64,000 nucleotides of DNA, taken from positions 2,947,363 through 3,011,362 of the forward strand of contig NZ_CP036349.1 of the NCBI RefSeq assembly GCF_007753265.1, written 5' to 3'. Source of the stretch: Botrimarina mediterranea. Lineage in GTDB: Bacteria; Planctomycetota; Planctomycetia; Pirellulales; Lacipirellulaceae. This document shows, piece after piece, positions 1-64,000 of the stretch. Position 1 is the stretch's first letter. Each line of letters starts with the position of its first letter. Both the position numbers and the translations under genes were made by a program. Under the pieces are notes generated by a model, which did no database searches, had not been told where the DNA came from, and saw nothing but the letters and a program-made list of their open reading frames with translations.

Positions 1-53
1 TCGTTCGATTAGGTAGGGCAGGCCTCGCCTGCCAGAAGGACGATCGTGTTCAC

Positions 54-83
54 CCGTAGGATGGGTCGCGACCCACCCTACGG
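54..83 (-). terminator. Hairpin over the eda stop codon
   Basis: A 15-bp stem with one mismatch (CCGTAGGATGGGTCG against CGACCCACCCTACGG) and essentially no loop. It spans the TAG stop of the aldolase gene. It could end transcription, but no U-tract follows on the minus strand, and the window has many repeat-type hairpins of similar look. Confidence 0.35.
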
Positions 84-716
84 CTTGGCAAGCGTCACCG
101 CTTCGCGCACGGCGCGCTCAACGGGGCCGAAGTCGCCCCCTTCGTAGAGCGACGGCGCCACCATCCAACTCCCACCACAGGCGACAACCGATTTCAACGC
201 CAGATAACTCGACAGGTTCGCCGGAGTGATCCCGCCGGTCGGCATGAAACGCATCATTGGATACGGCCCGCTGAGCGCCTTGAGCGTTGCGACTCCGCCG
301 TACGCCTCGGCCGGAAAGAACTTCACGACTTCGAGGCCGAATGAGAGGGCCGCCTCGATGTCGCTCGGCGTGCAAACGCCCGGGCAGATCGGCAGGCCGA
401 GCTTCAGCACGTGCTCAACGACTACCGGGTTGAGCCCGGGCGTGACGACCATCCGCGCGCCGGAGTCCGCGGCGGCGGACGCTTGGTCCTTGGTTAGAAC
501 CGTGCCGGCGATCGGCAGCACGTCGCCGCAGTCCGCCATGATCCGCAGCGACTCGGCCGCCGCCGCGGTGCGGAACGTCACCTCGGCGATCGGCAACCCG
601 CCAACTACCAAAGCCTCCGCCAGCGGCGCGGCATCCTCGACCCGCCCCAGCGCGATCACCGGCGCGAGCCGATACACAGCGAGGACATCTAGCGGTGATT
701 GATCAGCGATGCTCAT
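78..716 (-). CDS. eda: KDPG / 4-hydroxy-2-oxoglutarate aldolase
   Basis: Class I aldolase splitting 2-keto-3-deoxy-6-phosphogluconate into pyruvate and glyceraldehyde 3-phosphate (family members also act on 4-hydroxy-2-oxoglutarate); cytosolic. The 212 residues match the family length. Visible are Glu45 in the AEVTFRT strand (proton transfer), the CPGVCTPSDIEAA segment, the Schiff-base lysine Lys132 in EVVKFFPAEAYGG and the phosphate-binding MPTGGIT loop. It lies 24 bp after xylA on the same strand, so a sugar-catabolic operon is plausible, although no Entner-Doudoroff dehydratase is present here. The stop codon lies inside a hairpin that may act as its terminator. Which of the two substrates matters in vivo cannot be told. 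Confidence 0.93.
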   Translation of the reverse strand: MSIADQSPLDVLAVYRLAPVIALGRVEDAAPLAEALVVGGLPIAEVTFRTAAAAESLRIMADCGDVLPIAGTVLTKDQASAAADSGARMVVTPGLNPVVVEHVLKLGLPICPGVCTPSDIEAALSFGLEVVKFFPAEAYGGVATLKALSGPYPMMRFMPTGGITPANLSSYLALKSVVACGGSWMVAPSLYEGGDFGPVERAVREAVTLAKP

Positions 717-740
717 CCGATCTCTTACAGTCCGAATCTC

Positions 741-2054
741 TTATAGATAGTCGTTAACGACATTCTCAAACAACTCCTGCCGACCGCTCGCATTGGGGGC
801 GGCTTCGCCCTTGTCTAGCATCAGCTGTTCGAGCGACGCCAGCGAGTGCTCGCCGGCCTCGATTTCGGCCCCCAGCCCGCTGTCCCAACTCACGTAGCGA
901 TCGCGGACCATTTCTTCCAGCCGCCCATCGGCGCGCATCGCCGCGGCGATCTTGAGGCCGCGCGCGAACGCGTCCATGCCGCCGATGTGGGCGTAGAACA
1001 GGTCGATCGGCTCGAAGCTTTCGCGGCGGACCTTGGCGTCGAAGTTGACGCCGCCGGTCGTGAGCCCGCCCCACTTGAGGATCGAATGCATGCACTGCGT
1101 CGTCACGTAGATGTCGGTGGGGAACTGGTCCGTGTCCCAACCGAGCAAGAGGTCGCCCGTGTTGGCGTCGATCGAGCCGAGCGCGCCCGCCGCTCCGGCG
1201 ACCTCCAGCTCGTGCTGCATCGTGTGCCCGGCAAGCGTGGCGTGGTTCGTTTCGAGGTTGAGCTTGAAGTACGGCAACAGGTCGTACTGTCGCAAGAAAT
1301 TGAGGCACGCGGCGGCGTCCGAGTCGTACTGGTGCTTCGTCGGCTCCTTCGGCTTGGGCTCGATGTAGAACGGTTTTTCGAAACCGATCGACTTGGCGTG
1401 ATCCACAGCGAGGTGAAGGAAGCGAGCCAGGTGCTCCTGCTCGCGCTTCATGTCGGTGTTCCACAAGCACTGGTAGCCCTCACGGCCGCCCCAGAACGTG
1501 TAGCCCTCACCACCCAGTTCGTGCGTCACCTCAATCGCCTTCTTCACCTGCGCCGCGGCGTAGGCGAAGACCTCGGCGTTGCAGCTCGTCGCCGCGCCGT
1601 GCATGTAGCGCGGGTTGCTGAAGAGATTGGCGGTGCCCCACAGCAGCTTCACGCCGGTGCGCTCTTGCTCTTCCTTGAGCACGGCAACGACCGCGTCGAG
1701 GTTCTTATGACTCTCGGCGAGCGTCTTCCCCTCGGGCGCCACGTCGCGGTCGTGGAACGCGTAGTACGGCGCGCCGAGTTTCGTAATAAACTCGAACGCG
1801 ACGCGCACGCGGTTCTGGGCGTTCTCGACGCTGTCGGTGCCGTCCTCCCACGGCCGCACCATCGTGCCGGGGCCGAAGGGGTCGCTGCCGGCGCCGCGGA
1901 ACGTGTGCCAGTAGACGACGCTGAACCGCAGGTGGTCCCGCATCGACTTGCCCTCGATCACCGCGTCGGCGTCGTAGTGCTTGAAAGCCAGCGGGTTGCG
2001 GCTCGTGGGGCCTTCGTAGGGGATCGACGACGCGACTTCGGGGAACGCGGGCAT
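741..2054 (-). CDS. xylA: Xylose isomerase
   Basis: Converts D-xylose to D-xylulose (also glucose/fructose) in the cytosol using two divalent metals. The chosen ATG gives MPAFPEV and 437 residues, the usual length for the long (group II) enzymes; an upstream start would add 11 residues with no family match. Seen: the VVYWHTFRG segment, [11 protein letters not shown] (catalytic His and Asp), the signature [13 protein letters not shown], the metal-ligand stretch [16 protein letters not shown] and the [12 protein letters not shown] loop. No xylulokinase or xylose transporter lies nearby; it neighbours KDPG aldolase. The family assignment is firm, the pathway context is inferred. Confidence 0.97.
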
Positions 2055-2182
2055 GGTGCGAAATCGAAGGTAGGAAGAGGTAAGCACAGGAATGCCTAGA
2101 TCGTCGCCAACCGCCCCCCGCCGTCAACCGTCCGGGCAGCCTTGCGACCTAGATTTGCAAGCGAAGTCATAAAGCTTTTTTT

Positions 2183-2274
2183 ACCACGACGGGCACTACG
2201 AGCACGACGACCTGATTGGCAGGGCGAAGCTACAATCGGAGGCAGGCCGTCGTGCTCTTCGTGCCCGTCGTGGT
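2183..2274. repeat. Palindromic element, family A copy 1
   Basis: Inverted arms of 27 bp (25 pairs match) starting ACCACGACGGGCAC, with a 38-bp loop, between xdhC and xylA. A second copy lies downstream of uraD. The arms resemble units of about 9 nt (..TCGTGCC). No coding potential was seen. Confidence 0.85.
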
Positions 2275-2278
2275 GAAT

Positions 2279-3058
2279 CTACTTTTTCAGAGCCAGCGCG
2301 TCGCGCACCTCTATGAGTTGGGCCGTGATGCTCACCGCGATCTCTACCGGATGGTTCGTCCCAATTTGAAGACCCACCGGGCAATGGAACTCGGCACGCT
2401 CCACCGGCACGCCCGCCTCCTTGAGTTCCTTACGCAGCACCGCCGCCTTGGCTTTGCTGCCGATGACGCCGACGTACGGGAACGTTCGATCGCTTTGGAA
2501 CAACCGCACGAGCACGGGTAAGTCCGACTTGTGCCCTTGCGTCATGCAGAGTACGAAGGCGTTGTCAGGGAGTCGATCGACTTCGGCGGGTGGGTCGCTT
2601 GTTTCAATGACGCGGACGCCCTTCGGCAACTTCGCTAACCACTCGTTGCGCGGGTCGATGCACGTGAGTTGGCACGGCAGCCGCACGAGGATTGCGGCGA
2701 GGGCTTGCGTCACATGGCCGGCTCCGAAGACGACGATCGGCCAGTCGGCGACGCCGACCGGCTCAAAGAACAGCTTCACGCGCCCGCCGCACGTCATGCC
2801 GACATCGGCCTTGAGGCTCCAATCGACGAGCTTGCAACCACCTTTCACTTTTAACAACGTGATCGCTTCATCGATCGCCTTCGCTTCAACCCGCCCGCCG
2901 CCAACCGTGCCGATCTCTAAACCGTCGGCCGTGACGAGCATCTTGGCGCCCGTGTCCGCGGGGGTGGAGCCGGTCGCCTCGATGAGCGTGACGACCACCA
3001 GCGGCGTCGCCGCGTCGGCGAGTTCGGACGATCGGCGGAGGAAATCGGCGGCGGCCAT
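2279..3058 (-). CDS. xdhC: XdhC-type molybdenum cofactor insertion protein
   Basis: Chaperone that binds molybdenum cofactor, promotes its sulfuration and inserts it into xanthine dehydrogenase. 259 residues. The N-terminal XdhC/CoxI domain is seen in LIEATGSTPADTGAKML and GTVGGGRVEAKAI, with the CGG motif in VGMTCGGRVKLFFEP. The C-terminal Rossmann-like domain starts at VVFGAGHVTQAL and contains the FPYVGVIGSKAKAAVL segment. The reading direction is that of xdhA and xdhB, but the DinB-like and nuclease genes separate it from them by 2 kb. An accessory role for the enzyme encoded at 5.1-9.1 kb is inferred from the family and from proximity. Confidence 0.93.
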   Translation of the reverse strand: MAAADFLRRSSELADAATPLVVVTLIEATGSTPADTGAKMLVTADGLEIGTVGGGRVEAKAIDEAITLLKVKGGCKLVDWSLKADVGMTCGGRVKLFFEPVGVADWPIVVFGAGHVTQALAAILVRLPCQLTCIDPRNEWLAKLPKGVRVIETSDPPAEVDRLPDNAFVLCMTQGHKSDLPVLVRLFQSDRTFPYVGVIGSKAKAAVLRKELKEAGVPVERAEFHCPVGLQIGTNHPVEIAVSITAQLIEVRDALALKK

Positions 3059-3521
3059 GCCCCGAATTGTACCCTCGCCAGCGTGTGGTCACAGCATCGC
3101 TTTTAAGGGCCCTAGCAGCCCGTCTAGCGGCCTCTGGCGCCTCCCGCCTCTTTAAACGCACTCGAGGCGCGAAACGCCGCAAGGGGCCTCTAGTGAGGCC
3201 TGGTGAGGCGCCGTCTTTTCCGGGAGATTTGGGGCTTTTTCGCTTGAAATTAGCCACCTCTCGGGCGGACTGGGGGAAGTCTCACGCAAAGCCGCTAAGG
3301 CACTAAGAAGGAAGGACGCAGAGAGACTAAATCGGACTTTTGAGCCGCGCCCGTCAGGTAGCGGAGTTGCGACGCGATGGCTCCGCTACCTGACGGGCGC
3401 GGCTCAAATTCGTTCCAAACTTTTCCAACTCGTTGTCGATCTCGATTGGCGCCATTCGACTACCGAAGAGAACGCGGACTTACACCAGAACGATGAACCA
3501 ATTCCACTGCAAGGAAACGCC
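3059..3521. other. 463-bp intergenic region
   Basis: No convincing gene. It holds a GC-rich stretch with small inverted repeats around GAGGCGCG, then one arm of an E-type repeat (ACGCAAAGCCGCTAAGG), then a perfect 27-bp inverted repeat. The promoter of the DinB-like gene should lie in the last 100 bp, but no clear box was seen. Confidence 0.6.
3340..3407. repeat. Perfect 27-bp inverted repeat (G)
   Basis: Arms beginning TTGAGCCGCGCCCGTC and ending GACGGGCGCGGCTCAA pair without mismatch around a 14-bp loop. It is one of several intergenic hairpins of this build in the window. No T-tract follows, so it does not look like a classical terminator. Confidence 0.88.
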
Positions 3522-4037
3522 ATGAAAGCCATCGACGCCATTCGCATCGCGCTGAAGTTCAGCGACATGGCGATGACGCACCTGGGGAGCATGCACGACG
3601 CTCCGCTGCTGCGGCCCGGCGAGTGGGGCGGCAACCATGCGATGTGGATCGCCGGGCACTTGGCGGTCTGCGAGGGGCGGCTGCAACAGATCCTGCACGG
3701 CGGGCCCAACCCGCTCCACGACTGGAAGCCGCTGTTCGATTGGGGGAGCGAGCCGGTCGATGACGCGGCCGCCTACCCGCCGTTCGAAGAAGTGATGCAG
3801 GCCCTCCGCGACCTGCGGCAGCAGACGCACGCCTACCTCAATGAAGTGAGCGATGAGGGCCTCGACCAACCCACCAACTGCCAACCGCCGGGGTTCGGAG
3901 GCTTCGAGACCGTCGGCGCCGCGATCCAAATCATCGCCTGCCACGCGATCGGCCACATGGGCGGCATGACCGTCGTGAGGGCCGCGAGCGGGAAGGAGCG
4001 GTTGTTTGTGCCTTCGCAGGAGTTGCGGGAATTTTGA
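3522..4037 (+). CDS. DinB-family protein
   Basis: 171-residue protein of the DinB/YfiT-like four-helix-bundle superfamily, whose members bind a divalent metal with three histidines; many are thiol-dependent transferases or of unknown role. Seen: the helix NHAMWIAGHLAVCEGRL (first histidine region), the segment PNPLHDWKPLFDWGSEP and the last helix IIACHAIGHMGGMTVVRAA with the HxxxH pair. Stand-alone gene between xdhC and the nuclease gene, both on the other strand. No substrate can be suggested from the sequence. Confidence 0.8.
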   Translation: MKAIDAIRIALKFSDMAMTHLGSMHDAPLLRPGEWGGNHAMWIAGHLAVCEGRLQQILHGGPNPLHDWKPLFDWGSEPVDDAAAYPPFEEVMQALRDLRQQTHAYLNEVSDEGLDQPTNCQPPGFGGFETVGAAIQIIACHAIGHMGGMTVVRAASGKERLFVPSQELREF

Positions 4038-4112
4038 CGGGAAGGGAATGATGAGCGGGTGCCACAGTTGGCTAGCCCAGCAGTGGACGCCGAGCACCCG
4101 CGTCGCGCCTTA

Positions 4113-4958
4113 CTAAATTCGCAAGGTGTCCAATCGCTTCAAATACTCGTTAGCCGCTTGGATTAGAGTAAACCCCTTCGATGCAACTGCATCCCTCATC
4201 TTGACTAGATTCTGGCTAACGGACTTCCAGGCAGGCTCACCTCTCCATTTGAAATGCACAACCGAATCGACTATGGCCAGCGACCGGTGATAGTCCATTA
4301 ACGCAGTTGTCAGGTCATCCGAGCTTGGCTGAGGGGACCCTAGACAGGCTGCAGTTACATCCCTCTTTACCCTTACTATGACTATGCCAGACTGCTTTTT
4401 ATCTTGCACACCTTGTTTCTCTATATCTAACGTAGCATTCCTCAGTATCCAGTTGTTATAATTTACCTCCGCAATCAAACCCGAAACCCTAGCAGACAAC
4501 ACCGATAAACTCTCGGCGGTCGTAGCTCGATCAATGGCAAGCAAGTCTTCCCCCTGAAGCATTCTCACATTCGCGCCATATCTATGCCTCAGCTGGCTGT
4601 AAAAGTGCGTCCGCGCTTGACTACTGAATGTTCCAGAGTTGATTGCATAAAACGCTGAAATCTTTTCCTCTGCGCCTGTCTGCGGATGCTTGAAAGGATT
4701 TGCAAATGCTTGCTCGCAATCTTGAATTAATTCCGCTACGGCTGACAGCCCGATCGAGGAAACCGCCTTTATCTGTGCAGCACAATACCTCACGTGTCCG
4801 AGCTTATCGATCTCGCCGAATACGACATCCTTCCCAAACTCATCGCTGCCGTGGTAGTACGCAACTACAGCATATCCCCGGCGCCGCAGCAGTGGCATAA
4901 CATACTTAGTTGTGAAATCGGCCTCACTTCCATACTGCAGCTCGTCTTGGATTGCCAT
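4113..4958 (-). CDS. Putative PD-(D/E)XK nuclease (Mrr-like)
   Basis: 281 residues from the ATG (a TTG lies directly before it). The first 70 residues fit a PD-(D/E)XK endonuclease core: Glu12 in SEADFTTKYVMPLLRRRGY, Asp44 in DEFGKDVVFGEID and the Gln62-x-Lys64 pair in CAAQIKAVSS, the order seen in Mrr_cat-type restriction enzymes. The remainder is mostly helical and unrecognised, with QGVQDKKQSG around the middle. GC in sampled 60-bp stretches is 40-47 percent, against about 62 percent in a stretch of xdhB, which suggests recent transfer. There is no methylase or other defence gene beside it. A restriction or anti-invader role is inference; the nuclease fold is moderately sure. Confidence 0.65.
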   Translation of the reverse strand: MAIQDELQYGSEADFTTKYVMPLLRRRGYAVVAYYHGSDEFGKDVVFGEIDKLGHVRYCAAQIKAVSSIGLSAVAELIQDCEQAFANPFKHPQTGAEEKISAFYAINSGTFSSQARTHFYSQLRHRYGANVRMLQGEDLLAIDRATTAESLSVLSARVSGLIAEVNYNNWILRNATLDIEKQGVQDKKQSGIVIVRVKRDVTAACLGSPQPSSDDLTTALMDYHRSLAIVDSVVHFKWRGEPAWKSVSQNLVKMRDAVASKGFTLIQAANEYLKRLDTLRI

Positions 4959-5010
4959 CAAAACCCTTGCACTGATTGAAGCACGGAGCAGACGGTTAGT
5001 GGGTCAGTTT

Positions 5011-5116
5011 GTAGGGTGCGATGCAGCGAAGCGGGATCGTACCTCTCCGGCGTTCATGATATGGTTGCTGGCCCTCCGCTTCGAGCGTGGGAGGTGCGAT
5101 TCTATCGGCACCCTAC
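5011..5116. repeat. Inverted repeat running into xdhB
   Basis: Outer arms GTAGGGTGC and GCACCCTAC pair, with further internal pairing (GTACCTC with GAGGTGC; GCGAAGCGG with CCGCTTCG). The right arm encodes the last residues (VGCR) and stop of the XdhB reading frame. Confidence 0.75.
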
Positions 5117-7471
5117 TTTGGCGGCGTCAGGCACAGCCTGACCTACGAGCGCTGTCATCCTTGTGAGAAGTTCTTCCCCGGTCGCGGGGATCGATAAGCT
5201 CACCGGCTCGCCGCCGTTGAGGGATTGGAGGGCGTTCTTTGCTGCGAGCCACACCGCGACGCCGAGCATCAGTGGCGGTTCGCCGACCGCTTTGCTGAGG
5301 CGGACGTTTTTTTGGTGCTTGGGGTTGTTGATGAAATCGACGTTGAACACGCGCGGCGTGTCGGTGATGTTCGGGATCTTGTAGGTCGTGGGGCCTGTGC
5401 TGAGCAGGTGGCCCGCGTCGTTGTAGCGCAGCTCTTCGTTGGTTACCCAGCCGACCCCCTGGATGAAGCCGCCGATCACCTGGCCGCGGTCGATGCCCGG
5501 GTTGATCGCCCGGCCGATGTCCATCAGCAGGTCGGCGCGGTCGAACACGAGCTCTCCCGTGAAACGGTCGATCGTCACCTCGGCGATGGCGGCGCCGGTC
5601 GTGTAGTAGAAGAATGGGTTGCCGCGGCCCGTCTCGCGGTTGTAATCGACGCCCGGCGTCGCGTAGAAGCCGCGGGCGCCGATATCGACGCGTTCGCGGC
5701 GGGCCATCGCGCAGAACTGCCCGAAGTCGAGGCGATGCGACGGCGCGCGGTCGTCCCACACGGCGCCCTGGTCGATGACGATGTGCTCCGGCGCCGCGAC
5801 GAGGCCGCGCTCGGCGCTGGCGAAGAGGCCCGCGGCATAGACCCGCATGCGATTGGTGATCTTCCGGCAGGCGTCGATCGCGGCCATGCCGTTGAGGTCG
5901 GCGCCGGCGCTGGCGGCGGTGGGGGACGTGTTGTTCGATTTTTCGGAAGAGGTCGCCATCACCCGCACGCGCGCGGGCTCGAGGCCGAACTCGTCGGCGA
6001 CGATCTGCTGAATCTTGGTGTAGAGGCCCTGGCCCATCTCGGTCCCGCCGGTCGAGACCTGCACCGTGCCGTCGGTGTAGACGTTCACCAGGGCGTTGGC
6101 CTGGTTCAAAAACTTCGTCGTGAACGAGATGCCGAATTTTATGGATGAGATCGCGATCCCCTTCACGTGGGTGCGGCTAGCGGCGTTGAACTCGGCGACC
6201 TTGGCGACGCGGTGGCGATAGCTCGACGACGCGGCGAGGCGGTCGAACGTCTCATCCATGACGTGGTCACGGACGATCTGGCCGTAGTGCGTGACGTTGC
6301 GCGAGTCGTCGCCGTCGCGATAGAGATTCGCGCGGCGGACGTCGAACGCATCGCGGCCGACGACCTTCGCGATGTCCTCCAATAAACTTTCGATCAACGC
6401 GACGCCTTGAGGCCCGCCGAAGCCTCGGAACGCCGTGTTGGGCGGCAGGTTCGTGCGGCACACCTGCCCCGTGACGCGGAGCATCGGCACGTGGTAGGCG
6501 TTGTCGGCGTGGAGCATGGTGCGTTCCATCACGGACGTGGAGAGGTCCGCGAACGCGCCGCCGTTGGAATAGAACGCCATTTGGGCCGCGATCAGCCGGC
6601 CATCGCTATTGAACGCGACGCGATAGTCGGTCTGGTAGGCGTGGCGCTTGCCGGTGATCTGCATGTCGTCGCCGCGGCGGAGCGTGAGCCGCGCGGGGCG
6701 GCCCGTCTTCTGTGCGACGAGGGCCGTCATCACCGCGGTGATCGCCGACTGCGTCTCCTTGCCGCCGAAGCCGCCCCCCATGCGGTGACACTCGCACACG
6801 ACCTGGTGCATGCCGAGGCCGAGGGCTTCGGCGACGACGGCCTGCGTCTCGGTCGTGTTTTGCGTCGAAGAGATGACGCGGATGTCGCCCGACTCGCCAC
6901 GCATCGACATGGCGGCCTGGGTCTCGAAGTAGAACTGCTCCTGCCCGCCGGAGAAGAACCGCCCCGACAGCGTGTGCGGCGCCGTTCGAAACGCTTCTTC
7001 AAACGCCGCGTCGCTCTCAGCGCCGGGGCTCACCATGTGGCGTTCGGGGCCGATGAACGAGTTGGCGTGGAGCGCCTCATCGATCGAAAGGATCGGCTTA
7101 CGCTCTTCGATATCGACGACAACCAGCTCGCGCGCCTTCCGCGCCGCGGCAGCGGTCTCGGCGGCGATGACGACGATCGGCTGCCCGACGTAAGCGACTT
7201 CTTCGGCGGCGAGGAAGGGCTCGTCGGGGATGATGGGCCCGAAGTGGTTCGGCCCGCCGAGGTCGTTATACGTCAGCAGACAAACCACGCCCGGCGCCTG
7301 CCGCGCCGCCGTCAGGTCGAGCGAGCGAATCCTTCCCGCGGCGACCGGTGAGCCGACGAAATCGACGCACAGCTCACGGTCGAGCCGCGGCAGGTCGTCG
7401 ATGTACCGCGCGGCGCCGGTGACGTGACCGGTGGCGGAGTCGTGCGGGAGGGATTGGCCGACGGAGGGCAT
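5102..7471 (-). CDS. xdhB: Xanthine dehydrogenase, molybdopterin-binding subunit
   Basis: Large subunit that oxidises hypoxanthine/xanthine to urate at the molybdenum centre. 789 residues: N-terminal hammerhead domain (about 1-115, starting VGQSLPHDSATGHVTGAARYIDD), then the two molybdopterin-binding domains with GGGFGGKE, NTAFRGFGGPQG, GTEMGQGLYTKIQQIVADE and the catalytic-glutamate motif KAVGEPPLMLG near the end. The Glu of GEPP is the expected base. It is followed on the same strand by no gene of the pathway but preceded by xdhA (163-bp gap). The last 13 or so residues (VGQAVPDAAKVGCR) come from two intergenic repeats, so the ancestral stop was probably just after LLTRMTA. Confidence 0.96.
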   Translation of the reverse strand: MPSVGQSLPHDSATGHVTGAARYIDDLPRLDRELCVDFVGSPVAAGRIRSLDLTAARQAPGVVCLLTYNDLGGPNHFGPIIPDEPFLAAEEVAYVGQPIVVIAAETAAAARKARELVVVDIEERKPILSIDEALHANSFIGPERHMVSPGAESDAAFEEAFRTAPHTLSGRFFSGGQEQFYFETQAAMSMRGESGDIRVISSTQNTTETQAVVAEALGLGMHQVVCECHRMGGGFGGKETQSAITAVMTALVAQKTGRPARLTLRRGDDMQITGKRHAYQTDYRVAFNSDGRLIAAQMAFYSNGGAFADLSTSVMERTMLHADNAYHVPMLRVTGQVCRTNLPPNTAFRGFGGPQGVALIESLLEDIAKVVGRDAFDVRRANLYRDGDDSRNVTHYGQIVRDHVMDETFDRLAASSSYRHRVAKVAEFNAASRTHVKGIAISSIKFGISFTTKFLNQANALVNVYTDGTVQVSTGGTEMGQGLYTKIQQIVADEFGLEPARVRVMATSSEKSNNTSPTAASAGADLNGMAAIDACRKITNRMRVYAAGLFASAERGLVAAPEHIVIDQGAVWDDRAPSHRLDFGQFCAMARRERVDIGARGFYATPGVDYNRETGRGNPFFYYTTGAAIAEVTIDRFTGELVFDRADLLMDIGRAINPGIDRGQVIGGFIQGVGWVTNEELRYNDAGHLLSTGPTTYKIPNITDTPRVFNVDFINNPKHQKNVRLSKAVGEPPLMLGVAVWLAAKNALQSLNGGEPVSLSIPATGEELLTRMTALVGQAVPDAAKVGCR
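5126..5142. repeat. Short palindrome encoding VGQAVPDA in XdhB
   Basis: GTCAGGC-ACA-GCCTGAC. Read on the minus strand it gives the XdhB tail VGQAVPDA. The same palindrome with TGT in the centre recurs at 54073-54089 between the protease and guanine deaminase genes. Confidence 0.8.
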
Positions 7472-7514
7472 TGCGGGAGCGGCTAGGGGCTGAGGGGCTA
7501 GGGGGTTTTGCTTA

Positions 7515-7630
7515 TTCCCCTCCCTTTCAGGGAGGGGCTAGGGGAGGGTTTAACCGTTCACTACAGGTTTGCTTTCATTGACGGACAGCTTACACCCTCC
7601 CCTAAACCCTCCCTCAAAGAGGGAGGGGGA
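7515..7630. repeat. Palindromic element, family C copy 1
   Basis: Arms rich in CCCTCCC/GGGAGGG; each arm is itself a hairpin (CCCTCCCTTTCAGGGAGGG). It fills most of the xdhA-xdhB gap. Copy 2 lies between the urate oxidase and dihydropyrimidinase genes. Confidence 0.82.
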
Positions 7631-7634
7631 TAAC

Positions 7635-9146
7635 TCACTTCGATCCGCTAAACACTTCTCCGCCCTTCACCTCATGCCAACACTTGGCGAAGAGGTTCTC
7701 CACGAGTTGCAAGCGATACTCGGCGCCGCCGCGGACGTCGGAGATCGGTTGGATCTCGTCGCGGGCGATGCGGCCGGCGGTTTGCATGGCTTCGAGCGTT
7801 AGCGGGCGGGCGACGAGTGACTCTTCCGCGCGCGGTAAGCGAACGACGGTGGGACCGACGCCGCCAGTCGCGATTCTTGCCGCGGTGCAGAGGTCGCCCT
7901 CGACTTCGAGCCAGAACGCCAGCGTCACGGTGCTGATGTCCATGTCGCGGCGCTTCGAGACTTTGTAGAGCCGCAGTCGGACGTTCGCTTTCGGCAGCGG
8001 TGTCCGCACGGCGACGATCACTTCGTCGGGCTGGAGGTCGAGCTGCTTGTAGCCGAGATAGAACTCTTCGATTGGGACCTCGCGGCGGCCGCGGATGCTG
8101 GCAAGTTCGAGCGTCGATTGGGCGACGTAGTGCAGCGGGATCGAGTCAGCGATTGGTGAGGCGTTCGCAAGATTGCCGATGAGCGTGCCGACATGCCGCA
8201 CTTGGGGGCTGCCAAAACGAGTGAGGATGGCGTGGTAGGCGGGGATCGCGTTCTTGGTGTACGCCTCGATGCGCGCCCACGAAGTCGCGGCGCCGATGAC
8301 GAGCTGGCCGTCGATCACCTCGAGCCGGTTCAGCTCGCGGACGGTCTGCGTCGTGATGAGCGCAGCCGGGGCGACCTTGCCGTGATTGAACTGCACGCCG
8401 ATGTCGGTGGCGCCGCTGATGAGGCGCGCGTCGGGGTGCTGGGCCCGGTGCTCAAGTAGTTCGTCGAGCGTCGACGGCAAGAAGATGTCCACCGGCGGCG
8501 CCGCCGGGGCGTGGCCGTTCGACAGGTGGGTGTCGCGCGAGTTGACCCGCACCGGGCCGTCACCGAGCGTGGCAAAATCGGCGAGCATCGCCGTGGTGTC
8601 GTAGCGTTTGGAGATCGACGCCACCCGCTTGGGGTCGAGCCGCTTGCCCGCGTCGAGGATCTGCGAGTAGCCGGTGCAGCGGCAGAGGTTGCCCGAGAGG
8701 CCCAGCCGCAGCGTCTCGTCTTCGAGCGGCTGGTCGCCCTCGGACTCCTCGACGAGCCCCTGGAGGGCCATCACGAAGCCGGGCGTGCAGAAGCCGCACT
8801 GGCTGCCGTGGCAGTCGATCATCGCCTGCTGGACGGGGGACAGCGTGTCGCCGTCCTGGAGGCCCTCGACCGTCACCACATGCCGGCGGTCCATCTGGTA
8901 GACGAAGGCGATACAGGCGTCGATCGACTGGTAGACGACCGATCGTTCATCATCGGCGGGCTTACCCACCAAGACCGTGCAGGCCCCGCAGTCCCCCTCG
9001 GCGCAGGCGATCTTCGTGCCGCAGAGCCGGTCACCTTGCAGCGATCCGCAGCCGCCCCGCAAATAGTCGCTCAGAGTGAGCCCGGCCGCCTCGCCGCGCA
9101 CCTCGTGCCGGGAGCCGTTAACATAGAAAACGAGGCTATTACGCAT
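7635..9146 (-). CDS. xdhA: Xanthine dehydrogenase, FeS/FAD subunit
   Basis: Small subunit passing electrons from molybdenum through two [2Fe-2S] clusters to FAD and NAD. 503 residues from the ATG giving MRNSLVFYVNG; an upstream in-frame start would add 30 unrelated residues. Seen: plant-type ferredoxin cysteines in CGTKIACAEGDCGACTVLVG, second cluster cysteines in CGFCTPGFVMA and LCRCTGYSQI, FAD-binding domain from IFLPSTLDELLEHRAQHPDARLISGATDIG, and the CO-dehydrogenase flavoprotein C-terminal domain to about residue 490. Divergent from allC with a 120-bp spacer holding a perfect palindrome right at its start. It forms the enzyme with the xdhB product. Confidence 0.96.
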   Translation of the reverse strand: MRNSLVFYVNGSRHEVRGEAAGLTLSDYLRGGCGSLQGDRLCGTKIACAEGDCGACTVLVGKPADDERSVVYQSIDACIAFVYQMDRRHVVTVEGLQDGDTLSPVQQAMIDCHGSQCGFCTPGFVMALQGLVEESEGDQPLEDETLRLGLSGNLCRCTGYSQILDAGKRLDPKRVASISKRYDTTAMLADFATLGDGPVRVNSRDTHLSNGHAPAAPPVDIFLPSTLDELLEHRAQHPDARLISGATDIGVQFNHGKVAPAALITTQTVRELNRLEVIDGQLVIGAATSWARIEAYTKNAIPAYHAILTRFGSPQVRHVGTLIGNLANASPIADSIPLHYVAQSTLELASIRGRREVPIEEFYLGYKQLDLQPDEVIVAVRTPLPKANVRLRLYKVSKRRDMDISTVTLAFWLEVEGDLCTAARIATGGVGPTVVRLPRAEESLVARPLTLEAMQTAGRIARDEIQPISDVRGGAEYRLQLVENLFAKCWHEVKGGEVFSGSK

Positions 9147-9149
9147 GGC

Positions 9150-9166
9150 GGTTGCACTCTGCAACC
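9150..9166. promoter_or_regulatory. 17-bp palindrome at the xdhA start
   Basis: GGTTGCA-CTC-TGCAACC, perfect 7-bp arms, 4 bp upstream of the xdhA start codon and 100 bp upstream of allC. It could be an operator for the divergent xdh/all promoters or an RNA hairpin masking the ribosome site. No regulator gene for this island was found in the window, so the binding protein is unknown. Confidence 0.5.
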
Positions 9167-9266
9167 AGAGCGCCGCTGTGTAGAGTAAGGACCTGCCGCC
9201 CACCGCCTTGCCGCACGATAGGCCCCACCCCGGCAAGGGTCAATTCCTACCGAACGCTTTATCGCC

Positions 9267-10523
9267 GTGCCCCTCACCGCTCTGCCCACGCCGCTCTCGC
9301 TCGCCGACCGCGTCATGACGCGCTGCGACGAGTTGGCGGCATGCTCCGAATCGCCCGAGTGTCTCACCCGGAGGTTTCTGACGCCGCCGATGCAATGTGT
9401 CCACGACCTACTGCGCGAGTGGATGGGGTCCGTCGGCATGTCGGTCTGCCTGGATAATGCCGGCAATCTGATTGGGCGGCGCGAGTCTCCCGGCGCCAAG
9501 CAGACGCTGCTCGTTGGCTCGCACCTCGACACGGTCCCCGGCGGCGGCCGCTACGACGGCGTGCTCGGGGTGCTGATCGGCCTAGCCGTGGTCGAAGCCC
9601 TGGGCGACGCCGAGCTGCCGTTCAACGTTGATGTGATCGGATTCAGTGAAGAAGAGGGCGTCCGTTACAGCAAGCCGTACCTTGGTAGCGCCGCGGTCGC
9701 CGGCTGCTTCGATCCCGACTGGCTCGGGCGTGTCGATTCGACCGGTGTGACGCTCCGCGAAGCGATCGCCACTTACGGCGCCGACCCGTCGCACATCGAC
9801 GACTGCGCGTACGACGCCGACGAGGTGATCGGCTACGTCGAGCCGCACCTCGAACAGGGCCCCGTCCTCGAACGCGCCCGCGAGCCGGTTGGCGTCGTGT
9901 CGGGCATCGTGGGGCAGAGCCGCTTGCGGCTACGAGTGGTCGGCGAAGCGGGGCATGCGGGCACGACACCGATGGCGGGGCGGCGCGACGCGCTCGTCGC
10001 CGCCGCGCAGTTCGTCACGAAGGTGCGTGAGATGGGGATCGACACCGACGGTCTGCGGGCGACGGTAGGGCACTTCGCCGTCTTCCCTGGCGCGCCGAAC
10101 GTTATCCCCGAGCGCGTCGAGTTCTCGCTCGACGTACGGCACGCCCGCGACGATGTCCGCGAGCGCGCCGTCGATCAACTGATCATCGCCGGGCGCCGCA
10201 TCGCCGAAGTCGAGCAGTGCCTCTTCGAGGTCATCGAGAAGTCGGCCCAGGGCGCCGTCGAGGTAGATCAGCCGCTAACGCTTGCGTTGGCGGACGCGAT
10301 CAGCGACGTCGGCTTTCAGCCGCTATGCCTCCCCAGCGGCGCTGGGCACGACGCCGTGATCATGGCTCAGCGATTCCCCGTCGCGATGATGTTCATTCGT
10401 CATCCGGGTGGCGTCAGCCATCACCCCGACGAACGCGTCGAGCGCGACGACGTTGCGGTGGCGATCGATGTGTTGACGCGTTTCGTTCACAAACTAGCAG
10501 TCCAAACTAGCGACAAGTCTTGA
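9267..10523 (+). CDS. allC: Allantoate amidohydrolase (M20 family)
   Basis: Binuclear-metal hydrolase releasing ammonia and CO2 from allantoate to give ureidoglycine. 418 residues from a GTG; an ATG 16 codons later is an alternative start. M20 motifs: VGSHLDTVPGGGRYDGVLGVL (first metal His and bridging Asp), GFSEEEGVRY (catalytic Glu pair), HLEQGPVLER, the dimerisation domain with GQSRLRLRVVGEAGHAGTTPM, and the last metal ligand in HPGGVSHHPDE. Its stop lies 11 bp before the next gene, allE, which supports allantoate rather than N-carbamoyl-amino acids as substrate. Confidence 0.9.
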   Translation: MPLTALPTPLSLADRVMTRCDELAACSESPECLTRRFLTPPMQCVHDLLREWMGSVGMSVCLDNAGNLIGRRESPGAKQTLLVGSHLDTVPGGGRYDGVLGVLIGLAVVEALGDAELPFNVDVIGFSEEEGVRYSKPYLGSAAVAGCFDPDWLGRVDSTGVTLREAIATYGADPSHIDDCAYDADEVIGYVEPHLEQGPVLERAREPVGVVSGIVGQSRLRLRVVGEAGHAGTTPMAGRRDALVAAAQFVTKVREMGIDTDGLRATVGHFAVFPGAPNVIPERVEFSLDVRHARDDVRERAVDQLIIAGRRIAEVEQCLFEVIEKSAQGAVEVDQPLTLALADAISDVGFQPLCLPSGAGHDAVIMAQRFPVAMMFIRHPGGVSHHPDERVERDDVAVAIDVLTRFVHKLAVQTSDKS

Positions 10524-10534
10524 GAAAACAGCCT

Positions 10535-11287
10535 ATGAGCGGCCCCTTCGGCGAGACCCGCACCCGTGTCGAGTGGAACCACGCCCTGATCGCCCCGGAC
10601 GGTCACGTGCCGGGGCTGCCGCCGGGATGGGGTTCGGCACGGGGTTACCTCCTCATCAGCCCCGTGATGAACGGCGCCGGCGGGCCGCGGTTCTGCCAGT
10701 ACCTCGTCGAAGGGGGCGAAGGTAGTGAAACCCACTGCGCCGCCTTCGGCTTGCAGCGGCTTGTTTACGTCTTGGCGGGGACGGCGACACTCGACGGCGA
10801 TACGCTCGCTACTGACGACTTCGTCTACTTTCCTGCGGACGACGAGTACCAATTCACCGCCCCAGCCGGAGCGAAGCTTCTAGTGTTCGAGAAGCCTTAC
10901 GAGCCAGTCGAAGGCATCGAGCCGCCAACTCGGCGCACCGGATCGCTTGCCGATGCGCCGACGGAGCCGTTCCTCGGCGACCCCGACGCGATGCTCTCGA
11001 CGCTGCTGCCGATCGAGCCCGGGTTCGATATGGCGGTGAACGTCTTCAACTTCAAACCCGGCGCCGCACTGCCGTTCGTCGAGACGCACGTCATGGAGCA
11101 CGGGCTCTTCATGAGGGCAGGGCAGGGCGTCTACCGTCTTGGCGACAAGTGGTACCCGGTGCAGGCAGGTGACTCGATTTGGATGGCGTCCTACTGCCCG
11201 CAGTGGTTCGTCGCGATGGGCAAGTCGCCGGCGTCGTACGTCTACTACAAAGATGTCCACCGCGACCCGCTTGGTTTCTCCGTTTGA
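10535..11287 (+). CDS. allE: (S)-ureidoglycine aminohydrolase
   Basis: Bicupin metalloenzyme that deaminates ureidoglycine to (S)-ureidoglycolate. 250 residues from the ATG beginning MSGPFGETRT; the reading frame is also open from a TTG 5 codons upstream that overlaps the allC stop. The first cupin covers about 40-120 (LVYVLAGTATLDGD), the second about 165-240 with the family stretch FKPGAALPFVETHVMEHGLF (metal ligands Glu, His, His) and the C-terminal DSIWMASYCPQWFVAMG. Between allC and the ureidoglycolate amidohydrolase gene, so three consecutive steps lie in order in one probable operon. Confidence 0.95.
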   Translation: MSGPFGETRTRVEWNHALIAPDGHVPGLPPGWGSARGYLLISPVMNGAGGPRFCQYLVEGGEGSETHCAAFGLQRLVYVLAGTATLDGDTLATDDFVYFPADDEYQFTAPAGAKLLVFEKPYEPVEGIEPPTRRTGSLADAPTEPFLGDPDAMLSTLLPIEPGFDMAVNVFNFKPGAALPFVETHVMEHGLFMRAGQGVYRLGDKWYPVQAGDSIWMASYCPQWFVAMGKSPASYVYYKDVHRDPLGFSV

Positions 11288-11300
11288 TTTATTAGTTTGA

Positions 11301-11370
11301 ACCATGAAGGAACAAAGGAATGAAGGCTCCTGACGAGGGCCTTTCCTTTGTTCCTTCGTTCCTTTGTGGT
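11301..11370. repeat. Palindromic element, family B copy 1
   Basis: Arms of 26 bp (ACCATGAAGGAACAAAGG... against ...CCTTCGTTCCTTTGTGGT), 21 pairs plus several G-U type differences, 18-bp loop. Fills the allE-UAH gap. Family B has five copies in the window. Confidence 0.85.
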
Positions 11371-11382
11371 TAATCTTCTCTT

Positions 11383-12630
11383 GTGAATCCACCAATAATT
11401 GATATCGAGCGTCTCGTCGGCGAGTTGCAGCAGCTTGCGACGATCAGTGACTGCCCTGAGCCGCCTCCGGCGGTGACGCGGGTCGTCTTTACCGAGACCG
11501 ACCTTCGGGCGCGGGACTACCTGCGCTCGCTCTACGAAGCGGCGGGCCTCGCGGTGCGTGTCGATGCGATCGGCAACACGTTTGCGCGCTGGGAGGGGAG
11601 CGAGCCATCGCTCGGCGCCGTCGGAACGGGCTCTCACTGCGACGCTATTCCGCACGCCGGGTTGTACGACGGCACGGTTGGCGTGCTCGGTGGGCTCGAG
11701 GCGATTCGCGCGCTGCAGGCTGCGGGCTTCCAGCCGCGGCGGTCGATCGAGGTGGTGATGTTCACCAGCGAGGAGCCGACACGCTTCGGCGTCGGTTGCA
11801 CCGGCAGTCGGCTGATGAGTGGCGCCATGTCACCTGCCGACTTGGTGAAGCTCACCGACGAAGTCGGCGACGACTACGACACCGTTCGCAAGCGTGCCGG
11901 ATTCTCTGGCGATCTCGCGAGCGCCAAGCTCCCCAATGGCTATTACGAAGCCTTCGTCGAACTGCACATCGAGCAGGGGCCCGAGCTCGAAGCAAACGAC
12001 CTTGCGATCGGCGTGGTGACGGCGATCGCGGCGCCCGCTCAAGCGGACTTCACCGTTACCGGCGAAGGGGGCCACGCCGGCGCCGTGCTGATGCCTCGCC
12101 GCCGCGATGCGCTCATCGCGTCCGCGGCGATGGTCAGCGCGATTGACTCGGTTGCTCGCGCCAGCAAGAGCCCCGACATGGTGGCCACCGTTGGCAAGCT
12201 TGAAGTTCATCCCGGCGCCGTGAACTCGATCCCCAGCCGTGTGCGGTTCACGCTCGACCTCCGCGACATCGACGGCGCCAACCGCGACGCGGTGCTTAAG
12301 GAGATCGAGGATGAGGTCGATCGCATCGCCGTCGAGCGTGGCGTCAAGGTTGAGCACCGCATCCTCAACGCCGACCCGCCGGCGATCTCCGATAAGAATG
12401 TTGTGAGCGCCGCCGTCAGCGCCGCCGAGTCGCTGAATCTCGGTTACCAAGAGATGATCAGCCGGGCTTACCACGACTCGCTGTTCATGGCGCGCGTCGC
12501 GCCGATGGGAATGATCTTCATCCCCTGCCGCGGCGGCGTATCGCACCGACCGGATGAGTACTCGTCGCCCGAAGCGATCGCCGCGGGGGTGCAAGCGCTT
12601 GCGCTAACGCTGGCGAGCTTGGCGGGTTGA
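11383..12630 (+). CDS. Ureidoglycolate amidohydrolase (M20 family)
   Basis: Second M20 amidohydrolase of the cluster, 415 residues from GTG. Hydrolyses ureidoglycolate to glyoxylate, ammonia and CO2. The metal-site stretch reads GTGSHCDAIPHAGLYDGTVGVLGG, the catalytic glutamates lie in FTSEEPTRFGVGCTGSRLMSG, a segment that resembles plant ureidoglycolate amidohydrolases more than allantoate enzymes; then HIEQGPELEAN, GHAGAVLMPRRRDAL and a C-terminal metal ligand in CRGGVSHRPDEYS. It follows allC and allE, matching the next reaction. Related N-carbamoyl-amino-acid hydrolases cannot be excluded from sequence alone, but the gene order argues against them. Confidence 0.85.
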   Translation: MNPPIIDIERLVGELQQLATISDCPEPPPAVTRVVFTETDLRARDYLRSLYEAAGLAVRVDAIGNTFARWEGSEPSLGAVGTGSHCDAIPHAGLYDGTVGVLGGLEAIRALQAAGFQPRRSIEVVMFTSEEPTRFGVGCTGSRLMSGAMSPADLVKLTDEVGDDYDTVRKRAGFSGDLASAKLPNGYYEAFVELHIEQGPELEANDLAIGVVTAIAAPAQADFTVTGEGGHAGAVLMPRRRDALIASAAMVSAIDSVARASKSPDMVATVGKLEVHPGAVNSIPSRVRFTLDLRDIDGANRDAVLKEIEDEVDRIAVERGVKVEHRILNADPPAISDKNVVSAAVSAAESLNLGYQEMISRAYHDSLFMARVAPMGMIFIPCRGGVSHRPDEYSSPEAIAAGVQALALTLASLAG

Positions 12631-12645
12631 GTTTGCCCCTTACAC

Positions 12646-12674
12646 TTAGCCCCCGGTCAATGACCGGGGGCTAA
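12646..12674. terminator. Hairpin between convergent genes
   Basis: TTAGCCCCCGGTCA and TGACCGGGGGCTAA pair perfectly around one base. It lies exactly between the convergent ureidoglycolate amidohydrolase and PucG-like genes, so it may stop transcription from both sides. There is no U-tract on either strand. Confidence 0.45.
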
Positions 12675-12693
12675 ATAGGGTGGAAGCCCAAAC

Positions 12694-13791
12694 TCACATC
12701 ACCGCGTCGAGCGCCGCGAGAATCGTATCCACGTTCTCATCCCGGGCGCCGTGGCCCATGATGCCGATGCGCCAGCACTGGCCCGCGAGCTTGCCGAGCC
12801 CGCCGCCGATCTCGAGGTCGTGCTCATTGAGCAGCCGCTTGCGGATGCCGGCTTCGTCTTCGACGCCCGCGGGGATCTTCACGAGGTTCAGCATCGGCAG
12901 CGAGTGATCGGGGTCCGACGCGTACTCGAAGCCCCGCTTTACGAGGCCGGCCTTGAGCTTCTCGTGAACACGCTGATGGCGGGCGAAGCGTTCTTCGAGC
13001 CCCTCTTCTAACACCAGCCGCAGCGCTTCGTGCAGGGCGTAGTTCATGTTCACCGGCGCCGTGTGGTGGTAGGCGCGGCTGCCGCTCCAGTAGTTGCCCA
13101 CGAGCGCGAGGTCGAGATACCAAGAATTGCAAGGGGACTTGCGGTTGTTGGCCTTGTGCATCGCCCGCTCGGAGAGCGTCACCGGCGAGAGGCCGGGAGG
13201 ACACGACAAGCACTTCTGCGTGCCGCTGTACGCCGCATCAATGCCCCAGGTGTCGATCTCGATCGGCAGGCCCGCGAACGACGTCACGCAGTCCATCACC
13301 AAGAGGCCGCCGTGCTTGTGCGTCGCCTCGGCGAGCTTGTCGAACGGCTGCAGCGCCCCGGTCGAGGTCTCGGCGTGGACAAAGCAGACGAGCTTGGGCT
13401 TCAGTTCTTCGATCTTCTCGAGGATTGCGTCGGTGTCGAACACCTGGCCCCACTCGGCCGTCATGTTGTGGACAACACCGCCGGCGCGCTTCGCCTTGTC
13501 GGTGAGCCGCCCGCCAAACACGCCATTGATACCGATGAGGCACACATCGCCGGGCTCGACGAGGTTGTCCATCAGCATCTCGGCGCCGGCAGACCCCGTG
13601 CCGCTGCACGCCAGAGTCATCTCGTTCTCCGTCCGGAAGACCTGCTGCATCATCGCCCGGACCTCGTTCATGATCTCCATGAACGCGGGGTCCATATGCC
13701 CTATGCACGGCTTGCCGAGGGCTTCCAGCACCGAGGGGGCGACGGGCGAGGGGCCGGGGCCGTGGAGCAGGCGATGCGGGACAGTGAGCAT
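12694..13791 (-). CDS. pucG: Alanine/ureidoglycine-glyoxylate aminotransferase (PucG-like)
   Basis: Fold-type I, class V PLP aminotransferase, 365 residues. In Bacillus PucG moves the amino group of ureidoglycine to glyoxylate, giving glycine and oxalurate; other members are alanine- or serine-glyoxylate aminotransferases. Seen: [21 protein letters not shown] at the N-terminus, [17 protein letters not shown] (phosphate loop), [13 protein letters not shown] with the PLP-ring Asp, and the Schiff-base lysine in [17 protein letters not shown]. Placement between the all genes and the HIU hydrolase gene supports a purine role. Which amino donor it prefers is open, because AllE in the same cluster competes for ureidoglycine. 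Confidence 0.85.
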
Positions 13792-13893
13792 GTCGTCGAC
13801 AGGCGGGGCTGTAGGGGATCTGGGCGGAGGGATAAACCGCCAGTTTCGCCATTCAAAGCGTCAAAGCTAGAGCAAAGTTCGCGAAATGGAGGG

Positions 13894-13960
13894 CTCAGCC
13901 GCGGGCGGAAGCCAGCGGCCTGCGTCAGGGTTCGGCCGCTGGCTTCCGCCCGCGGCTAAG
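13894..13960. repeat. 27-bp inverted repeat (H)
   Basis: Arms starting CTCAGCCGCGGGCGGAAG, 26 of 27 pairs, 13-bp loop, between the pucG-like and HIU hydrolase genes. No T-tract. Confidence 0.88.
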
Positions 13961-13972
13961 ACCCATCGCGTG

Positions 13973-14314
13973 TCAACTTCCGCGGTACGTGCTGTACCCG
14001 AACGGCGACAATAGCAGCGGCACATGATAGTGCGACTCCGCTTCGGTGACGTGGAACGTCACTTCGATCCGCGGGTAGAACGACTCACGGTGCGTGCGGG
14101 CGAAGTAAGCTGTCGTCTCGAACGTCAGCCGATAGACGCCCGGCGCCGCTTCGCCGGGCGGCAGCAGCGTCGTCACCCGGCCATCGGCATTGGTGACGCC
14201 ATGCCCCACCGCCGTCGGCTGGCCGTGCTCGTCGAGCTTCGCCAAAGTTATGACAACCCCCTCGGCGGGCTCACCGAGGCTGATATCGAGAACGTGCGTC
14301 GTAATCGGGCTCAT
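13973..14314 (-). CDS. 5-hydroxyisourate hydrolase
   Basis: Transthyretin-like enzyme (PucM/UraH type) hydrolysing 5-hydroxyisourate, the product of urate oxidase, to OHCU. The chosen ATG gives MSPITTHVLD and 113 residues, the usual length; a longer frame of 20 basic residues precedes it. Seen: THVLDISLGEPA (active-site His), the TNADGRV turn, FPRIEV-like segment FYPRIEVTFHV, HYHVPLLLSPFGYSTYRGS with the C-terminal YRGS signature that distinguishes hydrolases from transthyretin. It lies in the same direction as uraD and allB, the genes for the next two steps. Confidence 0.96.
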   Translation of the reverse strand: MSPITTHVLDISLGEPAEGVVITLAKLDEHGQPTAVGHGVTNADGRVTTLLPPGEAAPGVYRLTFETTAYFARTHRESFYPRIEVTFHVTEAESHYHVPLLLSPFGYSTYRGS

Positions 14315-14341
14315 AGAGGCAGTTACTCTTAAAAAATATTC

Positions 14342-14476
14342 ACCACGACGGACACGACGAGCACGACGGATCAATCGGAAACTCTGTTATCTAATTTCTG
14401 CTTCATAGTGAAGTAGGTAGTGAGAGGGACTCGTCGTGTCCTTCGTGTCCTTCGTGTCCTTCGTGCCCGTCGTGGT
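14342..14476. repeat. Palindromic element, family A copy 2, with 9-nt tandem units
   Basis: Left arm ACCACGACGGACACGACG. The right arm is a run of five 9-nt units (14432-14476) of the form CTTCGTGTC/CTTCGTGCC/CGTCGTGGT. It fills the gap between uraD and the HIU hydrolase gene. Confidence 0.83.
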
Positions 14477-14484
14477 TCAAATTC

Positions 14485-15000
14485 TTAAACCGGTTCCAGT
14501 TTAGCTAGCCGGAGGTGCGTAATCTTCCGTTGCTCGCCCGCGGCGATTGAGAATTCTGTTTCGGGGTCGTTGCCGAGGCGGCTTTGGAGGATCGCCAGCA
14601 TCTCGGCGGCGCTCTTGCCGGTGGCGCAGACGATGAAGAGATAGCCGAAGCGTTTCTCGTATTCGTCGTTGCCGTCGGCGAGGCCTTGGAGGGTGGCGTC
14701 GTCGGCCGTGTTGACGCCCGACTGTTCGCCGCCGGACCATTCTTTGTTGCCGGCGAACTTCATCCGTAGCGAGTTGAGATCGCCGATCTTCGGGTGACTG
14801 GTGAATGCTTCGAGCCACGCCTCACGCGGCATCGCGTCGAAGACGGTGTCGGCGGCGACAGCGATCGCGCCGCCATCGGCAAAGGGCCGAGTGGCGACCA
14901 TCGCGTCACACCACCAGCCGGCGCCGCAACAGCGTCGCATCGTTTCGCGGGCGTCATCAAAACTCATCGCGTTTAGCCAGTTGGCGATACGATCACTCAT
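14485..15000 (-). CDS. uraD: OHCU decarboxylase
   Basis: Decarboxylates 2-oxo-4-hydroxy-4-carboxy-5-ureidoimidazoline to S-allantoin. 171 residues, a typical all-helical single-domain form. Seen: LNAMSFDDARETMRRCCGAGWW near the N-terminus, the catalytic histidine region TSHPKIGDLNSLR, EWSGGEQSGV, and the conserved YLFIVCATGKSAAEMLAILQ segment. Its start overlaps the allB stop by 4 bp (ATGA-type), so the two are translationally coupled and act in sequence. In several bacteria this domain is fused to urate oxidase; here they are separate. Confidence 0.96.
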   Translation of the reverse strand: MSDRIANWLNAMSFDDARETMRRCCGAGWWCDAMVATRPFADGGAIAVAADTVFDAMPREAWLEAFTSHPKIGDLNSLRMKFAGNKEWSGGEQSGVNTADDATLQGLADGNDEYEKRFGYLFIVCATGKSAAEMLAILQSRLGNDPETEFSIAAGEQRKITHLRLAKLEPV

Positions 15001-16292
15001 ACCGTGCGTCCCTTTCCAGGCCCCGGCGACTCGCCGCGGAGAAAGACTTGCTTCACGACACCACGTAGGCGGCGGCCCTCGTACGGGGTCACCTTGTGGC
15101 GATGCAGCAACTCGGCGCCGACGACCGTGAACTCCTCGTCGGGGTCGAAGACAACCACATTCGCCTCAGCGCCTTCTTGAATGCCCGCATTGATTCCGAC
15201 GAGTTGACCCGACTTATGGCTTAACCAGTCGGCGATCTCCAGCAGCGTGTGGCCGCGGCGCGACGCTTCGGTCCACACGGACGGCAACGCGAGTTGCAGC
15301 GAGCTGATCCCTCCCCAAGCCACATCGAAGCGGCCCTCTTCCATCCGCTTCAATTCAGGCGGACAGGGCGAATGATCGGTCGCGATGAAGTCAATTAGCC
15401 CTTCGGCGAGCCCTCTCCAAAGTCCCTCACGATTCGCGGCGTCGCGGATCGGCGGCGCGCACTTGTAGGCTGTTGCGCCATCGGGGACCTCTTCCGCCGC
15501 AAACGTCAGGTAGTGCGGGCACGTCTCAACGGTCAGCGGCAGCCCTTTGGCCTTCGCCGCGTCGATCGCTGGCAGACTCCCCGCGTCGGCGAGGTGCACG
15601 ATGTGGGTCGGGCAACGCGTCTGCTCACATAGCCGAAGCAGCATGCCTACCGCGTCGCGTTCGAAGCTCACTGGCCGCGAAGCCAAGTAGTCGGCGTAAC
15701 GCCGCGGGTCGCTCATTGGTGGCGTGTCGTGGACAATCTCGGCGTGCGCAAGCAAGGGAACCCCGCGCGCCGCCAACAGCGGCATCACCGCGCGTAGCTC
15801 GCGCTCGGTTGCTGCTGGAAAGTCGTCGATGCCGCTGTGACACAAGAACGCTTTCACGCCCCGGCAGCCGGCGTCGAGCAGCGCCTCGATCTCACCCTCA
15901 TTGCCCGGCACCAAGCCCGCATGAAACGCCACATCAACGGAAAGCTTTCCCTCAGCGGCTTGCCGCTTAGCGGCGAGCGCCTCCACACTCGTCGTCACCG
16001 GCGAGCTGTTGAGCGGCATGTCGACGAGCGTCGTCACGCCGCCCGCCGCGGCAGCCGCGGCGCCGGTCGCAAACCCTTCCCAATCGGTGCGGCCGGGCTC
16101 GTTGAGATGGACGTGTGGGTCCACGAGTCCTGGCAGGATAACGAGGTCTCCAAAGTCTTCGCCTTCGTTCGTGTCATACGAATCGATCGCGGCGATGATG
16201 CCATTCTCGACTCGCAAACTCGCCGGCTTGACGCCCCCCGTCGTCACGACGCGACGGCTACGGATAACTAGGGCTGCGCCGTGAGGACTCAT
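14997..16292 (-). CDS. allB: Allantoinase
   Basis: Binuclear zinc amidohydrolase opening the allantoin ring to allantoate. 431 residues. Seen: LPGLVDPHVHLNEPGRTDWEGF (HxH ligands), GVKAFLCHSGID with the lysine expected to be carboxylated, LLAHAEIVHD and HIVHLADAG (histidines), and FIATDHSPCPPELK with the last Asp ligand. The HxHxNEPGRTxWEGF form is that of allantoinases, not dihydropyrimidinases. It is transcribed away from urate oxidase, with a 96-bp divergent spacer. Confidence 0.95.
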   Translation of the reverse strand: MSPHGAALVIRSRRVVTTGGVKPASLRVENGIIAAIDSYDTNEGEDFGDLVILPGLVDPHVHLNEPGRTDWEGFATGAAAAAAGGVTTLVDMPLNSSPVTTSVEALAAKRQAAEGKLSVDVAFHAGLVPGNEGEIEALLDAGCRGVKAFLCHSGIDDFPAATERELRAVMPLLAARGVPLLAHAEIVHDTPPMSDPRRYADYLASRPVSFERDAVGMLLRLCEQTRCPTHIVHLADAGSLPAIDAAKAKGLPLTVETCPHYLTFAAEEVPDGATAYKCAPPIRDAANREGLWRGLAEGLIDFIATDHSPCPPELKRMEEGRFDVAWGGISSLQLALPSVWTEASRRGHTLLEIADWLSHKSGQLVGINAGIQEGAEANVVVFDPDEEFTVVGAELLHRHKVTPYEGRRLRGVVKQVFLRGESPGPGKGRTV

Positions 16293-16388
16293 ACGCTTTT
16301 AGTGTGTGACGCGGCCCGGGGCTGGGTTATCCTTGCCTCACAAGCGAAGCAGGCAATCCATAGCGTAACACGACAGGAATCCGCCGCC

Positions 16389-17252
16389 ATGTCCGTCCAT
16401 CTCGCCCGCGACAGCTACGGCAAGCACCGCGTCCGCGTCAGCAAGGTCCGTCGCCCGCGCGAGGCGCCCGCCAACCAGGAACGGCATGAGTTCGTCGAGG
16501 TGTCGGTCGATGTCGAACTCGAAGGTGACTTCGCGGCGTCGTTCACGGCCGGCGATAACCGTCTCGTCATCGCGACCGACACCTGCAAGAACACGGTCTA
16601 CGCCCTGGCGAAGGACCACGACGTGGCGACGATCGAGTCCTTCGGCCTCGCAATCGCTGAACACTTTTTAGAGCGCTACGATCACGTCCAGCTCTGCCGC
16701 GTCTCGCTCACCGAAACCGTTTGGGACCGCCTCGGCGAGTCGCTGCACGGCTTCGTCGCCCGCGACCGCGCAACGCCGACCGCTGTCGTGACGCTCGAGC
16801 GCGACGCCGAGTCCGAAGTCGTCGCCGGCGTCGCCAAGCTGCTGATTGCTAAGACGACCGAGAGTGGCTTCAGCGATTTCCACCGCGACGAGTACCGCAC
16901 CCTGCCTGACGTTGACGACCGCATTCTCGCCACCGAGCTGACCGCCCAGTGGCTCTACCGGGGCGAAGGCGCCGGCTCAGGAGGCGACTTCTTGGGCAAC
17001 CGCCGCGCGGTCGTCGACGCCTTGTTGACGGCGTTCCTCGACCACTACAGCCGCAGTGTGCAAGAGACGCTCTATCGCATGGGCTCGGCGGCGCTCGAAG
17101 CGTGCCCCGAGGCCGACGAGATCACGCTGACGATGCCCAATAAGCACCACCTGCTGGCGAAGCTTGTTCCCGAAGGAACGACGAACGACAACGAAGTGTT
17201 CGTCGTCACCGATGAACCGTTCGGCTACATTAGCGGCACGATCAAACGCTAG
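16389..17252 (+). CDS. Urate oxidase (uricase)
   Basis: Cofactor-free oxidase turning urate plus O2 into 5-hydroxyisourate and peroxide (PucL/UaZ type). 287 residues from the ATG giving MSVHLARDSYGKHRVRVSKV; an earlier in-frame start would add 36 unrelated residues. It is built of two T-fold domains: the first has YGKHRVRVSKVRR and DNRLVIATDTCKNTVYALAKDH (the Thr-Asp substrate clamp), the second LLIAKTTESGFSDFHRDEYRTLPDVDDRI and LTMPNKHHLLAKL. All hallmark segments are present. Divergent from allB. Confidence 0.96.
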   Translation: MSVHLARDSYGKHRVRVSKVRRPREAPANQERHEFVEVSVDVELEGDFAASFTAGDNRLVIATDTCKNTVYALAKDHDVATIESFGLAIAEHFLERYDHVQLCRVSLTETVWDRLGESLHGFVARDRATPTAVVTLERDAESEVVAGVAKLLIAKTTESGFSDFHRDEYRTLPDVDDRILATELTAQWLYRGEGAGSGGDFLGNRRAVVDALLTAFLDHYSRSVQETLYRMGSAALEACPEADEITLTMPNKHHLLAKLVPEGTTNDNEVFVVTDEPFGYISGTIKR

Positions 17253-17264
17253 CGTCTTGGTTAA

Positions 17265-17446
17265 TCCCCCTCCCTTTCAGGGAGGCCGTTTTCCTATAGA
17301 GCGGGGGGAGGGTCGAGAGCATCCGGCTTTCAGCCGCACTGAGTACCGACTTCTTCCCCTCGCTATGTACGCCTGCACAACTGATAAGCCACAGCGTACT
17401 CGACAGGTTTCACCCTCCCCTAACCCCTCCCTAAAGAGGGAGGGGA
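17265..17446. repeat. Palindromic element, family C copy 2
   Basis: Same CCCTCCCTTTCAGGGAGG-type arms as in the xdhA-xdhB gap; the left arm is interrupted by about 20 bp around TTCCTATAGAGC. It fills most of the 228-bp gap before the dihydropyrimidinase gene. Confidence 0.78.
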
Positions 17447-17480
17447 ATACGACGACAGCCCACCTTTATCCGAGCGCCAG

Positions 17481-18878
17481 ATGTCCCTCCTAATCAAGAA
17501 CGGCCGCGTCGTCACTTCGAACGACGACTTCATCGGCGACGTGCTCTGCGAAGGAGAGACGATTACCGCCGTGGGGCAGGGGCTCACGGCGCCGGCGGGG
17601 GCCGAGGTTGTTGACGCGACGGGCAAGCTCGTCTTCCCAGGGTTCATCGACCCGCACGTGCACATCTACCTGCCGTTCATGGGGACGTACGCCAAGGACG
17701 ACTACGACTCGGCCAGCCGTGCGGCGCTCGTGGGCGGGACGACCTCGCTGATCGAGATGGTCTGCCCCGGCCGGCAGGAGGACCCCGTCGAGGCCTACAA
17801 GCTTTGGAAGAGTAAGGCCGAGGGGCTGTCGGCGTGCGACTTCGCGTTCCACATGGGCGTGACGCGCTTCGACGAATCGACACCCGCGGCGCTGAAGGAA
17901 ATCGTCGCCGACGGCACAGCCAGCTTCAAAGTCTTCCTCGCTTATAAGGGCGCGCTAGGCGTTGACGACGAAGAGCTCTACAAGACGCTTGCGCTGGCGA
18001 AGGAACTCGGTGTTATCGTCACCGCGCACTGCGAGAACGAGTCGCTTGTCTCACAGCTCCAAGCCAAACTCCTCGCCGAAGGGAAGACAGGCCCCGAGTG
18101 GCACGAACCCTCACGGCCCGTGCAGGTCGAGACCGAGGGCGTAAGGCACTTGATGACGTTCGCCGAGCTGACCGGCGCCCACGTCTACGTCGTCCACACC
18201 AGCTGTAAGGGCGCCGTCCACGCGGCGATGGAGGCCAAACTCCGCGGCGTGCAGGCGTGGGTCGAGACGGTGATTCCGTATCTCGTGCTCGATGATACGG
18301 CCGCCCAAAAGCCTGACTTCGAGGGCGCCAAGTACGTTATGTCGCCGCCGATCCGCGCCGCGCGGCACCAGCCCTTCTTGTGGGACGCCCTGCGGAGCGG
18401 CGCGGTGAGCACGGTCGCCACCGACCACGCGCCGTTCGACTTCGGTCCCGGAGATGGAAGCGGCCAGAAGGAGATGGGCCGCGGCGACTTCACCAAGATC
18501 CCCAACGGCATCCCCAGCGTCGAGCACCGCGTGCGGTTGCTCTACACGCACGGCGTCGCGACCGGCCGCATCGACCTGCCGACCTTCGTCAACGCCGCCA
18601 GTACGCGAGCCGCCAAGCTCTTCGGCCTTTACCCCCGCAAGGGAACGATTCAACCCGGCGCCGACGCCGACCTCGTCGTCTACGACCCGGCGGTCAAAGA
18701 AACGCTCTCCGCGAAGACCCACCTGATGGCGACCGACTACGACGCCTTCGAAGGCTGGCAGGTCACAGGCCGCTGCGACCTCGTGACCGTCCGCGGCAAG
18801 AAGATGGTCGAAGCGGGCAAGTTCGTTGGCGAGCTAGGCCACGGGAAGTTCTTGAAGCGCGAGCCGACGCATTTTTGA
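17481..18878 (+). CDS. Dihydropyrimidinase (D-hydantoinase)
   Basis: Zinc amidohydrolase opening dihydrouracil/dihydrothymine to N-carbamoyl-beta-amino acids. 465 residues, family length. Seen: FPGFIDPHVHIYLPFMGTYAKDD (HxH), SFKVFLAYKG with the carboxylated lysine near residue 154, VTAHCENESLVS and VYVVHTSCKG (histidines), TVATDHAPFDF (Asp) and GRGDFTKIPNGIPSVEHR, the dihydropyrimidinase substrate loop. With PreA and the nitrilase-type amidohydrolase of this island it makes the three reductive steps to beta-alanine/beta-aminoisobutyrate. Confidence 0.94.
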   Translation: MSLLIKNGRVVTSNDDFIGDVLCEGETITAVGQGLTAPAGAEVVDATGKLVFPGFIDPHVHIYLPFMGTYAKDDYDSASRAALVGGTTSLIEMVCPGRQEDPVEAYKLWKSKAEGLSACDFAFHMGVTRFDESTPAALKEIVADGTASFKVFLAYKGALGVDDEELYKTLALAKELGVIVTAHCENESLVSQLQAKLLAEGKTGPEWHEPSRPVQVETEGVRHLMTFAELTGAHVYVVHTSCKGAVHAAMEAKLRGVQAWVETVIPYLVLDDTAAQKPDFEGAKYVMSPPIRAARHQPFLWDALRSGAVSTVATDHAPFDFGPGDGSGQKEMGRGDFTKIPNGIPSVEHRVRLLYTHGVATGRIDLPTFVNAASTRAAKLFGLYPRKGTIQPGADADLVVYDPAVKETLSAKTHLMATDYDAFEGWQVTGRCDLVTVRGKKMVEAGKFVGELGHGKFLKREPTHF

Positions 18879-18950
18879 GGGAGGGTTGCCCGCGAATTAC
18901 GCGAATCGACGCGAATGAAAAGAGATTGGGTAGCCACCCGCGAGCGCACC

Positions 18951-19202
18951 ATGAGTTACGACGACGACTGGTCGGACGACCTCGACGAACTCGATGATGA
19001 CGACGACTGCTTCGAATGCCCTGAGTGCGGCGCCGAAGTTCACGCCGAAACGGAATCTTGCCCGGCGTGCGGTTACTGGATCACCGACGCCGAGCGTGAA
19101 GCGGGCTGGCAAGCCGGCTCGGCATCGGATCGTATCCGAACGATCGGCTGGTGGATGATTGCCGTTGCGGCGATCGGCGTTCTGTTGCTGTGGTGGGCAT
19201 AG
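18951..19202 (+). CDS. Small zinc-ribbon membrane protein
   Basis: 83 residues from the ATG giving MSYDDDW; an upstream start in the same frame is less likely. It has an acidic N-terminus (DDWSDDLDELDDDDD), a zinc ribbon of two CPxCG knuckles (CPECGAEVHAETESCPACG) and one C-terminal transmembrane helix (GWWMIAVAAIGVLLLWW). The small size and build resemble conserved uncharacterised planctomycete zinc-ribbon proteins; no function is assigned. It sits 72 bp after the dihydropyrimidinase gene. Confidence 0.7.
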   Translation: MSYDDDWSDDLDELDDDDDCFECPECGAEVHAETESCPACGYWITDAEREAGWQAGSASDRIRTIGWWMIAVAAIGVLLLWWA

Positions 19203-19230
19203 TTGAGCAATTGGCTACCCGTCAGATCGC

Positions 19231-19430
19231 CCTGTAGGGGCAAAGGACGATAGCCCAGGGCAACGCCCTGGGTGTGCTGGGGACGGGCCGCAAGAATGCG
19301 AAGAGCCCTGTAGGGGCGACGGAAGGCGTCAACGATCGGCCTTCCGTCGCCCCTACAGGGCTCGAATGGTATCTTCACGTCGAACATCCAGGGCGTTGCC
19401 CTGGGCTATCATCCGTTACCCCTTCAGGGC
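19231..19430. repeat. Nested palindromic repeat (K)
   Basis: Outer arms of about 42 bp contain AGCCCAGGGCAACGCCCTGG and its complement. Nested inside is a perfect 23-bp inverted repeat (19305-19327 with 19339-19361, GCCCTGTAGGGGCGACGG...). The right outer arm is read as the C-terminus of the following minus-strand gene (DDSPGQRPG). Confidence 0.85.
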
Positions 19431-19797
19431 AATCAGCACGGTCCCTTTGTGACCAAAGCGCCAGTCCAAGGTATATAGCGTTCAGGTAGAAGCCTAATGA
19501 GACCAGATGGGCGGCAGGTCCGACATACTGAAAGGCATGGGCCGCCAATTCGTCAGGCATTTTCGTCCAACTCCCTGCAAACCGACCATTGTCATAATTC
19601 TGGACCGCTTCGCTATTGATCAAGCCGTTAACTTCCCATTCGCGATAGGTGCTCATGGTGGTCACCCGTCCCGCGTTATCCGCCGCCATTAGCAGTTCAT
19701 ACGAGATAACGCCGGCGGCTAGATTGAGCACAAGTAGGCATACAAGTGCTTTCCAACGTGACGATTGCGAGACAGGTGGGGGCAGCTCGGTGCTCAT
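19375..19797 (-). CDS. Hypothetical two-helix membrane protein
   Basis: 140 residues from the ATG giving MSTELPPP. Two probable transmembrane helices: WKALVCLLVLNLAAGVISYE (about 15-35) and HLVSLGFYLNAIYLGLAL (about 95-115), with a soluble loop between (YREWEVNGLINSEAVQNYDNG). GC is lower than in neighbours. The last 20 or so residues (CPEGVTDDSPGQRPGCST) are encoded by the adjacent palindromic repeat, so the native end is probably near LALWSQRD. No family recognised. Confidence 0.55.
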   Translation of the reverse strand: MSTELPPPVSQSSRWKALVCLLVLNLAAGVISYELLMAADNAGRVTTMSTYREWEVNGLINSEAVQNYDNGRFAGSWTKMPDELAAHAFQYVGPAAHLVSLGFYLNAIYLGLALWSQRDRADCPEGVTDDSPGQRPGCST

Positions 19798-19856
19798 TCT
19801 TGATAATGGATTCCCTTCTATTCGCGCCCATTCGCGTAATTCGCGGTTAACTCTTC

Positions 19857-20987
19857 TCACCCCCGCGCTAGCGCATCCGACTGGTCCACAAAATCATCTC
19901 CCGACCACTCCGCGTCACCCTTAATCATCTTCTTCTTGTCGGCCTCGGCCTTCTTCGCTTCGCGGGCTTCGGCCTGGCGCTTAACGAGGTCGGAGTGGGT
20001 CGTGAAGTAGGGAAGGCTCTTGCCTCTAAAATCGTCGATCGTTTCGAACTTGTGCTTCTCCATGAACGCCAGGAGCTGGTCCTTCATCGGGCCGACGCAG
20101 TCGTAGCCGAACTTCATCACGCCCGTGCAGACCTGCACCGTGCTTGAACCGAGGAGGATGAACTGGGCCGCGTCCTCGCCGGTCTCGACGCCGCCGAGGC
20201 CGCTCAGCGTGCGGCCGGGGAAATCCTTCTCGATCACCTTCGAGATCTCCATGCACATCCGCAGCGCGATCGGCCGCACCGCTTGGCAACTGTAGCCGCC
20301 GGGGGTGGTGTAGCCCTCGACGTTCGGCTCGGGGCGGAGCGTGTCGAGGTCGACGCCGATCACCGAGCGGATCGTGTTGATCGCCGACACCCCCTGACAG
20401 CCGGCGCGGAATGCGGCCCGCGCCGGGTCTTCGATGTGCGTGACGTTCGGCGTCATCTTCGCCCACACCGGCTTGGTGGCGACGGCCATCACCCAGCGGC
20501 AGACCTCTTCGAGCGCGACGGGGTCCTCGCCCACCGCGGCGCCCATGCGACGCTCGGGCATGCCGTGGGGGCAGCTCATGTTGAGCTCGAACGAATCGAC
20601 GCCCGCCTCTTCGCAGCGGCCGACGATCTCTTGCCAGGCGTCCTTGTTGTACTCCTCCATGATCGACGCGATCAGCACGCCATCCGGGTGCGAGTCTTTG
20701 AGCTTCTTGAACTCGTCGATCCACGTATCGAACGAGCGGTCGCTAATCAGCTCGATGTTCTCCCAGCCGTAGATCTCACCCGTCTCACGCGAACGCAGTC
20801 GCCCGTAGCGTGGCTGAACATTAACCACCTTCGACGCGTCGAGGCTCACCGTCTTACAAATGACGGCGCCCCAACCATCGTCAAACGCCCGGCCGATCAC
20901 CTTGCCGTTGGTCCCCGGGGGGCCCGAGCCAATGACGAACGGATTGGGCAGCTTCAGGCCGTCAACGGTGGTCGCGAGCGTGGGCAT
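19857..20987 (-). CDS. preA: Dihydropyrimidine dehydrogenase, catalytic subunit (PreA-like)
   Basis: FMN-dependent reduction of uracil/thymine to the dihydro form. 376 residues with the dihydroorotate dehydrogenase-like barrel: LPNPFVIGSGPPGTNGKVIGRAFDDGWGAVICKT, LNMSCPHGMPERRMGAAVGEDP with Cys139 at the place of the catalytic cysteine of mammalian enzyme, KPVWAKMTPNVTHI, and LSGLGGVETGEDAAQFILLGSSTVQVCTGVM. Unlike E. coli PreA (about 411 residues) there is no C-terminal ferredoxin domain: no CxxCxxC is present and the tail is charged (KKAEADKKKMIKG). No PreT-type NADPH/flavin subunit lies in the window, so its electron donor is unknown. Confidence 0.88.
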   Translation of the reverse strand: MPTLATTVDGLKLPNPFVIGSGPPGTNGKVIGRAFDDGWGAVICKTVSLDASKVVNVQPRYGRLRSRETGEIYGWENIELISDRSFDTWIDEFKKLKDSHPDGVLIASIMEEYNKDAWQEIVGRCEEAGVDSFELNMSCPHGMPERRMGAAVGEDPVALEEVCRWVMAVATKPVWAKMTPNVTHIEDPARAAFRAGCQGVSAINTIRSVIGVDLDTLRPEPNVEGYTTPGGYSCQAVRPIALRMCMEISKVIEKDFPGRTLSGLGGVETGEDAAQFILLGSSTVQVCTGVMKFGYDCVGPMKDQLLAFMEKHKFETIDDFRGKSLPYFTTHSDLVKRQAEAREAKKAEADKKKMIKGDAEWSGDDFVDQSDALARG

Positions 20988-21013
20988 GCTGTCTCCGGGT
21001 TCGGATTAAGGTG

Positions 21014-21156
21014 AACCACAAAGGAACTAGGGAACGAAGGGATGGAAACTAACCGGACGCTAACGCGTGCCGGCTGATTGCAAGTTTGAACACTGTATCA
21101 GCCGCGGGGCCTTAGCCCCCGGTTCTCCCACTTTGTTCCTTCGTTCCTTTGTGGTT
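21014..21156. repeat. Palindromic element, family B copy 2, with an F arm inside
   Basis: Outer arms AACCACAAAGGAACTAGGG and its near complement. Inside lies one 28-bp arm (21097-21124) identical to the right arm of the F element at 63920-63947, so one repeat type seems to have inserted in another. Between preA and the aminotransferase gene. Confidence 0.82.
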
Positions 21157-22495
21157 AATTCAATTCGGAAAGGGTGAGGTCGAGAGCGTCCACCAAGTAG
21201 TCCGCGTCGTCTTTCGTGAGGCACATCGGCGGCTTGATGCGGAGGGTGTTGCCGAAGAGGCCGCCTTTGCCGATCAGCACGCCGTGCTCTTTCATGCGTT
21301 CCATGATCGTGGCGGCTTCGGTGTTGGCGGGCTCTTTCGACTTGCGGTTGCGGACGAGCTCGACGCCGAGCATCAGGCCCATGCCGCGGACGTCGCCGAT
21401 GAGCTGGTGTTTCTCTTGCAGTTCGAGCAGCCGCCCCTTCATGTGGCCGCCGACGACGCGGGCGTTCTCTTGGATGCCGTCCTCTTCGATGACTTCGAGC
21501 GTCGCGAGGCCCTGCGTCATGCTGATCGGGTTGCCGCCGAACGTGTTGAAGTGGATGCGGTTCTTCATCACCTTCGAGATCTCTTCGGTGGTGGTGAAGC
21601 CACCGAGTGGGATGCCGTTGCCGATGCCCTTGGCCATCGTGATCCCGTCGGGGACGACATCCCAGTTTTGGTGAGACCAGAAGTGCTCGCCCGTGCGGCC
21701 AAAGCCGCCCTGGACCTCGTCGGCGATACAGATGCCGCCGTGCTCGCGGACGATGTCGTAGACGATCTTGAAGAACTCCTTGGGCGGCGTGACCGTGCCG
21801 CCGACGCCCTGGATCGGCTCGCCGATGAAGCAAGCGACCTCGCCGGGCGTTTGGTACTGGATGACGTTCTTGATGTCGTGCGCGCACTTCACGCCGCACG
21901 ACGGGTACTCAAGGCCGAAGGGGCAGCGGTAGCAATAGCCGGCCAGCGTGTGGTGGATCGCCTGGGCCTGATTCGACTTGAACTTCCAGTTGCCGTGGGC
22001 GGTGAGGCCCATCGTCGTCGCGGTGCCGCCGTGGTAGCAGTTCCGCAGGGCGATGACCTCGGTGTTGCCCGTGTACTCGCGGGCGGAGAGGATCGCGACC
22101 TCGTTGGCTTCGCTGCCCGAGTTGGTGAAGTAGCTGCGGGTAAGCCCCTCGGGCATTTTCGAAGCGAGCTTCTCGGCGAACTGCGCGATCGTCGGGTGCA
22201 GGTAGATCGTCGTGGTGTGCTGCAGCTTACCGGTCTGCGCCTGAACCTTCTCGATCACCTTCGGGTGGCAGTGCCCGACGCTGACCGTGACGATGCCCGC
22301 GAAGGCGTCGAGGTAGCGCGTCCCCTTCTCGTCCCAGACGTACTGCATCTTCCCCTCGACGATCATCAAGGGGTCTTTGTAATAGGTGATGACGCCGGGC
22401 GAGACATACTGCGTCCGCAAGGCGATCACCTCCTCGCGCGAAGGCCCGTCATAGGGCGTCGGCGTGTGGTCGCAGATCGGGAGTTGGAGCTTCAT
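21155..22495 (-). CDS. Class III aminotransferase (AGXT2/beta-amino acid type)
   Basis: PLP enzyme, 446 residues. Seen: YLDAFAGIVTVSVGHCHPKV, FTNSGSEANEVAILSAREYTG (phosphate loop), NCYHGGTATTMGLTAHGNWK, IADEVQGGFGRTGEHFW (PLP-ring Asp), and the Schiff-base lysine in DGITMAKGIGNGIPLGG. The sequence is of the alanine-glyoxylate aminotransferase 2 type, which accepts beta-alanine and beta-aminoisobutyrate. Placed between preA and the uracil permease, it probably converts the beta-amino acids from uracil/thymine to malonate or methylmalonate semialdehyde, the substrate of the dehydrogenase at 25.8 kb. The amino acceptor is unknown. Confidence 0.85.
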   Translation of the reverse strand: MKLQLPICDHTPTPYDGPSREEVIALRTQYVSPGVITYYKDPLMIVEGKMQYVWDEKGTRYLDAFAGIVTVSVGHCHPKVIEKVQAQTGKLQHTTTIYLHPTIAQFAEKLASKMPEGLTRSYFTNSGSEANEVAILSAREYTGNTEVIALRNCYHGGTATTMGLTAHGNWKFKSNQAQAIHHTLAGYCYRCPFGLEYPSCGVKCAHDIKNVIQYQTPGEVACFIGEPIQGVGGTVTPPKEFFKIVYDIVREHGGICIADEVQGGFGRTGEHFWSHQNWDVVPDGITMAKGIGNGIPLGGFTTTEEISKVMKNRIHFNTFGGNPISMTQGLATLEVIEEDGIQENARVVGGHMKGRLLELQEKHQLIGDVRGMGLMLGVELVRNRKSKEPANTEAATIMERMKEHGVLIGKGGLFGNTLRIKPPMCLTKDDADYLVDALDLTLSELN

Positions 22496-22519
22496 GCTGG
22501 TGAATCGATTGAAGGGAAG

Positions 22520-22692
22520 GGGATAAGGGGGATGTTGGTGATAGGGGGGATAAACGGGCGATCGCGGAGCGGCCGATTAGCGTCTTATCTTCAAGGACTA
22601 GAGGTCTCTAAGCCACCGTTAGCAGCGAAGCAACTGTTGTGATGTCGCTTATCGCTTGCGATCTCCCCTATCACCAACATCCCCCTATCTCC
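22520..22692. repeat. Long inverted repeat (L)
   Basis: Arms of about 32 bp sharing GGGGGATGTTGGTGATAGGG and its complement, separated by a 109-bp loop without a gene. It lies between the permease and aminotransferase genes. Confidence 0.83.
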
Positions 22693-22708
22693 TAAATCTT
22701 CATAGCAT

Positions 22709-24169
22709 CTAACCAATCACTTCAACGTCGTCGATATCCGCCGCTTCGGGGACCAGCACGCCGGGGCCGTCATGCAGGCCGCGTTCGGCGGGCGTTCCCG
22801 GGATTAGGTTGTCGAGGGTGATGCCTAGTATCGCCGCGACCGCCATGCCGGTCTTTCCGATGGCGCCGAGCACGTCGCCGAGGCCGTAGGGAATATTCAA
22901 CAGCAGGGCGGCGCCCGCTTCGCTGTTGAAATAGGCCGGTACGCTGAGGCCCATGAACAAGGCGAAGCCGCCGATTAGCAGGTTACGATCGCTGTCGAGG
23001 TCGGCCTTGGCGAACTGCCGCACGCCGACGGCGCTGATCAGTCCGAACATCACGCAGTAGAGCCCGCCAACGACCGGCTGGGGGATCGCCGCAGCGATGG
23101 CGCCGAACTTCCCAAATAGACCGAGAAGCACGAGGATCACGCCGGCGATCTGCACGACGTAACGGCTGCCGACTTTCGTGAGACCTACGAGGCCGACGTT
23201 CTCAGAGTAGCTCGTCGAGCTAAATCCACCGAAGACGCCCGTCAACGCACAGCCGACTCCTTCGAAGCCGATGCCGCGCGAGATCTGCTCAGGCGTCGGA
23301 TCGCCGCCACCCGCCATGTGGCTGCAAGCGTGGTAGTCGCCGAACGACTCGAGGATCGACGCCAGATAGCCGGCGAGGACGGCGATGATGAACGAGGTGG
23401 CGAACTTCGGCGCTCCCCACGGAAAGAGCACATCCGTCGTCCGCAGCCACTCTGAGTTCTGCATCGCCTCGAAGCTGACACGCGCGGCGTGGTCCTCGCC
23501 GTACCAGCCGAACACCGTGCCGAGATAACAGACGCCGACCGACGCGAGGATCGCCAGCAGCATCGGAAACAATCGGAACAAGAGCAGTCGTCGCGACAGC
23601 GCTAGCGAGAACAAGATGACAAGCGTCATCGTCAGGATGCTCGTCGGCCAGTGCGACGCAGCCACCGGAGCGCCGGCCTGATAGAGCGCGAGCCCGATCA
23701 GCATGATCACGGGGCCAACGACCACTGGAGAGAGGAAATGCCGAACGGCGCCCACGAGGCCCGAGAACCCGAGCGCCATCTCGACCACCGCGCCGACAAT
23801 CACCGCGCCGGCGATGTACTGCATCGCTTCGCCGCCATCACCGCCGAGGCCGCCGGCGCTCTCGGGACGCAACACCGTCGGGATGATGACGCCGCTGAAC
23901 GCCGCCAAGAAAGAAAAGCTCACCCCCTGAATGATCGGCAGCCGCGACCCGAAGGTCGTCTGTAGCAGCGTGGCCACGCCGCTACAGAGCATGACCGACG
24001 AGATCAACAGCGCGGTCTGCGTCGCGTTCATCTGCATCGGCTCGGCGAGCAACAGCGGCACCGCGACGGTCGAGCCGAACATCGTCAGCACGTGCTGCAC
24101 GGCGAGTACCACCGCCCGCGGAAAGGGCGGCTTGTCATCGAGGCCGTAGAGGACGGTCTGGCTACTCAT
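22709..24169 (-). CDS. Uracil/xanthine permease (NCS2 family)
   Basis: Inner-membrane nucleobase:cation symporter of the UraA/PbuX (nucleobase-ascorbate) family. 486 residues from the ATG giving MSSQTVLYGLDDKPPFPRAVVLAVQHVLTMFGSTVAVP, where QHVLTMFGSTVAVP is the family's first-helix signature; the frame extends 23 codons further upstream into the preceding gene. About 12-14 hydrophobic helices follow; family motifs ESFGDYHACSHMAGGG (substrate-site Glu region) and NVGLVGLTKVGSRYV are present. The context of both purine and pyrimidine genes leaves uracil or xanthine open. Its start overlaps the end of the preceding gene by 8 bp. Confidence 0.9.
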   Translation of the reverse strand: MSSQTVLYGLDDKPPFPRAVVLAVQHVLTMFGSTVAVPLLLAEPMQMNATQTALLISSVMLCSGVATLLQTTFGSRLPIIQGVSFSFLAAFSGVIIPTVLRPESAGGLGGDGGEAMQYIAGAVIVGAVVEMALGFSGLVGAVRHFLSPVVVGPVIMLIGLALYQAGAPVAASHWPTSILTMTLVILFSLALSRRLLLFRLFPMLLAILASVGVCYLGTVFGWYGEDHAARVSFEAMQNSEWLRTTDVLFPWGAPKFATSFIIAVLAGYLASILESFGDYHACSHMAGGGDPTPEQISRGIGFEGVGCALTGVFGGFSSTSYSENVGLVGLTKVGSRYVVQIAGVILVLLGLFGKFGAIAAAIPQPVVGGLYCVMFGLISAVGVRQFAKADLDSDRNLLIGGFALFMGLSVPAYFNSEAGAALLLNIPYGLGDVLGAIGKTGMAVAAILGITLDNLIPGTPAERGLHDGPGVLVPEAADIDDVEVIG

Positions 24170-24590
24170 TGTCCGGAGAGTTTTGTGAAGGTTCCGATTC
24201 AGCCTCATGCTTGAGCACTGCGCGAAGGTTCGCGTCATAGTGCTTCATACGACTCTTCGCCTTGCTCTTTGTTGCTTCATCGCCGCCGTACTCGACGTCA
24301 ACGAGGTGATACTGGAGCCTGTCATAGCAGTGAAGGCGCAAGACAAGTAGCTTGAGCTGGAGGTCGTCACTCGTCTTCGCGTACTCGAGCAATTCTCCGT
24401 ACGCATCGGCGTATCCCACTCCGTAGGCCTTGGACAACTCCGGGAACTCGGAGTCACCAGCATTGTGTAGCGACAATTGCTTGGCCTTCCGGTTATCTTC
24501 GGTTGCTTCGCTCAACAATTCTCGAACGTCAGCGGCTCCAGCAGTTGCGGCCGCACCAAAGAGCAACAGGAACGCTAAGGGTTTCATCAT
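24162..24590 (-). CDS. Hypothetical exported protein
   Basis: 142 residues from MMKPLAFLLLFGAAATAGAADV, a clear Sec signal peptide with a cut expected after AGA or GAA. The mature part is mostly helical and charged (REATEDNRKAKQLSLHNAG-like, then YGVGYADAYGELLEYAKT, and MKHYDANLRAVLKHEAESEPSQNSPDNE at the end). Not recognised. GC is lower than around it. It overlaps the permease start by 8 bp and shares its direction, so the two are probably co-transcribed; a periplasmic role linked to uptake is possible but unsupported. Confidence 0.6.
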   Translation of the reverse strand: MMKPLAFLLLFGAAATAGAADVRELLSEATEDNRKAKQLSLHNAGDSEFPELSKAYGVGYADAYGELLEYAKTSDDLQLKLLVLRLHCYDRLQYHLVDVEYGGDEATKSKAKSRMKHYDANLRAVLKHEAESEPSQNSPDNE

Positions 24591-24728
24591 TTCGTAATAC
24601 TTAGTGCGAGTAGCAGTGCTGATCGCAGTACCGAGATTGCTGTTGGCCATTGTCGAAACACTGAAAGGTCAGAAGGCATTGGTTGGGTAGGCCGTATCGC
24701 CACAGCTGCCGTTCCCATGGGCCGACAG

Positions 24729-25601
24729 TTAGAGTTCCGTTATCGCCCCGTAAGTTTCCGGCCGGCGGTCGCGGAAGAACTGCCACGTGTTGCGTACTTC
24801 GCGGATCATGTCGAGGTCCATGTCGGCGATCACGATGTCGTCCTCGTCACGCTTGTCGCTCTTGGCGACGTACTGGCCGCGGGGGTCGCAGAAGTAGCTC
24901 TGGCCGTAGAACTCGCCGATCCGCCACGGCTCTTCCCAGCCGGGCCGATTGATCGCGCCGACGAAGTACTGGTTCGCCACCGCGTGGGCGGGCTGCTCGA
25001 TCGTCCACAGGTACTCGCTGAGCCCCGCGACGGTCGCCGACGGGTTGAAGACGATCTCGGCGCCGCCTAGCCCCAGGCACCGTGCGCCATCGGGGAAGTG
25101 GCGGTCGTAGCAGATGTAGACGCCTACCTTGCCGACGGCTGTGTCGAAGACCGGGTAACCGAGGTTCCCGGGGCGGAAGTAAAACTTCTCCCAGAAGCCT
25201 GGGTTGCAATGCGGGATGTGGATCTTGCGGAACTTGCCGAGGTACGAACCGTCGGCGTCGATGACGGCGGCCGTGTTGTAATAGACGCCCGTCATGTCCT
25301 CTTCGTACATGGGGACGACCATCACGATGCCGAGCTTCTTCGCCAGCTCCATCATCAGCTTGGTGGTCGGCCCGTCGGGCACGGGCTCGGTAAGCTCGTA
25401 CCACTTGGTGTCCTGCTCGGCGCAAAAATAGGGGCCGTAGAACAACTCCTGCAAGCAAACGACCTGGGCGCCCTTGCCGGCGGCCTCCTCGATCATCGCG
25501 ACGTGCTTATCGATCATCGCCTGCTTGATCTTGGCGACGGGCGACGTCGTGGGCTCGCAGGTGGTCGCTTGAATCAGCGCGCCACGGACAGGTCGGGGCA
25601 T
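24729..25601 (-). CDS. Beta-ureidopropionase-like nitrilase-superfamily amidohydrolase
   Basis: Carbon-nitrogen hydrolase, 290 residues from the ATG giving MPRPVRGALIQATT. Catalytic triad: Glu in CLQELFYGPYF, Lys in FRKIHIPHCNPGFWEKFYF and Cys in GVYICYDRHFPDGAR. The NPGFWEKFYFRPG and PSATVAGLSEYLWTIEQPAHAVANQYFVGAINRPG segments resemble N-carbamoyl-beta-alanine amidohydrolases. It would release beta-alanine or beta-aminoisobutyrate, ammonia and CO2 after dihydropyrimidinase. N-carbamoylputrescine amidase is a close relative, but the neighbours favour the pyrimidine role. Confidence 0.88.
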   Translation of the reverse strand: MPRPVRGALIQATTCEPTTSPVAKIKQAMIDKHVAMIEEAAGKGAQVVCLQELFYGPYFCAEQDTKWYELTEPVPDGPTTKLMMELAKKLGIVMVVPMYEEDMTGVYYNTAAVIDADGSYLGKFRKIHIPHCNPGFWEKFYFRPGNLGYPVFDTAVGKVGVYICYDRHFPDGARCLGLGGAEIVFNPSATVAGLSEYLWTIEQPAHAVANQYFVGAINRPGWEEPWRIGEFYGQSYFCDPRGQYVAKSDKRDEDDIVIADMDLDMIREVRNTWQFFRDRRPETYGAITEL

Positions 25602-25656
25602 TCGTATTTTCTCCAGAACGGGCAGAGTCTTGCTCGAAGCAGTACGATACGAATCG

Positions 25657-25734
25657 AACCACAAAGGAACGAAGGAACCAAGAGCAGCGGGGCATGGGCC
25701 CTCACTCCCTTCGTTCCTTAGTTCCGTTGTGGTT
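25657..25734. repeat. Palindromic element, family B copy 3
   Basis: Arms AACCACAAAGGAACGAAGG and CCTTCGTTCCTTAGTTCC... with a 28-bp loop, in the divergent spacer between the nitrilase-type and mmsA genes. Confidence 0.85.
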
Positions 25735-25848
25735 CGTTCTTTTGGCTGCGCTTGGCTCGGCTTGGCGTGGTTGTGTGGAACGCCTGTCGCTGGCTACCTT
25801 AATCGAAACTTAACCGAACGCCTACGTCTTTCCGCCGGGAACTCTGCG

Positions 25849-27369
25849 ATGACGACGACCGCTGCCGTGGCTATTGCTCCGATGCTGATTGGCGGTCGCT
25901 GGGTCGAGACGGCGACCGATACCTGGGAGGACGTCTACAACCCGTCGACCGGTCAGGTCATCGCCCGCACGCCGCACGCCGGCAAGGAAGCAGTTGACGA
26001 AGCCGTCGAAGCCGCCGCCAAGGCGCTGCCGGAATGGGCCGACACGCCCGTCGTCGAGCGTGCCCGGGTGATGTTCCGCTTCCGCGCGCTGATGGAAGAG
26101 CACTTCGAAGAGCTGGCGACCCTCGTCACGCGCGAGCACGGCAAGACGCTCGCCGAAGCGCGGGCCGAACTCAACCGCGGCGTCGAGATGGTTGAGTTCG
26201 CCGCCGGCATGCCCGCGATGCTGATGGGTCAAACGCTGCCCGACATCGCGTCGGGCGTTGACGCCGAGTGCGTGAAGCATCCCGTCGGAGTGTGTGTCGG
26301 CATCACGCCGTACAACTTCCCGAACATGGTGCCGCTGTGGATGTTCCCCGTTGCGATCGCCTGCGGCAACACGTTCGTCTTGAAGCCGTCCGAGAAGACG
26401 CCACTCTCCGCGGTGCGGCTCGGTGAGTTGCTGACCGAAGCGGGTTTGCCCGACGGCGTGTTCAACATCGTTCATGGCGCGCGGGCGTGTGTCGAGGCAT
26501 TGCTAACGCACCCAAAGGTAGCGGCGATCTCGTTCGTCGGTTCGACGCCCGTCGCGAAGATCGTCTACGAGACTGGCACGAAGCACGGCAAGCGAGTGCA
26601 GGCCGCCGGCGGGGCCAAGAACCACCTCGTCATCATGCCCGACGCCGACATCGATCAGACCGTCAAGCAACTCGCCGCCAGCGCCTACGGCTGCGCCGGC
26701 CAGCGCTGCATGGCGGGGAGCGTCGCGGTGGCGGTCGGCGGGGCAGGGGACCCGCTCGTCGAGGGCCTCGTCGATTTCGGCAAGGCGATGAAGGTCGGCC
26801 CCAGCGACCCCGCCGTCTCAAGCGCCGCCGAGACGATCGGCATGGGCCCGTTGATCCGCGACGATCATCGCAAGCGGGTCGCATCGTATCTTGATATCGC
26901 TCTGCAAGACGGCGCGACGGTCGCGCTCGATGGCCGACAATCGGCGAGTGGCGACGGCTTCGTGCTGGGCCCGAGCGTTGTCGATCACGTGGCGCCGACG
27001 ATGCGTGTCGTGAAGGAAGAGATCTTCGGCCCCGTGCTCAGCGTCGCCCGCGTCGAGACGCTCGAAGAAGCTCTCGCCCAAGGCGACGGCTGCGAGTTCG
27101 GCAATGGCGCCGTGATCTTCACGCAGAGCGGCCACGCGGCGCGTGAGTTCAAACGCCGCTTCAACGCCGGCATGATCGGCGTCAACGTCGGCGTCCCGGC
27201 GCCGATGGCTTGGTTCCCGTTCACCGGTTGGAACCGCTCGTTCTTCGGCGACCTCCACATTCAAGGGACCGAGGGCATCCAGTTCTACACCCGCCAGAAG
27301 GTGACGCTCACCCGCTGGCCCAAGCCGAGCGAGTCGCACCACGACCCCGTTTGGCGCAGCGGACGCTGA
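25849..27369 (+). CDS. mmsA: (Methyl)malonate-semialdehyde dehydrogenase, CoA-acylating
   Basis: Aldehyde dehydrogenase that oxidises malonate or methylmalonate semialdehyde with CoA and NAD to acetyl- or propionyl-CoA. 506 residues from the ATG giving MTTTAAVAIAPMLIGG; a longer frame of 73 residues upstream is read through a palindromic repeat and is not used here. Seen: MLIGGRWVET, GITPYNFPNMVPLWMFPVAI, KPSEKTPLSAVRL, SFVGSTPVAK, the catalytic Cys287 in GCAGQRCMAGS and KEEIFGPVLSV. The order of neighbours suggests it finishes pyrimidine-derived beta-amino acid breakdown. Confidence 0.93.
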   Translation: MTTTAAVAIAPMLIGGRWVETATDTWEDVYNPSTGQVIARTPHAGKEAVDEAVEAAAKALPEWADTPVVERARVMFRFRALMEEHFEELATLVTREHGKTLAEARAELNRGVEMVEFAAGMPAMLMGQTLPDIASGVDAECVKHPVGVCVGITPYNFPNMVPLWMFPVAIACGNTFVLKPSEKTPLSAVRLGELLTEAGLPDGVFNIVHGARACVEALLTHPKVAAISFVGSTPVAKIVYETGTKHGKRVQAAGGAKNHLVIMPDADIDQTVKQLAASAYGCAGQRCMAGSVAVAVGGAGDPLVEGLVDFGKAMKVGPSDPAVSSAAETIGMGPLIRDDHRKRVASYLDIALQDGATVALDGRQSASGDGFVLGPSVVDHVAPTMRVVKEEIFGPVLSVARVETLEEALAQGDGCEFGNGAVIFTQSGHAAREFKRRFNAGMIGVNVGVPAPMAWFPFTGWNRSFFGDLHIQGTEGIQFYTRQKVTLTRWPKPSESHHDPVWRSGR

Positions 27370-27379
27370 CGTAATCCTT

Positions 27380-27455
27380 AGACAGGATCAACTCGAGGTC
27401 TTGATGATTGATCCTGTGAATCCTGTGAATCCTGTGAATCCTGTTAATCCTGTCT
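27380..27455. repeat. Family D repeat, five 9-nt tandem units
   Basis: Five direct units ATCCTGTGA, ATCCTGTGA, ATCCTGTGA, ATCCTGTTA, ATCCTGTCT, preceded by one inverted unit AGACAGGAT. It lies between mmsA and the isomerase gene. Copy 2 lies after the symporter gene. Confidence 0.9.
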
Positions 27456-27471
27456 GACTTAAGGAAGTGCG

Positions 27472-28401
27472 ATGTCGATCAGTCGTCGAGCCTTTGGCGG
27501 CGTCGCCGCCGCCACTGCCGGTCTGGCAATCACTTCCCCAACACGAGCCGAGACGGCCCCTGCGCCGAAGGTCCGCAACCGCATCGCGGTCTCGACCTAC
27601 TCCTTTTGGCGGTTCAAGGACGACTCGAAGCTGTCGATCGAGGAGTGCATCGATCAGGCCGCGCGGATGGGGTTTGATGGGGTCGAGATACTCCACATTC
27701 AGATGGAAAGCGAAGACCCCGGCTACCTGCAACGCCTCAAGCAACAGGCCTTCATCAATGGTCTCGACCTCTGCGGCCTCAGCACGCACCAGGGTTTTGT
27801 CTCCCCCGATGAAGCGGTCCGGCAGAAGAACATCGATCACACGATCCACACGATCGAGCTCGCCTACGCCCTCGGCATTCCGACGATGCGCGTCAACACG
27901 GGGCGTTGGGGGACAAGCGGGGATTTTGATGAGCTGATGGCCAACCGCGGCGTCGAGCCGCGGCTGCCCGGCTACACCGACGACGATGGCTTCGCTTGGG
28001 TGATCGACGCGTTTGAGAAGATCATGCCCACCGCCGAGAAGTGCGGCGTGACGCTCGGCCTGGAGAACCACTGGGGCCTCGGCCTGACGCCCGAGGGGGT
28101 GCTGCGGATCGTCGACGCGGTGGACTCGCCCTGGCTCCGCTGCACGCTCGACACGGGCAACTTCCTCGAAGACCCCTACGATCGTCTGGAGAAGATGGCG
28201 CCGGAGACGGTCTTCGTCCAAGCCAAGACCTACCACGGCGGCGGCCTGTGGTACTCGCTTGAGCTCGACTACCCGCGGATCGCCGCGATGCTCCGCCGCC
28301 ACGACTACCGCGGCTATGTCTCGCTGGAGTTCGAGGGCGAGGAAGACTGGCGGACAGCAATCCCCAAAAGCCTCGCCGAGCTCCGGGCAGCGTTCGGCTA
28401 A
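27472..28401 (+). CDS. Exported sugar phosphate isomerase/epimerase-like TIM barrel protein
   Basis: 309 residues. N-terminal twin-arginine type signal (SRRAFGGVAAATAGLAITSPTRA). The rest is an AP-endonuclease-2/xylose-isomerase-like barrel: IAVSTYSFWRF, AARMGFDGVEILHI, LCGLSTHQGFV, ENHWGLGLTPEG and LRCTLDTGNFLEDPYDR, which hold the usual metal ligands Glu, His and Asp, and YVSLEFEGEED at the end. Planctomycetes have many such exported proteins; substrate unknown. It follows mmsA by 100 bp but its location outside the cytosol makes a direct role in pyrimidine breakdown unlikely. Confidence 0.82.
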   Translation: MSISRRAFGGVAAATAGLAITSPTRAETAPAPKVRNRIAVSTYSFWRFKDDSKLSIEECIDQAARMGFDGVEILHIQMESEDPGYLQRLKQQAFINGLDLCGLSTHQGFVSPDEAVRQKNIDHTIHTIELAYALGIPTMRVNTGRWGTSGDFDELMANRGVEPRLPGYTDDDGFAWVIDAFEKIMPTAEKCGVTLGLENHWGLGLTPEGVLRIVDAVDSPWLRCTLDTGNFLEDPYDRLEKMAPETVFVQAKTYHGGGLWYSLELDYPRIAAMLRRHDYRGYVSLEFEGEEDWRTAIPKSLAELRAAFG

Positions 28402-28418
28402 TCCCCCTTATGGCGGGT

Positions 28419-28491
28419 CTTAGCCGTGGGCGGGAGCCCTCGGAGCACAGCGGGTACCAGCCGCCACCCAGGGCTCCCGCCCACGGCTCAG
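28419..28491. repeat. 22-bp inverted repeat (I)
   Basis: CTTAGCCGTGGGCGGGAGCC-type arms, 21 of 22 pairs, 29-bp loop, just after the isomerase-like gene. It resembles element H in arm composition (AGCCG(T/C)GGGCGG). Confidence 0.87.
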
Positions 28492-28521
28492 GCCGTTCAG
28501 AAGGCGCCCCGGACCCGCGGT

Positions 28522-28539
28522 TATGGACATACGTCCATA
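28522..28539. promoter_or_regulatory. 18-bp palindrome TATGGAC-N4-GTCCATA
   Basis: Perfect 7-bp arms around ATAC, alone in the intergenic region upstream of the ECF sigma gene. Its form fits a dimeric regulator site, but it is about 360 bp from the start codon and may be chance or part of a repeat. Confidence 0.3.
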
Positions 28540-28808
28540 TCGCCACAGAGGTGCCTAGAAGGCGGCTTCGCAGGGTCCGATGACCAAGATGTCGCCTCTG
28601 GCCTCCAGCCCCGCAGAATGGCTCCTAGCGGCTCATAGGGAGCGCCGGCGAAAAGCCCTGTACTTAAAGAGCGAAACGGCTACGGGTTGGCTGCGAACGA
28701 CAACGGCCGGGGTCGAATCGTAACCTATTGCGGTGAAACAGGTTGCGTCAATCGAGTCGCCCTGCGTTTGCGAACTTTGCGGTTTCTCGGCCAATTTCTG
28801 CAAGAATA

Positions 28809-28823
28809 ATTCGCTTTGCGAAT
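28809..28823. promoter_or_regulatory. 15-bp palindrome ATTCGC-TTT-GCGAAT
   Basis: Perfect 6-bp arms, 73 bp upstream of the ECF sigma start, in an AT-richer patch. A plausible operator or promoter-proximal site of the sigma/FecR locus. Confidence 0.4.
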
Positions 28824-28895
28824 ACCAATCCGCCACCCGAGCGTGCTGATCTAAATAGCCACGCGTCTTTTCCCGCGACGGTTTCTCATCAGCTT

Positions 28896-29414
28896 ATGGA
28901 CGGACCGAGAGAAGCCTTCGCGCGATTGTTCGCCAAGAACCAGAGCTGGCTATACGCCTACCTCGTCACGCTGCTCGGCAACGTCGCCGACGCGGAGGAG
29001 GTGTTCCAAGAGGTTTGCGTCGTGCTCTGGAGCGAGTACGAGGCTTTCGACCCGGAGACCAACTTCCGGCGGTGGGCGAGTGTTGTCGCCCGCAACCGGG
29101 TGATGGGTTTCCGGACCAAGCAGCAGCGTGAGGCGAAGAGGCTGTCGGATGTCGCGATTGAATTGCTTGCGGAAGAAGCCGTGGAACGTGCCGATCTGCT
29201 CGAAGAGCGTCGGGCCGCGTTGCACAGGTGCCTCGACAAGCTGTCTCCTGCCGACCGGCAACTCGTCGCCAAGTGCTACGGCGACGCCGACCGATCGTTC
29301 AATACCGTCGCCGAGCAGCTCGGCCGACCGGTGAACACGGTCTACAAGGCGTTGCAGCGGGTGCGTCGGGCCCTGCGTGAGTGTGTTGACCGCCGTGTCA
29401 ACGCGCAGGTTTGA
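28896..29414 (+). CDS. ECF-type RNA polymerase sigma factor
   Basis: 172 residues from the ATG giving MDGPREAFARLFAKNQ. Sigma region 2 is seen in RLFAKNQSWLYAYLVTLLGNVADAEEVFQEVCVVLW and FRRWASVVARNRVMGFR, region 4 in LDKLSPADRQLVAKCYGDADRSFNTVAEQLGRPVNTVYKALQRVRRALRECV. It resembles the planctomycete/verrucomicrobial ECF groups that are paired with FecR-like membrane proteins, and indeed the next gene is such a protein. It may control the PEP-CTERM/glycoside hydrolase genes downstream. No GC-rich -10/-35 pair could be assigned. Confidence 0.92.
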   Translation: MDGPREAFARLFAKNQSWLYAYLVTLLGNVADAEEVFQEVCVVLWSEYEAFDPETNFRRWASVVARNRVMGFRTKQQREAKRLSDVAIELLAEEAVERADLLEERRAALHRCLDKLSPADRQLVAKCYGDADRSFNTVAEQLGRPVNTVYKALQRVRRALRECVDRRVNAQV

Positions 29415-29538
29415 GCGCTCGGCTTCCACGTTAGGCGTCCACGCCAAATGGCTGGAAGCGTCGAAGAGTTTCAATGTGAAGAGTATCGAGGGGTCTCCCT
29501 CAATAGAGCCGCATGAAGCGGTAGGAACTGCGAGCCAA

Positions 29539-31359
29539 ATGGCGCACGACGAACAACTCCACGAACTGGTTGACGCCCTCAGCGACCGCTCGATCACCGA
29601 CGAGCAGATCGCGACGCTCAACCAGCGTCTCGAGAGCGACCAAGCCTCGCGCCACGGGTTCATGAACCTGATGCGGATCGAGGCCGAGCTTGGCGCGCTC
29701 CATCACCCGCTTGCGTCGTGGTCGTTCGAGGACGGGGCGACATTCGTTGATTCCACCGAGCCGTTATCAACAACATCCGACCAAGCCAATCTACAGAGCC
29801 AAGCCGAACCACAGAGCCCGTCACGTCGCTCGGTCCGCTTCCTGCAAACGATGGGCGCCCTAGCGGCGTCGGTCGCGATCACGGCGGCGGCCTCCTCTTG
29901 GCTGACGTACGAAGGCGTCCAAGGCCGGGGCCCACTCGCCGCGATGCTCGCGACGGACTCCGTGAAAGGCCCGGCGGTCACCGATGTCGTCGCCCGCGTC
30001 GCCGCCACCCGCAACTGCCGCTGGAGTGGTGGGACCACGGACCTTGGGTTCGGCGCCGACGTTGCTGGCGGTGAGTTGCTCGAGCTGGAAACGGGTCTCG
30101 CCGAGTTGACCTTCCCCGGCGGCGCGCGGGTGGTGCTCGAAGGCCCCGCCGCCTTCCGCATCAGCGATTCAGAGACCGTCGAGCTCTACCGCGGGCGCGT
30201 CGCCGCCGCTGTCCCGACCGAGGCGCAGGGCTTCTCGATCAAGACGCCACGCCTGGTCATCGCGGAGACCGGCGCCCAGTTCGGCGTCGTCGCCGGCGCC
30301 GATGGCTCGGACGAGGTCCACGTCTTCGAGGGCGCCATCGAAGCCCGCGCGGTGGACGATCGCGGCCGCATCACCAGCGTCGTGAACCTCGCCTCGCTGG
30401 AAGCCGCCCGCTTCCGCTCCGCCAACCATCGCTTCGCCCGCTTCAACGCCGACGACGAGAGCTTTGTCCGCAGCCTCGAGACCCGCAACGGCCCCGGTGA
30501 AGGTCTGTTGGCGTTCGAGAACTTCTCCTACCCCGCCGGCCCCGTCGCCTGGCAGAACGGCGGCTTCGGTTGGGTCGGTCCTTGGGCCGACCTCGAGGCC
30601 GCGGCCACCGGCGCTTCTTTGGAAGAAGCCGCCGGCGCGGCGCCGAGCAACGGCGTCGCCCGCGGCAGCATCGCGGCCGCCGACTTGGTGGCGCTCGGCA
30701 ACCGTTTCGTGCAGAGCGGCAACGCCAACCGCGTCCGCCGCACCCTGAGCACAAGCCTCGGCGGCGTCTTCGACGCGGCAGGCCTGATCGAGAGCGTTGA
30801 TGGGTTGCGTCTGATCGGCCGGAACGGTTCGACGATCTACATCAGTTTCTTGCAACGCGTCTCGAAGACGAACGACGTCTTCTACGGCTTCGAGTTGCAT
30901 CGCGGCGACGGCAACTTCAACCGTGTCCTCTGCATCGGCAACGGCGCCGAAGGAAACGGCTACGGCGTCTCGACCAACTTCCATTACCAACGCGACGTGA
31001 AAGAGGCCGCTTTCGAATCGCTCGGCGAGGAGAACGACGCGGTCAATTTTGTGGTTGTCCGCATCGACTTCGGCGATGACGACAAGGATATCGCAACGGT
31101 TTACCGAAACCCTTCGTCGTTGACGGAAGAGAATAGTTGCGTAGCAACCGCAAAGCTGTCGGGCATGTTCGCTTTTGACCGCGTCAGCCTCGGCAATTTC
31201 GAGGGCTCCAAGCTGCACGAGATCGACGAGGTCCGCATCGGCACCGACTTCCGCGCCGTCACCGGCCGGCGAGCCTCGGGCTGGAACAACAACCAAGAAG
31301 AGAGCTTTGCCTTGAGAGCGCCATTTGTTTGGTCGCTTCCGCTGGCGAGCTTAAAGTGA
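29539..31359 (+). CDS. FecR-domain membrane protein (anti-sigma-like)
   Basis: 606 residues from the ATG giving MAHDEQLHELVDALSDRSITDEQ; the frame is open further upstream, overlapping the sigma stop. N-terminal cytosolic segment (about 1-90), one transmembrane helix in FLQTMGALAASVAITAAASSW, a FecR domain at about 150-290 (LETGLAELTFPGGARVVLEGPAAFRI, VELYRGRVAAAVP, GFSIKTPRLVIAETGAQFGV, VHVFEGAIEAR) and a long C-terminal region (about 315-600) starting LLAFENFSYPAGPVAWQNGGFGW that looks like a lectin/LamG-type beta domain. Together this suggests an outer sensing domain that reports to the sigma factor. Ligand unknown. Confidence 0.85.
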   Translation: MAHDEQLHELVDALSDRSITDEQIATLNQRLESDQASRHGFMNLMRIEAELGALHHPLASWSFEDGATFVDSTEPLSTTSDQANLQSQAEPQSPSRRSVRFLQTMGALAASVAITAAASSWLTYEGVQGRGPLAAMLATDSVKGPAVTDVVARVAATRNCRWSGGTTDLGFGADVAGGELLELETGLAELTFPGGARVVLEGPAAFRISDSETVELYRGRVAAAVPTEAQGFSIKTPRLVIAETGAQFGVVAGADGSDEVHVFEGAIEARAVDDRGRITSVVNLASLEAARFRSANHRFARFNADDESFVRSLETRNGPGEGLLAFENFSYPAGPVAWQNGGFGWVGPWADLEAAATGASLEEAAGAAPSNGVARGSIAAADLVALGNRFVQSGNANRVRRTLSTSLGGVFDAAGLIESVDGLRLIGRNGSTIYISFLQRVSKTNDVFYGFELHRGDGNFNRVLCIGNGAEGNGYGVSTNFHYQRDVKEAAFESLGEENDAVNFVVVRIDFGDDDKDIATVYRNPSSLTEENSCVATAKLSGMFAFDRVSLGNFEGSKLHEIDEVRIGTDFRAVTGRRASGWNNNQEESFALRAPFVWSLPLASLK

Positions 31360-31552
31360 ATATATAAGCGTCGTTACCGCGACGCCCCTGCGTACAGGCG
31401 ACTTATCGAGCGGCTGCCAGCCGCTAGCCGTTTCACAACGGCGAACGACTCATCACGACTTGCTTTTCAAGACGGCGGCGCGTTACGCCCCTGGCCTCCG
31501 TATTGCTACTCACTACGGGCGAGAAATCTTGCATCTCTGGAGTTTCAGTCTC

Positions 31553-32434
31553 ATGAATCCATGTCGAGTTGGCGCCGCGATCGGCGCGTGCCTGATGGGC
31601 TTACTAGCCCAACCCGCGTTTGCGGCCGTGATCGACGGCGCGAACATCCCAAGCGAGGGGCTTACGCTCCGCGCCACGCAAGACACCCCTACCGGCTTCG
31701 GCAACGCCACAGGCGGCGGCCAGGACTCGGCCGGTGGTTCGGAAGTCAACGCGCTCTACGCCGACATTAACGGCGGGGTGCTGACGATCGGGATCACCGG
31801 GAACCTCGAGGGCAACTTCAACAAGTTCTTCTTGTTCATCGACGCCGTTCCCGGCGGCGAGAATGTCCTCGCTAACGACAACGCCGATGGCGGTTTCGGT
31901 GAGATCAACAATATGGCCGGACTCGCCTTCGCGAATGGCGCGACGATGGACCACGGCCTGCGCTTTGAGATTGGCGGTGGCTTCTACGGCGTCCGCCAGT
32001 TCGACCTGATTGACAACACCGCCGGCGACGTCGCCACGGGCGGCGGCCCCGGCGACCTGCCGCTTGCGGGCGTCGGCTCGGGCGGGTTCACCGTCGGCTG
32101 GGACAACAGCAACGTGCTTGGCGTCGATGGCGCCAGCGCAGCGGGCGCCGCCACGGCGACCTCAGGGTGGGAGATCGAGATCGACCTTGTTCAGGCCTAC
32201 GGGCTGTCTCAGGGAGACATCAATCTGGCGATGGTCGTCACCAATGGCGACGCCGGCTTTCTCTCGAACCAGACGCTCCCGGGGCTGAATGGCGCCGGCA
32301 ACCTGGGCGGCGGTAACGGACAGACGCTCCCGGTCGTCACGATTCCCGGGCTCCCTGTTCCCGAGCCGTCCGCCGCTTTGCTGATGGGCGTGGTGGCTTC
32401 GACGATCGCCGCGACGCGTCGCGTCCGTGGTTGA
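31553..32434 (+). CDS. Secreted PEP-CTERM protein, unknown function
   Basis: 293 residues from the ATG giving MNPCRVGAAIGACLMGLLAQPAFAAV, a Sec signal peptide. The mature part is Gly/Ala/Asn/Asp-rich beta protein (SEVNALYADINGGVLTIGITGNLEGNFNKFFLFIDAVPGGENVL), with no dockerin repeat. It ends in the sorting tail VPEPSAALLMGVVASTIAATRRVRG: PEP motif, hydrophobic helix, basic end. The tail suggests exosortase-type processing, but no exosortase gene is in the window. First of four such proteins in a row after FecR. Confidence 0.82.
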   Translation: MNPCRVGAAIGACLMGLLAQPAFAAVIDGANIPSEGLTLRATQDTPTGFGNATGGGQDSAGGSEVNALYADINGGVLTIGITGNLEGNFNKFFLFIDAVPGGENVLANDNADGGFGEINNMAGLAFANGATMDHGLRFEIGGGFYGVRQFDLIDNTAGDVATGGGPGDLPLAGVGSGGFTVGWDNSNVLGVDGASAAGAATATSGWEIEIDLVQAYGLSQGDINLAMVVTNGDAGFLSNQTLPGLNGAGNLGGGNGQTLPVVTIPGLPVPEPSAALLMGVVASTIAATRRVRG

Positions 32435-32475
32435 GAAACGCTTTGACGATTGATGGAAACGATTGATTGACGACG

Positions 32476-32506
32476 CCCAGCCGGCGTCACGCCGACGCCG
32501 GCTGGG
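32476..32506. terminator. GC-rich hairpin after the PEP-CTERM gene
   Basis: CCCAGCCGGCGTC and GACGCCGGCTGGG pair perfectly (13 bp) around a 5-nt loop, 42 bp after the stop codon. Terminator-like stem without a U-tract. Confidence 0.5.
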
Positions 32507-32636
32507 ACCGTGATGCAGCCGCTAAGCCCCTTTCGATGCGGCATCTAAGCTGAGCAGACGCATTTCTGCGGGGTGGATGGATCAGCGCGGTGGTTGGGGC
32601 GATACAACGTTCACCTATTCAGACGGAGTTCTTTCG

Positions 32637-33641
32637 ATGACGACTCGTTCGCTTGCTCCGAAGGCCGCGGCCGCCTTCGGTATCCTGCTCCTCGCCGGCG
32701 CCGCCCAAGCCCAGAACTACTTCGTCCCTGGCAGCTACGTCAGCGAGACGGGCGTTGGCAACGACTGGGACCCGCCGACGGCGCCGCAGATGGTTGAGAC
32801 AGCGCCGGAGAGCAACATCTTCGACCTCGACTTCACGCTCACCGGCGTCACCGAAGGTCAGGGCTTCGCCTTCAAGATCCTCAACACGCCCGACAACACG
32901 GCGCCGGCGTGGGGACAGCCCGAGATCACCCCTCAAGACGTGCCATTCGACGCCGACGCCGACTTCGACATGACGATCCGTCTCGACCGTAATACCTACA
33001 CCGACGGTTATTTCCCCACCACCAACCGCGTCGCCATTCTCGACGACTACACAACCTGGACCGCCATTGGCAACTTCCAAACTCAGCTCGGCAGCGCGTC
33101 GGACTTCAATAACAGCTTCCTGGGCACGGCGATGACCGAGACAACGCCCGGCGTCTATGCGCTAACGACCGCCATTCCGACCGCCGGCTCCTATGCCTGG
33201 CGTGCGGTAAAGACCGGCACGTTCAACGGCGTCGGCACGGACGGTCGCTCGGGTAACGCCGCGAACATGACCTTCAACACGTTCGAAGACAATCAAGAAG
33301 TCACGTTCGAGATGAACACGAACATCGGCGCCATCCGCTTCCTCACCGAGGCGGTTCTCGCCGGCGACACCAACAACAACGGCTTGGTCGAGTTCGATGA
33401 TTTCACCCCGATCCGTGACAACTTCCTCACCTCGACAAGCCTCCGCGCCAACGGCGATCTCACCGGCAACGGGTTTGTCGATATCGCCGACTTCCGTGAG
33501 TGGAAGAACGCTTTCAGCGGCCCGCCCGAGATGATCCAGATGGCGCTGGCGCAGCTGCAGAGTGTGCCCGAGCCGAGCAGCCTCGCGCTGATCGGTCTGG
33601 CGACGGCCTTCCTCGGCGGCTCGCGCCGCCGAGCGGGCTGA
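32637..33641 (+). CDS. Secreted PEP-CTERM protein with starch-binding-like modules
   Basis: 334 residues from the ATG giving MTTRSLAPKAAAAFGILLLAGAAQAQ (signal peptide). Two beta modules follow: about 25-125 (YFVPGSYVSETGVGNDWDPP...FAFKILN) and about 138-235 (WTAIGNFQTQLGSASDFNN, TTPGVYALTTAIPTAGSYAWRAVKTG, NMTFNTFEDNQEVTFEMN). The second has the pattern of X25/SusE-like glucan-binding modules of amylopullulanases. Next comes a dockerin-type pair (GDTNNNGLVEFDDFTPIRDNF, NGDLTGNGFVDIADFREW) and the tail VPEPSSLALIGLATAFLGGSRRRAG. Together with the GH97 and GH13 genes downstream this points to alpha-glucan binding at the cell surface. Confidence 0.8.
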   Translation: MTTRSLAPKAAAAFGILLLAGAAQAQNYFVPGSYVSETGVGNDWDPPTAPQMVETAPESNIFDLDFTLTGVTEGQGFAFKILNTPDNTAPAWGQPEITPQDVPFDADADFDMTIRLDRNTYTDGYFPTTNRVAILDDYTTWTAIGNFQTQLGSASDFNNSFLGTAMTETTPGVYALTTAIPTAGSYAWRAVKTGTFNGVGTDGRSGNAANMTFNTFEDNQEVTFEMNTNIGAIRFLTEAVLAGDTNNNGLVEFDDFTPIRDNFLTSTSLRANGDLTGNGFVDIADFREWKNAFSGPPEMIQMALAQLQSVPEPSSLALIGLATAFLGGSRRRAG

Positions 33642-33692
33642 GACGGTTCTGGTTCATTCCGAAACGCACACTCTAGAAGGCAAGACCCACTC

Positions 33693-35582
33693 ATGAAGCG
33701 TTATCTCCTCCCGGCGGCGTGCACGGCCTTGGCGGCCGTCCTCGCCGCCACGCCGCCGGCCGACGCCCAGAATCGCTGGTCGACGTTCGCGGTCGACAAT
33801 AACTGGACAAACGACAGCAACTGGGACGTCGGCTTCGCACCCGACCCTGCGTTCGACACGGCTGCGATCATCGGCGTCAACACGCTCGGCGCCGCCTCGT
33901 CGGCGACGGTTACGGTCAACAGCACAGTGACCTCGCCGACGCTGCAACTCGCCGACGGCGCCGGCACCTCGGCGACCCTGACGATCCCCGCCACACGCAG
34001 CCTGACGACGGTCGCCGACCTCTCGCCGGGCGACATGCAGATCGGCCTCAACGGCGGCCTCGCTACGGTCAATGTGCAAGGCACGCTCAACGTGGCTCGT
34101 GAACTGACGACGCCCACCAGCGGCGCCTTTAACAGCAGCCTCGCCTTGTCGGGCAACGCCGTTGTCACCGCTCAGCATGGGTTTCTCGACCGCCAGTTCA
34201 GCATCGCGGGGCCTAACGTGTCATTTACGATGACCGGCACGGATGCGAACGGGAACGGGCTGATCCTCGGCGGCGGCGGCGTCCACACCTGGGAGTTCGG
34301 CCCCGCGGGTCCTTCGCAACTGAACGTTGCCGGCAACCTTGACCTCGGCGGCACGCTCGCCATCAAGACACCGGGCTACACGCCGGTGGTTGGCAGCTCG
34401 TGGGTGATCGCCGACTCCGCCACCGTCGACGCCAACGACGGCACGCCCAGCGGTTTCGGCTTCATCGACACGTCGGGCGTCCCCAACCTGTTGCCGGGGA
34501 CGGTGTTCGGAGTCCGCACGGGCGACCCCGGCACGATCGGCGTGCTCACGAAGCTCGAGGTCGTGCAGACGCCTGTCTTGACGATCAACCGCCAGACCGG
34601 CGTCGCGTCCCTCCGCAACTACAGCCCCGACGCGGCGACGATCTCGTTCGACTCCTATGTGATCCGCTCGACGAACGGTTCGCTCAAACCGTCGGGTTGG
34701 AGCAGCCTCGACGACCAAGGCGTCAGCAGCAACGAATGGTACGAAGCGAACCCTCAAACGACGGGCATGTCGGAGCTCAACCCTTTTGGCGACATCAGCC
34801 TGGCCACGAGCGAGACGATCTCGCTCGGCTCGGTGTTTACGCCGCCCGCTCCGGCGGCGTTCGGTGAAGAGAACGAAGACCTGACCTTCGAATTCGGCAC
34901 AAGCGGCGGCGTCGCCACGGGTCAGATCGTCTACGAAGGATTGCCGAACAACACGCTGGTGCTCAACGTCGATCCATCGACCGGTGACGCGCAGTTGTTG
35001 AACCCCTCGGGCTTCAGTGTCGGCATCGACTCTTACGTGATCTCGTCCGAGTCGGGCTCGCTGAGCACCTCGGCGTGGTCGAGCCTCGATGACCAGAATG
35101 TCGAGGGCGCCAACCAGTGGTACGAGGCGAACGTTAGCGCAAATCAGCTGGCCGAGCTGCTCGTCGATGGTTCGACGGCGATGCCCTCGAATCTCGGCGC
35201 CGTCTACGACATCGGCTCTCCATGGCTCACCAGCGGCCAGCGGGACCTCACCTTCCAGTTCGCACTGGAGGGCGAGACGACGCTCCGCACCGGCAAGGTT
35301 GTCTACGGCGCCGCGCTGTCGCCGGTCGCGTTGGCCGGCGACTACAACGATGACGGCAAGGTCGACGCCGCGGACTACACCGTGTGGCGTGACAACACCG
35401 GCACGGCGACGACGCTCCCCAACGACCCGACCCCCGGCACGGTCGGCCCAAGCGACTACACGGTCTGGTCGTCGAACTACGGCGCCAGTTCGGCGGCGAC
35501 CGCCGTCGCGGTCCCCGAGCCGACGGGCTTCGCGCTGGTGTTAGGCATGATTTTTGGCGCCACGGCCCGTCGCCGTGCGTAG
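33693..35582 (+). CDS. Secreted dockerin/PEP-CTERM protein with repeated modules
   Basis: 629 residues. Signal peptide MKRYLLPAACTALAAVLAATPPADA. Residues about 25-280 are a repetitive beta region (WTNDSNWDVGFAPDPAFDTAAI; ATVNVQGTLNVA) like pectate-lyase/autotransporter-type helices of other planctomycete surface proteins. Two copies of a roughly 100-residue module follow, marked by FDSYVIRSTNGSLKPSGWSSLDDQG and IDSYVISSESGSLSTSAWSSLDDQN, each then WYEAN. At the end come a dockerin-type stretch (GDYNDDGKVDAADYTVWRD, SDYTVWSSNYG) and the tail VPEPTGFALVLGMIFGATARRRA. Function unknown. Confidence 0.8.
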   Translation: MKRYLLPAACTALAAVLAATPPADAQNRWSTFAVDNNWTNDSNWDVGFAPDPAFDTAAIIGVNTLGAASSATVTVNSTVTSPTLQLADGAGTSATLTIPATRSLTTVADLSPGDMQIGLNGGLATVNVQGTLNVARELTTPTSGAFNSSLALSGNAVVTAQHGFLDRQFSIAGPNVSFTMTGTDANGNGLILGGGGVHTWEFGPAGPSQLNVAGNLDLGGTLAIKTPGYTPVVGSSWVIADSATVDANDGTPSGFGFIDTSGVPNLLPGTVFGVRTGDPGTIGVLTKLEVVQTPVLTINRQTGVASLRNYSPDAATISFDSYVIRSTNGSLKPSGWSSLDDQGVSSNEWYEANPQTTGMSELNPFGDISLATSETISLGSVFTPPAPAAFGEENEDLTFEFGTSGGVATGQIVYEGLPNNTLVLNVDPSTGDAQLLNPSGFSVGIDSYVISSESGSLSTSAWSSLDDQNVEGANQWYEANVSANQLAELLVDGSTAMPSNLGAVYDIGSPWLTSGQRDLTFQFALEGETTLRTGKVVYGAALSPVALAGDYNDDGKVDAADYTVWRDNTGTATTLPNDPTPGTVGPSDYTVWSSNYGASSAATAVAVPEPTGFALVLGMIFGATARRRA

Positions 35583-35598
35583 AGGCAGTAAGGCAGTT

Positions 35599-35632
35599 CC
35601 CGAGAGCCGGCGGCCCGCCGCCGGTTCTCGGG
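35599..35632. terminator. GC-rich hairpin after the repeated-module protein gene
   Basis: CCCGAGAGCCGGCGG pairs with CCGCCGGTTCTCGGG (14 of 15) around a 4-nt loop, 17 bp past the stop. Terminator-like, no U-tract. Confidence 0.5.
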
Positions 35633-35728
35633 GCGCCTCGCTGAGAAGAGAGCTCCAGTCCAGGCTTCGCTGTAAGAGGCCGCCCCGTCGCGCGTCGCGC
35701 GATCCACTTCGGTTTTAGGAGAGAACCC

Positions 35729-36826
35729 GTGTCCCGTCGAAGCGGCTTCACGTTAGTCGAACTGCTGGTCGTGATCGCGATCATCGGCATCCTGGTCGCG
35801 TTGCTGCTCCCGGCGGTGCAGGCCGCGCGCGAAGCGGCGCGCCGGACGCAGTGCAAGAACCAGATGAAGCAGATGGGTCTAGCAAGCATGAACCACCACG
35901 ACGTGGTGGGGCATCTGCCGACGAGCGGCTGGGGATGGCGTTGGCAGCCCGATCCCGAGAAGGGCTACAACGGCGATCAACCCGGTGGCTGGACGTTCAA
36001 TATCCTTCCGTTCATGGAAGAGCAGGCGTTACGCGACCTCGCCAGCGGCGGCGGCACACGCCCCGAAATCGAAGCCAAGATGCTGCAACTCGTCCAGACG
36101 CCGGTTCCGGTCTACAACTGCCCCAGTCGTAGACAACCAGAGCTCTACCAGTATCAGCGTAACGACGGCAGGCCACTTGCCGCGAACTTAAACTCTTGCA
36201 GGCCGGATGGGACATGCAGCATCGCGCGGACAGACTACGCTGGCAACGCGGGGAATGGTACGAATCCCGCCGACATGGGAAATGCCGGTCCGGACGCGCA
36301 AGCTCAGGTCGATGCTGGGTATAACGCGTGGATTTCGAACAAACACAACGGGGTCATGTTCCAGCGCAGCGCCGTGAAGTTCTCTAAAATCACGGACGGC
36401 ACCAGCAAGACCGCGCTCATTGGAGAGAAGTACGTCAGCACGGACTACTATGCTACCGGCAACAGCAATGGCGATGATCAGAACATCTTCGTAGGGCACG
36501 ACCAAGACAATCTCCGCTACACGGGCTTACCGGCCACATCGGGCGCCACCGGCGTTGTTGGCGCGGGGGCAATCGGCCCTTACCCCGACACTCCGGGCCT
36601 AACGCCGATGGGCGTCAGCAGCGGCGTCGCCGGCAGCAAGACACTGCCGACACAAGCGCGGCCGAGCACGCCGATCTCCCCCATCTTTGGCGGCTCACAC
36701 CCGGGGTCGATGAACATGGCGTTCTGCGACGGCTCGGTGCAAACCATCTCTTACGACATCGATCCGCGCGTCTTTTTCTTCTACGGCGGGCGCAACGACG
36801 ATGGCGACGTCTACCCGGGCCCGTGA
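35729..36826 (+). CDS. DUF1559 pilin-like protein
   Basis: 365 residues from GTG; AGGAGAG ends 5 bases before it and decides this start. N-terminal prepilin signal RRSGFTLVELLVVIAIIGILVALLLPAV with the GF cut and +5 Glu, then AREAARRTQCKNQMKQMGLA. The body has the DUF1559 (SBP_bac_10) pattern: GGWTFNILPFMEEQ, SAVKFSKITDGTSKTALIGEKY and the C-terminal HPGSMNMAFCDGSVQTISYDID. These pseudopilin-like proteins are highly expanded in planctomycetes; the role is unknown, probably at the cell surface. Between the PEP-CTERM genes and the GH97 gene, in one direction. Confidence 0.92.
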   Translation: MSRRSGFTLVELLVVIAIIGILVALLLPAVQAAREAARRTQCKNQMKQMGLASMNHHDVVGHLPTSGWGWRWQPDPEKGYNGDQPGGWTFNILPFMEEQALRDLASGGGTRPEIEAKMLQLVQTPVPVYNCPSRRQPELYQYQRNDGRPLAANLNSCRPDGTCSIARTDYAGNAGNGTNPADMGNAGPDAQAQVDAGYNAWISNKHNGVMFQRSAVKFSKITDGTSKTALIGEKYVSTDYYATGNSNGDDQNIFVGHDQDNLRYTGLPATSGATGVVGAGAIGPYPDTPGLTPMGVSSGVAGSKTLPTQARPSTPISPIFGGSHPGSMNMAFCDGSVQTISYDIDPRVFFFYGGRNDDGDVYPGP

Positions 36827-36878
36827 TCGTTGCTGGTCCCTCCAATCGCTCCATTGACGCACTAATTACCAACCTTTG

Positions 36879-38963
36879 ATGAAGTCACGCTCTCTCCTGC
36901 TGTTAGCCCTGCTCGCATCGGCCTCCCTCGCCATGGCGAAGGAGTCGGCCACCGCGCAGCTCACCGTCACCTCGCCCGACGGCAAGAACGCCATCGAGTT
37001 CTCACTCGAAGCGGGCGCGCCGACCTACACGGTGTCGCGCAACGGCGAGACGCTCATTACCCCGTCGCGGCTGGGATTGGAATTGAAGGGGCATAAGCCG
37101 CTCACCGATGGCTTTGTCGTCGCCAAGACGGAGACCAACTCGACCGATAGCGTCTGGGAGCAGCCCTGGGGCGAAGCCCGCGAAGTCCGCGACCACCACA
37201 ACGAGTTGCATGTTACGCTGCAGCAACCGGATGGCCTGAAGCTGCTGGTCACGTTCCGCGCCTACGACGACGGCGTCGCCTTCCGCTACGAGTTGCCAGA
37301 ACAAGACGGCCTCGACGACGTCGCGATCACCAATGAGGTCACCGAGTTCGTGCTCGCCGGCGACTGGCCCGCTTGGTGGATCCCGGCGTTCGCCGACAAC
37401 CGCTACGAGTACGTCTACTCGCACACGCCCGTCAGTGAGACGGAGGTCGTCCACACGCCCCTCACCATGCAGGCCGGGCCGCAGGCGTTCGTCAGTCTCC
37501 ACGAAGCGGCGCTGATCGACTACAGCAGCATGGCGCTGCGGAACGAGGGCGACCAGAAGCTCAAGGCCGACCTCTTCCCTTGGTCGGATGGCGTGCTAGT
37601 GAAGGGCAAGGGCTCCATCCGTTCGCCGTGGCGGACGATTCAACTGGCGGACACGCCGTCGGGCCTCGCCGCTTCGACGATGCTCCTCAACCTCAACGAG
37701 CCGTCGAAGATCGCCGAGACGTCGTGGATCACGCCCGGCAAGTATGTCGGCGTCTGGTGGGAGATGCACGTCAACCGCGCGACTTGGGGCTCCGGCGATC
37801 GCCACGGGGCCACCACCGACAACGTCAAACGCTACATCGATTTCGCCGCGAAGAATGGATTCAAGGGCGTGCTCGTCGAGGGCTGGAACGTCGGCTGGGA
37901 TGGCGACTGGATCCAGAACGGCGATAAGTTCAGCTTCACCGAGCCTTACCCCGACTTCGACATCGAAGAGCTCGCCCGCTACGCCGCCGACCGTGACGTG
38001 AGTCTCGTGGGTCACCACGAGACGGCCGGCGCGGTCTCACATTACGAGGCGCAGCTCGAAGACGCCTTCGACCTCTACGAGCGGCTCGGCGTCAAAGCGG
38101 TGAAAACCGGCTACGTGATGTTCGGCCAGGGCATCCGCCGCATCGACGAGAACGGCGTCGAGCAGAAGGAATGGAGCCATGGCCAGTTCATGGTCCGCCA
38201 TCACCAGAAGGTGATCGAGTCGGCCGCCAAGCATCGCATCATGGTCGTCGCCCACGAAGGGATCAAAGACACCGGCCTGCGTCGCACGTGGCCCAACGCG
38301 ATGAGCCGAGAGTGCGCACGCGGCCAGGAGTACAACGCCTGGAGCGGCGACTCCCGTAACCCGCCCGAGCACGAGTCCATCCTCGCCTACACACGGATGC
38401 TGTCGGGACCGATGGACTACACGCCCGGCGTCTTCGACATCACGCTCTCGACCGGCGTTGATCGTCAGAACGACCGCATCCCCAGCACGCTCGCCAAACA
38501 GCTCGCGTTGTACGTCGTGCTCTACGCGCCACTGCAAATGGCTTGCGACTTCCCCGAGGTCTACGAGCAGCATCCGGACGCGTTCCAGTTTATCTGCGAC
38601 GTGCCGACCGATTGGGAGAAGACCCTGGCGCTCGACGGTATGATCGGCGACTACGTCGTTACCGCCCGAAAAGAGCGCGGCGCCGACAATTGGTGCCTGG
38701 GCGCGATCAGCGACGAAGAGCCCCGAACGCTGGAAGTCCCGCTGTCGTTCCTCGACACGGGCGTCGCCTACGAAGCCCAGGTCTACCGCGACGCCGACGA
38801 CGCCGACTGGCTCAAGAACCCGACGGCCTACGTCGTCGAATCCCTGAAGGTGAGCGCCGACACGATCCTTTCGGTCCGCTTGGCGCCAGGCGGCGGCCAA
38901 GCCATCCGCTTCAAGCCGCTCGACACTGTGCGTGTCAGCGCGGACGGAACCACCGCGAAGTGA
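36879..38963 (+). CDS. GH97 alpha-glucosidase (SusB-like)
   Basis: 694 residues, signal peptide MKSRSLLLLALLASASLAMA. N-terminal beta domain (SPDGKNAIEFSLEAGAPTYTVSRNGE), catalytic barrel from about 290 (PGKYVGVWWEMHVNRATW, GFKGVLVEGWNVGWDGDW, LGVKAVKTGYVMFGQG), C-terminal beta domain. The barrel keeps Gly-Tyr after VKT where retaining GH97 members have an Asp nucleophile, and has the inverting-type glutamates in VVAHEGIKDTGLRRTWPN (about 460) and SRECARGQEYN (about 477-482). It should release glucose from starch oligosaccharides outside the cytosol. It ends 43 bp before the GH13 gene. Confidence 0.92.
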   Translation: MKSRSLLLLALLASASLAMAKESATAQLTVTSPDGKNAIEFSLEAGAPTYTVSRNGETLITPSRLGLELKGHKPLTDGFVVAKTETNSTDSVWEQPWGEAREVRDHHNELHVTLQQPDGLKLLVTFRAYDDGVAFRYELPEQDGLDDVAITNEVTEFVLAGDWPAWWIPAFADNRYEYVYSHTPVSETEVVHTPLTMQAGPQAFVSLHEAALIDYSSMALRNEGDQKLKADLFPWSDGVLVKGKGSIRSPWRTIQLADTPSGLAASTMLLNLNEPSKIAETSWITPGKYVGVWWEMHVNRATWGSGDRHGATTDNVKRYIDFAAKNGFKGVLVEGWNVGWDGDWIQNGDKFSFTEPYPDFDIEELARYAADRDVSLVGHHETAGAVSHYEAQLEDAFDLYERLGVKAVKTGYVMFGQGIRRIDENGVEQKEWSHGQFMVRHHQKVIESAAKHRIMVVAHEGIKDTGLRRTWPNAMSRECARGQEYNAWSGDSRNPPEHESILAYTRMLSGPMDYTPGVFDITLSTGVDRQNDRIPSTLAKQLALYVVLYAPLQMACDFPEVYEQHPDAFQFICDVPTDWEKTLALDGMIGDYVVTARKERGADNWCLGAISDEEPRTLEVPLSFLDTGVAYEAQVYRDADDADWLKNPTAYVVESLKVSADTILSVRLAPGGGQAIRFKPLDTVRVSADGTTAK

Positions 38964-39006
38964 CGCTCTCCTCGCCGCATCTCTTGATTCGCTCGCTACG
39001 GAACCG

Positions 39007-42000
39007 ATGAACTCCACGCTCTTCAACCCGCTATCGCTGCTGCGCGCCTTTGGCTTGGCCGTGTTGCTAGGCGTCTCGTCGCTGGGCGGCGCCCAATCCG
39101 TCTCCAGCCCCGCGATCTTGCAGATCTACGAGGCGCGTTGGGACCTGATCGAAGAGCGGATGGCCGACATCCACGCCGTCGGCTACGGCCGCATGTGGGT
39201 GCCGCCGCCGACGCTGTCGTTCGAGGGGGGCTCGCAGGCTTCCGTCGGCTACGACGTGTTCGACCGCTTCAATCTCGGCGAGCCGCGGGCCGAGACACGC
39301 TACGGCACCAGCGAGGGCTTCCGCGCGATGGTCCAGTCAGCCCACAACGCCGCAGTGGCGGTGAACCCCGACCTGATCTGGAACCACAACGCCTTCCGCG
39401 ACCGCTACGACACGGGCTTTGTGAATGCCGGCGGCTATCCCGGCTTCGCCGTGACGCTCCCCGGCGACATCAACGGTGATTTCCACGACCCCAGCGCGTC
39501 GGGCGATATCCAGGGCCGCATCTCCGGCCTGAACGACATCGCCCAAGAGAAGAACCACCAATTCATCCGCCACCCAACCCAGGTTGGCAACCCGAACAAC
39601 ATCCCCGCCGGCACGGTCTTCAACCAGCCCGACCCGAACAACGCCCGCCTCTACCCCGACCAAGGGCTCGGCGGGATCAACGTCATCGACGGCCGCGGTA
39701 ACCCGACGACGCTCTACAACTTCAATGCCGATAACCCGCTCGCCGGCGACCCGGTGATGGAGAACGCGGTCGGCCTGTTGATGCGAAACGTGCGCTGGAT
39801 GATCCAGGAGTACGACGTCGACGGCTTCCGTATGGACGCCATCAAGCACTTCGAGGCGCAGTACCTGCAGGACTTCGACACCGCATCGTATTTGGCCAAG
39901 CGGACGCCGCTGCTCGACGGCAGCCCGAACCACATCTACACGTTCGGCGAGGCGTTCGACGGCAACAAGGCCTTCTTGCAGACCTTCATCCGCCGCGACA
40001 TCGACAACAACAACCCCGGCATCGTCAGCGGCAACCGTGACGTCCTCGACTTTTCGCTCTTCTTCGCCCTGCGCGACAACCTCACGTCGAACGGCTTGGC
40101 GAACAACTGGCACAACATCAAGAAGGCGCCCGTCGATCTGAACGACGACGGACTGATGAACGGCAGCCAGGGCGTCGCCTTCGTCGAGAGCCACGACTCG
40201 ACCGGCGCCGCCCTCGGCAACGTCGCCCACGCTTACACGCTGATGCTGCCGGGCGAGTCGATCGTCTACATGAACTCCGACGCCATCCCCGGCGAGACGT
40301 TCCCCCATGCGGGCCGCAACGACGCCCTCGGCGGCTTCCATGGCGACGCGATCACCAAGCTCGTCGACATCCGTAACAGCCACGGCCGCGGCGACTTTCA
40401 AGAACGCTGGCTCGACGACGCCTTCAACCCCAACGGGTTCTCGAACGTTTACGTCTACGAGCGACTCAACTCGGCAGTCGTGGGCCTCAACAGCCGCAAC
40501 GACGGCGCCATCGAGACCCGCAACGGCGTGCAAACGGCCTTCGCCCCCGGCACGGTCCTCGTCGAGCTGACAGGAAACGCCACGAGCTCAACGGTCGATC
40601 CCGGCAACGCCATCGCCGACACCGTGCAGGTCGACGCCAACGGCCGCATCAACGTCTCGATCCCCGGCAACGCCGGCCACGGCCGCGGCTACGTGATCTA
40701 CGGCGTCGCCGGGCCGCAAGGCTCGTTGCAGGTGACCAGCTCTTCGGTCCTTGAAGGCACGACGCCCACCAGCGCCAACTTCGGCACGGCTCGAACCTCC
40801 GACGTCGAAGTCGTGACGACGCCCACGTTCACCGTGCGGCTCGATACGGCGCCCGTCTCGCTGACGAACCCTGGCGGCGCCGGGACGGTCCGCGACCCGC
40901 ACGCCGACGGCGATCGCGCCATGCTAATGATCGACACGGGCATCGACCTCAACGGCAATGGCGTCGTAGACCACGTCACCCCCGGGAGCGTTTCTTACGG
41001 GTTCGAGGAGTTCCAGTCGGTGAACTCACCCGGCTACGTCTGGGACGGCGCGCAGAACGTCGGCACGGGCGCCGGCCACTACGAGCAAGTCATCGACACG
41101 ACACAGCTCTCCGAGGGCCGCCACTACATCACCGCCCGCGCATTCCGCCACCGCGACGCGGCGACCGGCGGCGACGGCGGCCCGGCCGTTTTTAATGACT
41201 TCCGCACCGCGATCTACGTCGATCTGCTGCCGCCCGACTCGACCGTCGAGAGCTTCGAGCCCTACGGCGCCAGCAGCGAGCGCGACCTTGTTGTCCGATC
41301 GATCGACAAGACGGCCGACCGCGTCCACGTCTTCCTCGACCTCCCCGCGACGATGGCCGAAGAGGACATCCTCGCCATGGCTGACGCCAACCAGAACCGC
41401 GCCGGCTACTACGACCGCGACATGTTCGTTTACGGCATGACCGGCGTGACGAGCGGCAACCACACCGTGACGATCGTGACGTTTGAAGAGACGGGCACGA
41501 CGAACGTTCAGCGCGAGGCCGGCTTCTTCACCGATACGAACATCGGTCGGGGCTTCGGGGACCTGAACCTCGACGGCGTGATCAACGCCGCCGACCTTAC
41601 GGGTCCCGCCGGCTTCGAGCTCTTGCTCTATTCGCAGAACGCCGCGTTCAATGCGGCGGCCGACATCACAGGAGACGGGCTTGTCGATAACAGGGACTTG
41701 TTGCTGCTCCCCGACTACGTCCTCTCTGGCGCCACCGACACTCGCGTCCCCGATCGGCTCGAGCAGATGCTGCTCCGTCGGGCCGACGTGAACCAGGATC
41801 TAGTGACGGACTTAGCGGACCTTGAAGTGCTCGAAGCAGGATTGGGCGGCGACGATTGGTTGCTCGACCTCGACGGAAACGGCGTCGTCGACGCCGCGGA
41901 CGCCGAGGTCATGGTGACGCAGCTCGCCCTCACGTCGCCGGGCGACTTCAATCTCGACGGCGTCGTCGATGCGGCCGACTACACGGTCTGGCGTGACAAC

Positions 42001-42225
42001 CTCGGCGCCGGCCTCTTGGGCGACGCCAACTTTGACGGCGTCGCCGACGCCGCGGACCTCGCCATCTGGCAGAGCAGCTACGGCGAAGTTCGGCGGCAGC
42101 TGTCGCTCGCCGGTCCGAGTTTGACAGTCCCCGAGCCCTCCTCGGCCGCGATGGCGTTCCTCGCGCTGGCGGCCCTCCGCGATGTGCGGATATTCCGATC
42201 AGGTCGGGCGGGAGGGCTGCGTTAG
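39007..42225 (+). CDS. Secreted multidomain GH13 alpha-amylase with dockerin repeats and PEP-CTERM
   Basis: 1072 residues. Signal peptide MNSTLFNPLSLLRAFGLAVLLGVSSLGGAQS. GH13 barrel about 35-520: LIWNHN (about 122), VDGFRMDAIKH with nucleophile Asp277, TFGEAFDG with acid/base Glu315, VESHDS with Asp397. Long beta region about 540-850 of unknown function. Three dockerin-type pairs at about 855-1040: GDLNLDGVINAADLT with ADITGDGLVDNRDLL; ADVNQDLVTDLADLE with LDLDGNGVVDAADAE; GDFNLDGVVDAADYTVWRDN with GDANFDGVADAADLA. The tail is VPEPSSAAMAFLALAALRD then basic residues. Endo-acting partner of the GH97 enzyme; likely held at the surface through the C-terminus. Confidence 0.92.
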   Translation: MNSTLFNPLSLLRAFGLAVLLGVSSLGGAQSVSSPAILQIYEARWDLIEERMADIHAVGYGRMWVPPPTLSFEGGSQASVGYDVFDRFNLGEPRAETRYGTSEGFRAMVQSAHNAAVAVNPDLIWNHNAFRDRYDTGFVNAGGYPGFAVTLPGDINGDFHDPSASGDIQGRISGLNDIAQEKNHQFIRHPTQVGNPNNIPAGTVFNQPDPNNARLYPDQGLGGINVIDGRGNPTTLYNFNADNPLAGDPVMENAVGLLMRNVRWMIQEYDVDGFRMDAIKHFEAQYLQDFDTASYLAKRTPLLDGSPNHIYTFGEAFDGNKAFLQTFIRRDIDNNNPGIVSGNRDVLDFSLFFALRDNLTSNGLANNWHNIKKAPVDLNDDGLMNGSQGVAFVESHDSTGAALGNVAHAYTLMLPGESIVYMNSDAIPGETFPHAGRNDALGGFHGDAITKLVDIRNSHGRGDFQERWLDDAFNPNGFSNVYVYERLNSAVVGLNSRNDGAIETRNGVQTAFAPGTVLVELTGNATSSTVDPGNAIADTVQVDANGRINVSIPGNAGHGRGYVIYGVAGPQGSLQVTSSSVLEGTTPTSANFGTARTSDVEVVTTPTFTVRLDTAPVSLTNPGGAGTVRDPHADGDRAMLMIDTGIDLNGNGVVDHVTPGSVSYGFEEFQSVNSPGYVWDGAQNVGTGAGHYEQVIDTTQLSEGRHYITARAFRHRDAATGGDGGPAVFNDFRTAIYVDLLPPDSTVESFEPYGASSERDLVVRSIDKTADRVHVFLDLPATMAEEDILAMADANQNRAGYYDRDMFVYGMTGVTSGNHTVTIVTFEETGTTNVQREAGFFTDTNIGRGFGDLNLDGVINAADLTGPAGFELLLYSQNAAFNAAADITGDGLVDNRDLLLLPDYVLSGATDTRVPDRLEQMLLRRADVNQDLVTDLADLEVLEAGLGGDDWLLDLDGNGVVDAADAEVMVTQLALTSPGDFNLDGVVDAADYTVWRDNLGAGLLGDANFDGVADAADLAIWQSSYGEVRRQLSLAGPSLTVPEPSSAAMAFLALAALRDVRIFRSGRAGGLR

Positions 42226-42315
42226 ATTGCGAAGTGGCGGTGAGCGGGTTACGTTGACTTAAACCCGCCGTTCTTTCCGCCCTTAGAGCGACACCCAAAG
42301 TCGCCCAAGATTGCC

Positions 42316-43329
42316 GTGAATTTGTCGCTCCACAAAGCCTGCTTCAGCCTGTCCGCGTTGCTCTTGTCGCTGGTTCCGCTTGAATCGGAAGCGCGAGTTC
42401 TCGTTCATTCAGGCGGTTTCGAAGCGTACTCAACGACCTTCGGCGGTACGGGAAGGCTTGAGGGGCAGGCCGCCACAACCGTTTCGGGAGAGGACGCGGG
42501 TATCTGGCTTAAAGACCAGGGCGTCAGCACGGCCGTTGTCCAATCGACCGTTGTCGAATCCGGCACGAAGGCGATCCGCGTCAATCGCGCCGCTGTTTCG
42601 GACAGCCGCTGGGCCGTCCCCGTACCGGCTCAATCGGCCGAGCGATTCGTCACCATCGAGTGGGACATGTACGTCGTGTCATCGGCGCCCACGGCGGCGT
42701 TCGGACCGTTCTTCGGCATCGAGGCCTACGATTCCAGCGGCGGGGTCAACCGCATCGGCATGCTCGGCGTTGACGCCGCCACCAGCCAATTGCTCTACGG
42801 CAACCAGTCCGTTGGTCTGATCCCCGTCCCCGGGGCTACGGCGCAGCTGAACACATGGAACTCTTTCAAGATCGTTGTCGATTTCTCGACCAAGTTGTAC
42901 CACGGTTTCTTCAACGACATCCAAGTGATCGCGACGCCGCTGGAGTTCCCGGCTGCCGACGAGTTCACCGACGCCGACATCGCCGCCATCGCCGCCGCGG
43001 CCGACGCCGCGTCGCAAGTCCGAACCGGCACGGCCTACTTCGACAACTACCTCGTCCGTAGCGGCATCCGCGGCGACTACAACTCGGACGGCCTCGTCGA
43101 TGCCGCCGACTACACGCTGTGGCGTGACCAGCGCAACACGACCGGTCTGCTGCAATCCGCCGACGGCGACTTCAACGGCGTCGTCAACGACGCGGACTAC
43201 GCCATCTGGGCGTCTCAATACGGGGCTCCTCAGACCCTAGAGAACACAGCCGTCTCGGTCCCCGAGCCGACGGCGGCAGCCCTGGCCGCACTGTTGGCCG
43301 CCGCGTGCGGTCGACGCAGAGGCCGCTAA
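42316..43329 (+). CDS. Secreted dockerin/PEP-CTERM protein
   Basis: 337 residues from GTG, signal peptide MNLSLHKACFSLSALLLSLVPLESEA. Residues about 28-250 form a lectin-like beta domain (VLVHSGGFEAYSTTFGGTGRLEGQ; ERFVTIEWDMYVVSS; TGTAYFDNYLVRSG), similar in layout to LamG/concanavalin-type modules. Dockerin pair at about 252-310 (GDYNSDGLVDAADYTLWRD, ADGDFNGVVNDADYAIWASQYG) and the tail VPEPTAAALAALLAAACGRRRGR. Last gene of the colinear surface locus. A glucan- or polysaccharide-binding role is inference. Confidence 0.8.
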   Translation: MNLSLHKACFSLSALLLSLVPLESEARVLVHSGGFEAYSTTFGGTGRLEGQAATTVSGEDAGIWLKDQGVSTAVVQSTVVESGTKAIRVNRAAVSDSRWAVPVPAQSAERFVTIEWDMYVVSSAPTAAFGPFFGIEAYDSSGGVNRIGMLGVDAATSQLLYGNQSVGLIPVPGATAQLNTWNSFKIVVDFSTKLYHGFFNDIQVIATPLEFPAADEFTDADIAAIAAAADAASQVRTGTAYFDNYLVRSGIRGDYNSDGLVDAADYTLWRDQRNTTGLLQSADGDFNGVVNDADYAIWASQYGAPQTLENTAVSVPEPTAAALAALLAAACGRRRGR

Positions 43330-43445
43330 GAAGCGAGCAACGAGCTTGAAGAGAATCGTGTGCGCTGTGGACCCTGCGCATCGATGGCGACGATGATTAA
43401 CCTGGAAGTCTCACTCTCCAAGGTATCCATTCGCGTCCGCCGACC

Positions 43446-44666
43446 ATGAAGTTCGTCAAAGTCCGCCAAACGCTGGTATCGGCGCCGATACCCGACGTCA
43501 CCGCCGAGGTCCGTCGGCAACTCGACCTGCTCGGCCCGCCGCCGCAGGGCGAGGTGGCGATCACCGCCGGTTCGCGCGGCATCAGCAACATCGTCGAAAT
43601 CACGAAGGCCGCGGGCGACTGGCTCCGCGACCACGGCGCTACACCCTTTGTTGTCCCCGCGATGGGCTCGCACAACGGCGCCACCGACGCCGGCCAGAAG
43701 GAGATGGTCGAGTCGCTCGGCGTCACCGAGGCCGCGACCGGCATGCCGATCCGCTCCAGCATGGAGTGCGTCAAGGTCGGTGAGGTGCCCAGCGGCGACG
43801 TCTGGATGGACCGCCACTGCTACGAGTCGGCCGGTGTCTTGGTGCTCAACCGCATCAAGCTCCACACCTGCTTCAGCGGACCCGTCCAAAGCGGACTGAC
43901 GAAGATGATGGTCGTCGGCATGGGCAAGATCCGCTCGGCCGAGACCTTCCACTCGACGCCCACGCCGCTGATGAAGCACATGCTTCTCGACATGGGGAAG
44001 CTCCTCATCGACAGCGGCAAGATCTGGGCCGGCCTCGCCATCCTCGAAGACGGCTACGACCACACCGCCGAACTACACGCCGTCCCTGCCGCCGAGATCC
44101 TCCAACGCGAACCGCAGTTGCTCGAGAAGCACCGCGGCTACTTCCCGTCGCTACCCCTCGACGCGATCGACGTGCTGGTCGTCGACAAGATCGGCAAGAC
44201 CTTCAGCGGCACCGGAATGGACCCCAACGTCATCGGCCGCCGTGGCACGAGCGTCGAGGATGTCGAGAAGCCACAGGTGAAGATCATCGCCTGCCTAGAA
44301 CTGGTCGAAGCCTCGAAGGGGAACGCCATCGGCGTCGGCCTCGCCGACTTCATCACTCGCCGGCTCCGCGACGCGATCGACGAGCACAAGACGTTCATCA
44401 ACGTCTACACAACCGGCGACATGCAACGCGGCAAGATTCCCGCCACGCTCGCCGACGACGAGGAGGTCTTCGAGAAAATGCGGGCCCGCTACGGCGAACG
44501 CCGCTGGGTGGTGGTCCCCAACACCCTGCACCTCGACCAGCTCTGGGTGAGCGAGGACCTCGCAGACGAAGTCGCCGCGCACGCCCAGTGCGAGGTCGTC
44601 AGCAATCCGTTCGAACTGGCGTTCAGCGCCGGGCGGCACAACTTGGCGTTCGACGCGCCGCAGTAG
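43446..44666 (+). CDS. LarA-like (nickel-pincer lactate racemase family) protein
   Basis: 406 residues. It resembles the LarA/DUF2088 family: early PQGEVAITAGSRGISNIVEI (nucleotide-like binding), PAMGSHNGATDAGQKEM where the His matches the catalytic GtH of LarA, and LNRIKLHTCFSGPVQSGLTKMMVVGMGKIRSAETFHS, which matches the His/Lys nickel-pincer region. LarA racemises lactate; relatives act on other 2-hydroxy acids. No LarB, LarC or LarE maturation gene is in the window. Next to the rhamnose genes, whose aldolase/dehydrogenase yields L-lactate, so 2-hydroxy-acid racemisation or epimerisation is plausible. The similarity to true LarA is distant. Confidence 0.62.
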   Translation: MKFVKVRQTLVSAPIPDVTAEVRRQLDLLGPPPQGEVAITAGSRGISNIVEITKAAGDWLRDHGATPFVVPAMGSHNGATDAGQKEMVESLGVTEAATGMPIRSSMECVKVGEVPSGDVWMDRHCYESAGVLVLNRIKLHTCFSGPVQSGLTKMMVVGMGKIRSAETFHSTPTPLMKHMLLDMGKLLIDSGKIWAGLAILEDGYDHTAELHAVPAAEILQREPQLLEKHRGYFPSLPLDAIDVLVVDKIGKTFSGTGMDPNVIGRRGTSVEDVEKPQVKIIACLELVEASKGNAIGVGLADFITRRLRDAIDEHKTFINVYTTGDMQRGKIPATLADDEEVFEKMRARYGERRWVVVPNTLHLDQLWVSEDLADEVAAHAQCEVVSNPFELAFSAGRHNLAFDAPQ

Positions 44667-45023
44667 AGCCCTCTCCGCATCACTCCGGTCGCTGACGCTC
44701 CCGGCTCGCCGACAGCGTTCTTCAATTTGCCGTAGCGTCTCGCGCAGAGGCGCGGAGACAGCAGAGTTGGATGTCTTGAGACTCGCGCAAAGGCGCGAAG
44801 TCGCGAAGGGCACGCAATTGCGCGTTCGTCTGCAGTTGCGGTCCTACTTCTACCAATCCTTATCTTCGCGCCTTGGCGGCTTTGCGTGAGTCTTCATCGC
44901 AGGCCCTCGGCGTCTCTGCGTGAAACTGCCCGCATCGTCGCGCAAGGCTAGCATCGCTACCCCGAAGCGAAGCACGCTCAGACGAGTAGCTGGCGAGCCG
45001 TAAGCGTCAGCGACCGGAGGATG
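44667..45023. repeat. 357-bp intergenic repeat cluster
   Basis: Between the convergent LarA-like and small membrane protein genes there is no gene, only nested inverted repeats. Outer arms 44679-44710 and 44992-45022 share CCGGTCGCTGACGCT and its complement; the inner E-type repeat has CGCGCAGAGGCGCGGAGA against GTCTCTGCGTGAAAC, and CGCGCAAAGGCGCGAAG against CTTCGCGCCTTGGCGG. Closely similar to the E element upstream of galK. Confidence 0.8.
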
Positions 45024-45215
45024 TCACTCGTCGATCGCTTCTTCCATCGACGCCTCGGCCCCCGGCCACAACGCCGCCACGAACCAGACGGCGGTCATCA
45101 CCAGCGCCAACGTCTTGTACGCGTCTAGGCCCAGCGCGCCGTTGATGTACGCAAAGGGCGCAAAGGCGATCGTCGCGATCGCCAGTGCCCCAACGAGCAT
45201 CACCAGTTTCTTCAT
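45024..45215 (-). CDS. 63-residue membrane protein paired with NCS1 transporter
   Basis: Small protein with two hydrophobic helices: MLVGALAIATIAFAPFAYI (about 6-25) and TLALVMTAVWFVAALW (about 35-51), then an acidic end PGAEASMEEAIDE. Starts 11 bp after the transporter stop, same strand, so co-translation is likely. No family recognised. Its size and spacing fit an accessory subunit or regulator of the transporter, by analogy with other small membrane partners of permeases; that is inference. Confidence 0.62.
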   Translation of the reverse strand: MKKLVMLVGALAIATIAFAPFAYINGALGLDAYKTLALVMTAVWFVAALWPGAEASMEEAIDE

Positions 45216-45226
45216 CGGTCCGTTCC

Positions 45227-46633
45227 TTAGGCGTCAGCGAGATGGGTGAGTTCCGGCTGCGGCCGCTGCGTCAATTTACTCAGCAAGAGGTAGATCACGC
45301 CGCAAGCGATCCACGCCGGCACAACGCAGTAAGCGGCAAATACCCCCTGCTTGAAGATCAGGTACAGACCCACCGCGACCGGCAGGCCCCAGGCGACCAG
45401 CACCGCCATGTTGAACTGCATGCCAGTCCGGGCGGCGTACTCCTCGGTGAGCCCCATCCGCTTCATCAGCCAGTAGTCGACGAAGATCACGGCGCCCATC
45501 GGCCCAAGAATTGTCCCATAGGTGCCGACAAAGTCGAGCAGTTTATAAGCCAAGTTGGGAAACGCGCCGGCAATCGTCGCGACGGCGCCGGCGATCAAAG
45601 TCGCCGTCACCAGCGACATGCCGGGGATCAGGCTCTGGAACGCAAGGCCCGATCGATAGATCGTTGGGTTCGCGGTCGTCCAACCCGCGATGACGACGCA
45701 AAGAACGCCGGTCCATCCGAGCGCGCTGAACGCCATCACACCCGGGTTGGGATCGGTGAGCTGCGAGAGCTTGATCTGCGCCGCCAGCAAGAGACCGGCC
45801 GAGATCCAGGCGACATAGTGGCCGAGGAACATGCCGATCGCCGGCGCCCAGCCGCTAGACGCATTCCGCGCGTAGCGGAAGATTGACAGGTCGGCCATCC
45901 CGAAGTGCATCGCCCCATTGCAGAGCCAAGCGAACGCCACCAACTGCCAGAACGGGAACGCCTTCTCACCCTGCTCATTCTGAATGAAGGCGATCGCGTC
46001 GCTCCAGAAGGCGCCCTCGGTCAGCTTCGAGAAGCTATCGACGCCCATCTGTCCGAGCGACACGAGCCCCGCCGCCGCGAAGACCGCGATCATCCACGGC
46101 GCCGCGTAGTTAGCGACCCGCGCGACCGTCTTGTAGCCGGCTGCCGCAATGACGCTCATCACGATGCCAACCAGCATGACAATCAACGTGAACGACGGAG
46201 ACCCCAAGGCGAATGTCTCCTCCGGCACCTTGTAATCAACTCCAAACGGCACTCCCACCGCGCTGGCCGACACCGTCACCATCGCTCCCGCCAGGAAGCA
46301 GAACAGCACGCCGTTGACGACGTTGTACAGCTTCACCATCTGCGAGCCGGCGATCCGCTCAAGCTGATAATAAAGCGTCATCCGCTTCGCCATCGCGATC
46401 GGCACAACGAGGTACCGCCACGTCAGCACTGCTAAAACGTTGCCGAGCAATAGCCCGACGACCACGTCCTGCAGGCTCGCCCCCGCGGCGAGGAACAGCG
46501 GACCGATCATAAACTCGGTGCCCGCGCAATGCTCGCCGGCGTACATGCCCCAAAACTTGCTCGGTCCCAACAACGCCGACTCAGGCACCGGCGTGCGCTC
46601 GAACTCACCGCCGGAGGATTCCGTCTCAGCCAT
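45227..46633 (-). CDS. NCS1-family (cytosine permease-like) transporter
   Basis: 468 residues, about 12 transmembrane helices. The N-terminal motif PESALLGPSKFWGMYAGEHCAGTEFMIGPLF corresponds to the helix-1 region of NCS1 nucleobase:cation symporters, followed by LAVLTWRYLVVPIAMAKRMTLYYQLERIAG and the long central helices (NYAAPWMIAVFAAAGLVSLG; GAMHFGMADLSIFRYARN). The family carries cytosine, purines, hydantoins or allantoin, yet the gene is wedged between rhamnose isomerase and a small membrane protein, and no other transporter is in the rhamnose locus. It may carry L-rhamnose or a pathway product, which would be new for this family. Certain as NCS1-like, uncertain on substrate. Confidence 0.82.
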   Translation of the reverse strand: MAETESSGGEFERTPVPESALLGPSKFWGMYAGEHCAGTEFMIGPLFLAAGASLQDVVVGLLLGNVLAVLTWRYLVVPIAMAKRMTLYYQLERIAGSQMVKLYNVVNGVLFCFLAGAMVTVSASAVGVPFGVDYKVPEETFALGSPSFTLIVMLVGIVMSVIAAAGYKTVARVANYAAPWMIAVFAAAGLVSLGQMGVDSFSKLTEGAFWSDAIAFIQNEQGEKAFPFWQLVAFAWLCNGAMHFGMADLSIFRYARNASSGWAPAIGMFLGHYVAWISAGLLLAAQIKLSQLTDPNPGVMAFSALGWTGVLCVVIAGWTTANPTIYRSGLAFQSLIPGMSLVTATLIAGAVATIAGAFPNLAYKLLDFVGTYGTILGPMGAVIFVDYWLMKRMGLTEEYAARTGMQFNMAVLVAWGLPVAVGLYLIFKQGVFAAYCVVPAWIACGVIYLLLSKLTQRPQPELTHLADA

Positions 46634-46675
46634 AGAATTGCTGTAGAAGAGGGCCGCTAGTTAGATCGGGGATTG

Positions 46676-46766
46676 AACCACAAAGGAACGAAGGAACAAA
46701 GGGAGCACTAAGTAGCAGTGAGCTGCCTTTTGCAAACGTCCTTTGTTCCTTCGTTACTTTGTGGTT
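46676..46766. repeat. Palindromic element, family B copy 4
   Basis: Best-preserved copy: AACCACAAAGGAACGAAGG-type arms, 26 of 27 pairs, 37-bp loop, between the NCS1 transporter and rhamnose isomerase genes. Confidence 0.9.
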
Positions 46767-46769
46767 AAC

Positions 46770-48017
46770 TCAGCTGCGTTGGGACTGCACTTCGGCTTCG
46801 TACTTTTGGACTTGTTTGAGCCAACCCGCGCCCGCGGGGACGCCCTTCGCTTCACAGTAGTGCGTCCACACCGCGTCGAAGGGAAGCGTCTTGTGCTCTT
46901 CCATCAACGCGAGCCGCGCCGTCAGGTCGCCGGCGGCCTCGGCGTCGCGGACTTCGCCCCACGGCTCCAGCAGTGCAGCAAGCAGCGCCTTTTGCGTCGA
47001 TCGCACGCCAATGACCCACGCCGCGATGCGGTTGATCGTCGCATCGAAGAAGTCGAGGCCGATGTGGACACGCCCGCCGTAGCCGCCGCGGACGATCTCC
47101 TGCGCAATCGCCCGCAGCTCATCCGACAGCACCACGACGTGGTCGCTATCCCAACGCACCCCACGGCTAACGTGCAGCAACACTTCCGGAATGAACTGCA
47201 TGACTGCCGAGAGCTTGTCGCTGATCACCTCCGTTGGGTGGAAGTGACCCGCGTCGAGGCAAAGCACCTTGCCGTTCTTGATCGCGTACCCCATGTAGAA
47301 CTCGTGCGAGCCCACGGTGTAACTCTCGGCGCCGATACCGAAGAGCTTCGATTCGACCGCGTCGAGGTTCTGCTTCGGGTTGAGTTTCTCGCTGAAGACT
47401 TCGTCGAGAGCGCAGGCGAGGCGCTCGCGCGGCGCCTTGCGGTCGGCGGGCGTGTCCTTCGAGCCGTCGGGTACCCAGACGTTCGTCACACACGGCGAGC
47501 CCGTCGCGGCGCCCATCGCTGCGCCGATCCGCCGGCACGCCTTGCCGTGGTCGATCCAGAAGTCCCGGACCGACTTGTCGGCGTGTGATAGCGTCACGCC
47601 GCTCGCCGCGAGCGGGTGCGAAAAGTAGCTCGGGTTGAAATCGAGGCCCACGCCACGCGACTTGGCCCAATCGATCCACGCCGCGAAGTGCTCAGCGGTC
47701 AGCTGATCGCGCTCGACCTTCTCGCCGCCCGTCTCAGCGTAGATCGCATGCAAATTGAAGCGGTGCTTGCCGGGCAGCAGCGACATCGCCAGGTCGGCGT
47801 CCGCGCGCAGTTCCTCGGCGTTCCGCGCCTTGCCTGGGTAGTTCCCCGTCACCGCCAAGCCGCCGCCCAACTCACCGGCGCCCTCGAAGCCCCCAACGTC
47901 GTCCCCTTGCCAACAGTGGATCGACACGGGATAGGCGTCCATCGCCGCAACAGCGGCGTCGACATCGACGCCATGCTCGGCGTAACGCTCGCAAGCAAAC
48001 TCGTAGGCGGTTGTCAC
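46770..48017 (-). CDS. rhaA: L-rhamnose isomerase
   Basis: Interconverts L-rhamnose and L-rhamnulose with divalent metal in the cytosol. 415 residues, close to the 419 of E. coli RhaA. Seen: [21 protein letters not shown] near the N-terminus, [60 protein letters not shown] and [19 protein letters not shown] (metal ligands), then [17 protein letters not shown] and [17 protein letters not shown]. It is the E. coli/Bacillus RhaA type, not the shorter RhaI type. It is flanked on both sides by family B palindromes within the operon. Confidence 0.96.
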
Positions 48018-48040
48018 AGTTGTTATTGACCAAGTAAGGG

Positions 48041-48112
48041 AACCACCAAGGAACGAAGGAACAAAGGCTTAGGCGTCACGGTCTCCTTTCGTTCCTTAGT
48101 TCCTTTGTGGTT
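48041..48112. repeat. Palindromic element, family B copy 5
   Basis: AACCACCAAGGAACGAAGG-type left arm and CCTTTCGTTCCTTAGTTCC-type right arm with a 17-bp loop, filling the rhaA-rhaB gap. Confidence 0.86.
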
Positions 48113-48119
48113 CAACGTC

Positions 48120-49688
48120 TTAAAATGTAGTAAGGGAACGAAACCGCCGCTTGGCGGTTGTCCATTCAGCTGACTCTGCGTTGGGCTTTACGACCTCGAC
48201 ATCTTGCGAGCGGGCGACGACGCCGCGTAGCGCTTCGATGTCCTTCACCAAGCCGAGGCCCATTGCTTGCACCAACGCGTTGCCAAGCGCTGTCGCTTCG
48301 CTGGGGCCGAGCTTCACGGTGCGGCCGGTCGCGTCGGCGGCGAGTTGGTTGAGCAGGCGGTTGTTGACGCCGCCGCCGACGAGGTACAGCGTCGCAATGC
48401 GATGATCGGTGAGCGACTCGATCCGCTCGATCGTGTCGGCGTAGCACAACGCCAAGCTGTCGAGGCAGCAGCGTGCTAACTGACCGGGCGTCTCGGGGAT
48501 TGGCTGGGTCGTCCGATCGGCGTGGCCACGGAGCTTCGCGATGCTGTCGCCCGGCGCCGCTAGGTCCTCGGCGTTCGGATCGACGATCGTCCGCAGCGCC
48601 GGCGCCTCGGCGGCGAGGTCCGCCAGCTGGGCGTACTCGTACGATTTGCCCTGTCGCTCAAGATCGCGTCGCAGCTCTTGCACGAGCCATAGGCCCGCGA
48701 TGTTTCGCAGGAACCGCGTCTTGCCGGCGACCCCCTGTTCGTTCGTGAAGCCCGCCTCAAATGCCTCACGCGTCGTCATCGGCTGATCGAGTTCGACGCC
48801 CAGCAGCGACCATGTGCCGCTCGACAAGTAAGCCCACGAACCCGCGGCCTCGCCTTCCGCCGGAACCGCCGCCACCGCCGACGCCGTGTCGTGCGTCCCC
48901 GGGGCCACAACCGCCACAGGGTGTGGCAGGCCGAGTGACGCCGCCAACTCCGGCCGCACTGGCCCCAGCCTCGTCCCCGGCTCGACGATCTTCCCCAATG
49001 CCGCACTCGGCAGTCCGACCGTGGCGAGCAGTTCGCGATCCCAATCGCCCGTCACCGCCGACAGCATGCTGGTGGTCGAGGCGTTGGTGCGTTCGTTCGC
49101 CCGGACGCCCGACAGCCAGTAGTGCAGCAAGTCGGGCAAGAGCAGCAACGATGAACCATCGATCGCGAATATTCCGGGGCTCGCCGTGTGACGGGCTTCG
49201 AGCTGAAAGAGCGTATTGAACGACTGCGGCGGAATCCCCGTGCGGCCATAAATGGCCTCGGCGCCGCCATCGATCCGGCTCAGCACGCGGTCACGCGCCA
49301 CCGCATGCGCGGGATCGCGATAAGCGTGCGGCAAGCCAACGAGCTCACCCCCCGGCTCGACCAATCCCCAATCAACGCCCCACGTGTCGCAACCAACACT
49401 CTTGATCTCAACGCCCGCCTCGCGAGCCATCACCGCCGCCGCCTCGATGCCTGTCAGCACCTCGCGCCAAAGCGTCGTCAAATCCCAAACCGGCCCCGCC
49501 GGCGTATCGAGTGGTTCGTGGGAGAAGCGATGCGCCTCTTCAAGACGCACCACGAGCGGCTCACCGTCCAAAACGGCAAGCATCGCGCGGCCGCCCGAGG
49601 CGCCGAGGTCGATCGCGATGTGGGCTGAAGAAGGCAGGGAGGGACGAGGGGTTAGGGACGGGGGACGAGGGAAGCCTAGAAGAAGCAT
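48120..49688 (-). CDS. rhaB: Rhamnulokinase
   Basis: FGGY-family kinase making L-rhamnulose 1-phosphate. 522 residues from the ATG giving MLLLGFPRPP; a longer frame would overlap the upstream small gene and is rejected. Family homology begins at HIAIDLGASGGRAMLAVL (ATPase phosphate-1 motif); other parts: GCDTWGVDWGLVE, VVAPGTHDTASAVAAVP, YLSSGTWSLLGVE, LYLVGGGVNNRLLNQLAADATGRTV. Residues 7-16 (PRPPSLTPRP) are encoded by the left 31-bp arm of the inserted four-helix-bundle element, so the N-terminus seems to have been rebuilt by that insertion. Confidence 0.94.
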   Translation of the reverse strand: MLLLGFPRPPSLTPRPSLPSSAHIAIDLGASGGRAMLAVLDGEPLVVRLEEAHRFSHEPLDTPAGPVWDLTTLWREVLTGIEAAAVMAREAGVEIKSVGCDTWGVDWGLVEPGGELVGLPHAYRDPAHAVARDRVLSRIDGGAEAIYGRTGIPPQSFNTLFQLEARHTASPGIFAIDGSSLLLLPDLLHYWLSGVRANERTNASTTSMLSAVTGDWDRELLATVGLPSAALGKIVEPGTRLGPVRPELAASLGLPHPVAVVAPGTHDTASAVAAVPAEGEAAGSWAYLSSGTWSLLGVELDQPMTTREAFEAGFTNEQGVAGKTRFLRNIAGLWLVQELRRDLERQGKSYEYAQLADLAAEAPALRTIVDPNAEDLAAPGDSIAKLRGHADRTTQPIPETPGQLARCCLDSLALCYADTIERIESLTDHRIATLYLVGGGVNNRLLNQLAADATGRTVKLGPSEATALGNALVQAMGLGLVKDIEALRGVVARSQDVEVVKPNAESAEWTTAKRRFRSLTTF

Positions 49689-50109
49689 CGCTTGAACTAG
49701 ATATCTACTTTCTTCCGTAGGGCTTGTTGAAGGCTGCGAAGCATTCGGCTTTCTTCGTCGCACATCGACTGCAATTTTTCTACCGCAGCAGGAGACATAA
49801 AGCCGAGTTGCGAGGCGATGATTAATTGAGTTTCCATTTCCGCCAGCGACCCGCTTGCAATCGATAAGTGTCGTAGGTAGTCCTTCGTCGATTCACGGGC
49901 ATTTCCTTCCGCAATGTTTGAGGGAACTGAAACGGCGCACCGACGGAGCTGGCTCGTCAATCCGAAGCGTTCTTCTGCGGGGAAAGCACGAGTCGCCTCA
50001 TAGACGGCCAGAGAGAGCTTAACCCCCAGCTGCCAAACCTTAAGGTCACGATAGCTAGAAACACTCGCCATCATTCTTTCCCTCGTCCCCCGTCCCTAGC
50101 CCCTCGTCC

Positions 50110-50110
<1 letters not shown>
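49641..50110. mobile_element. Putative 470-bp cassette: S23 gene between 31-bp inverted repeats
   Basis: Arms 49641-49671 and 50080-50110 are inverted copies with 30 of 31 identical bases (GGGACGAGGGG(T/C)TAGGGACG...). They enclose exactly one gene. One arm touches the stop codon of the aldolase gene and the other is read as the N-terminus of RhaB, so the unit looks inserted into the junction of two operon genes. No target-site duplication could be made out. Confidence 0.6.
49697..50074 (-). CDS. Four-helix-bundle protein (S23 / 23S rRNA intervening-sequence type)
   Basis: 125 residues, full family length. Seen: YRDLKVWQLGVKLSLAVYEATRAFPAEERFGLTSQLRRCAVSVPSNIAEGNARES, the hallmark of S23/IVS proteins (LRR.A.S.P.NIAEG), then KDYLRHLSIASGSLAEMETQLIIA and a C-terminal helix with ESRMLRSLQQAL. 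Related proteins are encoded by insertions in 23S rRNA and as Avd accessory proteins of diversity-generating retroelements; biochemical role unknown in stand-alone cases. It interrupts the rhamnose operon in the operon's own direction. No reverse transcriptase or variable repeat is nearby. Confidence 0.9.
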   Translation of the reverse strand: MMASVSSYRDLKVWQLGVKLSLAVYEATRAFPAEERFGLTSQLRRCAVSVPSNIAEGNARESTKDYLRHLSIASGSLAEMETQLIIASQLGFMSPAAVEKLQSMCDEESRMLRSLQQALRKKVDI

Positions 50111-52308
<2,198 letters not shown>

Positions 52309-52331
52309 TGGAGGGTTGGGAATGGGAAAGA

Positions 52332-52344
52332 CGCTATTATAGCG
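52332..52344. promoter_or_regulatory. Perfect palindrome CGCTAT-T-ATAGCG
   Basis: 13 bp, 24 bases upstream of the aldolase/dehydrogenase start in the 119-bp divergent spacer to the DeoR-type gene. A likely operator for that regulator or part of the overlapping promoter. Confidence 0.45.
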
Positions 52345-52427
52345 GATTTTCTGGCTAGACGAAACCATTTTGGCCACTAAGTTGGTAAAAATCAACGCCA
52401 CGCATGTGGATATTTGTGGGATTCGCT

Positions 52428-53204
52428 ATGTTTGCCGGTCAACGCCAGAACGAGATCTACCGCGACCTCCAAGAGCAGGGCGCCGTCTCGGTGACTGCCC
52501 TGGCCGAGCGGTTCGCCGTCACCGACGAGACGATCCGCCGCGACCTGGCGAAGCTGGCCCGTAGCGGCCGCGTCAAACGCACCCACGGCGGCGCCGTCCT
52601 GGCGGCGAGCGATCCGAGCGAACCCCCCTTCGCTGTGCGGCAGACGGCTAACACAGCCGCCAAGCGGGCGATCGCCCTGGTCGCCGTCGGCGTGGTCCAG
52701 CCCGGCGACGTGATCGCGATCGACGCCTCCTCGACCGGCCTCGAGCTAGCGAAGTTGCTGCCGGAGGTTCCCACGGAGCTGCCGATCACCGTCGTCTCGA
52801 ACGGGCTCGATGTGGTGCGGTGGCTCGCCGACCGCGCCGACGTGAACGTCATCTCGACCGGCGGCGAATTCGACGCGGCCGGCCAGTGCTTCGTCGGCCC
52901 GATCGCCGAAACGGCCCTACGGCAGTTCGCCTTCCGTCGGGCGTTCGTCTCCTGCCGCGCACTCGACGCCACGCGCGGCGCCGGCGAGTCGTGCCCGTCG
53001 CACGCCGCGGTAAAGCGGGCGATGCTCGCCGCCGCGGAAGAGAGCTACCTCCTCGCCGACAGCAGCAAGTCCGCGGAGCGCGCGATGTGCTACTACGCCG
53101 AGCCGAGCGAGTTCAACCGCATCTACAGCGACGGCGAGATGGCGCTCGACACCCAGAAAGACCTGACCGAAGCCGGCGCCAACTTGGTTTGCGTCGCGCT
53201 GTAA
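52428..53204 (+). CDS. DeoR/GlpR-family transcriptional regulator
   Basis: 258 residues from the ATG giving MFAGQRQNEIYRDLQEQG; 8 more codons are open upstream. N-terminal helix-turn-helix: VSVTALAERFAVTDETIRRDLAKLARSGRVKRTHGGAVL, the DeoR signature. Effector domain (about 70-250): AIDASSTGLELAKLLPE, ITVVSNGLDVVRWLADR, VISTGGEFDAAGQCFVGPIAE and LLADSSKSAERAM, the sugar-phosphate isomerase-like fold that binds phosphorylated sugars. Divergent from the rhamnose operon, so it probably represses it and responds to rhamnulose 1-phosphate or a similar intermediate. Confidence 0.92.
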   Translation: MFAGQRQNEIYRDLQEQGAVSVTALAERFAVTDETIRRDLAKLARSGRVKRTHGGAVLAASDPSEPPFAVRQTANTAAKRAIALVAVGVVQPGDVIAIDASSTGLELAKLLPEVPTELPITVVSNGLDVVRWLADRADVNVISTGGEFDAAGQCFVGPIAETALRQFAFRRAFVSCRALDATRGAGESCPSHAAVKRAMLAAAEESYLLADSSKSAERAMCYYAEPSEFNRIYSDGEMALDTQKDLTEAGANLVCVAL

Positions 53205-53258
53205 CACAGTAGGTCAGAACCCGCCCGTCGGCTTCAAGAGGCGCTGTCGTCGCTACCT

Positions 53259-54029
53259 TCAAGGGTCGCCAGCGCAGCTCTCGGCAATCGCTTGGTGAAT
53301 GAGACGCGATGGCGCCAGCTTCGAGAGTTTGGCTCCCGACGCGTCGAAGACGACACCGACGTACATGCCAACAACCGTGGCGCTTTCGGGTGATTCCTCG
53401 CTAAGAAAGACGGGCCCGCCGCTGGTTCCTTGCGCAAGGGCCGGCGTGCAGTAGATGATCGGCTCCACCCCCCAATCACTGTCGGTCGAGATCTCCGCCG
53501 ACGCAATGTGTCCGACAACCACAACGGGTGATATCGGGTCCACGGCTCCGATGCCGAGGGGATAACCGGCGGTCTCGATCTTGGTCGTCCGTCCTGGTGT
53601 GTCGACGCCGAGGTTTTTCAGTGGGATTGAGATCGCCGTTAGCTGTGAGAAGTACACCTGCTTGTCTTCCTCAGGCGAAACTTCGGCAATGGCGAAATCC
53701 GAGTCCTCATGGCGTTTCCATGGGTTCGACCTCTCGGGGAAGAGGACGTCGAGCTTGGCCCATTGGGACCTGCCTTCTTGGTCGCGGTAAACGACCCGGC
53801 TGTTGCGATTGGTCTCGTCGCTGGCGTGGCCGGCAGTCACGAGGAAGAGCCTGGATTGATGGTTCACCAAGAACGCCGAGCATTGCGTCACACGGTTCGA
53901 GGTTCCTTCGCTCTTTGTCTGAATGCAGACGACGCGGTCCCACCGTTGAACGGACGGCGGCTCGGACGCCGTCGCCGAAGCCAGCGTCATCAGCAGAAGG
54001 ACGAGCACGCTCGCAGAGCCTTGGTTCAT
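53259..54029 (-). CDS. Exported trypsin-like serine protease
   Basis: 256 residues. Signal peptide MNQGSASVLVLLLMTLASATASEP. Chymotrypsin fold with a full triad: His in LFLVTAGHASDE, Asp in EDSDFAIAEVSP and Ser in QGTSGGPVFLSEE. Near the start there is VQRWDRVVCIQTKSEGTSNRVTQCSAFLVN. No PDZ domain. Stand-alone; no inhibitor or substrate gene is evident. The stop is followed by a short gap to the DeoR gene (convergent). Confidence 0.87.
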   Translation of the reverse strand: MNQGSASVLVLLLMTLASATASEPPSVQRWDRVVCIQTKSEGTSNRVTQCSAFLVNHQSRLFLVTAGHASDETNRNSRVVYRDQEGRSQWAKLDVLFPERSNPWKRHEDSDFAIAEVSPEEDKQVYFSQLTAISIPLKNLGVDTPGRTTKIETAGYPLGIGAVDPISPVVVVGHIASAEISTDSDWGVEPIIYCTPALAQGTSGGPVFLSEESPESATVVGMYVGVVFDASGAKLSKLAPSRLIHQAIAESCAGDP

Positions 54030-54072
54030 AGTGCTGGCGACTTTCGTCGAGAGTTTGCCGTCAGTTTTGTAG

Positions 54073-54089
54073 GTCAGGCTGTGCCTGAC
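54073..54089. repeat. Short palindrome GTCAGGC-TGT-GCCTGAC
   Basis: Second copy of the palindrome that encodes the XdhB tail, here in the 118-bp gap between the guanine deaminase and protease genes. It is preceded by TTTGTAG, and GACCTACAA follows 30 bp later. Confidence 0.75.
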
Positions 54090-54147
54090 GCGTCTCCATT
54101 TCTTCCGAGGGTTCTCGCGCTAGACCTACAAGGTCTCACCCCCGCCT

Positions 54148-55377
54148 TTACCCCGCCCGGTAGGCGACGTCTCCTCGCACCAGCGTCTGCCGCACCCAAC
54201 GGTCATCCCATGCGAAGAGGATCATCGCCAAGGGATTAACGGGCGATTCGAGCCACGGCAAGTCAGGCTCGGCGATGAACAAGTCCGCCGGCGCGCCGGG
54301 TTGCAACCGGCCTGCGTCGGCGAAGCCCGCCGCGTCCGCATTACCTGCCGTGATTTGCCACCAGGCGTCCGCAGGGGTTGGGTAAACATCGCCGAGCGCC
54401 GACGCCGTTTCGACCATTGCCCTGGCGACGCGGACCATCGAGCGCTCATAGCCGCCGCCGATGTCGCTGCCGAGCGATAGCCGTACGCCTTCGTTGATCG
54501 CCATGGCGCGGTTCATAGCGCCGGATCGCAGGAACGAGTTCGCCAGCGGACAGTGGGCGATCACCGCGCTGGCTTCACGCAGCACCGCCCGCTCGGCCGC
54601 GTCGAGGTGAATGCCGTGGCCGAACAGCGTTCGCTCGGTGACGAGTCCGTGCGCTCGATACACGTCAACGTACTTCGACCCGTCGTAGAGCTCGCCGATG
54701 AGCTGACACTCGGGGATCGTCTCGCTGAGGTGGGTCTGCACGATCACTTCGGGATTCTCAGCGGCAAGCCTCCCAGCTCCCGACAGCAACTCCGGCGTAC
54801 ACGATACCGCGAACCGCGGTGTGATTGCCGCCGCAAGCCGTCCACTATGCGGGAACTGTTCAAGTAGGTTAGCCGTTTGGTCGAGCAGCTCCTTCGTGCC
54901 GCCGACAAGATTATCGGGCGCGTAACGGTCGCTCATCGCCTGCCCAACCACGCCCCGCAGGCCGGCTTTGGAAAGCGTCTCGATCGCCGCGACGGTCGCC
55001 TCGTGATGCACGGTGCTGTAGGCGCAGACCGTCGTTGTCCCGACCGAGACGAGTTGCTTGGCGACACGCTCGGTCATCGCGGCGGCGAAGGCGGCGTCTT
55101 CCCAACGCGACTCCGACGGAAACGTCACGCCCATCAGCCATTCGAGCAGCGGCATCCCATGCGCGCCGATCATATCGAACTGCGGCAGATGCAAGTGCGT
55201 GTCGATGAGCCCCGGCGACACCAGGCACTCTGGACCGCCCAGGTCACACGTCGATGGCAGTTCACCCTCGACAACTTCGGCGATGAAGCCGTCCTCAACA
55301 CGGACATACCCCGGCGCCAACCGAGCGGCGCCCGGCGTCTCGGCGCACTCCAGCAGCAACTGCCCAACAACGATCAT
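54148..55377 (-). CDS. guaD: Guanine deaminase
   Basis: Zinc amidohydrolase converting guanine to xanthine, the entry to the xanthine dehydrogenase route. 409 residues. Seen: VSPGLIDTHLHLPQFDMIGAHGMPLLEWLMGVTFPSE (HxH ligands and guanine deaminase-type PQ..MIG..G..LLEWL), IVQTHLSETIPECQLI and TLFGHGIHLDAAE (histidines), SLGSDIGGGYERSM (Asp). Far from the main purine island (about 28 kb away) but functionally part of it. Other amidohydrolases are excluded fairly well by the first motif. Confidence 0.93.
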   Translation of the reverse strand: MIVVGQLLLECAETPGAARLAPGYVRVEDGFIAEVVEGELPSTCDLGGPECLVSPGLIDTHLHLPQFDMIGAHGMPLLEWLMGVTFPSESRWEDAAFAAAMTERVAKQLVSVGTTTVCAYSTVHHEATVAAIETLSKAGLRGVVGQAMSDRYAPDNLVGGTKELLDQTANLLEQFPHSGRLAAAITPRFAVSCTPELLSGAGRLAAENPEVIVQTHLSETIPECQLIGELYDGSKYVDVYRAHGLVTERTLFGHGIHLDAAERAVLREASAVIAHCPLANSFLRSGAMNRAMAINEGVRLSLGSDIGGGYERSMVRVARAMVETASALGDVYPTPADAWWQITAGNADAAGFADAGRLQPGAPADLFIAEPDLPWLESPVNPLAMILFAWDDRWVRQTLVRGDVAYRAG

Positions 55378-55387
55378 GCGGATGGCC

Positions 55388-55547
55388 TCGCGCAGAGACG
55401 CAGAGACAGCAGAGGAAGACTTTCCTCAAGAGTCCTTAGCGGCCTAGCGCCTTTGCGTGAGTAATTGAAGCAAAAAGCCTCACGCATAGACGCGAAGCCG
55501 CAAAGAAGGATTCCTATGTTCTCTGCGTCTCTGCGTCTCCGCGCGAA
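55388..55547. repeat. E-type nested inverted repeat
   Basis: Outer arms: CGCGCAGAGACGCAGAGACA against TCTCTGCGTCTCTGCGTC. Inner arms: CGCCTTTGCGTGAG against CTCACGCATAGACGCGAAG. They fill the guaD-galK gap. Like the cluster before the small membrane protein gene; a single arm also lies near 3281-3327. Units of about 8 nt (GACGCAGA). Confidence 0.82.
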
Positions 55548-55551
55548 ACAC

Positions 55552-56754
55552 TCAGCCCTCTAGAACGCGGCCGCCTTCCGCCGGGCGCGTCGTGAAGCAG
55601 GTGGGTTCGATGCCAGTCGCCGCCCGGTAACGCTCGGTGATCGTGCGGGCGACTTCTTCGGCTTTGTCAGTGCGGACCAAGGTCACGGTGCAGCCGCCAA
55701 AACCGCCGCCCGTCATCCGCGAACCGATCACGCCGCCGGCCGGGCCGATCTCGCGGGCGATCTCCACCAGCGTGTCGATCTCAGGCACGGTGATCTCGAA
55801 GTCGTCACGCATCGCCGCGTGGCTGGCGTACATCAACTCGCCGACGGTCGCCCAGTCCGACGCCGCCACCGCCGCCGCGGCCTGCTCGGTGCGCGGGTTC
55901 TCGCCGGTGATGTGGCGCGCCCGCTTGAAAGGGAGCGGTTCGAGCTTGGATGCATTGGCGGCAAGCTGCTCGGGCGTCACGTCGCGCAACGCCTTCACGC
56001 CCAACGCCTCGGCGGCCGCCTCGCACTGCTGGCGGCGCTCGGCGTACTCGCCGCCGGTGAGCTCGTGCTTCACGTTGCTGTTGGTGATCAACACGCTGAC
56101 CGACGGGTCGGTGAACGGCGCCATGTGCGGCTCTTGCGACCGGCAGTCGAGCAGCATCAGGTGGTCCTTGTGGCACAGGGCCGAGCTGAACTGATCCATG
56201 ATGCCACACGGCACGCCGGCGCCGCGGTGCTCGGCCTTCTGGCAGAGCAGGGCCCGCTGCGGCCCGGGAAGCGACACACCGGCCAGCGTCTCGATCGCCA
56301 GCGCCAGCGACACCTCGAGCGCCGCCGAACTCGATAACCCACCGCCGAGCGGCACGGTCGAGTCGATCACGCCATCGAACGCAGGCACTTCGATGCCCTC
56401 TTCGCGATACGCGTCGATCACTCCGCGAGCGTACTTGGCCCAACCGGGAAGCTCGGCGCCGTCCGGTTCCAGCGACAACTCGGCGTCGCCGCCCATCGTC
56501 ATGCTGTAGAGCCGCACCACGGGCCGGCCGTCGTCACGTTTTGAAGCCGCGACGACCGTCTGCCGATCGATCGCCATCGGCAGCACGAAGCCGTCGTTGT
56601 AGTCGGTGTGCTCGCCGATAAGGTTAACGCGGCCCGGCGCCGCGGTGACACACTGCGGCCCAGCGCTAAATTTTTCTGCGCCGAACTTGTCAGCGAACGT
56701 CTTCTTCACGCCAACGACAACGTCGGCAAGCGGCTTAGCGGTTTCGATCGACAT
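55552..56754 (-). CDS. galK: Galactokinase
   Basis: GHMP kinase phosphorylating galactose at C1 (Leloir pathway). 400 residues. Seen: APGRVNLIGEHTDYNDGFVLPMAIDRQ (galactokinase signature), VPLGGGLSSSAALEVSLALAIE (ATP loop), CGIMDQFSSALCHKDHLMLLDCRS (catalytic Asp), and GSRMTGGGFGGCTVTLV. It follows the beta-galactosidase gene on the same strand, which supplies its substrate. No galT or galE in the window. Confidence 0.97.
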   Translation of the reverse strand: MSIETAKPLADVVVGVKKTFADKFGAEKFSAGPQCVTAAPGRVNLIGEHTDYNDGFVLPMAIDRQTVVAASKRDDGRPVVRLYSMTMGGDAELSLEPDGAELPGWAKYARGVIDAYREEGIEVPAFDGVIDSTVPLGGGLSSSAALEVSLALAIETLAGVSLPGPQRALLCQKAEHRGAGVPCGIMDQFSSALCHKDHLMLLDCRSQEPHMAPFTDPSVSVLITNSNVKHELTGGEYAERRQQCEAAAEALGVKALRDVTPEQLAANASKLEPLPFKRARHITGENPRTEQAAAAVAASDWATVGELMYASHAAMRDDFEITVPEIDTLVEIAREIGPAGGVIGSRMTGGGFGGCTVTLVRTDKAEEVARTITERYRAATGIEPTCFTTRPAEGGRVLEG

Positions 56755-56779
56755 CTAGCGGGGTGATTCAAGACTTCTT

Positions 56780-56866
56780 TGTGGGAGGCGTCTCCCGACG
56801 CCGATTACGCGCACCATACCCGATCGGCATAGACACCGTAATCGGCGTTGGGAGACGCCTCCCACA
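56780..56866. repeat. 30-bp inverted repeat (J)
   Basis: TGTGGGAGGCGTCTCCCGAC-type arms, 29 of 30 pairs, 27-bp loop, between lacZ and galK. The arm itself contains GGAGGCGTCTCC. Confidence 0.9.
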
Positions 56867-56888
56867 ATTTCCTGCGGAAATCGCCGAT

Positions 56889-62357
<5,469 letters not shown>

Positions 62358-62364
62358 CGATTTT

Positions 62365-62417
62365 GACAGGATCGACAGGATGAACAGGATAAAGAATTGA
62401 TCCTGTAAATCCTGTCT
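62365..62417. repeat. Family D repeat copy 2, 9-nt units
   Basis: Three units GACAGGATC, GACAGGATG, AACAGGATA, an 8-nt spacer, then two inverted units ATCCTGTAA, ATCCTGTCT. It lies between the convergent symporter and oxidoreductase genes and could also form a terminator-like stem. Confidence 0.88.
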
Positions 62418-62421
62418 GGCT

Positions 62422-63843
62422 TCACTTGCCTTTCGTGATGGCGAGCACCTGCTCACGCTCGGGCCGTTCCTTGTAGAACGGGTCGAGCGGGTAGCAGCCC
62501 GACACGATGCCGTTGCGCGGGGCGGTGGTGCATTCGCTGAACGTCCGGCAGACGCGCTTGCGGACGAGTGACTTGCCCGCGAACACGTCGGCCGGCAGGT
62601 CGGGGTACGACAGGACCATCCGGCCCAGGCCGATGGAGTCCACCATCCCGCTACGGACTGCGGCTTGCCCGACGTTTGGCAGGCAGTCTTGGAGGTACGT
62701 GTAGCCCGAGCCAACGATCACCAGATCGGGGTGCTCGCTCTTGAGCTTCGCCGTCGCGTCGATCTGCCGCGCGACGCCCGCCAGCGGGTCCTCGGGCGGC
62801 TGGTAACCGTCCGAGGGCGGGAACGCCGCGGGGCGCTGGATGTGGGGGTTGTAGTAGGGGCTGCCGCAGGTCGTGCAGACGAGGCGGATGCCCAGTTCCT
62901 TGAGCAGCGAGAGAAACTTGCTCGGCTCGGTGAGGTCGATTCCACCTTGGCCGTCGCCGCCGAAGGCGTAAGGGTAAGCGCCAGCGACCTCAGGGACGCC
63001 GTCGCCATCGGGCCCCGGCTTATACGGCGAGTAGTCGAAGACGCTCAGCCGTACGCCAATCGCCAGGCCCGGCGCCGCGGCGCGGACGCCAGCGACGACG
63101 TTCCGCAAGAAGCGTGTGCGGCCTTCAAAATCGCCGCCGTACTTGCCGGGGCGGTCGAAGCCCGACAGCAGCTCGTGCCCCAAGTAGCCGTGGCAGTGCT
63201 TCACGTCAATGAACGCGTAACCAATTTTCTGCGCGAGCACCGCCGCCGCGATGAAGTCATCCACCAGCCGATCAAGATCATCGTCCGACAGGATGGCGCC
63301 GTCGTCGGTGACGCCCGCCCGCGGGTCAAGCACCGGGTGGCGGTAGGCGATCCGCGGTTCGAGCCGCTTCTTGTCGTTCGGCCGCGCGTAGCGGCCCGAG
63401 TGCGTCAGTTGGAGGCCGACCACGAGGCCATCGTCGCTGCCGAACGCCTTCACATGTTCGCCGACGAGCTCTTCGCGAAGCGACTCGATCGACGAGGCCG
63501 TCGCGTCGTTGAGCATCAACTGGTTGGGATTGGCCCGCCCATCGTGCCGGACGGCGACCGCCTCGCCCCCCCAGATCAGTCCGGCGCCGCTGAGCCCAAA
63601 GTTCCGCCACCGCCTGCGCGTCAGGTCGGTCGGCGTGCCGTCGGCCTCGCCGTCCCAGCCCTCCATCGGCAGGATCGTCCATCGGTTGCCGATGACGCCC
63701 GCGCCCGAGTCGATCGGCTGCCACAGCGTCGAGCCCGCCCCCGCCTCGACCGTCTCATCGAACGGCATCGGGGCGCCGATCTCATTGAGCCGTGACTGGA
63801 AGGCGTCGGCGGTCTTGAGGCTGGCGATCTTGGGAAAGTTCAT
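62422..63843 (-). CDS. Old yellow enzyme family NADH:flavin oxidoreductase
   Basis: 473 residues, FMN-binding barrel of the OYE/2,4-dienoyl-CoA reductase type. Seen: [51 protein letters not shown] (TH.GR..), [36 protein letters not shown] (catalytic HCHGYL region, where H-x-H/N is expected), and [12 protein letters not shown] near the C-terminus (phosphate site). A cysteine-rich end ([15 protein letters not shown]) recalls the FeS-binding area of dienoyl-CoA reductases but lacks the full CxxCxxxC set. No N-terminal extension and no second FAD domain. Substrate unknown. Confidence 0.85.
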
Positions 63844-63876
63844 GAGAGTGGCAAGAGAAGGCAGGGCTGTCGAGAA

Positions 63877-63947
63877 AACCGGGGGCTAAGGCCCCGCGGC
63901 TGATTTGTGGCGCCTATGAATCAGCCGCGGGGCCTTAGCCCCCGGTT
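63877..63947. repeat. Perfect 28-bp inverted repeat (F)
   Basis: AACCGGGGGCTAAGGCCCCG-type arms pair without mismatch around a 15-bp loop, upstream of the oxidoreductase gene. Its right arm recurs unchanged at 21097-21124. Confidence 0.92.
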
Positions 63948-64000
63948 CATACGCACCGCCAAAGTAGTTGCATCGGCACGATCCGTCTTTGAGAATTGAG

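Follow-up and report, generated by a model that had tools for sequence, protein, structure and literature searches.

A CodB-like transporter and a two-helix membrane protein in a planctomycete rhamnose operon as a putative L-rhamnose importer

In a rhamnose operon of the planctomycete Botrimarina mediterranea, we found a 468-aa membrane protein related to NCS1 transporters and encoded directly ahead of a 63-aa membrane protein, and we propose that the two likely form an NCS1-derived, probably Na+-coupled importer of L-rhamnose with a small accessory subunit. Both the substrate and the coupling ion are inferred, there being no transport or expression data, and L-rhamnose itself is in our judgement the probable but by no means assured substrate. 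We also lean, with less conviction, toward a bolder reading, in which a branch of the NCS1 fold that lies outside all Pfam models and spans at least five phyla would have become a family of sugar (mainly L-rhamnose) transporters, independently of the SGLT/SSS carriers and with a dedicated, sometimes fused two-helix subunit. The operon lies in a stretch of 64,000 nucleotides of contig NZ_CP036349.1, referred to here as the window.

Operon layout and identity of the transporter

On the minus strand, the operon runs from rhaEW through a 23S rRNA-IVP gene, rhaB, rhaA and the transporter gene to the small ORF, with a DeoR-family gene diverging from its head (Table 1), and operon membership of the transporter is shown by this arrangement. 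The original prediction, made from sequence alone, had placed an NCS1 protein and a 63-residue ORF 11 bp apart in a rhamnose operon; the coordinates and the rha neighbors were confirmed, and the gap between the two ORFs is exactly 11 bp. The small ORF has a good ribosome site, whose AGGA overlaps the TAA stop codon of the transporter gene 8 nt 5' of the ATG. A DeoR-family gene occupies the equivalent position in the relatives' loci L031, L034, L037, L041 and L046-L049. The starts given for rhaB and rhaEW were chosen by coding score, the open frames extending to 49763 and 52401, respectively, and that of rhaB is uncertain.

Several further features of the locus were observed. The 23S rRNA-IVP gene separates rhaEW from rhaB within the operon. 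The LarA-like isomerase gene that converges on the operon also adjoins the L031 locus; its role in the pathway and its substrate are unknown, a sugar acid or lactate being conceivable. A palindromic intergenic element, CTTTGTTCCTTCGTTNCTTTGTGGTT, occurs in nine copies in the window, where shuffled sequences lead one to expect none, mostly as inverted pairs, one of which sits between rhaA and the transporter gene.

Table 1. Features of the rhamnose locus and other elements of the window, with coordinates in the window, strand and supporting evidence
Feature	Position	Strand	Evidence
Nickel-pincer (LarA-like) isomerase group 22, convergent neighbor	43446..44666	+	NF052515 460.8 bits
63-aa two-helix membrane protein with acidic tail, proposed accessory subunit	45024..45215	-	homologous ORF or fusion in relatives; W44-F45
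TAAGGA, transporter stop overlapping ribosome site of the small ORF	45224..45229	-	sequence
NCS1-related (CodB-like, LeuT-fold) membrane transporter, 468 aa, proposed L-rhamnose importer	45227..46633	-	hhalign; AF2/Foldseek; rhaA adjacency in relatives
rhaA, L-rhamnose isomerase	46770..48017	-	NF002203 681.6 bits and TIGR01748 657.6 bits, both above cut-off
rhaB, rhamnulokinase (FGGY)	48120..49688	-	TIGR02627 432.9 bits, best family but below the 528-bit cut-off; FGGY_N/C
23S rRNA-IVP four-helix-bundle protein	49697..50074	-	PF05635 131.7 bits
rhaEW, bifunctional rhamnulose-1-P aldolase / lactaldehyde dehydrogenase	50110..52308	-	NF006189 1086 bits (above cut-off); TIGR02632 985.6 bits
DeoR-family regulator, divergent from operon	52404..53204	+	PF00455, PF08220
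SSS symporter, 690 aa	60285..62357	+	PF00474
Palindromic element CTTTGTTCCTTCGTTNCTTTGTGGTT	46671-46771, 48041-48112, 21014-21156, 25657-25734, 11346-11371

Pfam, NCBIfam and PDB sequence searches gave the 468-aa protein no name. At an E-value of 0.01, neither it nor any of the 25 members of the homologue alignment matched a Pfam model, the SSF model (PF00474) being unmatched in all 25 and the RhaT model (PF06379) unmatched by the 468-aa protein, and the match to the NCBIfam cytosine permease model was weak, at 49.5 bits where the cut-off is 326. A name came only from profile comparison and fold. A profile of 25 relatives aligned over its full length with E. coli CodB in hhalign (E 4.6e-6), and E. 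coli CodB used as a tblastn query retrieves the transporter family. The AlphaFold2 model of the 468-aa protein (pLDDT 89, pTM 0.88), like that of a homologue with a natural C-terminal fusion (L044), had the cytosine:Na+ symporter CodB (7QOA) as its top Foldseek match (E 3.4e-10). In the Foldseek ranking, 7QOA took places 1-2 (TM 0.66/0.76) and Mhp1 places 3-5, while NIS, SiaT and SGLT, and thus the SSS structures, fell below both. Because the profile aligns end to end with CodB and because Foldseek orders CodB first and Mhp1 second, we take the NCS1-type fold as shown and the protein as an NCS1-derived, separate branch, a placement inferred from sequence and model. The NCS1 identity named in the original prediction thus held, by profile and fold only and without a Pfam match. 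Annotation is corrected accordingly for a family that is invisible to Pfam and whose nearest relative would suggest a nucleobase permease.

One homologue, L061 (L061:8112-10511), carries an insert of roughly 270 aa, soluble in appearance, before TM6, along with a fused C-terminal two-helix extension. Its branch is very long, and its placement in the tree is unreliable.

The residues of the CodB site, with roles as described for CodB (PMC9379551), were mapped onto the family with hhalign. T319, T320, R253 and Y326, which correspond to the Na2 threonines Thr278 and Thr279, Arg216 and Tyr285 of CodB, are invariant in 108 of 108 homologues, and the features shared with CodB further include a W-T-T motif in TM8 with a Tyr seven residues on, the Arg lying in TM6b, and a [VI]D-[YFH] motif after TM9/10. 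From the conserved Na2 site, we infer that coupling to Na+ is probable. In contrast, the aromatic sandwich that holds the base, made of a Trp in TM3 and a Phe or Trp in TM6 and conserved through NCS1 (PMC9379551), does not appear to be retained. The position of CodB Phe204 is A241 in the window protein and is Ala in 100, Ser in three, Thr in three and Cys in two of the 108 homologues, never Phe, and the TM3 stretch, residues 105-122 of the window protein, contains no Trp. The TM6 mapping is ungapped, whereas that of TM3 was made by eye. Also unlike CodB and Mhp1, the 468-aa protein has a polar TM1 motif (GEH-AGTE), and the polar and other residues invariant in the alignment are E34, H35, G38, T39, E40, N239 and H243; that the conserved polar ones line a sugar site is inferred.

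Genomic context and other possible carriers

Homologues were found in 22 of 60 relative genomes, and a tblastn search of rha genes over 32 loci placed rhaA beside the homologue in the majority of the closer loci and also in a single genome from another family. A GTDB-wide scan covered the 80 nearest homologue loci out of more than 570, which are not a random sample, and recurrence across phyla is shown by their spread over Planctomycetota, Verrucomicrobiota, Bacteroidota, Lentisphaerota and Acidobacteriota. In 32 of these 80 loci, rhaA lies no more than 500 bp from the homologue, and in 29 of the 32 it immediately precedes the homologue in the same orientation. Rhamnose-catabolic genes (RhaA, RhaI, RhaB, RhaEW) or a GH78 rhamnosidase gene occur in at least 63 of the 80, and in one more, L140, a rhamnosidase gene lies immediately 5' of the homologue. 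The homologue was present in 20 of 27 rhaA-positive relatives versus 2 of 33 rhaA-negative ones (60 genomes, p 5e-8), and in 15 of 36 rhaA-positive versus 14 of 356 rhaA-negative planctomycetes (392 genomes, p 4e-10). The genomes are interrelated, so these p-values exaggerate the independence of the cases. Genomic evidence thus supports well that the transporter belongs to the rhamnose system, even though L033, a close homologue with about 73% identity, lies away from rha genes, which its genome encodes elsewhere.

More distant paralogues keep company with other sugar genes. The L053 paralogue lies directly before a GH78 alpha-L-rhamnosidase gene, with homologous genes in L052, L054-L056 and L058. 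Those of L042, L043 and L045 adjoin a GH127 gene and two sugar-type dehydrogenase genes, the conserved order being XylR-like regulator, DUF1559 protein, GH127, transporter, small protein, Zn-alcohol dehydrogenase and SDR; it is possible that this locus serves L-arabinose or another pentose or deoxysugar. A xylulokinase gene is found a few kb from the L040 paralogue, and a mannitol dehydrogenase gene is adjacent to that of L059.

The original prediction had left a choice between an NCS1 protein newly specific for a sugar, aided by a small accessory subunit, and a misplaced nucleobase carrier, here a nucleobase or hydantoin carrier lying in the operon by chance. In favor of the latter, CodB and Mhp1 are the nearest relatives in both fold and sequence. 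Against it, the rha context is repeated in several phyla, codA was near none of the homologues examined among the nearest GTDB loci, no purine- or pyrimidine-like neighbors were seen among those scanned except a nucleoside-symporter-type MFS gene about 2.6 kb from L121, and the equivalent of Phe204 is gone in all 108 homologues. With that residue lost and codA not nearby, we reject the nucleobase-carrier reading, which is all but excluded. The prediction had suggested surveying the order of rhaA, NCS1 gene and small protein gene, and had held that it would be refuted if the pair lay mostly beside purine genes in relatives; the order recurs across families and phyla, and among the neighbors scanned such a preference for purine genes was not seen. 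Since this order recurs, codA is absent nearby, the stacking Phe is lost and natural fusions occur, the first of these readings, a sugar carrier with its small subunit, is strongly favored, the substrate remaining inferred.

The original prediction had also stated that the rhamnose locus lacks every known type of rhamnose transporter. This holds for the locus, and such an absence extends genome-wide to RhaT, of which none was found in the whole B. mediterranea genome, and to the ABC type, RhaS matches in this genome being far below the cut-off. It does not extend to MFS carriers elsewhere, as the genome encodes unlinked MFS Sugar_tr porters, and many SSS genes are also present, all potential rhamnose carriers. 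One SSS gene lies in the window, about 8 kb from the rha operon (Table 1).

Among the 60 relative genomes, a RhaT match was obtained in 7 of 7 rhaA-positive genomes without the homologue versus 5 of 20 with it, some of these matches being weak, and in G007 and G023 the gene immediately following rhaA is RhaT. The NCS1-type gene nevertheless shares an operon or contig with RhaT in L114, L125, L126, G196, G255 and G424, most of them after rhaA. Replacement of RhaT in some genomes and coexistence with it in others are thus both shown. A strict reading of the transporter as a RhaT replacement is weakened by the operons that hold both genes, and this coexistence shows that the two are not simply interchangeable everywhere; the substrate may therefore differ or be redundant. 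Of the 36 rhaA-positive genomes among the 392 planctomycetes, five encode RhaT as well as the homologue, several of these within one operon, and 18 encode neither. Because of these 18, an additional rhamnose uptake system, i.e., a further transporter type, is likely in those planctomycetes.

These observations bear on a second alternative, in which the protein is a sugar carrier that belongs to the rhamnose regulon but has a related compound as its main substrate (a rhamnose-containing di- or oligosaccharide, a modified rhamnose, or another deoxyhexose or pentose), free rhamnose entering via RhaT or unlinked MFS or SSS carriers. It is supported by the six cases of RhaT in a shared operon or contig, by the paralogues found with GH127, xylulokinase or mannitol dehydrogenase genes, by the GH78 gene directly 3' of one paralogue group, and by the MFS and SSS genes of the B. 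mediterranea genome itself. Against it, most rha loci show the NCS1-type gene as the sole transporter gene, directly after the isomerase gene, and in relatives without the NCS1-type gene that position is held by RhaT. We consider this alternative unlikely. Less likely still is a third, in which the transporter carries a product of the pathway (L-lactate, lactaldehyde or propanediol) and not the sugar. An LldD-type lactate dehydrogenase gene adjoins the transporter gene in several Bacteroidota loci, GlcD/GlcF-like genes lie 3' of it in L057, and the LarA-like isomerase gene neighbors the operon in the window. However, paralogues adjoin glycosidase and sugar dehydrogenase genes without any lactate genes, and lactate oxidation is in any case an expected downstream step of the rhamnose pathway. 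We regard this possibility as very improbable and retain L-rhamnose as the likely substrate.

The small two-helix protein

Two segments of the 63-aa protein are hydrophobic and its tail is acidic, with a pI of about 4.05, in agreement with its earlier description as a two-helix protein with an acidic end. In 28 of the 32 relative loci, a two-helix ORF homologous to the small one lies 3' of the transporter gene, at a spacing of -17 to about +120 bp and regardless of the other neighbors, a recurrence that takes the pairing beyond coincidence, and an ATGA start-stop overlap between the two genes is frequent. L044, L059 and L061 lack a separate small ORF, and there the transporter instead bears a C-terminal two-helix extension, which is clearly homologous to the small protein in L044 and diverged in L059 and L061; L060 could not be judged, as its gene is frameshifted. 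An HMM search of the 80 GTDB loci found the small protein separate in 58, weakly matched in one more, fused in two (L100 and L153) and absent in 19. The linkage of the small protein to the transporter and its fusion to it are thus shown. Across 26 small-protein sequences, only W44-F45 is invariant, the remainder being poorly conserved, and Pfam searches of these 26 gave only scattered weak matches, no family recurring beyond two.

The AlphaFold2 model of the L044 fusion (pLDDT 87) predicts both extra helices with good confidence. Its input consisted of natural read-through frames of neighboring loci, the small proteins having scattered when mixed into the transporter alignment, and the model offers nothing quantitative on the interface. 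Because the small protein is linked to paralogues of different context and because natural fusions exist, we interpret it as a subunit; that it and the transporter make up a two-part unit is well supported by genomics, while contact between the subunits is inferred.

One may object that the small protein is no stable subunit but acts independently, as a regulator or assembly factor, or is merely a linked bystander, a view which would be compatible with rhamnose as substrate. The 19 absences, which comprise 15 Bacteroidota loci, most of them with rha genes, and others including three from Verrucomicrobiota, one of these three being cut at a contig edge, speak for this view, as does the poor conservation of the sequence besides the WF pair. 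Against it stand the presence of the small protein beside paralogues of differing neighborhoods, the many start-stop overlaps and the natural fusions to the C-terminal end of the transporter, of which there are at least five. We consider the objection unlikely to be correct and retain the accessory-subunit reading. A universal requirement for the small protein is nevertheless rejected, since it went undetected in about 15 Bacteroidota loci, and its absence from one Bacteroidota clade means that it is not always required.

Proposed mechanism and relation to known systems

In the mechanism that we propose, the 468-aa protein would be the main subunit of a secondary L-rhamnose importer descended from the NCS1 (CodB/Mhp1) branch of the LeuT fold. 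Na+ at the conserved Na2 site would probably drive CodB-like alternating access, with L-rhamnose in place of the base. The polar residues of TM1 (E34, H35, T39 and E40) and of TM6 (N239 and H243) may supplant the aromatic nucleobase sandwich and line the sugar site. The translationally linked 63-aa protein is predicted to pack on the transporter as an accessory subunit, serving its stability, insertion or activity. The pair would be co-transcribed with rhaEW, rhaB and rhaA under the divergent DeoR regulator, and uptake and catabolism would therefore be induced together; induction by rhamnose is inferred.

By analogy only, this arrangement resembles SGLT2-MAP17, a LeuT-fold sugar carrier with a small helical partner that was among the Foldseek matches. 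In contrast, SGLT2 belongs to the SSS and not the NCS1 family, and the likeness of MAP17 to the small protein rests on no sequence comparison. Bacterial SSS carriers have small partners as well (e.g., YjcH and YhdT), helical membrane proteins encoded beside a LeuT-fold symporter; no Pfam family recurs among the 26 small proteins, and this likeness too was drawn without direct sequence comparison.

The substrates described for NCS1 proteins are nucleobases, hydantoins, allantoin and, in 2026, metformin (PMC13390362), and the open-licence literature searched contained nothing that joins NCS1 proteins or cytosine permeases to rhamnose. If our proposal is true, a family known only for nucleobase-like compounds would include a sugar branch, and the LeuT fold would have been retuned for sugars a second time. 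It would also supply a missing rhamnose uptake route for many polysaccharide-degrading Planctomycetota, Verrucomicrobiota and Bacteroidota, and a bacterial model in which a LeuT-fold sugar carrier has a small accessory subunit, natural fusions of the two included.

At least three families of rhamnose transporters have been described, including RhaT, the ABC system RhaFGHJ (RhaSTPQ) and the MFS sugar porter RhaY, none of them NCS1 (Rodionova et al. 2013, PMC3870299). RhaT, an L-rhamnose:H+ symporter of the DMT superfamily (PF06379), resembles the NCS1-type protein in the position of its gene in G007 and G023 and is of an unrelated family; the ABC importer and RhaY have a like role in the rhamnose regulon, while their protein families differ. 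In the Cecembia locus (L142), an MFS sugar porter gene lies beside the NCS1-type gene, and this organism belongs to the family of Echinicola. The Fitness Browser and GapMind list Echvi_1617 of Echinicola vietnamensis as a rhamnose transporter, and whether it is of the NCS1 or the MFS type is undetermined. If Echvi_1617 is a member of the family described here, it could already supply genetic evidence on the substrate.
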